The translations under genes and the position numbers were made by a program. Below, one piece after another: positions 1 to 30,351 of a stretch of DNA of 30,351 nt. The DNA is taken from positions 1-30,351 of IMG/VR virus record IMGVR_UViG_3300032315_000666; one strand, written 5' to 3'. The DNA is from a virus. Within the stretch, counting starts at the first letter, position 1; every line of letters starts with the position of its first letter. The notes beneath the pieces are model-generated. The model saw only the letters and a list, made by a program, of their open reading frames with translations, did not search any database and had not been told where the DNA came from.

Positions 1-2
1 CT

Positions 3-281
3 AAAATCTATAACGAGATAGAGCGCAAATTCAATTATAAACTACACCCGTCTGATGATGTTAAGCCAGATGGCCAAGAGTTTTGGAAAGCTAGAAGCAA
101 TCTAGACGAAGCCTCAGGATACATTCCATCAGCAAAAGAGAAGAACGATCCACGATTCAAGACTGCCCTCACGGTAGATGTAAGGCCAGACGCAATCAAG
201 AAGAACGCTAAGGCATTCGGCTTCACGACTTCCAGAGCGGGCATCCCTCCCCAGGCCAGAGCAGATGGAAAGATAAAATGA
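3..281 (+). CDS. C-terminal part of a hypothetical phage protein (5' end outside window)
   Basis: An open frame enters from the left edge and runs 92 codons to TGA at 279-281. The visible part is hydrophilic and basic, rich in Lys, Asp and Pro, with no membrane segment and no motif I recognise. It ends ...ARADGKIK. The stop overlaps the next start codon in an ATGA arrangement, so the two genes are probably translationally coupled and belong to the same late transcript. No function can be assigned. Confidence 0.7.
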   Translation, partial: KIYNEIERKFNYKLHPSDDVKPDGQEFWKARSNLDEASGYIPSAKEKNDPRFKTALTVDVRPDAIKKNAKAFGFTTSRAGIPPQARADGKIK

Positions 282-952
282 AAATAACAGAACTACTAAA
301 CGAAGCTGCTACAGTAACAATTAATGGAAAACGAGTTGATCTGCCCGGTGGCGGATCATTCAACTATACGACCCCTAGTAGTTCAAGTCGCACCTATAGG
401 GCACCCACTAGTTCAAGCTATCCACACACAGATACCTCACCTCCTATCTCAGATAGACGTTACCGAACACCTTCCAACAAGGTCATCAGATGGGGTGATG
501 GGATATCTGAGGCAAAGAAGAATATCTTCAAAGAAGCTCTCGCTGACGTTAAACGTATATTATATGCAAAGGGTGTTGGATGGGTGACCGATGGTACGTT
601 TTATTTCGGTAGCCCAGAGAATCCAGAATGTAACGGTATGTACCGTTATTCGGATGACGTTACACATATACCTAGACATCTTGCTAAACAAGTTGCAATT
701 GAAAACATTCTTCATGAACTTGGGCATCGTTTTCACTATCAATGCCGAGATACATATGCCTTTGATCGAGAGGTAAATGCAATGTATAAGTATTACCTAA
801 CTTCCGGTCATAAGGCATTCACACGTGAGTATGGAAAAAAAAATCGCTATGAATTTTGGGCTGATAGCTTCGAACTGTGGGCCAGAAATCAAATCCAAAA
901 TTATCATCAGGCAGCTTGGGTATCTGCGATGATCAAGAAATACAATCGTTAA
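278..952 (+). CDS. Zinc metallopeptidase-like protein with candidate capsid-targeting N-terminus
   Basis: This 224-residue protein has a zincin motif HELGH at residues 146-150. A downstream NRYEFWADSFELWA segment places a Glu near residue 192 that could be the third zinc ligand, as in gluzincins. Residues about 25-65 are a low-complexity Ser/Thr/Pro/Tyr linker. The first residues, MKITELLNEA, resemble the T4 capsid-targeting sequence (MKTYQEFIAEA in internal protein III), and LNE|A fits the (L/I)-x-E site cut by the T4 gp21 prohead protease. The same type of N-terminus occurs at 10333 and 10737. I infer a protein packaged in the head and perhaps delivered to the host. The zinc site is clear; substrate and packaging are inference. 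The start is fixed by the ATGA overlap with the upstream gene. Confidence 0.75.
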   Translation: MKITELLNEAATVTINGKRVDLPGGGSFNYTTPSSSSRTYRAPTSSSYPHTDTSPPISDRRYRTPSNKVIRWGDGISEAKKNIFKEALADVKRILYAKGVGWVTDGTFYFGSPENPECNGMYRYSDDVTHIPRHLAKQVAIENILHELGHRFHYQCRDTYAFDREVNAMYKYYLTSGHKAFTREYGKKNRYEFWADSFELWARNQIQNYHQAAWVSAMIKKYNR

Positions 953-1040
953 CTGAGCCTGCCTTAACCTGGCACCGTGATCACCGAAATCCTAAAACTT
1001 TTGGACCGGCATATTATGTGCAACTATGTATTAAGATAGA

Positions 1041-1069
1041 TTGACTTCTACCCAAAACTAATATAATAT
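1041..1069 (+). promoter_or_regulatory. Putative sigma70-type (early/middle) promoter
   Basis: TTGACT at 1041-1046 is followed after 17 bp by TAATAT at 1064-1069; an overlapping TATAAT lies at 1062-1067. The predicted start of transcription falls at about 1074-1077, right at the ATG at 1076. The next gene has no visible Shine-Dalgarno, so its mRNA may be leaderless. Confidence 0.5.
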
Positions 1070-1075
1070 AAAATT

Positions 1076-1336
1076 ATGAGCGAACGTTTCAACACCGCAG
1101 AAGAAGCCCGCAAATACGTTGATGCTTTCCGTCATAGCAACATCAACATTGCTTTTAATCAGGATTCAGCCCGTCTCTTAAATAATGTCGTCAGGGTAGT
1201 CACTGAACTAAGCCAGCTTGAAGTCGAAGCTAGGCAGACACGTAGAACTCATAAGGTCGACGAATGTAAAGTCCGTTTGGACAATATGATCGACCACCTA
1301 GAAAAGCTATTGATCATAGCCAAATTAATGAGCTAA
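1076..1336 (+). CDS. Hypothetical small helical protein
   Basis: This 86-residue, charged, mostly helical protein (MSERFNTAEEARKYVDAF...) has no membrane segment or known motif. It stands alone between two promoters, ahead of the MoxR/VWA pair. No ribosome binding site is seen upstream of ATG; the sequence there is the AT-rich -10 region. It is probably an early accessory protein of unknown function. Confidence 0.65.
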   Translation: MSERFNTAEEARKYVDAFRHSNINIAFNQDSARLLNNVVRVVTELSQLEVEARQTRRTHKVDECKVRLDNMIDHLEKLLIIAKLMS

Positions 1337-1362
1337 AAAACGTCATTCAGACAAAATATATG

Positions 1363-1391
1363 TTGACTTCTGCCTCATGGCGTCGTATAGT
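1363..1391 (+). promoter_or_regulatory. Putative sigma70-type promoter for the MoxR gene
   Basis: TTGACT at 1363-1368, a 17-bp spacer and TATAGT at 1386-1391. The leader then runs about 50 nt to the ATG at 1447 and carries AAGGAG at about 1434-1439. Confidence 0.6.
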
Positions 1392-1446
1392 AAGAACATA
1401 GAGAGAGACGCACTAACGCGCTCTCTAGATTTCAAGGAGCTACTAA

Positions 1447-2541
1447 ATGTCTCACGTTTCTGATCATCTCGCGATTACTTCTATTCAAGCCCGCAAGGCT
1501 ATTCATAAGGCATTCAAGGCAAAGCGCCCGGTGTTCTTGTGGGGTCCTCCGGGTATCGGCAAGTCCGAAGTCGTTTCCGATATTGCGGATGAACTTGGCG
1601 GTATCATGATCGATCTGCGCATGGCGCAGATGGAACCTACTGATATTCGCGGTATTCCCTTCTATAATAAGGACATCAGCAAGATGGACTGGGCCGAGCC
1701 CGTCGATCTTCCTACGGAAGAATTCGCCGCACAATATCCTATTGTTGTTCTTTTTCTCGACGAAATGAATTCGGCCCCGCCTTCTGTCCAGGCGGCTGGC
1801 TATCAGCTGGTTCTTAATCGTCGTGTCGGTAAGTATAAGCTGCCCGATAACGTTGTCATCATTGCTGCTGGTAACCGCGAAAGCGACAAGGGCGTCACGT
1901 ATCGTATGCCCATGCCCCTTGCTAATCGCTTCGTTCACATCGAAATGAAGCCTGACTTCGCTGCTTGGCAACAGTGGGCAGTCAATAAGGGTATTCACAA
2001 GGATGTCGTTGGTTACCTTTCGTTCGCTAAGCAGGATCTGTATGATTTTGATGCGAAGTCGTCTTCGCGCGCATTCGCTACTCCGCGCACGTGGACGTTC
2101 GTGAGCGACCTGCTCGACGACGAGGATTCTGACACTGATACGCTCCTCAATCTGGTTGCAGGTTCCGTCGGCGAAGGTCTCGGGGTGAAGTTCATGGCGC
2201 ATCGTAAGGTTGCCAGTCGTATGCCCAATCCTGCTGATATTCTTAGCGGTAAGGTCAAGGACCTTCAGGTGAAAGAAATCTCTGCGATGTACTCGCTGAC
2301 GATTTCTATGTGCTACGAACTGAAGGAAGCTCTCGATAACAAGAAAGTAGACACCGCGCAGTTCCATCAGATGGCTGACAATTTCTTCGAATACATCATG
2401 AAGAACTTCGAAACGGAACTGGTCGTGATGGGTGCAAAGATCGCACTGAAGACTTACAAGCTGCCTATCGAGCCGCAGCGCCTGTCGAACTTCGACACCT
2501 TTCATAAGAAGTACGGCAAGTACATCGTTGAAGCAAGCTAA
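1447..2541 (+). CDS. MoxR-family AAA+ ATPase
   Basis: This 364-residue AAA+ ATPase has Walker A GPPGIGKS at residues 33-40 and Walker B VLFLDE at 101-106. A sensor-1-like IIAAGNRES segment follows, and PMPLANRFVHIEM matches the arginine-finger region of MoxR proteins. MoxR ATPases normally work with a VWA-domain protein as a chaperone pair that remodels or activates a target, and such a protein lies next at 2665. The start has a good AAGGAG and its own promoter, with a strong hairpin after the stop. Codon use (many CGC, CTC, GAC, AAG) looks more GC-rich than in genes such as DHFR, which suggests high expression or separate acquisition. The family call is secure; the phage target is unknown. 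Confidence 0.92.
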   Translation: MSHVSDHLAITSIQARKAIHKAFKAKRPVFLWGPPGIGKSEVVSDIADELGGIMIDLRMAQMEPTDIRGIPFYNKDISKMDWAEPVDLPTEEFAAQYPIVVLFLDEMNSAPPSVQAAGYQLVLNRRVGKYKLPDNVVIIAAGNRESDKGVTYRMPMPLANRFVHIEMKPDFAAWQQWAVNKGIHKDVVGYLSFAKQDLYDFDAKSSSRAFATPRTWTFVSDLLDDEDSDTDTLLNLVAGSVGEGLGVKFMAHRKVASRMPNPADILSGKVKDLQVKEISAMYSLTISMCYELKEALDNKKVDTAQFHQMADNFFEYIMKNFETELVVMGAKIALKTYKLPIEPQRLSNFDTFHKKYGKYIVEAS

Positions 2542-2555
2542 TCAGAGTTAGCTCC

Positions 2556-2592
2556 CGGGGAGAGGTTAGAGACAGCCTCTCCCCGATTTCTT
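2556..2592 (+). terminator. Strong hairpin after the MoxR gene (terminator or mRNA stabiliser)
   Basis: A perfect 10-bp stem, CGGGGAGAGG at 2556-2565 with CCTCTCCCCG at 2576-2585, has a 10-nt loop and is followed by a weak T-rich stretch (ATTTCTT). A new promoter starts just downstream, which supports a transcription boundary. The poor U tract leaves mRNA stabilisation as an alternative. Confidence 0.6.
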
Positions 2593-2605
2593 GGCAATAA
2601 ATGTC

Positions 2606-2634
2606 TTGACATTTAGTCTCATCCATATTATATT
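2606..2634 (+). promoter_or_regulatory. Sigma70-type promoter for the metallopeptidase/VWA gene
   Basis: TTGACA at 2606-2611, a 17-bp spacer and TATATT at 2629-2634. The same two hexamers with identical spacing recur at 17427, 21935, 24498 and 26721. Confidence 0.7.
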
Positions 2635-2664
2635 TAAGACAAGATCAAGCAGAGGATTATCTCG

Positions 2665-3957
2665 ATGAGCGCAGTCATTCCTGGCACTACGTCTACTAAA
2701 AAAACTAAGCGCAATCGCAGCAAGAAATTTGAACATTTGGTTGGCCCTACTGACCCGTCGGTAGATCATCTCGCACGTGAACGTCTCATCACTGCACGCA
2801 TCGGTCTCCTTCTCAACCATTCGTTTTTTGGTAATCTCGCTACTCGCCTTCAGCTTATCAATGCTGACCAGTGGTGCCCGACCGCTGCAACAGATGGATT
2901 GAAGTTCTATTACAATTCTCGCTTCATCATGATGCTCAAGACTAAGGAAGTTGAATTTCTGGTCGGTCATGAAGTATTGCATGTTGTCTATGATCATATG
3001 GACCGTCGCGACAGCCGTGATCCTGAAATCTGGAATATCGCTGCCGACTATGCAGTGAATGCTGACTTGAAGAAGCATAAGATTGGCGAGTTCATCACGA
3101 CGGTTCCTTGCTTGTATGAAACCAAATATGCTAGCATGGCTGCCGAACTCATCTACGATGATCTGATGAAGAATGTTCAGTACATCAACATCGAAGACCT
3201 GCTCGACAAGATGATCGACGATCATATGAGCAACGAGGGTGACGGTGACGAAGATGGTGAAGGTGGCGAAAACGGCCGTCCGCGCATGACTGCTGAAGAA
3301 CGCGAAAAGGTTCGTCAGGAAGTAAAGCAAGCCATCATTAACGCAGCACAGTCTGCTGAAGCAGGTTCGATTCCTCAAGGAGTTGAGCGTATGATCAAGC
3401 AGCTTACTGATCCAGTCATGCCTTGGAACGAACTGATCCAAACCAATCTGACTTCTGCTATCAAAAACGATTATACTTGGCTGCGTCCTTCTCGTCGTAG
3501 TTGGCACATGGATGCGGTTATGCCAGGTATGACTCCGGGTGAAGAGATCGATGTGACCGTGATGATGGATATGTCAGGATCGATCTCTAATAAACAGGGT
3601 ATGCAGTTCATCAGTGAAGTTGCAGGCATGATGGAATCGTTTGCTGGATATCGCATCCGTATCGCATGTTTCGATACTAAGGTCTATAACATGCAAGAGT
3701 TCACTTCTGAAAATATGGAAAATATTGAAGAATACAACCTGATGGGCGGCGGCGGGACCGATTTCACGTGCATCTTTGATTATCTCAAGGAAAATGCAGT
3801 TGAACCTAATCGGTTGATTGTCTTTACCGACGGAATGCCCTGCGGTAGCTGGGGAGATCCGGATTATACTGATGTGGTTTGGATTATCCACGGCTCAACC
3901 ACTATTACTCCTCCTTTTGGTACTTGGGCGTATTATACTGATCACGTCAAGGCATAG
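2665..3957 (+). CDS. Metallopeptidase-like/VWA-domain protein, MoxR partner
   Basis: This 430-residue two-domain protein has a zincin-type HEVLH at residues 102-106 with His111 nearby, as in the putative metallopeptidase domain that precedes VWA-like domains (DUF2201 group). An acidic, Gly-rich linker (about 190-205, DGDEDGEGGENG) leads to the VWA domain. Its MIDAS residues are visible: DMSGS at 302-306, Thr365 in GGGGTDF and Asp389 in FTDG. VWA proteins of this kind act with MoxR ATPases, and the MoxR gene is the upstream neighbour. Both genes have separate promoters and the same GC-rich codon style. The start has an AGAGGA ribosome site. Whether the peptidase site is active is unknown. Confidence 0.88.
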   Translation: MSAVIPGTTSTKKTKRNRSKKFEHLVGPTDPSVDHLARERLITARIGLLLNHSFFGNLATRLQLINADQWCPTAATDGLKFYYNSRFIMMLKTKEVEFLVGHEVLHVVYDHMDRRDSRDPEIWNIAADYAVNADLKKHKIGEFITTVPCLYETKYASMAAELIYDDLMKNVQYINIEDLLDKMIDDHMSNEGDGDEDGEGGENGRPRMTAEEREKVRQEVKQAIINAAQSAEAGSIPQGVERMIKQLTDPVMPWNELIQTNLTSAIKNDYTWLRPSRRSWHMDAVMPGMTPGEEIDVTVMMDMSGSISNKQGMQFISEVAGMMESFAGYRIRIACFDTKVYNMQEFTSENMENIEEYNLMGGGGTDFTCIFDYLKENAVEPNRLIVFTDGMPCGSWGDPDYTDVVWIIHGSTTITPPFGTWAYYTDHVKA

Positions 3958-3984
3958 TGGCTACAGATTATTATCTGGTGCGAA

Positions 3985-4203
3985 ATGAAATTGACAATCG
4001 ATGACATTAATATAAATCAATGGTACATGGACAGGGAACTAAAATATGTTCCTAAACATTTTGTCCTTACTACTGCGATACACACCAGTGACTCTAGGAA
4101 TTGGATCTTAGAAAAGCTGACTGGTAGATTTTGCACGAGTTGGAAGTATGTGGCGTTCGAAGACCCCAAAGAGGCTCTTTTTTATCAATTGGTTTGGGGA
4201 TAA
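3985..4203 (+). CDS. Hypothetical small protein
   Basis: This 72-residue protein (MKLTIDDININQWYMDREL...) is rich in aromatic residues and ends LFYQLVWG. No motif is recognised. It follows the VWA gene by 27 bp with only a weak ribosome site, so it may be read from the same transcript. A weak hairpin, AACC/GGTT at 4210-4221 followed by TTCT, lies just after the stop. Confidence 0.55.
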   Translation: MKLTIDDININQWYMDRELKYVPKHFVLTTAIHTSDSRNWILEKLTGRFCTSWKYVAFEDPKEALFYQLVWG

Positions 4204-4228
4204 ATTTTTAACCGTTTGGTTTTCTAGT

Positions 4229-4234
4229 TAAATA
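4229..4234 (+). promoter_or_regulatory. Putative T4-type late promoter (GTTAAATACT)
   Basis: TAAATA at 4229-4234 precedes the ATG at 4263 by 28 bp. A strong AAAGGAG at about 4249-4255 lies between them, so this late-type mRNA would have a normal leader. Confidence 0.5.
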
Positions 4235-4262
4235 CTATTATTAATCTAAAGGAGACTTAATA

Positions 4263-4949
4263 ATGGCAAATTTTACACGGCATGTGGGTAAACACGGAGA
4301 CCGTAAGGTTGCAGTAGTATTCCGCGAAGTGCCAGGCGAGCCGCATATGGCTTTAGTCGTCTACACTGAATTACTCAATCAGAATATCCATGACCCATTG
4401 ATCAAGTGCATTGAGAGTGACATCGGACAACATAGTCAAGACCTCGCGGATGCGTTGAATCGTACACATACTAGAGACGGGCATATTATCCTTCAAAAAC
4501 TACATGCTGAAGGACAATTGAAGAAGATTCAGACTGAACAAGTCATGATGACTCCGGCACCAAACACAAAAATTAGATTGAGCGACCTCAATAAGATCCT
4601 CGACGAGATGCAACTAGGCGAAGATGCAGTTAAAAGATTAGCTGAAATCGACAGCAGCCGCGGAATTCAAGACGCTGCTACGGTTGCTCGTAAGATGCGG
4701 GGAGAACGACCAACGGAATCAGTCGGAGTTCAGTCAACAGGTGATGCTTTGGATGACACTGCACTTGCTACCAATCTACGTCAGCAAGCAGAACGAATGA
4801 GCAATGAAGCAAAGGGGCTATTGGCGGAAGCTGATAGATTGCTGAATGAAGCACGTTCGCTGGACCCAACTGTTGTTTCAACCACTACGGTTGCTAATAC
4901 GTCCGATAAACCACGGGGCCGCCCGAAAAAGGTTGCTGCTATTGCATAA
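4263..4949 (+). CDS. Conserved phage protein with C-terminal AT-hook-like motif
   Basis: This 228-residue soluble protein has an N-terminal half (MANFTRHVGKHGDRKVAVVFREVPGEPHMALVVY...) that resembles, as I recall it, a conserved hypothetical of marine T4-like phages. Residues about 175-200 are Ala/Glu/Leu-rich and probably coiled coil. The tail carries PRGRPKK, an AT-hook-like minor-groove DNA-binding motif. A late-type promoter and a strong AAAGGAG precede it, and it heads the 4263-8967 gene string. A DNA-binding role is inferred from the AT-hook alone. Confidence 0.75.
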   Translation: MANFTRHVGKHGDRKVAVVFREVPGEPHMALVVYTELLNQNIHDPLIKCIESDIGQHSQDLADALNRTHTRDGHIILQKLHAEGQLKKIQTEQVMMTPAPNTKIRLSDLNKILDEMQLGEDAVKRLAEIDSSRGIQDAATVARKMRGERPTESVGVQSTGDALDDTALATNLRQQAERMSNEAKGLLAEADRLLNEARSLDPTVVSTTTVANTSDKPRGRPKKVAAIA

Positions 4950-4963
4950 GGCTAATGAGGTAA

Positions 4964-5260
4964 ATGTCCCCTGAATTTTTACAAAAATGGGAACGGTTGA
5001 TCGAGGGCGTCGAAAAAGAAAAGATTCCAGTAGAATTTGTTAGAAAGCTAGTGCTAAAACTGGTTGGAAAAAAGCAAAGAACAATCAACGTTGAACAAAT
5101 GTTGTCTCAGGGCGTTGATCCAGAACAAATTGAAGAAATAATAAGCAGAAGATTGATCGAATTGGAAGATAACGTACTCGGCATTGAATTTGTACTTAAT
5201 GTACAGAGCATAGCTGATCATGTGCAACCTGAAACAGATCGGTTGTTGAACAGATTATGA
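4964..5260 (+). CDS. Conserved small phage protein
   Basis: This 98-residue helical charged protein (MSPEFLQKWERLIEGVEKEKIPVEFVRKL...) contains GKKQRTINVEQMLSQGVDPEQIEEII, an arrangement that could be a helix-turn-helix-like fold. I think it is a conserved hypothetical of T4-like phages, but I cannot name a function. It starts 14 bp after the upstream stop and overlaps the DHFR start in an ATGA junction, so it is coupled to nucleotide metabolism genes. Confidence 0.7.
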   Translation: MSPEFLQKWERLIEGVEKEKIPVEFVRKLVLKLVGKKQRTINVEQMLSQGVDPEQIEEIISRRLIELEDNVLGIEFVLNVQSIADHVQPETDRLLNRL

Positions 5261-5721
5261 AATTGATATTGGCATGTGATCCCAATGGGGGAATAGGCTA
5301 CCAAAACAAGTTACCCTGGACTAACATCCAGGGTGATTTGCCAAGATTCAAGCGACTTACTGGGGGGCAACCTATCATCATGGGACGTAATACTTGGGAT
5401 AGTCTTCCGAGAAAACCATTACCTAACCGCATGAATATCGTAGTCACATCAAGACCTTTCGAATGTCAAGGTGTGACCTGTATCTCAGAGATAACCAACC
5501 ATTCTGATTGGTATTGGCTGATCGGCGGGGCGAAGTTAATCGATAGTTGCTGGGAACAGATCAACGAAATACATCTAACAAAAACTTTTGCCGAATACAC
5601 TTGCGATACATTCATTCCTCTAATAAAATTAGAGAATACATTTTGCTGCACGTATGAAGATATGTTCAGTGATCATGTATACCAAATTTGGAAAAGAAAA
5701 TGGACGAACGCGTATATTTAG
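5257..5721 (+). CDS. folA: Dihydrofolate reductase
   Basis: This 154-residue protein reduces dihydrofolate to tetrahydrofolate with NADPH, regenerating the folate oxidised by thymidylate synthase. Family features are the N-terminal LILACDPNGGIGYQNKLPW, acidic Asp27 in QGDLPRFK, the cofactor segment PIIMGRNTWDSLP and the YWLIGGAKLID turn. The length is close to E. coli FolA (159). The gene overlaps the following thymidylate synthase by about 22 nt, matching the frd-td order in T4. The start is fixed by the ATGA overlap with the previous gene. Confidence 0.95.
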   Translation: MKLILACDPNGGIGYQNKLPWTNIQGDLPRFKRLTGGQPIIMGRNTWDSLPRKPLPNRMNIVVTSRPFECQGVTCISEITNHSDWYWLIGGAKLIDSCWEQINEIHLTKTFAEYTCDTFIPLIKLENTFCCTYEDMFSDHVYQIWKRKWTNAYI

Positions 5722-6536
5722 AACTGCTAGAAGATATCCTTGAGAACGGAGAAACAAGAGAAGACCGAACAGGGGTAGGCACCATCAGCGTGTTTAGTCG
5801 GCAACTTCGGTTTGACCTAGAAAAAGGTTTTCCTGCTATCACGACTAAGAAACTTGCATGGAAAGCATGTGCGTCGGAACTCATCTGGTTCTTGGAAGGA
5901 AGTGGGGACGAAAGACGGTTAGCTGAAATATTGCATGGGACAAAAGATCCAGTTAATAGTACGATCTGGTCAGGAAATGCTACAGCTCCTTATTGGGAAC
6001 CCAATGCTAAATATCCAGGTGATCTAGGCAGAGTATATGGGGTACAATGGAGAGATTGGGGCGGTATCGATCAGGTAACCAGATTGATCGAAGGCATCAA
6101 GAATGATCCTAACGGTCGTAGACATATCATCAGTGCATGGAACGTAGACGAGCTTGATCAGATGGCTTTGCCCCCGTGCCACGTTATGAGTCAATTCTAC
6201 GTGAGTAAGGGTAAACTAAGCTGCCATATGTATCAGCGTAGCGTTGATGTGTTCTTAGGCGCCCCCTTTAATATCGCAAGTTATGCACTATTAACGCATA
6301 TGATTGCTCAAGTATGTAACTTAACAGTCGGTGAACTTATTATCAGCACCGGCGATACTCATATCTATTTGACCCACTTGCCTCAAGTAAGGGAACTTCT
6401 TTCCAGGACTCCGTTCCCATCACCTAAGCTTTGGTTGAACCCAGATATCACTGACATCAATGGATTCGGCATCGATGACATGAAACTATTAGATTATCAA
6501 TCTCATCTGGCATTGCCGGCTATTATGGCAGTATGA
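5700..6536 (+). CDS. thyA: Thymidylate synthase
   Basis: This 278-residue enzyme converts dUMP to dTMP using methylene-tetrahydrofolate. Visible signatures are EDRTGVGT at the N-terminus, RRHIISAWN, the catalytic Cys160 in LPPCH, the phosphate-binding YQRSVDVFLG and PFNIASY. Asn191 in PFNIASY corresponds to E. coli Asn177, which marks thymidylate synthase rather than dCMP hydroxymethylase, so no cytosine hypermodification is implied. I chose ATG at 5700; an in-frame TTG at 5688 would add four residues. The gene overlaps the end of DHFR and is coupled to the next gene by ATGA. Confidence 0.95.
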   Translation: MDERVYLELLEDILENGETREDRTGVGTISVFSRQLRFDLEKGFPAITTKKLAWKACASELIWFLEGSGDERRLAEILHGTKDPVNSTIWSGNATAPYWEPNAKYPGDLGRVYGVQWRDWGGIDQVTRLIEGIKNDPNGRRHIISAWNVDELDQMALPPCHVMSQFYVSKGKLSCHMYQRSVDVFLGAPFNIASYALLTHMIAQVCNLTVGELIISTGDTHIYLTHLPQVRELLSRTPFPSPKLWLNPDITDINGFGIDDMKLLDYQSHLALPAIMAV

Positions 6537-6769
6537 AGCAAGCTAACGTGTTTAACTTCAGTGTCGATCTGTTCCGCGACGATGCAGAAATAGTAGCCGG
6601 ACTAACATTCGGTCGATGGGAAAAAGGTGAGATGTGTAGATGGTTGAAAGATAACAACGTAGAACTTTCATGGCATAGGGAAATTGACCATAACTGTTTT
6701 GAATATCGATGTTGTGTTATCGCAAAGTTTACCCCTGAACTATACACTTTTTGGAGATTGAAGTTCTGA
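6533..6769 (+). CDS. Hypothetical small protein
   Basis: This 78-residue protein (MKQANVFNFSVDLFRDDAEIVAGLTFGRW...) is rich in Trp, Phe and Cys, with two adjacent cysteines (YRCCVIA). No metal-binding spacing or known motif is evident. It overlaps thymidylate synthase by ATGA and the next gene by TGATG, so it belongs to the operon. Function unknown. Confidence 0.7.
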   Translation: MKQANVFNFSVDLFRDDAEIVAGLTFGRWEKGEMCRWLKDNNVELSWHREIDHNCFEYRCCVIAKFTPELYTFWRLKF

Positions 6770-6963
6770 TGACCCGTACTAGAGAACAAATTATCAATAA
6801 TATGTGTCTCACATATAGGCACGATTATGGACTCACCATCAGCGAAGACGATAGAATGTATACTCTTAACTCCGGTATGACCGAAAGAGAACGTGAATCA
6901 TTGTATCGTGATATGTCGAAAATATTTGATCATGAGATTGCTCCGTATATGGATTTCAAGTAA
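6769..6963 (+). CDS. Hypothetical small phage protein
   Basis: This 64-residue acidic helical protein (MTRTREQIINNMCLTYRHDYGL...) ends with FDHEIAPYMDFK. I have a vague memory of similar small phage proteins but no function. An in-frame TTG lies at 6751, but the ATG at 6769 overlaps the previous stop (TGATG) and fits the coupling used throughout this operon. The stop overlaps the next start as TAATG. Confidence 0.7.
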   Translation: MTRTREQIINNMCLTYRHDYGLTISEDDRMYTLNSGMTERERESLYRDMSKIFDHEIAPYMDFK

Positions 6964-7916
6964 TGAGAGTTCTAGTGACAGGCGGTATGGGATTCATCGG
7001 GCACAATGTCGTGGCTAAGTTGGAACAGTTAGGACACGACGTGCTGGTAGTTGACAATTATACCAATTATGGTATCGTATCAAGTATCGAACTTACTGCA
7101 TTAGTGAAAGAGCGAGCCAAAAAAGTAGACGCAATGTGTCATCCATACGACATCGTAGACCAAAGCTCGGTAGACAGAACCTTCAGTGGATTCAAGCCTG
7201 ATACAGTGATTCATCTAGCCAGTTTTCCTAGGCAGAAAGCAGTTGGTATTGATCCCAGTGCAGCTTCTCGCACGATGTCAGAAGGATTGCTTAACCTATG
7301 CGAAGTATCAGCTAAACATAAGGTCAAGCGTTTTGTCTACATCAGCAGCAGTATGGTATATGGTGATTTTGCCGGCGTAACCAATGAACGTGCACCGTGC
7401 AATCCAATTGGTCAATATGGTATAATGAAGTTAGCAGGTGAAATGTTGGTCAAAGATTATGCTAACCGCGGCTGTTTTGACTACACGATCCTTCGGCCAA
7501 GCGCAGTATATGGGCCATTAGATGTCAACGATAGAGTTATAGCCAAATTTATCATAGCTGCAATGCAAGATAAACTCTTAGAAGTTAATGGACCAGACGA
7601 ACGACTGGACTTTACCTACGTAGAAGACACCGCAGCAGGCATCGTAGGAGCGTCACTGAGCGACACTGCGATGAATAATACATATAATATAACACGCGGT
7701 AACGGAGTCTCGCTGCATGAAGCAGCGTCAATCGTAACTAAGATAGCAGGCAAAGGCACATTAAAAATTACTGAGAGAGACACCACTTTCCCTAGCAGAG
7801 GCGCATTAGACATCAGTGCTGCTCGTAGAGATTTCGGCTACAATCCCACAGTTAACATCTTAGAAGGCGTTCAGCGATACTATGACTATCTTAACAATAC
7901 CGCACTTCGGTCTTAA
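6963..7916 (+). CDS. NAD-dependent sugar-nucleotide epimerase/dehydratase (extended SDR)
   Basis: This 317-residue protein of the UDP-glucose 4-epimerase type has the NAD-binding GGMGFIG at residues 7-13, the acidic Asp31 at the end of the second strand (VVDNYTN), catalytic SSS at 128-130 and Tyr152xxxLys156 in QYGIMKLAGE. LRPSAVYGP is typical of the substrate region. These enzymes epimerise or dehydrate nucleotide sugars in the cytoplasm. The next gene is a DegT-type sugar aminotransferase, so the two probably make or alter a nucleotide sugar, for example for glycan or virion decoration. The exact substrate cannot be read from sequence. Confidence 0.9.
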   Translation: MRVLVTGGMGFIGHNVVAKLEQLGHDVLVVDNYTNYGIVSSIELTALVKERAKKVDAMCHPYDIVDQSSVDRTFSGFKPDTVIHLASFPRQKAVGIDPSAASRTMSEGLLNLCEVSAKHKVKRFVYISSSMVYGDFAGVTNERAPCNPIGQYGIMKLAGEMLVKDYANRGCFDYTILRPSAVYGPLDVNDRVIAKFIIAAMQDKLLEVNGPDERLDFTYVEDTAAGIVGASLSDTAMNNTYNITRGNGVSLHEAASIVTKIAGKGTLKITERDTTFPSRGALDISAARRDFGYNPTVNILEGVQRYYDYLNNTALRS

Positions 7917-8967
7917 ACGTCAATATAGCAATCTTAGGGATGAGTTACTGCAAGCGACTGACGATGTCCTCAATGAGGGTATCTTAGTCGACGGAGAATA
8001 CACCCACAAGTTTGAGACCTGGCTGGCTAAAAAAAACAAGTGCAATTACGCGATAGTAACACACAGTGGTACACAGGCTCTAGAGTTCATTGCCCAGTAT
8101 GTTCGTTTTCGGGCGTTATCTGATAACTCGTCGAAACCTAAGATTATACTTCCTGATCTATCATACCCTGCAACATTGAATGCATTTCTAAGCAATGATT
8201 GGGAAGTAGAACTTAGCGATACCAACAAATACGGGTGTTTACCCGTTGACAATCTAGAAGACCTCTCTAGCCTTCCGGGTATATCAAATCATGTCTATCA
8301 TTGTTATGTAGGACTGTATGGGGCCGAAGCCCCGCTTTACTTTAATAAGCGTACTATAGTAGACGGAGCACAACACTGGCTTTCAGCGTTCGGTAACGTA
8401 GGTATGGGTATGGCAATCAGTTTTGATCCTACAAAAAATCTGAATGCATCTGGGAACGGCGGCGCCGTAGTTACTCGTGACAAAGGACTCGCTGAGTTCG
8501 TGCGCGAGAAAAAAAATAACGGAAAACCAGAACACAATTATCATGGCACTAATTCTAAGATGAGCGAGATCGATTGCGCTCATCTTTTAGTCCGAGCGCA
8601 GTATATCGATGAATGGCAAGAAAGGCGCAATCAGATAGCAGAGATGTATCTGTCAGGGTTCGTCGGCCTTCCGCTAAGGTGTCTCTCAGAAGGGGCATAT
8701 CACCATTCATATCAAAAATTTGTAATCTACACCGATGATCGAAACAACCTACATTCATACCTGAAAGAACATGGTGTTGTTTCTAAGATCCATTATCCTT
8801 ATGCATTAAGTGAGCTTCCTGTCGCGACTGGCTTAGTAAAACCAAATCTGTTGAGTACCAGCGTGATGCTTAGTCGCGGCGTGCTTAGTCTTCCTATATA
8901 TCCTGAACTTACTGACATTGAAGTGACTTATGTAATTGATAAAGTAAAGAAGTTCTATGATAGATAA
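7882..8967 (+). CDS. DegT/DnrJ/EryC1-family sugar aminotransferase
   Basis: This 361-residue PLP-dependent enzyme transfers an amino group to a keto-sugar nucleotide. The Schiff-base lysine is Lys185 in SFDPTKNLNASGNGG, the usual family context. Asp161 and Gln164 in DGAQHW fit the cofactor-binding pair, and THSGTQAL near residue 60 is the phosphate-binding start. The gene overlaps the epimerase by 35 nt, so the two are co-translated. It is the last gene before a late promoter. The product could serve glycosylation of the virion or the host envelope. Confidence 0.88.
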   Translation: MTILTIPHFGLKRQYSNLRDELLQATDDVLNEGILVDGEYTHKFETWLAKKNKCNYAIVTHSGTQALEFIAQYVRFRALSDNSSKPKIILPDLSYPATLNAFLSNDWEVELSDTNKYGCLPVDNLEDLSSLPGISNHVYHCYVGLYGAEAPLYFNKRTIVDGAQHWLSAFGNVGMGMAISFDPTKNLNASGNGGAVVTRDKGLAEFVREKKNNGKPEHNYHGTNSKMSEIDCAHLLVRAQYIDEWQERRNQIAEMYLSGFVGLPLRCLSEGAYHHSYQKFVIYTDDRNNLHSYLKEHGVVSKIHYPYALSELPVATGLVKPNLLSTSVMLSRGVLSLPIYPELTDIEVTYVIDKVKKFYDR

Positions 8968-8992
8968 AGAAATTATAGAACTCGCGCAGAGG

Positions 8993-9000
8993 TATAAATA
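8993..9000 (+). promoter_or_regulatory. T4-type late promoter (TATAAATA)
   Basis: An exact T4 late consensus, TATAAATA, lies 8 bp upstream of the ATG at 9009. There is no usable Shine-Dalgarno between the motif and the start; an AGAGG lies 5' of the motif itself. The mRNA leader would be about 3 nt. Confidence 0.65.
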
Positions 9001-9008
9001 ATAGTATC

Positions 9009-9458
9009 ATGTGGTTATTAACAATCCTTCCCGTTCTATTCATTCATCTGATCTTTGCGTCCGGTGTGGTACTTGTTGCAGCATCCTTTTTATTAAGGAT
9101 GATTCCGTTTATATATTCGTATACGACTCTAATTAGGATAATAGGATTTCTCCTATTAGGAACCGGTTTATATCTCCAAGGAGGCCTTGCCTCTAAAGAA
9201 GAACAGGCAATTCGAGTTGCTAAATTAGAAGTGCAATTAGCAGCCGCGAGAACTAAAGCAGCAAAGGCAAACGTCGAAGTAGTCACTAGGTATGTTACTG
9301 AGACTCAGGTCGTTACTAAAAAGGGAGACACCGTAATCAAGTATATACGTGATAACGCTCCTGCTATCGACGGTGAATGCACTATCTCACCTGACGTAGT
9401 ACATGCACACAATCTAGCTGCTGAATTAAGCAGTGATTCGGAGCCCGACAAACCATGA
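9009..9458 (+). CDS. Inner-membrane spanin-like protein
   Basis: This 149-residue protein has two predicted transmembrane segments (about 3-27 and 38-57), then an Ala/Lys/Glu-rich coiled coil (about 62-90), a Val/Thr-rich stretch and a hydrophilic tail. The next gene is a small lipoprotein with o-spanin features, and the two overlap by ATGA. That arrangement matches i-spanin/o-spanin pairs, which disrupt the outer membrane at the last step of lysis of Gram-negative hosts. Two membrane segments are unusual, since Rz-type i-spanins have one. No endolysin or holin gene is visible nearby. Confidence 0.65.
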   Translation: MWLLTILPVLFIHLIFASGVVLVAASFLLRMIPFIYSYTTLIRIIGFLLLGTGLYLQGGLASKEEQAIRVAKLEVQLAAARTKAAKANVEVVTRYVTETQVVTKKGDTVIKYIRDNAPAIDGECTISPDVVHAHNLAAELSSDSEPDKP

Positions 9459-9754
9459 AAAAAATAATTGTCATTGCTTGCTTTTTACTCGCTTCTTGTG
9501 CCCACACCGCAGTTCCAGTAACTACTACCTTTCCAGAAGCACCAGAATTACTACGGCAAGATTGCGAAACCCTAACTCGCCTAGCTGAAAATGCCAAGCT
9601 CAGCGATGTAATGATTGCCATCACCGAAAACTATGTGAAGTACGCGAAATGTAAGAAACAGAATCAAGCATGGAACGATTGGTACAACGAACAACAGAAG
9701 ATTTTCGACACCGCTACTAAGCCAAAACCATTTTGGTCATTCGGTGAGAAGTAA
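9455..9754 (+). CDS. Outer-membrane lipoprotein, o-spanin-like (Rz1-type)
   Basis: This 99-residue protein has a lipoprotein signal (MKKIIVIACFLLASC), with lipobox LASC placing the modified cysteine at residue 15. The following TTTFPEAPELLRQDC and LSDVMIAITENYVKYAKCKKQNQAWNDWY resemble the Rz1-type pattern of a Pro-containing segment followed by an ENYxxYxxC helix. With the membrane/coiled-coil protein encoded just upstream (ATGA overlap) it would span the periplasm and fuse the membranes during lysis. Confidence 0.75.
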   Translation: MKKIIVIACFLLASCAHTAVPVTTTFPEAPELLRQDCETLTRLAENAKLSDVMIAITENYVKYAKCKKQNQAWNDWYNEQQKIFDTATKPKPFWSFGEK

Positions 9755-9755
9755 T

Positions 9756-9779
9756 AAACGGTAATCCGTTTGATAAATA
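9756..9779 (+). promoter_or_regulatory. Hairpin plus late promoter GATAAATAC
   Basis: A 6-bp hairpin (AAACGG, loop TAAT, CCGTTT; 9756-9771) directly abuts a late-type GATAAATAC with TAAATA at 9774-9779. The ATG at 9803 lies 23 bp downstream with GGAAGA between. The hairpin may limit read-through from the spanin genes. Confidence 0.5.
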
Positions 9780-9802
9780 CTTCATAACGACGGAAGACCC
9801 AT

Positions 9803-10333
9803 ATGGCCACACAAGAAATTATCAATATAGGCGCACTCCCGAATGATGGTGAGGGAGATCCATTACGCATTGCCTTCGCTAAAATCAACAATAACTTCGC
9901 GAATCTATTCTATACCTACACAAATACCAGTAGCGCATACACTACAGGTAACACATCAGGTCAAGTGATATTCGAAACTGCGGCAAATACTTTCACTATG
10001 GGTGAGTTTCATATATATTCTGCTGATGTCGTACAGAGCCAGACCATTCAAATATTTGCCCAACTGAATACATCAGGTAACACTGTAAAGTTTACTGGAT
10101 ATGGTTCTACTTTTTTCGGCAATGCATTAGCAAGATACGACATGGATGTCGTAAATGGAAACGTAAGAGTCTTGTGTGAACCATTAACATCAGACATACT
10201 ATTTCATTTTATTGCTTCACAAAATATGTGGGTGGGTAGCCCGATCGATGGGCTAGATATAGGATTAGATGGGTATGTAAGTGCAGTAATGACAACTGAA
10301 ACGAATATCCCTATAACGACAGAACAACCATAA
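9803..10333 (+). CDS. Small structural (fibre/baseplate-type) protein
   Basis: This 176-residue protein opens with EIINIGALPNDGEGDPLRIAFAKINNNFANLF. I recognise this segment from structural proteins of many marine T4-like phages, where it begins tail-fibre or baseplate-associated proteins. The remainder is Thr/Ser/Asn-rich with short beta-like strands and no membrane segment. It has its own late-type promoter and is coupled by TAATG to the first of two candidate internal head proteins. The virion role is inferred from the N-terminal motif and the late promoter. Confidence 0.7.
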   Translation: MATQEIINIGALPNDGEGDPLRIAFAKINNNFANLFYTYTNTSSAYTTGNTSGQVIFETAANTFTMGEFHIYSADVVQSQTIQIFAQLNTSGNTVKFTGYGSTFFGNALARYDMDVVNGNVRVLCEPLTSDILFHFIASQNMWVGSPIDGLDIGLDGYVSAVMTTETNIPITTEQP

Positions 10334-10740
10334 TGAGAGCCTGGGAATTTATTACAGAAGGCAAAGCCCCCGGCGATAGCGACGATGGGTTAACTAGAGC
10401 AGCGCGGCCGCTCCCCAATACTTATATTATTCCAAATCTTAAGAATCAAGACTTCTACGAATTATATAGATTTGGACTAGCGATTGCAGCAAGTCGTGCT
10501 GAAAACGGACAGGATGACGGCGTACAAAATAGTTTTAAGCACAAGTTTGAAGCAGAAAGTCTTTGGGGGGAGCATCAAGTTGTATCTTCTTTCGACCCAA
10601 ACATCGGTGATCTCATCGACCAAGCACTAAAAAAAGTTAACAAGAGTGGTAAGAAGCTAGTTAGCACTTTGACCAGTGATGAGTTGATAGACACGGGTAC
10701 AGGATCACCCATGAAGCCCTTTAAAGGATACAAGAAATGA
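10333..10740 (+). CDS. Candidate internal head protein with capsid-targeting N-terminus (paralogue 1)
   Basis: This 135-residue soluble protein begins MRAWEFITEGK, which resembles the T4 capsid-targeting sequence (MKTYQEFIAEA); ITE|G fits a prohead-protease (L/I)-x-E site. It ends SPMKPFKGYKK. The next gene, which overlaps by ATGA, has nearly the same two ends (MRAHEFITET and SPIKPFKGYKK) but a different middle. T4 internal proteins are packaged by such a tag, cleaved and injected. The middle shows no known domain. The internal-protein role is inferred. Confidence 0.65.
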   Translation: MRAWEFITEGKAPGDSDDGLTRAARPLPNTYIIPNLKNQDFYELYRFGLAIAASRAENGQDDGVQNSFKHKFEAESLWGEHQVVSSFDPNIGDLIDQALKKVNKSGKKLVSTLTSDELIDTGTGSPMKPFKGYKK

Positions 10741-11102
10741 GGGCGCATGAGTTCATTACTGAGACTAAAGGAAAACTATCTAAACGACAACAGCAATCTA
10801 CCGTTGGGTTAAATACTTTTGCAGTAAGTCAATATGATAGAACATACGATTTAAACCGAGTTATGATGGCAGTTGCTGCAACTGATGGAAAAAGTATCCC
10901 TGATTTAAGTAGCGAGAGCTGGGCAGGTAAAAATAATACCGCCCACCCTTATACTGAACTAGAACAGGATATGTTAAAGATAGCATATAAAGCAGCAGGA
11001 ATCCCCTTTAAAGATTTGAATAATGGCGATTTGTCTAGCAAAGAATTAGATAGTACACAAAACCAAAGTCCTATCAAGCCCTTTAAGGGATACAAAAAAT
11101 GA
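10737..11102 (+). CDS. Candidate internal head protein with capsid-targeting N-terminus (paralogue 2)
   Basis: This 121-residue protein is paralogous to its upstream neighbour at both ends: MRAHEFITETKGK at the N-terminus and SPIKPFKGYKK at the C-terminus. The central part (DLNRVMMAVAATDG..., ELEQDMLKIAYKAAGIPF) is helical and different in sequence. The I-T-E tripeptide at residues 7-9 is a possible prohead protease cut site. A short frame, MKKLVRALG..., overlaps the stop by ATGA and runs 22 codons to 11167, but I do not count it as a gene. Confidence 0.65.
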   Translation: MRAHEFITETKGKLSKRQQQSTVGLNTFAVSQYDRTYDLNRVMMAVAATDGKSIPDLSSESWAGKNNTAHPYTELEQDMLKIAYKAAGIPFKDLNNGDLSSKELDSTQNQSPIKPFKGYKK

Positions 11103-11224
11103 AGAAGTTGGTTCGGGCCCTCGGCAGTTCATACAACTATAAAAAAATAATACTTCATTTTAACTAGCATAAGTAATTTTACGAAAACAATAATATAAAC
11201 ATCGGCGACTGAGGCAATCATATT

Positions 11225-11275
11225 ATGATGGCACTTTGGCACCCAATTATATCTCCAAGAAAGAAAAATGCATGA
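11225..11275 (+). CDS. Possible 16-residue leader peptide coupled to the methyltransferase
   Basis: ATG at 11225 opens MMALWHPIISPRKKNA and stops at TGA 11273-11275, which overlaps the methyltransferase start in an ATGA junction. A TGAGG lies about 12 nt upstream. The methyltransferase has only a weak ribosome site, so translation through this leader could load it. The peptide is too short to judge by composition. Confidence 0.3.
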   Translation: MMALWHPIISPRKKNA

Positions 11276-11961
11276 TAGATATTAATCAAACACTAGACCT
11301 GATAAAGCTCAAGTTTTACAACGAGTACATATATACTGCCCACATATATGCTGAAGGCGACAGTCAATTTCATCAACGTCTCACCAAACAAGTAGTAGAA
11401 ACGTACATCGATCCACTGCATTTACCTAAGGATGCACACATTCTTGATTTAGGATGTGGACCGGGTTATTTTCTTGATGAAATGAAGGACAGAGAATACA
11501 CTAATCTAACTGGAGTAACATTAAGTCCTGAAGATGTCAGCATCTGTGAGAGTAAAGGTCACGCGATCAAGAAATATGATCTATCTTTCTTACCACAAAA
11601 AGACGGGTACTATGACGAATCAGTTGATTTCATCTTCCTTCGTCACGCTCTTGAACATTCACCCTATCCTGTCTTCTCATTGATGGAATACAATCGTATT
11701 CTTAAGCAGGGTTCGAAGATTTACATCGAAGTTCCTGCTCCCGACTGTGAACGACAACATGAGTATAATCTCAATCACTATAGTATTCTCGGAGCAAATC
11801 AATTAGCTGCTTTACTAATTCGCTGCGGGTTTGAGATTGATAGCTTTAACAATCTTGAATTTGATCTTCATATTCCAACCGAAGATGGCGAAACTAAAAA
11901 GGTCACTGAAAAGTATTATTGTATAGTTGCAACGAAGGCTAGACCCTTAGATATAAAATAA
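11272..11961 (+). CDS. SAM-dependent class I methyltransferase
   Basis: This 229-residue protein has motif I ILDLGCGPGYFLDEM (about residues 57-71), an acidic second-strand region (LTGVTLSPED) and the later strands VDFIFLRHALEH and GSKIYIEVPAPD, in the standard order of the Methyltransf_11/23 type. This type methylates small molecules, sugars or lipids; nothing points to DNA. With the sugar-nucleotide genes at 6963-8967 it could act on a glycan. I chose ATG at 11272; an in-frame TTG at 11236 would add 12 residues with no ribosome site. A terminator hairpin follows the stop. Confidence 0.82.
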   Translation: MIDINQTLDLIKLKFYNEYIYTAHIYAEGDSQFHQRLTKQVVETYIDPLHLPKDAHILDLGCGPGYFLDEMKDREYTNLTGVTLSPEDVSICESKGHAIKKYDLSFLPQKDGYYDESVDFIFLRHALEHSPYPVFSLMEYNRILKQGSKIYIEVPAPDCERQHEYNLNHYSILGANQLAALLIRCGFEIDSFNNLEFDLHIPTEDGETKKVTEKYYCIVATKARPLDIK

Positions 11962-11966
11962 TAAGA

Positions 11967-11972
11967 TAAATA
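11967..11972 (+). promoter_or_regulatory. Late promoter GATAAATAC overlapping a terminator stem
   Basis: TAAATA at 11967-11972 sits on the left arm of the hairpin at 11970-11995. With T4 late spacing the RNA would start near 11978, inside the left arm. A late transcript could therefore not form the hairpin, while read-through RNA from upstream could. Confidence 0.6.
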
Positions 11973-12001
11973 CTCTCACAGAAATGTGAGAGTATTTTTT
12001 T
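11970..12001 (+). terminator. Intrinsic terminator ending at the fibre gene start
   Basis: A perfect 11-bp stem, ATACTCTCACA (11970-11980) with TGTGAGAGTAT (11985-11995), is closed by a GAAA loop and followed by seven Ts (from 11995). The T run touches the ATG at 12002. The only Shine-Dalgarno-like sequence for that gene, GAGAG at about 11988-11992, is in the right arm, so the hairpin would hide it. Confidence 0.85.
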
Positions 12002-13861
12002 ATGGCCGAGCCCGAACCATCGAATGTAGCGCCCTGGTATCTACGTAATATCAACCAAGCGTTAGAACTTAACGAAGATACCGGACAGGTATTTGTTCGC
12101 ACTGGGTTTACGGGTAATATTGTTATTAGCGGTAATGTTAACATTCCCGGCAATGTTGACGCACATGTTTCAGAAATTGGAACAAGCGGGGAACTAACAG
12201 TTCCTTGGATGCCTGTCAGTATTGACGGCAACAGCAATGTTACTATATCAGGTGGCAACGTCAATGCTGCGGTTACCGGTACAGTAGCAGTTAGCGGCAT
12301 TACAGGTAACATTGCGGGTATCACCGGCAATGTCACTGTAGTAGATGGTGGCGGAAGTATTACTGTAGATGGTAATGTAGGTGTTACAGGAAATGTTAAT
12401 ATTGGCACAATGCCAAATGTTAATGCTACTATTACAGGAGGTAATGTCTCTGTATCAGGTAATGTTGGCGTTACGAGTTTAGGAAATGTCGTACTCACAG
12501 GAAACACACTTCCAGTAAGCGGTAATGTGAATGCCAATGTCAGTGGTAGCAATGTCATTGTGTCAGGTAATGTTGGTGTTTCAAGTTTAGGAAATATAAG
12601 TCTTGCAGGAAACGCATTACCTGTTACGGGTAATCTTACTGCGACTATTGATAATAATGCCAGCGTAATTATTTCTGGATTCAGCGGTGCTACTAGTGAT
12701 GCGTTTGGTAGATTGCGTGTAAGTGAACCCTACACATTATTTGACACTAATGCAAGATACTACGACCACGCGCAGTTTAGTAGTACTGTTAATGGCACCG
12801 GTAATGTGACTTATGTTGCAGCACAAAGTTCTTTCCAACTTAATGTAGGCTTGTCCGCAGGTGACTCAGTGATAAGAGAAACTAAGAAAGTATTCCCTTA
12901 CCAGCCGGGCAAAAGCCAACTAACATTGCTTACATTCTGTATGAACACCCCAAAGACAAATCTACGCCAACGTGCAGGATTGTTTGGTGCTAATGATGGT
13001 GTATTCTTTGAGAATGATGGCACATTTAACTATATGGTTATTCGTTCAGGTTCTACCGGTGTAGAAGAACGAGTAAGACAAGATGCTTGGAACGGTGATA
13101 GACTAACCGGAACAGGTGGTGCAACAAACCCATCAGGCATCGCACTATACCCAGATCGTACACAGATTTATTATGCCGATGTTGAGTGGTTAGGTGTAGG
13201 AAATGTTCGTGTAGGCTTTATCATCAACGGCACTTATATTTTATGCCACACATTTCAACATGCTAACCAACCTGGTAATACGAAAGTCTATATGACTACC
13301 GCTACATTGCCTATACGCTATGAAATCACTAATGCAGGCGCAACTAGCGGTGCTAGTATGATGACGCAGATTTGTAGCACAGTTATCAGTGAAGGTGGCT
13401 ATAACAGTTTCGGAACTACACAGACCGCAGGTACCGGAACTACAACAAAAAGACTATCTACAGGTGGCGTTTATTATCCGGTAGTGAGTATCAGACTTGC
13501 TCCCACTAGATTAGATAGTATTGTTTTCCCTAGACAGATTGATGTATTGAGTACCAGTGTAAACTATTATCGTTGGACATTGTTGCAAAATGCCACATTG
13601 ACTGGCGCTACTTTTGCAGGAACCAGTCCAACTGGCACCGTGCAATATGATTTGGCTGCAACCGCTGTCAGCGGCGGCTTAGAAATTCAATCAGGATATG
13701 CCGCAGCCAGAGAACTTACTCAACTGAGTACTGTAGATTTCTTCCAGTTCCAGTTAGGAAGAACACTGGCAGGTGTTAGTGATGTTGTCACCTTAGCATT
13801 AGCGGCAACATCAAATAACGCTGATGTATTAGCTGAATTAGGCTGGCAAGAATTAACCTAA
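12002..13861 (+). CDS. Fibre-like virion protein with GNV repeats
   Basis: This 619-residue protein has residues about 36-220 as degenerate short repeats built on GNV (TGNVNI, SGNVGVSSLGN, VSGNVNANVSG), a pattern of beta-structured fibre or decoration proteins. The remaining 400 residues form a Thr/Ser/Gly-rich, beta-type domain (for example GLSAGDSVIRETKKVFPYQPGKSQLTLL, described by its first and last parts) that I associate with conserved structural proteins of marine T4-like phages. It has a late promoter, and the terminase gene follows. The start is the ATG just after the terminator T run. An exact position in the virion (tail fibre or head fibre) cannot be told. Confidence 0.7.
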   Translation: MAEPEPSNVAPWYLRNINQALELNEDTGQVFVRTGFTGNIVISGNVNIPGNVDAHVSEIGTSGELTVPWMPVSIDGNSNVTISGGNVNAAVTGTVAVSGITGNIAGITGNVTVVDGGGSITVDGNVGVTGNVNIGTMPNVNATITGGNVSVSGNVGVTSLGNVVLTGNTLPVSGNVNANVSGSNVIVSGNVGVSSLGNISLAGNALPVTGNLTATIDNNASVIISGFSGATSDAFGRLRVSEPYTLFDTNARYYDHAQFSSTVNGTGNVTYVAAQSSFQLNVGLSAGDSVIRETKKVFPYQPGKSQLTLLTFCMNTPKTNLRQRAGLFGANDGVFFENDGTFNYMVIRSGSTGVEERVRQDAWNGDRLTGTGGATNPSGIALYPDRTQIYYADVEWLGVGNVRVGFIINGTYILCHTFQHANQPGNTKVYMTTATLPIRYEITNAGATSGASMMTQICSTVISEGGYNSFGTTQTAGTGTTTKRLSTGGVYYPVVSIRLAPTRLDSIVFPRQIDVLSTSVNYYRWTLLQNATLTGATFAGTSPTGTVQYDLAATAVSGGLEIQSGYAAARELTQLSTVDFFQFQLGRTLAGVSDVVTLALAATSNNADVLAELGWQELT

Positions 13862-13875
13862 CACTTCTAAACTAC

Positions 13876-13881
13876 TAAATA
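13876..13881 (+). promoter_or_regulatory. Late promoter CTAAATATTC, 5 bp before ATG
   Basis: TAAATA at 13876-13881, then TTCAT, then ATG at 13887. T4 late promoters start RNA about 6 nt after the last A of the motif, which here is the A of ATG. There is no Shine-Dalgarno. Confidence 0.6.
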
Positions 13882-13886
13882 TTCAT

Positions 13887-15434
13887 ATGGCAAATACACC
13901 AACCTTAATTAAGGATCCGTACAAGAAGACGGTCTTCAAGACTCAGCAAGAACTTGATGATTTCATGAAGTGCTGCGATCCAGACACAGGTTATCTATAC
14001 TTCATGGATAACTTCTTTATGATTCAGCATCCTACTAAGGGCAGCATGAACTATCACCCTTGGGAGTTCCAAGAACGATTAATTGATACATATCACAAAT
14101 ATCGCTTTAGTATCAGCCTCATGCCTAGACAGTCAGGTAAGACAACATCTGCCGCCGGCTATCTTCTTTGGTATGCAATGTTCAATCCTGATTCTACTAT
14201 TCTAATTGCAGCACACAAATACACCGGCGCACAAGAAATCATGCAGCGTATCAGATACGCATACGAAAATTGCCCTGACCACATTAAAGCTGGTGTGACC
14301 ACATACAATAAGGGTTCGCTTGACTTTGAGAATGGATCACGCATCGTGTCTGCTACTACGACTGAAAACACAGGTCGTGGTATGTCCATCACACTATTGT
14401 ATCTTGACGAATTTGCGTTCGTCCGCCCTTCCATCGCTAAAGAATTTTGGACTTCTATCACGCCTACCCTAGCAACTGGTGGTAAGGCAATTATCACATC
14501 GACCCCGAACTCAGACGAAGATCAGTTCGCTCTAATCTGGAAGATGGCCAACAAGACTGAAGATGAATTTGGTAACACGACAGACGTAGGGGTCAACGGC
14601 TTTAAGGCTTATCGTGCTTACTGGCGTGAGCAGCCCGGCAGAGATGATGCTTGGGCTGACCAGATGAAAGCTCAACTAGGCGATGATCGTTTCAACCGAG
14701 AGATAAATTGCGAATTTATTATTGCGGACGAGACTCTGATAAACCCAAACACACTGATCATGCTTGAGGGTGTTGAGCCTATCAACCGAATGGGTCAGGT
14801 CCGCTGGTATAAAAAGCCCGAGAAGGGTAGGTTATACGTAGTTGCGCTGGATCCTTCTTTAGGTACCGGAGGCGATCCTGCTGCTATTCAAATATTTGAA
14901 GCAAGTACTACTACGCAGATAGGTGAATGGAAACACAACAAAACAGACATTCCTAGTCAGGTTAAACTACTAGCAGAGATCACCAAATATATCACTGAGA
15001 TCACAGGTGAACCAAATAATATATATTACTCAATAGAAAATAATGGCATTGGGCAGGCTGCTATTGTATCATTAAACGAGTATGGAGAATCTAATATACC
15101 AGGTATCTTTATTAGTGAGCCAGGTAAAGGTAGAAGAGGATTCACTACCACTAACAAACCTAAGCTTGCCGCGTGTGCTAAATTCAAAACATTGCTAGAA
15201 TCAAAGAAGATGTCTATTCATAGCCGATCACTCATCAGCGAACTCAAAGCGTTTGTAGCTTCTGGTGGAAGCTATGCGGCTAAAGTAGGAGACCATGACG
15301 ATTTGGTAATGGCTTCACTATTAGCGGTTAGAATTATGACACAACTAGCAGATTATCACGGTGACTTAGAGAGCCAAATCAGGGACCATGATGACATTAT
15401 CCCGCCTTTACCTTTCTTTGCAGTCATTTCTTAA
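13887..15434 (+). CDS. terL: Terminase large subunit (T4 gp17 type)
   Basis: This 515-residue DNA-packaging motor protein has Walker A PRQSGKTT at residues 80-87 and Walker B LLYLDE at 170-175 followed by FAF, as in T4 gp17. The coupling-motif region TSTPNS lies near 205. The C-terminal RNase H-like nuclease shows LYVVALDPSLGTGGDP with Asp322 and Asp330, and a late DHDDLVMAS acidic cluster. It is shorter than T4 gp17 (610). The ATP-driven motor translocates DNA into the prohead, and the nuclease cuts concatemers. The start appears leaderless: a late promoter lies 5 bp upstream and there is no ribosome site. The last 11 bp overlap a gene on the other strand. Confidence 0.95.
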   Translation: MANTPTLIKDPYKKTVFKTQQELDDFMKCCDPDTGYLYFMDNFFMIQHPTKGSMNYHPWEFQERLIDTYHKYRFSISLMPRQSGKTTSAAGYLLWYAMFNPDSTILIAAHKYTGAQEIMQRIRYAYENCPDHIKAGVTTYNKGSLDFENGSRIVSATTTENTGRGMSITLLYLDEFAFVRPSIAKEFWTSITPTLATGGKAIITSTPNSDEDQFALIWKMANKTEDEFGNTTDVGVNGFKAYRAYWREQPGRDDAWADQMKAQLGDDRFNREINCEFIIADETLINPNTLIMLEGVEPINRMGQVRWYKKPEKGRLYVVALDPSLGTGGDPAAIQIFEASTTTQIGEWKHNKTDIPSQVKLLAEITKYITEITGEPNNIYYSIENNGIGQAAIVSLNEYGESNIPGIFISEPGKGRRGFTTTNKPKLAACAKFKTLLESKKMSIHSRSLISELKAFVASGGSYAAKVGDHDDLVMASLLAVRIMTQLADYHGDLESQIRDHDDIIPPLPFFAVIS

Positions 15435-15594
15435 ACTTACACCTATCACCGTGATACTTTTTGTAATTGATACTACCGGTTGTTTTCCTGCAATGTGGAC
15501 AGGTCGTCATAATTTGCGCTGAACGGCTACGTCTAGCTAATCGTTTCATGGGATTGTGGTTTACATCTTTCTTCTCAAAAGTTGTGTTTGTCAT
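15424..15594 (-). CDS. 56-residue zinc-finger protein, antisense at the terminase 3' end
   Basis: On the minus strand a 57-codon frame encodes a basic protein whose C-terminal half has TTCPHCRKT...NYKKYHGDRCK. That Cys-x2-Cys...His-x3-Cys spacing is a zinc-ribbon motif common in small phage proteins and at the ends of homing endonucleases. The N-terminal part holds KRLARRSRS, basic enough to bind nucleic acid. It overlaps the terminase stop by 11 bp and is the only minus-strand gene nearby. Upstream of its ATG lies TAAATA directly abutting the start, so a later ATG (residue 16) is possible. The plus-strand frame across the same region lacks an ATG start and motifs. Role unknown. Confidence 0.7.
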   Translation of the reverse strand: MTNTTFEKKDVNHNPMKRLARRSRSAQIMTTCPHCRKTTGSINYKKYHGDRCKFKK

Positions 15595-15722
15595 TATTTA
15601 CCAGCTCTTTGGTTTTCTTCTGATAGATTACATTGCGGGTATTAATCGAATAAATATAACTATTGCTACTTCAAAGCATTAGCGCGAGACAAGCGTTGAA
15701 ATGTTATTTATCACAGGAAGAC

Positions 15723-15728
15723 TAAATA
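15723..15728 (+). promoter_or_regulatory. Late promoter CTAAATAG, 5 bp before ATG
   Basis: TAAATA at 15723-15728, then GTATT, then ATG at 15734. An AGGAAG lies 5' of the promoter motif and would not be in the mRNA. The predicted mRNA is leaderless. Confidence 0.6.
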
Positions 15729-15733
15729 GTATT

Positions 15734-17389
15734 ATGGCACGATATACTGAAAGTTTCAACAATGAACTGTATTACCTCTTAAAAGTTAGAGGCTATACTC
15801 CTGTACCGCTCAATAGTCAGAACCAACGGGTTCGCGTTTCACAGGAAGCTGATGTTATAGAATTTACCTTTAAAAAAGACGGCACAGACTATGGTAAAGT
15901 TTGGGTCAGTCTCGATGATTCTAGTAAAGTGACCGTATATTTTGACGATGAGCAAGCCGACAGTCCTGACAATATTACTCCGGGAGTAGAATATGATGAT
16001 ACTTGGGAGGGATTTTTAAAACATTTGAAGAACTGGGCGCAACGCAGACAACTTGACTTCGACCTATCTAACAAAGATCAATTGGGGGATCGCATGAGAC
16101 AACGGGAGTATCTCAAGATGAAAGAGCGAGTAGCAGAAGGCCTAAAGGATACGCTAAAGAAGGGTGCAAAGTCACTCAAGCGTGGTCTGGCAGGTTGGGA
16201 AAAAGGACTGAATGACGTGGATACTATTAAGACATCTACAAAAACATTAAGCCCATCTACTCGGGAATTTGTGAAGAATCGCGAGGTCACCAAGGGTTCT
16301 CCTGCTGAACTTCAGCAGAACTTAGTCAATCGTGAAAAAAACAACCAAGTTGTTGAAGGATATCATTCAATGGGCAGGGCTAGAAGTTACAATGACGCTG
16401 TACCGAATGTAAAGATCGTCCTTCAACATAACCGCAACATCGAAGAAGGTGAACAGCGGTATCACAATGTAGCAAAAATCTACCTTGAAAATATACACGG
16501 AGAACGCTTTTTAGCTCCCACTACTAAGCCTGGTGTAGCACAAATCTATGCTCGCCATATTGCCGAGGGCGGCGTTCCTAACGATGATCGTTGGAACCAT
16601 ATCAAAAAGTTGTGCGAAGAATATAATAAGATGGCTGGATTTGTTCGCGCAACACGTAACGGCGAGTTTACTGAATCAACGCAGAAACTAGTTCTAGAAG
16701 GTATCAATCACTATAATAAACTACGTGAATCGTTAGGCAAGATGCGAGGACATCGTGGCTATAATGCTTATTTCGAATCATGGTCACCACCTCTCATGGA
16801 AGATGAGAATGACGACACCATCAATGAATTATTCGTGCAGGAAACCATGGATCCTCGGATAGAATCGGTTATGCCAATCCTCTCTCGCCTTCGGAAGAAC
16901 ATAGCAGAAATGAATGAAGTTAATATGCTCGAAAACTGGGCTGATAATGTTATCAGCGAGAAGTTAGAGCTTGGTGAAGAAAAAGAAGGTTGGATGAACC
17001 AAAAAGATGAGGTAGAGGAAAGCAATCTAGCATTGTTATTCACAAAAGAATCAGATCCTTCGATAATTAGCCAACTACGTAAGATCGCTGACGAAGGAAC
17101 AACTGGTTCGATTGAGTTAGAAGACGGTACAAAGAAGTTTAGCAAATCTATGGCTGAAAAAATATTGAATTTGTATGATGAAATGCCTGATTATCGTAAA
17201 GAAAAAATTACAAAATTACTTAAGACTACGAATGGTATGAAAAAAGTGATTGATCTTGCAACAGACAAGAATGATGACGATGATGCGGACAATACTGATG
17301 ATACTCCGATAGGACGGGCAAAGCATAATAGAAAGAAAAAAATAAAGACTTCGCGTTTGGCTAAGTTACTTGGAGTGGATGAATCTTAA
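15734..17389 (+). CDS. Large conserved phage protein of unknown function
   Basis: This 551-residue hydrophilic protein has no membrane segment. Residues about 5-75 form a small mixed domain (YYLLKVRGYTPVP...), followed by a charged region with LKHLKNWAQRRQLDFDL. The middle has AKIYLENIHGERFLAPTTKPG and HIAEGGVPNDDRWNHI, which I recall from conserved proteins of marine T4-like phages. The C-terminus is acidic and then strongly basic (KHNRKKKIKTSRLAKLL). An in-frame ATG at 15701 would add 11 residues, but the late promoter at 15723 lies between the two and favours 15734. Its late promoter suggests a virion or assembly role. Confidence 0.7.
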   Translation: MARYTESFNNELYYLLKVRGYTPVPLNSQNQRVRVSQEADVIEFTFKKDGTDYGKVWVSLDDSSKVTVYFDDEQADSPDNITPGVEYDDTWEGFLKHLKNWAQRRQLDFDLSNKDQLGDRMRQREYLKMKERVAEGLKDTLKKGAKSLKRGLAGWEKGLNDVDTIKTSTKTLSPSTREFVKNREVTKGSPAELQQNLVNREKNNQVVEGYHSMGRARSYNDAVPNVKIVLQHNRNIEEGEQRYHNVAKIYLENIHGERFLAPTTKPGVAQIYARHIAEGGVPNDDRWNHIKKLCEEYNKMAGFVRATRNGEFTESTQKLVLEGINHYNKLRESLGKMRGHRGYNAYFESWSPPLMEDENDDTINELFVQETMDPRIESVMPILSRLRKNIAEMNEVNMLENWADNVISEKLELGEEKEGWMNQKDEVEESNLALLFTKESDPSIISQLRKIADEGTTGSIELEDGTKKFSKSMAEKILNLYDEMPDYRKEKITKLLKTTNGMKKVIDLATDKNDDDDADNTDDTPIGRAKHNRKKKIKTSRLAKLLGVDES

Positions 17390-17426
17390 ATTATTATATT
17401 ACTTACCCATTACTGGCATAAATATA

Positions 17427-17455
17427 TTGACACAGGGTTTGATATCTAGTATATT
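17427..17455 (+). promoter_or_regulatory. Sigma70-type promoter for the gp32-like gene
   Basis: TTGACA at 17427-17432, a 17-bp spacer and TATATT at 17450-17455. The leader is about 80 nt and carries CAGGAG at about 17529. The leader has no other obvious element. Confidence 0.7.
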
Positions 17456-17541
17456 GAACACTGTGGTAGTTGTCTCCGACAGCAAACATAAATCACATAC
17501 TAAAGCTCAACACATAGCACATTTTAACAGGAGAAAACAAA

Positions 17542-18534
17542 ATGGCATCACTTCAAGAAATCCGCGCACATATCGCCGCAGCAGAAAATAAGAACCAAAA
17601 TAAAGGTTCAAATACACAATCAGATAACGCAATTTATCCTCATTGGAACATCGATGAAGGTACTACTGCTACAGTCCGATTCCTCCCAGATGCTGATCCA
17701 AACAACACATTCTTTTGGATCGAACGTCAAGTCATCAAGCTTCCATTTAATGGCGTCAAGGGTGACAATACTATGAAGAACGTCACGGTTCAAGTGCCGT
17801 GCGTAGAAATGTACGGCGATAACTGTCCTATTCTAGCAGAGGTTCGCCCGTGGTATAAGGATGAATCTCTCAAGGAACTAGCTAATAAGTATTGGAAGAA
17901 GCGTTCTTATATTTATCAGGGTTTTGTCAGGCAAAACCCAATCGGCGATGATGTGACGCCAGCTAACCCTATTCGTCGATTTGTTGTCACCTCGCAGATT
18001 CAAACGATCATTAAGGCATCGTTGATGGATCCTGAGATGGAAGAGTTGCCAACCGATTACATCAGGGGACTCGACTTCAATATCCGCAAGACCCCGGGTA
18101 AGGGAGGGTTTGCAGAATATACCACGTCAAGTTGGGCTCGCAAGGAAACCCCGTTGACTGAAGCTGAAATAGCAGCGATTGAAGCACATGGGCTATACAA
18201 TCTTGCCGACTTCCTGCCAAAGAAGCCAAGTGAAGCTGAACTTCGCATCATTAAGGAAATGTTCGAAGCATCAGTTGACGGTCGTCCTTATGACACTGAA
18301 AAGTGGGGTGCATATTATCGTCCATATGGTGTCGAGGCTCCTGCGGGTGCTGTTGCGACAAAACAATCGGTGACTACTGGAACTAGCACCACCGCAACTT
18401 CTCCGGAGTTTAACGACGTAGATGATGCTCCCCCTTTTGAAGTAAATGAGTCAACTGTTAGTCCTCAGAAGTCTCAATCGTCAAGCGATAAGGCCCAGGA
18501 CATTCTAAAGATGATCCGCGCTCGTCAGATGTAG
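17542..18534 (+). CDS. 32: Single-stranded DNA-binding protein (T4 gp32 type)
   Basis: This 330-residue protein coats single-stranded DNA during replication, recombination and repair. TTATVRFLPDADPNNTFFWIERQ matches the start of the gp32 OB-type core, and VPCVEMYGDNCPI holds Cys87 and Cys95 where T4 gp32 has its zinc ligands. KYWKKRSYIYQGFV and NPIRRFVV are typical of the cyanophage-like gp32 branch. The acidic C-terminal tail (FNDVDDAPPFEVNES) would recruit partner proteins; the very end is basic. It has its own early-type promoter and a hairpin after the stop, and leads the recombination block with uvsX and uvsY. Confidence 0.88.
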   Translation: MASLQEIRAHIAAAENKNQNKGSNTQSDNAIYPHWNIDEGTTATVRFLPDADPNNTFFWIERQVIKLPFNGVKGDNTMKNVTVQVPCVEMYGDNCPILAEVRPWYKDESLKELANKYWKKRSYIYQGFVRQNPIGDDVTPANPIRRFVVTSQIQTIIKASLMDPEMEELPTDYIRGLDFNIRKTPGKGGFAEYTTSSWARKETPLTEAEIAAIEAHGLYNLADFLPKKPSEAELRIIKEMFEASVDGRPYDTEKWGAYYRPYGVEAPAGAVATKQSVTTGTSTTATSPEFNDVDDAPPFEVNESTVSPQKSQSSSDKAQDILKMIRARQM

Positions 18535-18540
18535 GAAGAC

Positions 18541-18573
18541 CATTTAGGGAGAGGCTTGGTCTCTCCCTAAATG
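18541..18573 (+). terminator. 13-bp perfect hairpin after the gp32-like gene
   Basis: CATTTAGGGAGAG (18541-18553) pairs perfectly with CTCTCCCTAAATG (18561-18573) around loop GCTTGGT. No U tract follows (ATATAAAGG), so attenuation or 3' stabilisation of an abundant gp32 mRNA is as likely as termination. The core GGGAGAG/CTCTCCC is also in the hairpin after the MoxR gene. Confidence 0.6.
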
Positions 18574-18590
18574 ATATAAAGGAAACAGCA

Positions 18591-18818
18591 ATGACAAAAT
18601 CAGACGAAAGATACCGAGCGTTAAAGCAAGGTAAAAAACTATTGGAAGAACTATGCGATCCTGGAAAAACCCCCAGAGTTCCTAGTATCATTCGAGACAG
18701 AGCGAGGGGTATTCTACGTCATTATCCCAGTGACTACGACATCGACCGATTAGCAGAGAATAGCCCCGAATTACTTGAAAAATTATCATTCAATGATAAA
18801 GTTGCAAAGATCAGATAG
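18591..18818 (+). CDS. BPSL0761-like small protein
   Basis: This 75-residue helical protein has RYRALKQGKKLLEELCDPGKTPRVPSIIR and RARGILRHYPSDYDIDRLAE segments (about residues 7-54). They match, from memory, the BPSL0761 family of small bacterial and phage proteins of unknown function. An AAAGGAA site lies before the ATG. It lies between gp32 and uvsX and may be carried on their transcript. Confidence 0.65.
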   Translation: MTKSDERYRALKQGKKLLEELCDPGKTPRVPSIIRDRARGILRHYPSDYDIDRLAENSPELLEKLSFNDKVAKIR

Positions 18819-18829
18819 GAGAATACAAC

Positions 18830-19900
18830 TTGTCAAAACCCTTTGACGTAAGCCGTTTCCGTAAGGACATCACTAAGGCCATTGACGGTCTTAGTATCGG
18901 GTTCAACGACCCAACAGATTGGATTAGTACAGGTAATCATGCACTTAACTATCTTATTAGCGGAGATTTTAACAAAGGTGTGCCGCTTGGTAAAGTTACT
19001 GTCTTTGCCGGAGAGTCAGGCGCAGGTAAATCATTCATTTGCTCAGGAAATCTAGTACGACATGCCCAAGAGCAGGGCATCTATGTCGTACTCATTGATA
19101 GTGAAAATGCCCTAGACGAAGCCTGGCTACATGCTCTCGGCGTTGACACCAGTGAAGAAAAGCTACTTAAGTTGAACATGGCAATGATCGATGACGTTGC
19201 TAGGACTATTCATGAATTCATGAAGGGCTATAAGGCTATTCCTGACGGCCCTGAGAAGCCTAAAGTTTTGTTTATCATCGACTCGCTTGGCATGTTGCTC
19301 ACTCCTACTGATGTTAATCAGTTCGAAGCAGGCGACATGAAGGGTGACATGGGCCGCAAGCCTAAGGCACTGACTGCACTTGTTCGTAACTGCGTAAACA
19401 TGTTCGGTAATCATAATGTTGGATTGGTTGCTACTAACCACACTTATGCATCACAAGACATGTTTGATCCTGATGACAAGATTTCAGGTGGTCAAGGCTT
19501 CGTCTACGCATCGTCAATCGTAGTTGCGATGAAGAAATTGAAACTCAAGGAAGATGAAGACGGCAACAAGATTTCCGAAGTCAGGGGAATTCGTGCTGCA
19601 TGTAAGATCATGAAAACTCGTTATGCGAAGCCCTTCGAATCTGTGCAAGTTAAGATTCCATATGAGACCGGTATGAGTCCTTATTCAGGTCTAGTTGACT
19701 TGATCGAAAAGGCCGGAATGCTTAATAAGGAAGGCAATTCGCTTGTTTATACTCGTCTTGACGGGACCACTATCAAGAAGTTTCGTAAGGGATGGGAACG
19801 AAATGATGACAGTTGTTTAGATACTGTTATGGCGGAATTTGAACAAAAGGCAGCGAAGATCATTCCCACCGTAGTCGAAGAAGAGGATGCAGTAGAATGA
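18830..19900 (+). CDS. uvsX: UvsX-type RecA-like recombinase
   Basis: This 356-residue ATPase forms filaments on single-stranded DNA and drives strand exchange in phage recombination-dependent replication. Walker A is GESGAGKS at residues 61-68, the Walker B-type strand is VLFIIDSLGML, and GLVATNHTY plus SGGQGFVYASSIVV cover the L1/L2 region. The gene starts with TTG at 18830: a TAGGAG lies 8 nt upstream, and no ATG occurs in frame before Walker A. The acidic C-terminus (VVEEEDAVE) resembles RecA tails. It overlaps the next small gene by ATGA, and uvsY follows. Confidence 0.93.
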   Translation: MSKPFDVSRFRKDITKAIDGLSIGFNDPTDWISTGNHALNYLISGDFNKGVPLGKVTVFAGESGAGKSFICSGNLVRHAQEQGIYVVLIDSENALDEAWLHALGVDTSEEKLLKLNMAMIDDVARTIHEFMKGYKAIPDGPEKPKVLFIIDSLGMLLTPTDVNQFEAGDMKGDMGRKPKALTALVRNCVNMFGNHNVGLVATNHTYASQDMFDPDDKISGGQGFVYASSIVVAMKKLKLKEDEDGNKISEVRGIRAACKIMKTRYAKPFESVQVKIPYETGMSPYSGLVDLIEKAGMLNKEGNSLVYTRLDGTTIKKFRKGWERNDDSCLDTVMAEFEQKAAKIIPTVVEEEDAVE

Positions 19901-20163
19901 GCCTAGCGGTGGTTAATGAAATCTGGAAACTGCTCAAGACTAATATTGAGACAGGAGATATTAACGGAGCCGCCGAAATGCTAGTTAATTACTTAGTTGA
20001 GGAAGACTATTCTCCAACCGAGATTAAACAGGCATTTCGAGGGGACACTGATATCAAGAAAGTATTAGATTACTACCTAGAGACTCCGGAAGATGGACTG
20101 GTCGAAATTCGCCAGGACGATTATGACTTAGATTTTGACGAAGACTACGACGAATCTTACTGA
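19897..20163 (+). CDS. Small acidic protein between uvsX and uvsY
   Basis: This 88-residue protein has a helical N-terminal half (VNEIWKLLKTNIETGDINGAAEMLVNYL) and a very acidic tail (DDYDLDFDEDYDESY). It overlaps uvsX by ATGA and uvsY by TGATG. The acidic tail could mimic DNA or contact the recombination proteins, but that is inferred only from composition and position. Confidence 0.75.
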   Translation: MSLAVVNEIWKLLKTNIETGDINGAAEMLVNYLVEEDYSPTEIKQAFRGDTDIKKVLDYYLETPEDGLVEIRQDDYDLDFDEDYDESY

Positions 20164-20621
20164 TGACCTGGTACAGCAGAGTCTCACAAGATTTAAGTGT
20201 ACTCCCTGATTTTATCTCGCATTACGAGAGCGAGATACAGTCAGCAAGGGCTGATGTCAAGGTATACGGCAACATTGAAAAGAACATTGCTGCACTTCCC
20301 GGTATAGCTGAGTATCGCTTCAATCAATTACAAGAGATCGAAGCGGTACTCAACTACCTAAATATCCAATTACGAAAGATTCGTAGAACCCATTTTCAAA
20401 AATACCTAGAAAAATATAACAGGGCATTGTCTAGCCGTGACGCTGAAAAGTACGTCGATGGCGAAGATGAGGTAATCGATTTCGAGGTATTAATCAACGA
20501 GGTCGCACTAGTGCGAAACAAGTTTCTAGGTATAATGAAGGGTCTGGATAGCAAGAACTTTATGCTGGGTCATGTCGTGAGATTGAGGGTAGCCGGAATG
20601 GAAGACATCACAATTGGGTAA
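20163..20621 (+). CDS. uvsY: UvsY-type recombination mediator
   Basis: This 152-residue protein resembles UvsY, which loads UvsX onto gp32-coated DNA. LPDFISHYESEIQSA, GNIEKNIAALPGIAEYRFNQ, EAVLNYLNIQLRK and NRALSSRDAEKYVDGE are the recognisable conserved stretches, and it ends GHVVRLRVAGMEDI. T4 UvsY is 137 residues. It is the last gene of the overlapping uvsX block. Confidence 0.85.
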   Translation: MTWYSRVSQDLSVLPDFISHYESEIQSARADVKVYGNIEKNIAALPGIAEYRFNQLQEIEAVLNYLNIQLRKIRRTHFQKYLEKYNRALSSRDAEKYVDGEDEVIDFEVLINEVALVRNKFLGIMKGLDSKNFMLGHVVRLRVAGMEDITIG

Positions 20622-20710
20622 GCTGCGGCTTGCTTTTCCCCTCAAAAATCTATAACATGAAATTATAGGATGAATTGAACGCATCCGACACTGTTATATA
20701 GAGGGTTAAA

Positions 20711-20764
20711 ATGACTAAGATTGTTTACAATGCTTGTTTCGGAGATATGCATGACTCGATTTGA
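20711..20764 (+). pseudogene. 17-codon remnant or leader (MTKIVYNACFG...)
   Basis: ATG at 20711 opens MTKIVYNACFGDMHDSI and stops at 20764, overlapping the next gene start at 20751 in a different frame. MTKIVYNACFG is, from memory, the N-terminus of a common phage protein family. This may be a truncated relic now acting as a translated leader. The GAGGG before it could serve as a ribosome site. Confidence 0.35.
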
Positions 20765-21482
20765 TCCGGCTGTTATTGACACCCATGATTGGGGCAGTAA
20801 ATTTGATGTTCCAGAACCAACAACTGAAACTCATGAGGATCCGTTACTGCTTAGTTGTGTTCTTTATCGACTAACTAACCAAAATCCTGATGTAGAAAAC
20901 GGCACCATTGGACACAATTTCATGTCCAACTTCATTAAAGAACAGATTACCGAAGAAGATCGTGTCTTTGCAGGAATTGTTCGCAGACACTATAATGATA
21001 AGATTGTTTTGACTACACTTCGCAGTGATCGTATCACTCCGTTTCGTCAAGACTTGGCTCGTTTCCTGAGCAGCGATACCAAGACAGTTGATGGAAAACA
21101 CCAATTTTCTTCTAAGTATACTGGCATGCTGTACAAGCTGCCTTATTTCTATCACTACGACAAGGAACTTGATTCGGTGTTCGATAGCCAATATCATCCT
21201 CTTAGGGGCGAAGTACTTAACTACGAAACCGAACAGCAGAAACTAACCTTCATCAAGAAAGTTAGGGCCTATCGTAAGGGCCATAGTCCGCACGAGTATT
21301 GGTTCCGTCATCACAAAGATGATCGCATCATGTTGAGCGTAGAAGCCCGCTGTCCGACGACAGACTTGTTTGACCACTATCTATCTACTAATAAAACCGT
21401 TTCAGTTAAAGGTCGCTTTAGGGCCGCACGTAAAGATACATTAGAATACTACAAGGCTAATATTTGGATGTTGATTATCTAA
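20751..21482 (+). CDS. Hypothetical protein
   Basis: This 243-residue soluble protein (MTRFDPAVIDTHDWGSKFDV...) is rich in His, Tyr and Asp (KLPYFYHYDKEL, EYWFRHHKDDR). No known motif is found. ATG at 20751 has GGAGA 6 nt upstream; an extension to a TTG at 20721 is less likely. It is followed directly by an early-type promoter, so it is probably the end of its transcript. Confidence 0.65.
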   Translation: MTRFDPAVIDTHDWGSKFDVPEPTTETHEDPLLLSCVLYRLTNQNPDVENGTIGHNFMSNFIKEQITEEDRVFAGIVRRHYNDKIVLTTLRSDRITPFRQDLARFLSSDTKTVDGKHQFSSKYTGMLYKLPYFYHYDKELDSVFDSQYHPLRGEVLNYETEQQKLTFIKKVRAYRKGHSPHEYWFRHHKDDRIMLSVEARCPTTDLFDHYLSTNKTVSVKGRFRAARKDTLEYYKANIWMLII

Positions 21483-21501
21483 CTTTTTGGCAATTTTTCG
21501 G

Positions 21502-21530
21502 TTGACACTGGATACCCGTTTTGCTATTAT
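21502..21530 (+). promoter_or_regulatory. Sigma70-type early promoter
   Basis: TTGACA at 21502-21507, a 17-bp spacer and TATTAT at 21525-21530, preceded by TTTTTCGG. The spacer carries ACCCGTTTTG, also found in the spacer of the promoter at 21935, so the two are probably recent copies. Confidence 0.75.
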
Positions 21531-21560
21531 GAATTATAGACAGACAGAAGGAAGTAGCAG

Positions 21561-21926
21561 ATGGGTATCTACGTTTACACGCTTCGCAAGAACACTCTCA
21601 AAGCAACAGATATGGATATCGGTGCGCCGATTGAGATTGGTGTGACTGCTTACGCTTACAAGGAATCTTGGAACCGCAGCGGTGAGTACAAGCGTATGAC
21701 TGCTCGTATGCATTCTATGGCTGACCGCGCCCGCGACGCTAATCCTAATCTCGTGCTTGTAACTTTCGGTAATCCGGCGGATCACGATTTTGACCGCTAC
21801 GGTAAAATGGTAGTCTATCGTGTCAGGCCCACAATGACTTGCTTCAATGATACCGCAGCTCCGGGTGAGCAGGTCGGGTATCTTTATAAGAATGGCCGCA
21901 AGTTCGAATTTGAACGTAACGTTTAA
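21561..21926 (+). CDS. Hypothetical early protein
   Basis: This 121-residue soluble protein (MGIYVYTLRKNTLKATDMD...) is basic and GC-rich in codon choice. It has no recognised motif. It is flanked by two nearly identical early promoters, so it forms a single-gene unit. GAAGG at about 21547 is the likely ribosome site. A host-takeover role fits the setting but is not shown. Confidence 0.65.
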   Translation: MGIYVYTLRKNTLKATDMDIGAPIEIGVTAYAYKESWNRSGEYKRMTARMHSMADRARDANPNLVLVTFGNPADHDFDRYGKMVVYRVRPTMTCFNDTAAPGEQVGYLYKNGRKFEFERNV

Positions 21927-21934
21927 TTTTTCGG

Positions 21935-21963
21935 TTGACATCACCTACCCGTTTTGTTATATT
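21935..21963 (+). promoter_or_regulatory. Sigma70-type early promoter
   Basis: TTGACA at 21935-21940, a 17-bp spacer with ACCCGTTTTG and TATATT at 21958-21963. It is a near copy of the promoter at 21502, including the upstream TTTTTCGG. Confidence 0.78.
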
Positions 21964-21988
21964 AAAATATAAGCTGAGGAGACAGACG

Positions 21989-22267
21989 ATGTTGAACCAA
22001 CGACAATTTGAAGATGCTAACCTCGAACTGGAACGCGCCCAACGAGACTATTCTCGGGCCAAGAACGCTATCGAATCAACCAAAAAGCAATTGGCTGAAT
22101 TCATACTGCTCAACTCTGAACTGATCGCCAAGGGCGAGACCATCGACCTCTCCGCTTACCAAGAACGGATCAACAAAGCAGAGTGGGAAATGATAATCGC
22201 CATGTCTTCGTTTGAGGAACATAAAAACCAGTTGACACTCCTGATCAGCCGTATTAGTCTCTACTAA
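21989..22267 (+). CDS. Coiled-coil hypothetical protein
   Basis: This 92-residue protein is almost wholly helical with heptad-like spacing (FEDANLELERAQRDYSRAKNAIESTKKQL, then YQERINKAEWEMI), so probably two coiled-coil helices. ATG at 21989 follows GAGGAG by about 8 nt; an in-frame TTG overlaps the -35 box and is rejected. A 7-codon frame (22303-22326) links it to the next gene through TAATG. Confidence 0.65.
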   Translation: MLNQRQFEDANLELERAQRDYSRAKNAIESTKKQLAEFILLNSELIAKGETIDLSAYQERINKAEWEMIIAMSSFEEHKNQLTLLISRISLY

Positions 22268-22325
22268 CAAGAACAGATACTTAGCAAGTACGGAAACAGA
22301 CGATGTTCAAAGAGGTAAGCATCTA

Positions 22326-22520
22326 ATGGCTGGCAAGCGTAAAGTACTAAAGGCTGCGATTCCGGCCGATCTCGTAGATAAAATCTACAAAGCTGAAGGC
22401 TGGACCAAAGCGCGTGATGAAGTCCGCACCCGTCGTTGTAAAGAAGTTTACGACTTTTCAGTAGACTGGCGCGACGGCCGCTATATAGCCACCCCTAAAG
22501 CGGGTATGGAGAATTTCTGA
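22326..22520 (+). CDS. Hypothetical small basic protein
   Basis: This 64-residue basic protein (MAGKRKVLKAAIPADLVDKIYKAEGW...) has a Lys/Arg-rich start. No motif is recognised. It is coupled to the following gene by TGATG and to a 7-codon upstream frame by TAATG. Confidence 0.6.
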   Translation: MAGKRKVLKAAIPADLVDKIYKAEGWTKARDEVRTRRCKEVYDFSVDWRDGRYIATPKAGMENF

Positions 22521-22795
22521 TGTGGGCAATCGCTAAAGTTCGTAACGGTTTTCATGATCTCCCCAGCGACCGCTTTCACACCTTTGCTGTGAAGTATGAA
22601 GGTGAAGTAGTGGGTGAACTCAAGTTTGATCGCGGTCGCTGGAAGTCAGCAGGCGGCCCTGCTTGGAAGGGAACTCTGTTCAAGACTTCACTTCATGGAC
22701 GCACCGATTCATCCGGCTGCGTAGGTGTTGTTTACTACAGTAAAGACAAGCGCAAGGTGCTTGACTGGTTCAAGACCGGTAAGTGTTCTGAATGA
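22520..22795 (+). CDS. Hypothetical small protein
   Basis: This 91-residue protein (MWAIAKVRNGFHDLPSDRFHTF...) is rich in Gly, Lys and aromatic residues and includes RWKSAGGPAWKGTLF. No domain is known to me. It starts within the stop of the upstream gene (TGATG). A strong GAGGTGA at its end leads a 15-residue hydrophobic peptide. Confidence 0.6.
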   Translation: MWAIAKVRNGFHDLPSDRFHTFAVKYEGEVVGELKFDRGRWKSAGGPAWKGTLFKTSLHGRTDSSGCVGVVYYSKDKRKVLDWFKTGKCSE

Positions 22796-22806
22796 GGTGA
22801 ACATTA

Positions 22807-22854
22807 ATGCCCATCGCTGCTCTTACATTTTCCGTATTCTACGTAGTAATGTGA
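22807..22854 (+). CDS. Possible 15-residue hydrophobic peptide
   Basis: ATG at 22807 has a strong GAGGTGA 7-8 nt upstream and encodes MPIAALTFSVFYVVM before TGA. The whole peptide could span or lie in a membrane. The good ribosome site is the only support. Confidence 0.3.
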   Translation: MPIAALTFSVFYVVM

Positions 22855-22929
22855 CTCTGTCCGGCAAACACAACGTAAAAATTATTCGCAATCGATTTGC
22901 GTTCAGTAAATACACATAGGAGAATTATG

Positions 22930-23220
22930 ATGAACAAATTTATTACAGTACATTCTGAAAACGGAAAGAATAGATCGATGGTAAACACCGACTTCATCGT
23001 TTCTGTTGTTGAATATGAAGGTAAAAACTACCTAACAGTCAAGGGTATTGAAAATCCTGCAATCATCGATGAGAACATTTCTCAGGTACAACAGTTGATG
23101 TATGCACAATCAGGTACATCTATGCCAGCAGCTAATAATAGTCAACCGACTAATATATATGCACCCATCATGGCGTCCGCGCCTCCTGTAGTAGATGAAT
23201 CTATCACGGGTCCGGGGTGA
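22930..23220 (+). CDS. Hypothetical protein with Pro/Ala-rich tail
   Basis: This 96-residue protein has a compact beta-like N-terminal half (MNKFITVHSENGKNRSMVNTDF...VSVVEYEGKNYLTVKG) and a low-complexity Ser/Ala/Pro tail. A late-type GTAAATACA (TAAATA at 22907-22912) and AGGAG at 22918-22922 precede it. ATG at 22930 gives a 7-nt spacing; the adjacent ATG at 22927 gives 4 nt and would add one Met. Function unknown. Confidence 0.6.
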   Translation: MNKFITVHSENGKNRSMVNTDFIVSVVEYEGKNYLTVKGIENPAIIDENISQVQQLMYAQSGTSMPAANNSQPTNIYAPIMASAPPVVDESITGPG

Positions 23221-23238
23221 GTCGAGAAAGATATACAT

Positions 23239-23391
23239 ATGCTATATTTCGCTGCTTGCCTAATCTTTTTGGCCTTCAATACTGCGCTCGTCTATTATGA
23301 CATCAAGCACAATCGAAGTAATACGTTGACGTTAATTAATGCGTTTGCAGCTGGAATACTAACAACCTTAGTCGTGCTACAGCTGGGTTAG
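23239..23391 (+). CDS. Small two-helix membrane protein
   Basis: This 50-residue frame encodes MLYFAACLIFLAFNTALVYY, a short charged turn (DIKHNRSNT) and a second hydrophobic stretch (AFAAGILTTLVVLQLG). It is probably a two-transmembrane-helix inner-membrane protein with the turn in the cytoplasm. A weak GAGAAAG lies upstream. Candidate roles are holin, antiholin or superinfection exclusion; none can be chosen. Confidence 0.5.
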   Translation: MLYFAACLIFLAFNTALVYYDIKHNRSNTLTLINAFAAGILTTLVVLQLG

Positions 23392-23482
23392 CAGGATGAG
23401 CAAAGAAAGATAAAGAAAGACAACTCGACAAACTATCAATCATCAAGGACCCAATTTAACTTCTAGAACTATCGTAGTATAA

Positions 23483-23488
23483 TAAATA
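23483..23488 (+). promoter_or_regulatory. Late promoter AATAAATAG, 5 bp before ATG
   Basis: TAAATA at 23483-23488, then GATGT, then ATG at 23494. There is no Shine-Dalgarno. The predicted late mRNA is leaderless. Confidence 0.55.
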
Positions 23489-23493
23489 GATGT

Positions 23494-23655
23494 ATGATAC
23501 CGTTCTTGCAGTTTATTGTCAAAATGATTTTCACTACTATCTTGACTATGTTTATGCTACTGATACTATTGGCGGTCACCCTGTTTTATCCTGTCGCTAT
23601 GTTTAGTTCCGCTATTCGCAACCAATTAAATAACACGCGAAAGAACCTTCTATGA
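23494..23655 (+). CDS. Small single-span membrane protein
   Basis: This 53-residue protein (MIPFLQFIVKMIFTTILTMFMLLILLAVTLFYP...) has one long hydrophobic helix and a basic tail (RNQLNNTRKNLL). The start fits the late promoter 5 bp upstream, and the stop overlaps the next gene by ATGA; both support it as real. A role in lysis or membrane modification is possible. Confidence 0.6.
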   Translation: MIPFLQFIVKMIFTTILTMFMLLILLAVTLFYPVAMFSSAIRNQLNNTRKNLL

Positions 23656-24038
23656 ACGACATAGAACGCGAAAACGACTTGAACTCAGAAAATGACGAGT
23701 CTTGGAAAACATCCAGCATGGAATATGATCTTCTTACCAATGATTGGATTCTCACTAAGGTCCGCGAATCAGATATCTATGCACAGAACTTGTATGCAGC
23801 AATATGTAACAACGATTTTAGAAAAAATGAAGTGTTTCCCATCCTTAGGGAAGAACGCTGGTCAGCATCATGGCGGGCAGCAGGGGGAATAATTGCAAAT
23901 ATGCAGCAACGCGGCGATTACCTAGACTGGTATTGCGCCGACATTAGCATTGACGGTTATCTTTCCGAAGGTGAAGTGGCTCCTATTATCCGAGAAGATT
24001 TGCTCAAATTAGGTTGGCTAGTGCTAGATCATAAATAG
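23652..24038 (+). CDS. Conserved phage protein of unknown function
   Basis: This 128-residue acidic protein contains EYDLLTNDWILTKVRESDIYAQNLYAAICN, ERWSASWRAAGGIIANMQ and DYLDWYC, which I recognise as a conserved family in phages of alphaproteobacteria and marine bacteria. It ends EDLLKLGWLVLDHK. It starts within the stop of the membrane protein gene (ATGA). No catalytic motif is seen. The next late promoter overlaps its stop. Confidence 0.75.
   Translation: MNDIERENDLNSENDESWKTSSMEYDLLTNDWILTKVRESDIYAQNLYAAICNNDFRKNEVFPILREERWSASWRAAGGIIANMQQRGDYLDWYCADISIDGYLSEGEVAPIIREDLLKLGWLVLDHK
24032..24037 (+). promoter_or_regulatory. Late promoter CATAAATAG
   Basis: TAAATA at 24032-24037 overlaps the stop of the upstream gene. 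The ATG at 24055 is 17 bp downstream, with AGAGGA between them. Confidence 0.55.
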
Positions 24039-24054
24039 TACTAGAGGAAAAATC

Positions 24055-24228
24055 ATGAATCTGAATAGGCTTGGCTCTGGAATAAAATTTTTGCAACAAG
24101 TTGCATCAGCTACTAACAATGTCAGACAGTGGTCATCGAAACAGAGAACAGCTTCATTAAAAGCTAACAAGAATCCACACACTTCGACTTCAAGAGACTC
24201 TAATAAGAGAACAAGGAACATTCCATGA
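24055..24228 (+). CDS. Small basic protein
   Basis: This 57-residue frame (MNLNRLGSGIKFLQQVASATNNVRQWSSK...) has an Arg/Lys/Ser/Thr-rich, probably disordered C-terminal half (RDSNKRTRNIP). A late promoter and AGAGGA precede it, and an ATGA overlap links it to the next gene. The basic composition fits a DNA-associated or packaged protein, but nothing specific supports that. Confidence 0.55.
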   Translation: MNLNRLGSGIKFLQQVASATNNVRQWSSKQRTASLKANKNPHTSTSRDSNKRTRNIP

Positions 24229-24491
24229 ATGATGACAAGTTCAAGAAATCAAGTCGAATTGGCAGGACACGAACGGCGATTGCTCGTCAACTAAAGATCG
24301 CCAAGCATAGTTTATGGAACCATGCAAATATCGATCAACCCCATCGATGGGCCAAGAAACATGCGTTAGATTGCGGAAGACCAAGATGCATGGTTTGCGG
24401 CAATCCTCGTAGAGTTCGGAATCAAAAGACTTTTCAGGAAGAAAAATTCCTTAAAGGGTTCGATGCCGATAACAATCAGTCTGATGCATAA
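24225..24491 (+). CDS. Small Cys-containing basic protein (PRCMVCGNPRR type)
   Basis: This 88-residue basic protein has a HRWAKKHALDCGRPRCMVCGNPRR segment (three Cys and two His, plausible zinc ligands). The RPRCMVCGNPRR core is shared, from memory, with small conserved proteins of bacteria and phages. It starts inside the stop of the previous gene. A nucleic-acid-binding role is likely from charge and metal motif but unproven. Confidence 0.7.
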   Translation: MNDDKFKKSSRIGRTRTAIARQLKIAKHSLWNHANIDQPHRWAKKHALDCGRPRCMVCGNPRRVRNQKTFQEEKFLKGFDADNNQSDA

Positions 24492-24497
24492 AAAAGG

Positions 24498-24526
24498 TTG
24501 ACATTTATATCTTAGTTTGCTATATT
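24498..24526 (+). promoter_or_regulatory. Sigma70-type early promoter
   Basis: TTGACA at 24498-24503, a 17-bp spacer ending TTTGC and TATATT at 24521-24526. Confidence 0.75.
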
Positions 24527-24558
24527 ACATTATCGATTGCAAACAAAAGGAACTTGAA

Positions 24559-24714
24559 ATGGTTAACGTCATCGTCGCTTTCGTCTCTGGTCTCGTTGTC
24601 ATGGACTTCGCGTGGGCTTGGAAGATGGGTATGCCTCAGCGTATCTGGCGCCGCTGTGTTTCTCGTTCGCGTCCCGGTGTCGAGCGTATGCTGAAGCAAT
24701 TTCGCTCTCGTTAG
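24559..24714 (+). CDS. Small membrane protein with Arg-rich tail
   Basis: This 51-residue protein has a transmembrane helix (VNVIVAFVSGLVVMDFAWAW) followed by an Arg-rich cytoplasmic tail (RIWRRCVSRSRPGVERM). ATG at 24559 has AAGGA upstream and lies 33 nt after the early promoter. It could be an early membrane-active protein, such as an exclusion factor; unproven. Confidence 0.65.
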   Translation: MVNVIVAFVSGLVVMDFAWAWKMGMPQRIWRRCVSRSRPGVERMLKQFRSR

Positions 24715-24737
24715 CAACAAATTTAAAGGAAAAATAA

Positions 24738-25274
24738 ATGACTGAATTACTACCAACTGTCGTTCCGGCAGTAGTCTTTAAGACTCGTGTCCGTGATGAC
24801 TCGATTGAAGGCCCGAATCCATATCGTTGGGAAGACACCACAACTTACGATTATTTCGGCGGAAAGCGAGTCGTACTTTTCTCGCTTCCGGGTGCATTCA
24901 CCCCAACGTGTTCTACATATCAACTGCCAGGATTCGAAGAAAAGTACGATGAATTCAAGGCACAAGGCATCGACGACATCTATTGTATTTCAGTCAATGA
25001 TGCTTTCGTGATGAACAAGTGGATAGAATCTCAAGGTGTTAAGAACGTAAAGGTTATTCCTGATGGTTCCGGAATATTCACTAGCAAGATGAATATGCTG
25101 GTGCAAAAGGACAATCTTGGATTCGGGGTCCGTTCTTGGCGTTATGCAGTAGTGGTCAACAATGGCAAGATCGAACAGTGGTTTATCGAATCTGGCATCG
25201 AACACAATTGTATGACTGATCCATACGGCGAATCGTCTCCCGAAAACGTACTAGCTTGGTTACAAAATAACTAA
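24738..25274 (+). CDS. Peroxiredoxin (Prx5/AhpE-like)
   Basis: This 178-residue thiol peroxidase reduces hydrogen peroxide or organic peroxides. The peroxidatic Cys58 lies in PGAFTPTCST, the hallmark motif, and VVLFSLPGAFTP, IYCISVNDAFVMNKW and FGVRSWRYAVVVNNGKIE follow the Prx5-type order. Other Cys residues (IYCIS, HNCMTDP) could be resolving. It may protect the infected host from oxidative stress. It follows an early promoter and the membrane protein gene, with AAAGGA before the start. An AhpD-fold gene lies close by at 25626. Confidence 0.9.
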   Translation: MTELLPTVVPAVVFKTRVRDDSIEGPNPYRWEDTTTYDYFGGKRVVLFSLPGAFTPTCSTYQLPGFEEKYDEFKAQGIDDIYCISVNDAFVMNKWIESQGVKNVKVIPDGSGIFTSKMNMLVQKDNLGFGVRSWRYAVVVNNGKIEQWFIESGIEHNCMTDPYGESSPENVLAWLQNN

Positions 25275-25277
25275 ATA
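25272..25277 (+). promoter_or_regulatory. Late promoter CTAAATAC, 5 bp before ATG
   Basis: TAAATA at 25272-25277 overlaps the peroxiredoxin stop codon. CTATT separates it from ATG at 25283. There is no Shine-Dalgarno. Confidence 0.6.
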
Positions 25278-25282
25278 CTATT

Positions 25283-25501
25283 ATGAGTATGTATGCATCT
25301 GAAACTTCCGATTCTGAACCAAAACCTAAGCCGATTGATAATGTCGTAGACAAACGTATTGTGGCATTAGAATCAAAGGTGTCGAATCTAATTAATAGAG
25401 TCGACGGGATGCAGTCTGCACTTGATGATGCAAATCGTAATAACCGTAAATTAAAAAACGACCTAAATGCGGTAACTATGATCCTGCATAGCAGAAAATA
25501 A
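25283..25501 (+). CDS. Small coiled-coil protein
   Basis: This 72-residue protein has a disordered acidic/Pro-rich start (ASETSDSEPKPKPIDNV) and then a continuous coiled-coil-type helix (RIVALESKVSNLINRVDGMQ...). The promoter 5 bp from ATG suggests a leaderless late mRNA. It could be a small virion or chaperone component. Confidence 0.65.
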   Translation: MSMYASETSDSEPKPKPIDNVVDKRIVALESKVSNLINRVDGMQSALDDANRNNRKLKNDLNAVTMILHSRK

Positions 25502-25516
25502 CGCTACGACTTAAAG

Positions 25517-25556
25517 TAATAACAGGGGTTGACATTACGGTTGACCCCTGTTATTA
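25517..25556. repeat. 13-bp perfect inverted repeat overlapping a promoter
   Basis: TAATAACAGGGGT (25517-25529) pairs with ACCCCTGTTATTA (25544-25556) around a 14-nt loop. The -35 box overlaps the left arm by one base and the -10 box lies mostly within the right arm. This may be an operator, or a terminator of the upstream gene without a U tract. Confidence 0.6.
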
Positions 25557-25557
25557 T
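25529..25557 (+). promoter_or_regulatory. Sigma70-type promoter for the AhpD-like gene
   Basis: TTGACA at 25529-25534, a 17-bp spacer and TATTAT at 25552-25557. The ATG at 25626 follows a leader of about 60 nt with AAGGA. Confidence 0.6.
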
Positions 25558-25625
25558 TAATAAAACGTGACATTTACTTCTTGCATTGAAGTCAATTGTT
25601 ACGAAATATTCAAGGATAATAAAAT

Positions 25626-26144
25626 ATGAATTGGTTAACACTTGTGAAGGGTAGTATCCCTTCACACTCAGAAGACATCGCAGAAAATCTCGAAAGAGCA
25701 ATGACTGACTTGCAAGGACTGGATGAGATTGATGCACATGGGTGTGCGTTAGCGGCTGCAATCGCTTCGGGCAATGGCGGCTTAGCAGAAGAAATCGCAA
25801 TGAATAGTCCATTGTTTGGGACTCAGGAACGTGAAGCGGCAAAGACGGCCGCTTCCCTTACAGCGGTAGATGATGTGTATAGTATCTATCTATGGCATGC
25901 GGATAAGGAGCAAGTAGACCTGACTCTATCTAATTTTTCGTATAATGGACATGAAACAAATGGAGGAATCACTCCAAAACAGTATGGAATGTATGTGTTT
26001 GCATCAACGCTGGTCTATAAGAATTCAGTCAATACCGGAAGGATGATCAATACATTGAAGGCTGAAGGGGTAACTGACAGTCAGATTCAAGCAATCGCAA
26101 AAATCGCAGCAGTTATGTACGCAATCAATAGAATCATTCTTTAG
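25626..26144 (+). CDS. AhpD-fold (carboxymuconolactone decarboxylase-like) protein lacking the catalytic cysteines
   Basis: This 172-residue, mostly helical protein aligns by eye with alkylhydroperoxidase AhpD. An N-terminal SEDIAENLERAMTD is like the AhpD start, CALAAAIASGNGGLAEEIA corresponds to GTALASALAARNPALLRAIA, EAAKTAASLTAVDDVYSIY to the AAAAIMAMNNVYYR region, and LKAEGVTDSQIQAIAKIAAVMYAI to the C-terminus. Where AhpD has NGCGMCIEAH, this protein has VYKNSVNTGRM, with no Cys and no catalytic His. The only Cys is in DAHGCALA. I infer a pseudoenzyme or a new function. AhpD is the reductase partner of peroxiredoxins, and a peroxiredoxin gene is 350 bp upstream. The 3' end overlaps a minus-strand gene by 11 bp. 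Confidence 0.65.
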   Translation: MNWLTLVKGSIPSHSEDIAENLERAMTDLQGLDEIDAHGCALAAAIASGNGGLAEEIAMNSPLFGTQEREAAKTAASLTAVDDVYSIYLWHADKEQVDLTLSNFSYNGHETNGGITPKQYGMYVFASTLVYKNSVNTGRMINTLKAEGVTDSQIQAIAKIAAVMYAINRIIL

Positions 26145-26694
26145 TTCCGATTATCATAAATCTCTTATATCCCCAATCACCGTAGTTTATCTCTTTTGTT
26201 TCTGAGAAGTAAGATAGTGCAAGGGGATATTTTTTTGTAAGTTCTTCTAATGATTGATTAGGGTTGACACATTTCCAGATACTATCATCTGCGATTGTTA
26301 CGTCACTTGATTGGATGCAAACAAGTGTTTTGGAAGCTAAATTATCGAACCAATCATTAGATTTCATGTGTTCCGGAGAACAATTTATCACCACCTGATA
26401 ACCGGATAAATCATAGGTACCTGCATCTGCTACGACATTAGTTACCTTTGCATCGGTTCCGATTCTCCAAGCATCAGTTATATGATCTGATACCATGACT
26501 GCATCTTCATCTATGTCTATTCCTAAAATCTCTTGATATTGGTCACTGTTTCGCGCGAGAAGCATGAAAGCCAGTACGTTATACCAGCTTCCCAAGATAG
26601 CTACCCTAGCGTTAGCAGGAAGGTGTGGTTCAAGCTCTTTGCAGAGCCAAACCTTAGATTGGATTTGTCCGTGGGAGAAGGCGGTGAAGTCCAT
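26134..26694 (-). CDS. Methyltransferase-like (Rossmann-fold) protein, minus strand
   Basis: This 186-residue protein on the minus strand contains ARVAILGSWYNVLAFMLL followed by ILGIDIDEDAVMVSDHI and YDLSGYQVVINCSPEHM, the order of glycine-rich loop, acidic loop and motif IV of a class I methyltransferase-like fold. The glycine loop (GSWYN) is degenerate, so SAM binding is uncertain. An upstream ATG (26727) would add 11 residues. I chose 26694 because on the minus strand TATAAATA ends exactly 5 bp before it. It converges on the AhpD-like gene. Confidence 0.7.
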   Translation of the reverse strand: MDFTAFSHGQIQSKVWLCKELEPHLPANARVAILGSWYNVLAFMLLARNSDQYQEILGIDIDEDAVMVSDHITDAWRIGTDAKVTNVVADAGTYDLSGYQVVINCSPEHMKSNDWFDNLASKTLVCIQSSDVTIADDSIWKCVNPNQSLEELTKKYPLALSYFSETKEINYGDWGYKRFMIIGTKE

Positions 26695-26699
26695 AAAGT

Positions 26700-26707
26700 T
26701 ATTTATA
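26700..26707 (-). promoter_or_regulatory. Minus-strand late promoter TATAAATA, 5 bp before ATG
   Basis: Read on the minus strand: TATAAATA (26707 to 26700), then ACTTT, then ATG at 26694. This is the full T4 late consensus with the same 5-bp spacing as four plus-strand genes. Confidence 0.65.
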
Positions 26708-26720
26708 AGTGATTTAAGGC

Positions 26721-26749
26721 TTGACATATAAATAACCCGGTGCTATATT
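26721..26749 (+). promoter_or_regulatory. Sigma70-type early promoter, divergent from the late promoter
   Basis: TTGACA at 26721-26726, a 17-bp spacer and TATATT at 26744-26749, with TGC before the -10 (extended -10). It lies 14 bp from the minus-strand late promoter and reads the other way. Confidence 0.75.
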
Positions 26750-26780
26750 GAATTATAGATTGAAACGAAGGGAGAAACAA

Positions 26781-26894
26781 ATGTCTAATCCAGTTGCTAA
26801 ACATGCTTACAAGTTTAACATCGCGAAGGCCTATATCCCTAAGAAGGGCAAGGGCTCTTACAACCGCAAGCAAGAAAAAACTCAAAACTACTAA
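26781..26894 (+). CDS. 37-residue basic protein
   Basis: The frame encodes MSNPVAKHAYKFNIAKAYIP followed by a Lys/Gly-rich tail (KKGKGSYNRKQEKTQNY). Net charge is strongly positive. GGGAGA lies 7 nt before ATG and the early promoter 30 bp upstream, so the gene is well supported despite its size. Small basic proteins of this kind recur in phages; function unknown. Confidence 0.65.
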   Translation: MSNPVAKHAYKFNIAKAYIPKKGKGSYNRKQEKTQNY

Positions 26895-26907
26895 AAGAGG
26901 AAGAATC

Positions 26908-27075
26908 ATGAAGACTTATTGGGTACTGGCATACGATCTATATTATCCCGACTCGGACAACTTCGACGAGTCGTTTGAGACTTATGAAGAGGCTCAGGCG
27001 TATGTTGAGAGTGAAAAAGCTAAAGAATATCCGCGCGACTACTACGACATCATTGATATCAGCGGTCGCCTCTAA
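26908..27075 (+). CDS. 55-residue acidic protein
   Basis: The frame encodes MKTYWVLAYDLYYPDSDNFD and then an acidic, Tyr-rich helix (ESFETYEEAQAYVESEKAKEY). It resembles small 'YEEAQAYVE' phage proteins with a beta-beta-alpha outline. AGAGGAAG precedes the ATG, and it follows the 37-residue gene by 13 bp, presumably on the same early transcript. Confidence 0.65.
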   Translation: MKTYWVLAYDLYYPDSDNFDESFETYEEAQAYVESEKAKEYPRDYYDIIDISGRL

Positions 27076-27099
27076 AGTTTACATATTTTAAAAAAGTTC

Positions 27100-27128
27100 T
27101 TGACATCTGAATGAAAGGACTATATAAG
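27100..27128 (+). promoter_or_regulatory. Putative sigma70-type promoter at the head of the tRNA region
   Basis: TTGACA at 27100-27105, a 17-bp spacer and TATAAG at 27123-27128. A 10-bp palindrome CGAACGTTCG lies at 27148-27157. No gene follows for 80 bp, so this may drive the RNA cluster. Confidence 0.5.
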
Positions 27129-27207
27129 TTAGAAGATGATGAGTTGACGAACGTTCGAAAAACAGCCGTTAAAACATCATGTTATAAACCAGGACTAAAT
27201 AAACTAT

Positions 27208-27345
27208 ATGATTACTAAATGTTCGATATCGCTGCAACAGCACATGCTCTGGGGAAGAAAAACCTCAATGGAATCGGTTGCGGACGTATATCCAACAAGC
27301 ATTCGCGGCGCCTTTAATCTATTAGAGGATCCAGGAAACAGGTAA
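27208..27345 (+). CDS. Possible 45-residue protein
   Basis: The frame starts MITKCSISLQQHMLWGRKTS and ends LLEDPGNR. CTAAATAA (TAAATA at 27196-27201) lies 6 bp before the ATG, close to the 5-bp late-promoter spacing seen elsewhere, and there is no Shine-Dalgarno. A terminator follows. No homology is recognised. Confidence 0.4.
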   Translation: MITKCSISLQQHMLWGRKTSMESVADVYPTSIRGAFNLLEDPGNR

Positions 27346-27370
27346 ACATAGATACATTTGTTTATTTTGA

Positions 27371-27405
27371 CCCTGGGATTCGCAAGATTCTCAGGGCTTT
27401 TTGTT
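27371..27405 (+). terminator. Intrinsic terminator
   Basis: CCCTGGGA (27371-27378) pairs with TCTCAGGG (27389-27396, one G-U pair) around a 10-nt loop, followed by CTTTTTGTT. It separates the last small protein gene from the structured RNA region. Confidence 0.75.
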
Positions 27406-27474
27406 ACAAAAGTGCAAGTCGGAACGAGGCTGCAAAGCACTATAAAAAATGAACGGGCGGTGTCAGGGATGAAA

Positions 27475-27660
27475 TCTGCGGAGGTAACGCAGAGAGTAAA
27501 AACTTTCAGTAGAGGACAATGTGATCCTCTGCAAGCGGGCAAGTCCGAAATGCCGGACAACATAGTCTCGCTTGTCAATAAAAGGCTAACCTATATCAAA
27601 ATTTAAACACAGTGCTTAGCGCCAAAGATACAGGCGTTAGCGAGAGACACATTTTGATAT
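27475..27660 (+). ncRNA. Candidate structured RNA upstream of tRNA-Gln
   Basis: No credible gene lies in 27346-27677. Instead there are four helices in a row: TCTGCG/CGCAGA (27475-27493); AGAGGA/TCCTCT (27511-27530); CAAGCG/CGCTTG (27532-27574) enclosing GTCCG/CGGAC; and ATATCAAAAT/ATTTTGATAT (27593-27660) enclosing TTAGCGCC/GGCGTTAG with two G-U pairs. The density and the G-U pairs suggest a folded RNA. The strand is assumed from the tRNAs. T4 also carries stable RNAs of unknown function in its tRNA cluster. Some frames cross here but have no ribosome site. Confidence 0.4.
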
Positions 27661-27677
27661 GAAAGAGAGGATTGCGC

Positions 27678-27751
27678 TGGGGGATAGCACAATCTGGTAG
27701 TGCGTCGGTTTTTGGTACCGAAGGTTCTAGGTTCGAGCCCTAGTCCCCCAG
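27678..27751 (+). tRNA. tRNA-Gln(TTG)
   Basis: A full cloverleaf: acceptor TGGGGGA/TCCCCCA, anticodon stem TCGGT/ACCGA with loop TTTTGGT (anticodon TTG) and T arm CTAGG/CCTAG with TTCGAGC. CCA is not encoded. The gene is enclosed by a further perfect 10-bp inverted repeat, GAGAGGATTG (27665-27674) and CAATCCTCTC (27754-27763). Confidence 0.9.
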
Positions 27752-27776
27752 CACAATCCTCTCGGTACCATAAAAA

Positions 27777-27852
27777 GCCGCCTTAACTCAGTTGGTAGAG
27801 TATCTGTCTAGTAATCAGAATGTCGGCGGTTCGATTCCGTCAGGCGGCACCA
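27777..27852 (+). tRNA. tRNA-Thr(AGT)
   Basis: Acceptor GCCGCCT/AGGCGGC, D stem ACTC/GAGT and T stem GGCGG/CCGTC with TTCGATT; CCA is encoded. The anticodon loop CTAGTAA gives AGT. The base pair below the loop is a T-T mismatch (positions 31-39). An A at position 34 is rare in bacterial Thr tRNAs. Confidence 0.8.
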
Positions 27853-27866
27853 TCACTCATTATAAT

Positions 27867-27945
27867 GCATCTGTATGCCGCCTGTCTTCGAAACAGGAGA
27901 AAGCTAATTGGATACATGTAGGTTCGAGTCCTACCAGATGCGCCA
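27867..27945 (+). tRNA. tRNA-Arg(TCG)-like gene without a D arm
   Basis: Acceptor GCATCTG/CAGATGC and T stem GTAGG/CCTAC are perfect, CCA is encoded and the anticodon arm CCTGT/ACAGG has loop CTTCGAA (TCG). Only seven bases (TATGCCG) lie between acceptor and anticodon stem, so the D arm is missing. The variable region is 20 nt and contains a D-loop-like AATTGGATA. It is probably a rearranged gene; function doubtful. Confidence 0.55.
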
Positions 27946-27951
27946 GTCAAC

Positions 27952-28027
27952 GGGTCCTTAGCTCAATGGTTAGAGCGTCCGACTTTTAATCGGAAGGTTC
28001 TGGATTCGAGTTCCAGAGGACCCACCA
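27952..28027 (+). tRNA. tRNA-Lys(TTT)
   Basis: Acceptor GGGTCCT/AGGACCC, D stem GCTC/GAGC, anticodon stem TCCGA/TCGGA with loop CTTTTAA (TTT), and T stem CTGGA/TCCAG. CCA is encoded. All arms are canonical. Confidence 0.95.
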
Positions 28028-28035
28028 AAATTTAT

Positions 28036-28127
28036 GTCTCCTTAACTTAGCCGGATAGAGCGCCTGTCTTCGAAACAGGAGAAAGCTAATTGGATACATG
28101 TAGGTTCAAATCCTTCTATCTGCGCCA
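28036..28127 (+). pseudogene. tRNA-Arg(TCG)-like gene with unpaired acceptor
   Basis: This copy has a D arm (ACTTAGCCGGATAGAGC), the same anticodon arm and the same 20-nt variable region as the copy at 27867. The 5' acceptor GTCTCCT and 3' acceptor TATCTGC form at most two pairs. A 47-nt segment (28061-28107) is identical to 27879-27925. CCA is encoded. Likely a damaged duplicate unless it is edited. Confidence 0.55.
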
Positions 28128-28133
28128 ATCAAC

Positions 28134-28208
28134 GGGTCTATAGTTCATTGGTAGAACGCTGTCCTGACTCGACAGAGGTGGAAGGTTCAATTCCTTCTAG
28201 ACCCACCA
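28134..28208 (+). tRNA. tRNA-Val(GAC), unusual base 37
   Basis: Acceptor GGGTCTA/TAGACCC, D stem GTTC/GAAC, anticodon stem CTGTC/GACAG with loop CTGACTC (anticodon GAC) and T stem GAAGG/CCTTC. CCA is encoded. Position 37 is T, where tRNAs almost always have a purine. The AGGTG variable loop and discriminator A fit Val. Confidence 0.75.
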
Positions 28209-28216
28209 AAGTTTAT

Positions 28217-28282
28217 GGGGCCGTCTTGCATGTCTATATTCCAAAAATAGAAGTAACCAAGAGAAAAAATGCGGTCCCGCCA
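28217..28282 (+). pseudogene. Minimal tRNA-Trp(CCA)-like gene
   Basis: Acceptor GGGGCCG/CGGTCCC (one G-T pair) ends in G plus CCA. An anticodon-like hairpin, CTAT/ATAG, carries TTCCAAA (CCA anticodon) with an A-A mismatch below the loop. There is no recognisable D arm and no TTCGA T loop; total length is 66 nt. Either decayed, or an armless tRNA-like RNA. Confidence 0.4.
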
Positions 28283-28286
28283 ATTA

Positions 28287-28861
28287 AACGATGTCAAAAA
28301 TAATTCTCAAGCAGGCAATTTTTTGATTGACATTATTCCTGTTATGTCGTACATTGAGAATGTAGAGAGTGACAAGAGAAGTTCTCTGTTCTTTGACATC
28401 GTTAGAAAGAACAGTAAAGTTGTCACGGGTTGTGGGTAAAGAGATGCAGGGTGAAACCTGATGAACTCACGACTCGTGGCACACTTTACGTCAATTCTAA
28501 GAGTGCATCTGGCCAGAGCATGTCTTAGTATCGGAGTAGTTTGTAGCTCAGTGGTAGAGCAGGGTCCGTGCGTTGGTTCGAATCCAACCAAACGAAACAA
28601 GAAGACCTTAGTCTTAGGGTTGACGTAAAGTGTGTTTTCGTGACTATTCAAATATAACTCGGCGCGTGTTGTGCACGGTAAGTCCAAAGATTTTGGTGCT
28701 CCGATTAAGTGGCGAATGAAGTTATGCTAACCCATACTTCAGTTCTCGGTTAGGAGAATAGGGAAGTGCAATTCTTCCAAGCATCGCCAATAAGGGTCGC
28801 AATCAGCCGTATGAGTGATTGTGTGATTGAAGGTAACATGGTTCCTTCTTCCGAATGTTAC
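28287..28861 (+). ncRNA. Candidate large ornate non-coding RNA
   Basis: This 575-nt stretch has no credible gene and is densely self-complementary. From 5' to 3': a perfect 12-bp repeat AACGATGTCAAA/TTTGACATCGTT (28287-28298/28392-28403) enclosing ATTCTCAA/TTGAGAAT; a 17-pair hairpin (28421-28437/28465-28481, several G-U pairs); a 22-pair helix (28480-28501/28613-28634, two G-U) enclosing GTCTT/AAGAC and a tRNA-like domain; GTCACG/CGTGAC (28422-28427/28639-28644); CCAAA/TTTGG; then a three-hairpin junction closed by TGGCGA/TCGCCA (28710-28789) with complementary loops; CAATCA/TGATTG; and GTAACAT/ATGTTAC, ending at tRNA-Phe. Some helices exclude each other. The setting and size recall GOLLD or ROOL RNAs. 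A TTGACA-N17-TACATT lies inside (28327-28355). Pairing is seen; one single RNA is inferred. Confidence 0.45.
28537..28596 (+). other. tRNA-like domain without anticodon arm, inside the large RNA
   Basis: TAGTTTG pairs with CAAACGA (six of seven), the D arm GCTCAGTGGTAGAGC is canonical, and the T arm GTTGG/CCAAC carries TTCGAAT. Only ten bases (GGGTCCGTGC) lie where a 17-nt anticodon arm plus variable loop should be, and CCA is not encoded. It is enclosed by GTCTT/AAGAC and a 22-pair helix. Confidence 0.6.
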
Positions 28862-28937
28862 GCCGAAATAGCTGATGTGGTCTTAGCGCCTGATTGAAGC
28901 TCAGGAGATGCTCGTTCGATCCGGGCTTTCGGCACCA
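28862..28937 (+). tRNA. tRNA-Phe(GAA)
   Basis: Acceptor GCCGAAA/TTTCGGC, a 3-bp D stem GCT/AGC, anticodon stem CCTGA/TCAGG with loop TTGAAGC (GAA) and T stem GCTCG/CGGGC. CCA is encoded. It starts at the end of the large structured RNA. Confidence 0.9.
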
Positions 28938-28972
28938 AAAATAACCCTTACTGTTACAGTAAGGTAAAGAAT

Positions 28973-29055
28973 GCGAGTATGGCGAAATTGGCAGACGCAC
29001 TAGTTTTAGGTACTAGCGGGCAACCGTGGGGGTTCGAGTCCCTCTACTCGCACCA
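28973..29055 (+). tRNA. tRNA-Leu(TAG)
   Basis: A type II tRNA: acceptor GCGAGTA/TACTCGC, D stem GCG/CGC, anticodon stem CTAGT/ACTAG with loop TTTAGGT (TAG), a long variable arm and T stem GGGGG/CCCTC with TTCGAGT. CCA is encoded. Confidence 0.93.
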
Positions 29056-29143
29056 ATCATAAGCAGTACCGTCTGCTGAACCAATACCAGATTGAGATTA
29101 AGTTCTCTTGGTGGGTTTTGAAAACAAAACGGTTCAATTTATT

Positions 29144-29166
29144 GCCCCGATGGTGGAATCGGTATA
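29144..29166 (+). pseudogene. 5' fragment of a tRNA-Leu
   Basis: GCCCCGATGGTGGAATCGGT matches the 5' end of the tRNA-Leu(GAG) at 29957, including the upstream TTTATT. It breaks off before the anticodon arm and abuts the next tRNA-Leu. The 87 bp before it hold a small hairpin AGCAG/CTGCT and nothing else I can name. Confidence 0.55.
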
Positions 29167-29169
29167 TAT

Positions 29170-29254
29170 GGGGGTATGGCGGAATTGGTCTACGCGGAGC
29201 ACTCAAAATGCTCTTCCGAGAGGATTGGGGGTTCGAGTCCCTCTACCCCTACCA
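29170..29254 (+). tRNA. tRNA-Leu(CAA)
   Basis: Type II: acceptor GGGGGTA/TACCCCT, D stem GCG/CGC, anticodon stem GAGCA/TGCTC with loop CTCAAAA (CAA), long variable arm and T stem GGGGG/CCCTC. CCA is encoded. Confidence 0.93.
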
Positions 29255-29330
29255 TCTTATTCTTGCGAGTGAATCCTTTTCGATAACCGTTTGGAATAGG
29301 AAAAGCATAAATATGCATAGGAGAGTTCCT

Positions 29331-29648
29331 ATGAAGAATCTAGCAATATTGTCTTTGTTCTTACTTAGTGCTGATAATTACCAATTTGGCAAAAAACAAT
29401 ACGAGAATAGTAGAGTTACTGTTGATATTGTTACCTACGAATCAAGAAATGACTTACAAAAAGAAGCACGTAAATATGGCGTGACTGATCCTAATTTGGC
29501 AGCATTTTCTCTTTTATTTAAAAATGATCAAAGTAAATGCACTATACACATGATGGATCCATCTATTTCATATGAGCCTGAGTTTGCAGGTCACGAGTTC
29601 CTACATTGTGTTTATGGTCAGTGGCATAGAGATAATTCTACAAGATAA
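29331..29648 (+). CDS. Secreted zincin-like small protein in the tRNA cluster
   Basis: This 105-residue protein starts with a short hydrophobic signal-like segment (MKNLAILSLFLLSADNY). Near the C-terminus it has AGHEFLHCVYGQWHRD: HExxH plus a further His seven residues on, a probable zinc site. A late-type CATAAATATG (TAAATA at 29308-29313) and TAGGAGAG precede the ATG. The longer frame from 29118 runs through a tRNA and is rejected. It lies 2 bp before tRNA-Thr. It may act in the periplasm, perhaps late in infection; substrate unknown. Confidence 0.65.
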   Translation: MKNLAILSLFLLSADNYQFGKKQYENSRVTVDIVTYESRNDLQKEARKYGVTDPNLAAFSLLFKNDQSKCTIHMMDPSISYEPEFAGHEFLHCVYGQWHRDNSTR

Positions 29649-29650
29649 TT

Positions 29651-29724
29651 TCCCTGTTAGTTAAATGGTAGAACGACTGTTTCGTAATCAGTAGGCGGCA
29701 GTTCGACTCTGCCACAGGGCACCA
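29651..29724 (+). tRNA. tRNA-Thr(CGT)
   Basis: Acceptor TCCCTGT/ACAGGGC (first pair T-C mismatched), D arm GTTA/GAAC, anticodon stem ACTGT/TCAGT with loop TTCGTAA (CGT) and T stem GGCAG/CTGCC. CCA is encoded. It shares the T-T mismatch at 31-39 with the Thr(AGT) gene. Confidence 0.85.
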
Positions 29725-29729
29725 AGTTT

Positions 29730-29823
29730 GCTCCCTTAGTTTAGCGGTAAAACACCTGGCTTATATCCAGCATCGTCTCCAGATTAGAGAGCGTCACCGG
29801 TTCGAATCCTGTAGGGAGTACCA
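29730..29823 (+). tRNA. tRNA-Ile(TAT)-like with long variable arm
   Basis: Acceptor GCTCCCT/AGGGAGT, D stem GTTT/AAAC, anticodon stem CTGG/CCAG with loop CTTATAT (TAT), T arm ACCGG/CCTGT with TTCGAAT and one mismatch. CCA is encoded. The variable region is about 24 nt with its own stem CGTCTC/GAGAGCG, a type II feature foreign to Ile tRNAs. Confidence 0.7.
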
Positions 29824-29829
29824 AACTTG

Positions 29830-29946
29830 TTAGATGAACACTGTTCAGGTAGAAACTAAACTAGTGAAGTCATATTGCCGCTTCTTCAGTAACTAGTGAG
29901 GGTTCGAGTCCCTAAGGCGGCTTCGTTTCTTACAGTGTTCTTCTAA
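29830..29946 (+). other. tRNA-like acceptor/T-arm minihelix inside a long inverted repeat
   Basis: GCCGCTT (29877-29883) pairs with AGGCGGC (29915-29921), and AGGG/CCCT carries TTCGAGT, but D and anticodon arms are absent. The unit is enclosed by TTAGA/TCTAA, GAACACTGT/ACAGTGTTC and AGAAAC/GTTTCT, about 20 pairs in all. Two ACTAGT palindromes (29860, 29892) lie inside. Confidence 0.5.
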
Positions 29947-29956
29947 ACAGTTTATT

Positions 29957-30042
29957 GCCCAGGTGGTGGAATGGTAGACACGCAACGTTGAGGTCGTTGT
30001 GGACGAAAGTCCGTGAAAGTTCGAGTCTTTTCTTGGGCACCA
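29957..30042 (+). tRNA. tRNA-Leu(GAG)
   Basis: Type II: acceptor GCCCAGG/CTTGGGC, D stem GTG/CAC, anticodon stem CAACG/CGTTG with loop TTGAGGT (GAG), variable arm GGAC/GTCC, T stem GAAAG/CTTTT with TTCGAGT. CCA is encoded. Confidence 0.93.
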
Positions 30043-30084
30043 ATTTTTTCTTCAAAACTAATAGATTATTTATAGATTTTGGTT
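30031..30084 (+). repeat. Direct repeat, copy 1 (tRNA-Leu 3' end plus downstream)
   Basis: This 54-bp segment starts TCTTGGGCACCAATTTTTTC, includes the tRNA-Leu 3' acceptor and CCA, and ends ATAGATTTTGGTT. It recurs 183 bp downstream with one small difference in the T run. Confidence 0.85.
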
Positions 30085-30213
30085 CTATCTCTTTTTGTGG
30101 TGCAACACGCCGCGAACTTGTTGAGGCATAAGTCAACCCGGGCCAGTGTGTTAAATGTTGTGATGCGTAATCAAAGCACAACAGCCACTCCAAGTTTGCT
30201 GAAACTATACTAA

Positions 30214-30266
30214 TCTTGGGCACCAATTTTTTTTCAAAACTAATAGATTATTTATAGATTTTGGTT
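30214..30266 (+). repeat. Direct repeat, copy 2
   Basis: A 53-bp near-identical copy of 30031-30084, including CTTGGGCACCA, but without a tRNA in front. The 130 bp between the copies (30085-30213) hold no gene; a GTTGTG/CACAAC stem is the only structure I see. Confidence 0.85.
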
Positions 30267-30311
30267 GCACTAAGTCCAATCATAGTGTATATAATATAGA
30301 CAGTCTAAATA
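30265..30311 (+). promoter_or_regulatory. Tandem early-like and late-like promoters for the last gene
   Basis: TTGCAC at 30265 with TATATA at 30288-30293 (TATAAT at 30290) is a weak sigma70-type site. CTAAATATG with TAAATA at 30306-30311 is late-type. TAGGAG follows at about 30322. Confidence 0.4.
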
Positions 30312-30333
30312 TGATAATACATAGGAGTTAATC

Positions 30334-30351
30334 ATGGCGGTACTAGCCTTA
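30334..30351 (+). CDS. Start of a gene cut by the window end
   Basis: ATG at 30334 follows TAGGAG by about 7 nt and opens MAVLAL before the sequence ends. The upstream late-type motif and ribosome site make it a real start; the product cannot be told. Confidence 0.5.

Follow-up and report, generated by a model that had tools for sequence, protein, structure and literature searches.

A candidate rRNA-operon-type antitermination leader and a conserved structured RNA core at the head of a phage tRNA transcription unit

The window analysed here, by which we mean the whole stretch of 30,351 bases (IMG/VR virus record IMGVR_UViG_3300032315_000666, positions 1 to 30,351), is a fragment of a T4-like tailed phage that encodes a large terminase, a gp32-like SSB, UvsX and UvsY. 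The nearest relatives of the terminase are found in the Pseudomonas PA5oct group, phages of about 285 kb, at 49% identity. The right end of the window is occupied by a tRNA cluster, for which ARAGORN called 10 tRNAs and RF00005 gave 12 matches. Several other features were seen around these genes. Within 27100–27403, a strong promoter (TTGACA-17-TATAAG) and, behind it, a hairpin resembling a terminator, with a T tail (about 27365–27403), may possibly give a separate short transcript ahead of the cluster. The sequences flanking tRNA-Gln (27665–27674 and 27754–27763) are perfectly complementary over 10 nt, as in a leader-trailer helix; rrn-like helices of this kind round every tRNA were sought, and were observed for 23% versus 22% at random, so they are not general. 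Two duplicated tRNA-like genes that lack a normal D arm (27867–27942 and 28051–28124) share an identical anticodon arm (CCTGTCTTCGAAACAGG), and ARAGORN calls neither. An armless tRNA-Trp(CCA)-like gene at 28217–28282 has a 7-bp acceptor, an encoded GCCA and an anticodon stem-loop, without a normal D or T arm; a sequence resembling it adjoins tRNA-Val in three related contigs (L117, L196 and L201). Past tRNA-Leu(GAG), a 40-nt direct repeat (30045–30084 and 30227–30266, 98% identical) surrounds a structured-looking stretch.

A sequence-only reading had proposed that 28287–28861, in the middle of this cluster, is a single RNA of about 575 nt of the GOLLD or ROOL class. As it had stated, there is no credible gene in the interval, the longest ORF being 126 aa long, with a TTG start, on the − strand. 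The very high self-complementarity that it reported was borne out by folding of the + strand, at −183.5 kcal/mol versus −151.9 +/− 6.1 for dinucleotide shuffles (z −5.17, none of 100 as good), and was weaker on the − strand (z −3.79). From the predicted start site onward (28362–28800) the value was z −5.31. The end of the interval at tRNA-Phe was also correct, since this gene begins at 28862. We conclude that structured non-coding RNA is genuinely present in the interval, which holds several functional parts and is not one RNA. These parts, and two features further downstream, are the following:

28327–28355, + strand: sigma70-type promoter, TTGACA-N17-TACATT (10/12 matches)
28364–28387, + strand: boxB-like short hairpin AGAGAGTGACAAGAGAAGTTCTCT where the transcript is predicted to start, with pairing conserved among relatives
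28388–28408, + strand: boxA-type antitermination signal GTTCTTTGACATCGTTAGAAA, a word shared with rrn leaders, whose 19 examined viral matches are in tRNA clusters
28425–28477, + strand: G-U hairpin (arms 28425–28437 / 28465–28477) with an inner hairpin bearing a GAAA loop, from the fold; not conserved in L117
28480–28634, + strand: 22-bp stem module (arms 28480–28502 / 28612–28634) with a tRNA-like cap; z −6.18 when the long stem is folded alone
28537–28596, + strand: tRNA-like domain capping the 22-bp helix (RF00005, 42.5 bits, E 5.5e-6)
28689–28798, + strand: 3′ core with a closing helix, two kissing hairpins and a T-arm-like hairpin (28762–28778), from covariation and covariance model R1
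28799–28861, + strand: spacer that contains two short hairpins (one being GTAACAT/ATGTTAC, 28833–28861) before tRNA-Phe, from the fold; mostly identical in L117
28862–28937, + strand: tRNA-Phe(GAA), called by ARAGORN, the first tRNA 3′ of the leader
29823–29953, + strand: second stem module (AGATGAACACTGT / ACAGTGTTCTTCT), tipped by a T-arm minihelix; z −2.25

The G-U hairpin and the multi-hairpin 3′ part were present as first described, as was the 22-pair helix (23-nt arms, 91% complementary), and the tRNA-like domain had been overlooked. The 12-bp repeat (28287–28298 and 28392–28403) exists and is perfect, but it is probably not a helix of the RNA: its 3′ arm lies inside boxA, and its 5′ arm is upstream of the conserved promoter and was unseen in L196 and L201, so that this arm is probably not transcribed with the region. 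The Rfam scan of the interval gave nothing plausible besides the tRNA-like match, which supports the suggestion of an undescribed element.

The first homologues, contigs L117 and L118, were retrieved via a neighbouring gene (25626–26144) and share the locus. Their flanks (28210–28408 and 28759–28962) are 95–96% identical to those of the window, and the intervening 350 nt (28409–28758) are exchanged for unrelated sequence that again folds into long stems. Use of the conserved 3′ part as a search pattern then yielded L196, L201/L205 and, later, L275/L278, all in tRNA clusters. No homologue of the region was obtained by blastn in phage records or by a search via the recombinase UvsX, and no credible match to the leader, the stem or the core was found in named phage records.

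Five distinct homologues of the core could be aligned, and 94.6% of cells pair, kissing strands included, versus 41–49% in slid controls. Sixteen of 44 pairs were changed on both sides, versus 5.3 in shuffles (0/500 reach 16), the sample being small (five sequences) and the structure having been drawn up with these sequences in view. The loops able to kiss are CTAACC (28727–28732) and GGTTAG (28748–28753) in the window, and CTGACC:GGTCAG in most homologues, so that a G-C pair is replaced by A-U through changes on both strands. No variation was seen in the third hairpin, GGAAG-TGCAATT-CTTCC, whose loop resembles a T-loop. The covariation check that had been called for in homologues thus gave strong compensatory changes in these five sequences, which supports the earlier preference for RNA over DNA repeats. 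Model R1 detects the core in those five-homologue lineages only, and the core was absent from the large phages L083, L088 and L100 in which it was searched. A weak R1 match in contig G043 (E 0.014) was rejected as a core, since it proved to consist of a boxA leader and a stem module. Judged from these alignments, the core represents a new family of conserved, folded RNA.

In each of the five core homologues, the core is preceded by a promoter, then a short hairpin, then GTTCTTTGACATYGTTAGAAA (in L275, CATAGTT), and the order promoter-boxB-boxA-core-tRNA is identical in the window, L117, L196, L201 and L275. The pattern TTGAC[AT]-N17-TA...., placed 29–33 nt before boxA as in the window, recurs in L117, L196, L201, L275 (two leaders), L277 and L329. 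A promoter with a 17-nt spacer whose −10 end lies 29–33 nt before boxA was thereby found in eight leaders from seven lineages; the background for the promoter pattern is 1.7% of random 90-nt stretches. Pairing of the boxB-like stem is preserved in L117 and, with a varying sequence, in L196, L201, L275, L277 and L329. The hairpin is missing from the leaders of L276 and L281. Several internal boxA copies without a promoter were seen in L282, L284 and L288.

BoxA is the site at which NusB/S10 loads in rRNA leaders, and the word resembles it. A scan of bacteria for the boxA word, with one genome per species, gave 38 matching stretches, mostly in Sphingomonadales and other Alphaproteobacteria. The form GTTCTTTGACATYGTTRGA precedes 16S rRNA in Sphingomonadales, and the 16S start was located at +179, +195 and +226 from the word in three cases (a Sphingobium, a Rhizorhabdus and a Sphingomonadales MAG). 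Most of the remaining alphaproteobacterial matches are at most about 300 nt from a contig end, where collapsed rRNA operons would be expected to place them. The word is mostly alphaproteobacterial, whereas the terminase has its nearest relatives among Pseudomonas phages. A separate Bacteroidales group was also noted, in which several genomes (L238, L244, L248, L255, L261, L264 and L267) share a near-identical repeat with GTTCTTTGACATTGTTGGA, with no recognised 16S start there.

Among viral contigs, the longer boxA word occurs in 20 stretches. All 19 that were examined lie in tRNA clusters, and a tRNA starts 29–460 nt 3′ of each; the remaining stretch, L200, comes from the L118 contig. In L275, L277, L284 and L288 there is a boxA with a tRNA about 30 nt behind it and no core between. 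Of 11 distinct stem modules retrieved independently of boxA, three have a strict boxA no more than 150 nt upstream and eight have none in that range; the background frequency is 1.07% of stretches. Large phages retrieved solely by the tRNA-like pattern lack the boxA word of the window.

The tRNA-like domain at 28537–28596 consists of an acceptor, a D arm and a T arm, has only 11 nt between the D and T arms instead of an anticodon arm, and is not followed by CCA. It falls outside the tRNA family proper, as the RF00005 cloverleaf has an anticodon arm, and ARAGORN gives no call. In L117/L118 the 28480–28634 module is swapped for a different stem of the same kind, again bearing a T-arm, and L196 has no stem module. 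The second module of the window stands 3 nt 5′ of tRNA-Leu(GAG) and has the same base as a group of CTTATTAGATGA/TTCTTCTAATAAG modules, of which the first module has the geometry with a different sequence. The CTTATTAGATGA/TTCTTCTAATAAG module was found in 27 viral stretches, nearly all of them in tRNA clusters, often ending 4–12 nt before a tRNA. Its U.U mismatch is constant, and its inner stem covaries freely. Since the search pattern included the conserved base, the inner stem alone counts as covariation evidence. In modules that the pattern does not cover, the two sides of the base change together, to CTTGTTAGATGA/TTCTTCTAACAAG in L275 and to CTCATTAGATGA/TTCTTCTAATGAG in L329. The tips range from an ARAGORN-called tRNA-Thr (L333) to T-arms (L117, L275, L281, L323), and others have no tRNA likeness. 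Like the tRNA-like domains of the mascRNA type and of tmRNA, the domain of the window has a tRNA-like fold without a normal anticodon arm, but here the D and T arms are 11 nt apart and sit at the tip of a stem. The mascRNA model itself gave a match of 20.7 bits, under its cut-off, at 29877–29921. A three-strand switch between an upstream strand and the stem was considered and dropped: it was clear only in L117, L201, L310 and L323, and that of the window was equalled by 61 of 200 shuffles.

Neither GOLLD nor ROOL, for which the Rfam scan had been proposed, matches in the window. For GOLLD (RF02032, gathering score 150 bits) there was no match at E<=5 or E<=1; for ROOL (RF03087, 99.1 bits) there was none in the window or its relatives, and the model matched no genome searched. 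The window shares with ROOL the size class and the tRNA neighbourhood. GOLLD, which forms an RNA-only nanocage (PMC12286853), resembles the region in its location in phage tRNA clusters, its kissing loops and a tRNA on a helix within the RNA, but the core of the window is much smaller. Bona fide GOLLD, at 187–207 bits and each with an embedded tRNA, was found in the tRNA clusters of seven related contigs, and in two of them (L331 and L333) it stands 3′ of boxA and a stem module. Contig G042 carries the core (2224–2340) and a true GOLLD (12605–13068) at separate places; the element of the window is therefore not GOLLD, though it belongs to the same kind of operon. The proposal of a single GOLLD/ROOL-class RNA of about 575 nt thus found no support, the interval being made of a promoter, a boxB/boxA leader, a replaceable stem and a conserved core.

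A rival reading is a stand-alone stable phage RNA that acts as GOLLD or ROOL do and runs from about 28362 to 28798 or 28861, driven by the promoter and boxA, with the downstream tRNAs as passengers. The retention of a covarying kissing-hairpin core in five lineages would fit it, as would the GOLLDs at comparable spots after the boxA leaders of L331 and L333. We nevertheless find it unlikely, as the middle 350 nt are wholly exchanged between phages that are 95% identical on either side, L196 does without the stem module, and the coreless leaders of L275, L277, L284 and L288 reach a tRNA almost at once. Still less probable is a decayed or recombining tRNA tract, with pseudo-tRNAs for caps, leftovers of tRNA insertion for stems and no selection on structure. 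The hypervariable tips, graded from a full tRNA-Thr (L333) through bare T-arms (L117, L281, L323) to no tRNA likeness, are what it would predict, and other degenerate tRNAs do lie in the cluster (28217–28282 and 29877–29921); yet the stems stay paired across numerous sequence variants in which the base is fixed and the U.U mismatch always present, and both the covariation of the core and the conserved promoter/boxA spacing speak against it.

Very improbable, finally, is an element acting as DNA, either an inverted-repeat site of recombination or module exchange, or a coding region. The sharp swap of 28409–28758 among close relatives does resemble module exchange, but there are G-U pairs in the helices, compensatory changes are of the RNA type, and no ORF is credible; folding strand bias (z −5.2 versus −3.8) and core covariation already disfavour such an element.

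We hold it to be likely, from sequence and position, that an rRNA-operon-type antitermination leader, copied from bacteria, opens the tRNA transcription unit of the phage, followed by structured elements that probably serve in processing. Against this reading stand the leaders that lack boxB, the internal boxA copies that lack a promoter, the majority of stem modules with no strict boxA upstream, the large phages that lack this word, and the contrast between a terminase nearest to Pseudomonas phages and a mostly alphaproteobacterial boxA. Transcription would start from the promoter at 28327–28355, giving an RNA that begins near 28362 and opens with the boxB-like hairpin and boxA. Host NusB/S10 would bind boxA and render RNA polymerase resistant to Rho, so that the long untranslated tRNA array could be transcribed to its end. 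The long stem with its tRNA-like cap and the kissing-hairpin core would then lie between the leader and tRNA-Phe. The stems may be processing or insulating elements, cut by enzymes of the RNase III and RNase P types.

In the sequence, the leader of the window has the marks of an rrn leader (boxB-boxA, NusB/NusE complex): a boxA word identical to that of alphaproteobacterial rrn leaders, a hairpin directly 5′ of it and a promoter at the start of a stable-RNA operon, the whole apparently opening a long untranslated transcript. Unlike an rrn leader, it stands in a phage tRNA cluster, where tRNA-like-capped stems and a new core replace 16S. To our knowledge, Rho-free transcription of long untranslated phage tRNA arrays is unexplained, and no report of rrn-type boxA leaders ahead of phage tRNAs or tRNA operons was found in the open-licence literature. 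BoxA precedes rRNA and CRISPR arrays, and improves polymerase processivity on long non-coding arrays (PMC7862264, PMC10250234). Going by the account of Stringer et al. as cited in PMC7862264, the boxA of CRISPR arrays likewise serves a long non-coding array other than rRNA, that of Legionella (GTTCTTTAAAA) being similar to GTTCTTTGACA; here the array is one of phage tRNAs, and a boxB-like hairpin is present.

The chances are about even, in our estimate, for a broader proposal, that the tRNA arrays of large phages, together with GOLLD in some relatives, are operated as mimics of host rRNA operons through a copied boxB-boxA that captures the Nus machinery, the core being a new RNA family that works beside GOLLD. 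If so, phage tRNA clusters and GOLLD would be tied to the host machinery of ribosomal-RNA transcription, the boxA word might help host prediction, and the known RNA families would be joined by one that covaries and carries interchangeable tRNA-like modules.

Some minor observations were made in the related and in unrelated genomes. Each of the GOLLDs of L330–L336 contains a tRNA for Lys, Ile or Arg, and several of these are flanked by a complementary helix of the GGAGCAG/CTGCTCC type; the contig of L334 has a second, partial GOLLD match (L337). tRNA-like domains without an anticodon arm (8–17 nt from D to T) occur in unrelated large phages (L083, L085, L088, L090–L094, L098, L100), several of which are rich in tRNA genes, with as many as 61 tRNA matches in the record of L083, and L085, L088 and L100 have a further stretch of about 120 nt upstream of the domain in common. 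A general family of such domains was considered; the matches are real, but they were not used because their surroundings are not homologous to the RNA of the window. Two other RNAs were found within phage tRNA clusters, a manA RNA (RF01745, 62.9 bits) at 4952–5124 of L323 and a group I intron (61.4 bits) at 2290–2475 of L201.
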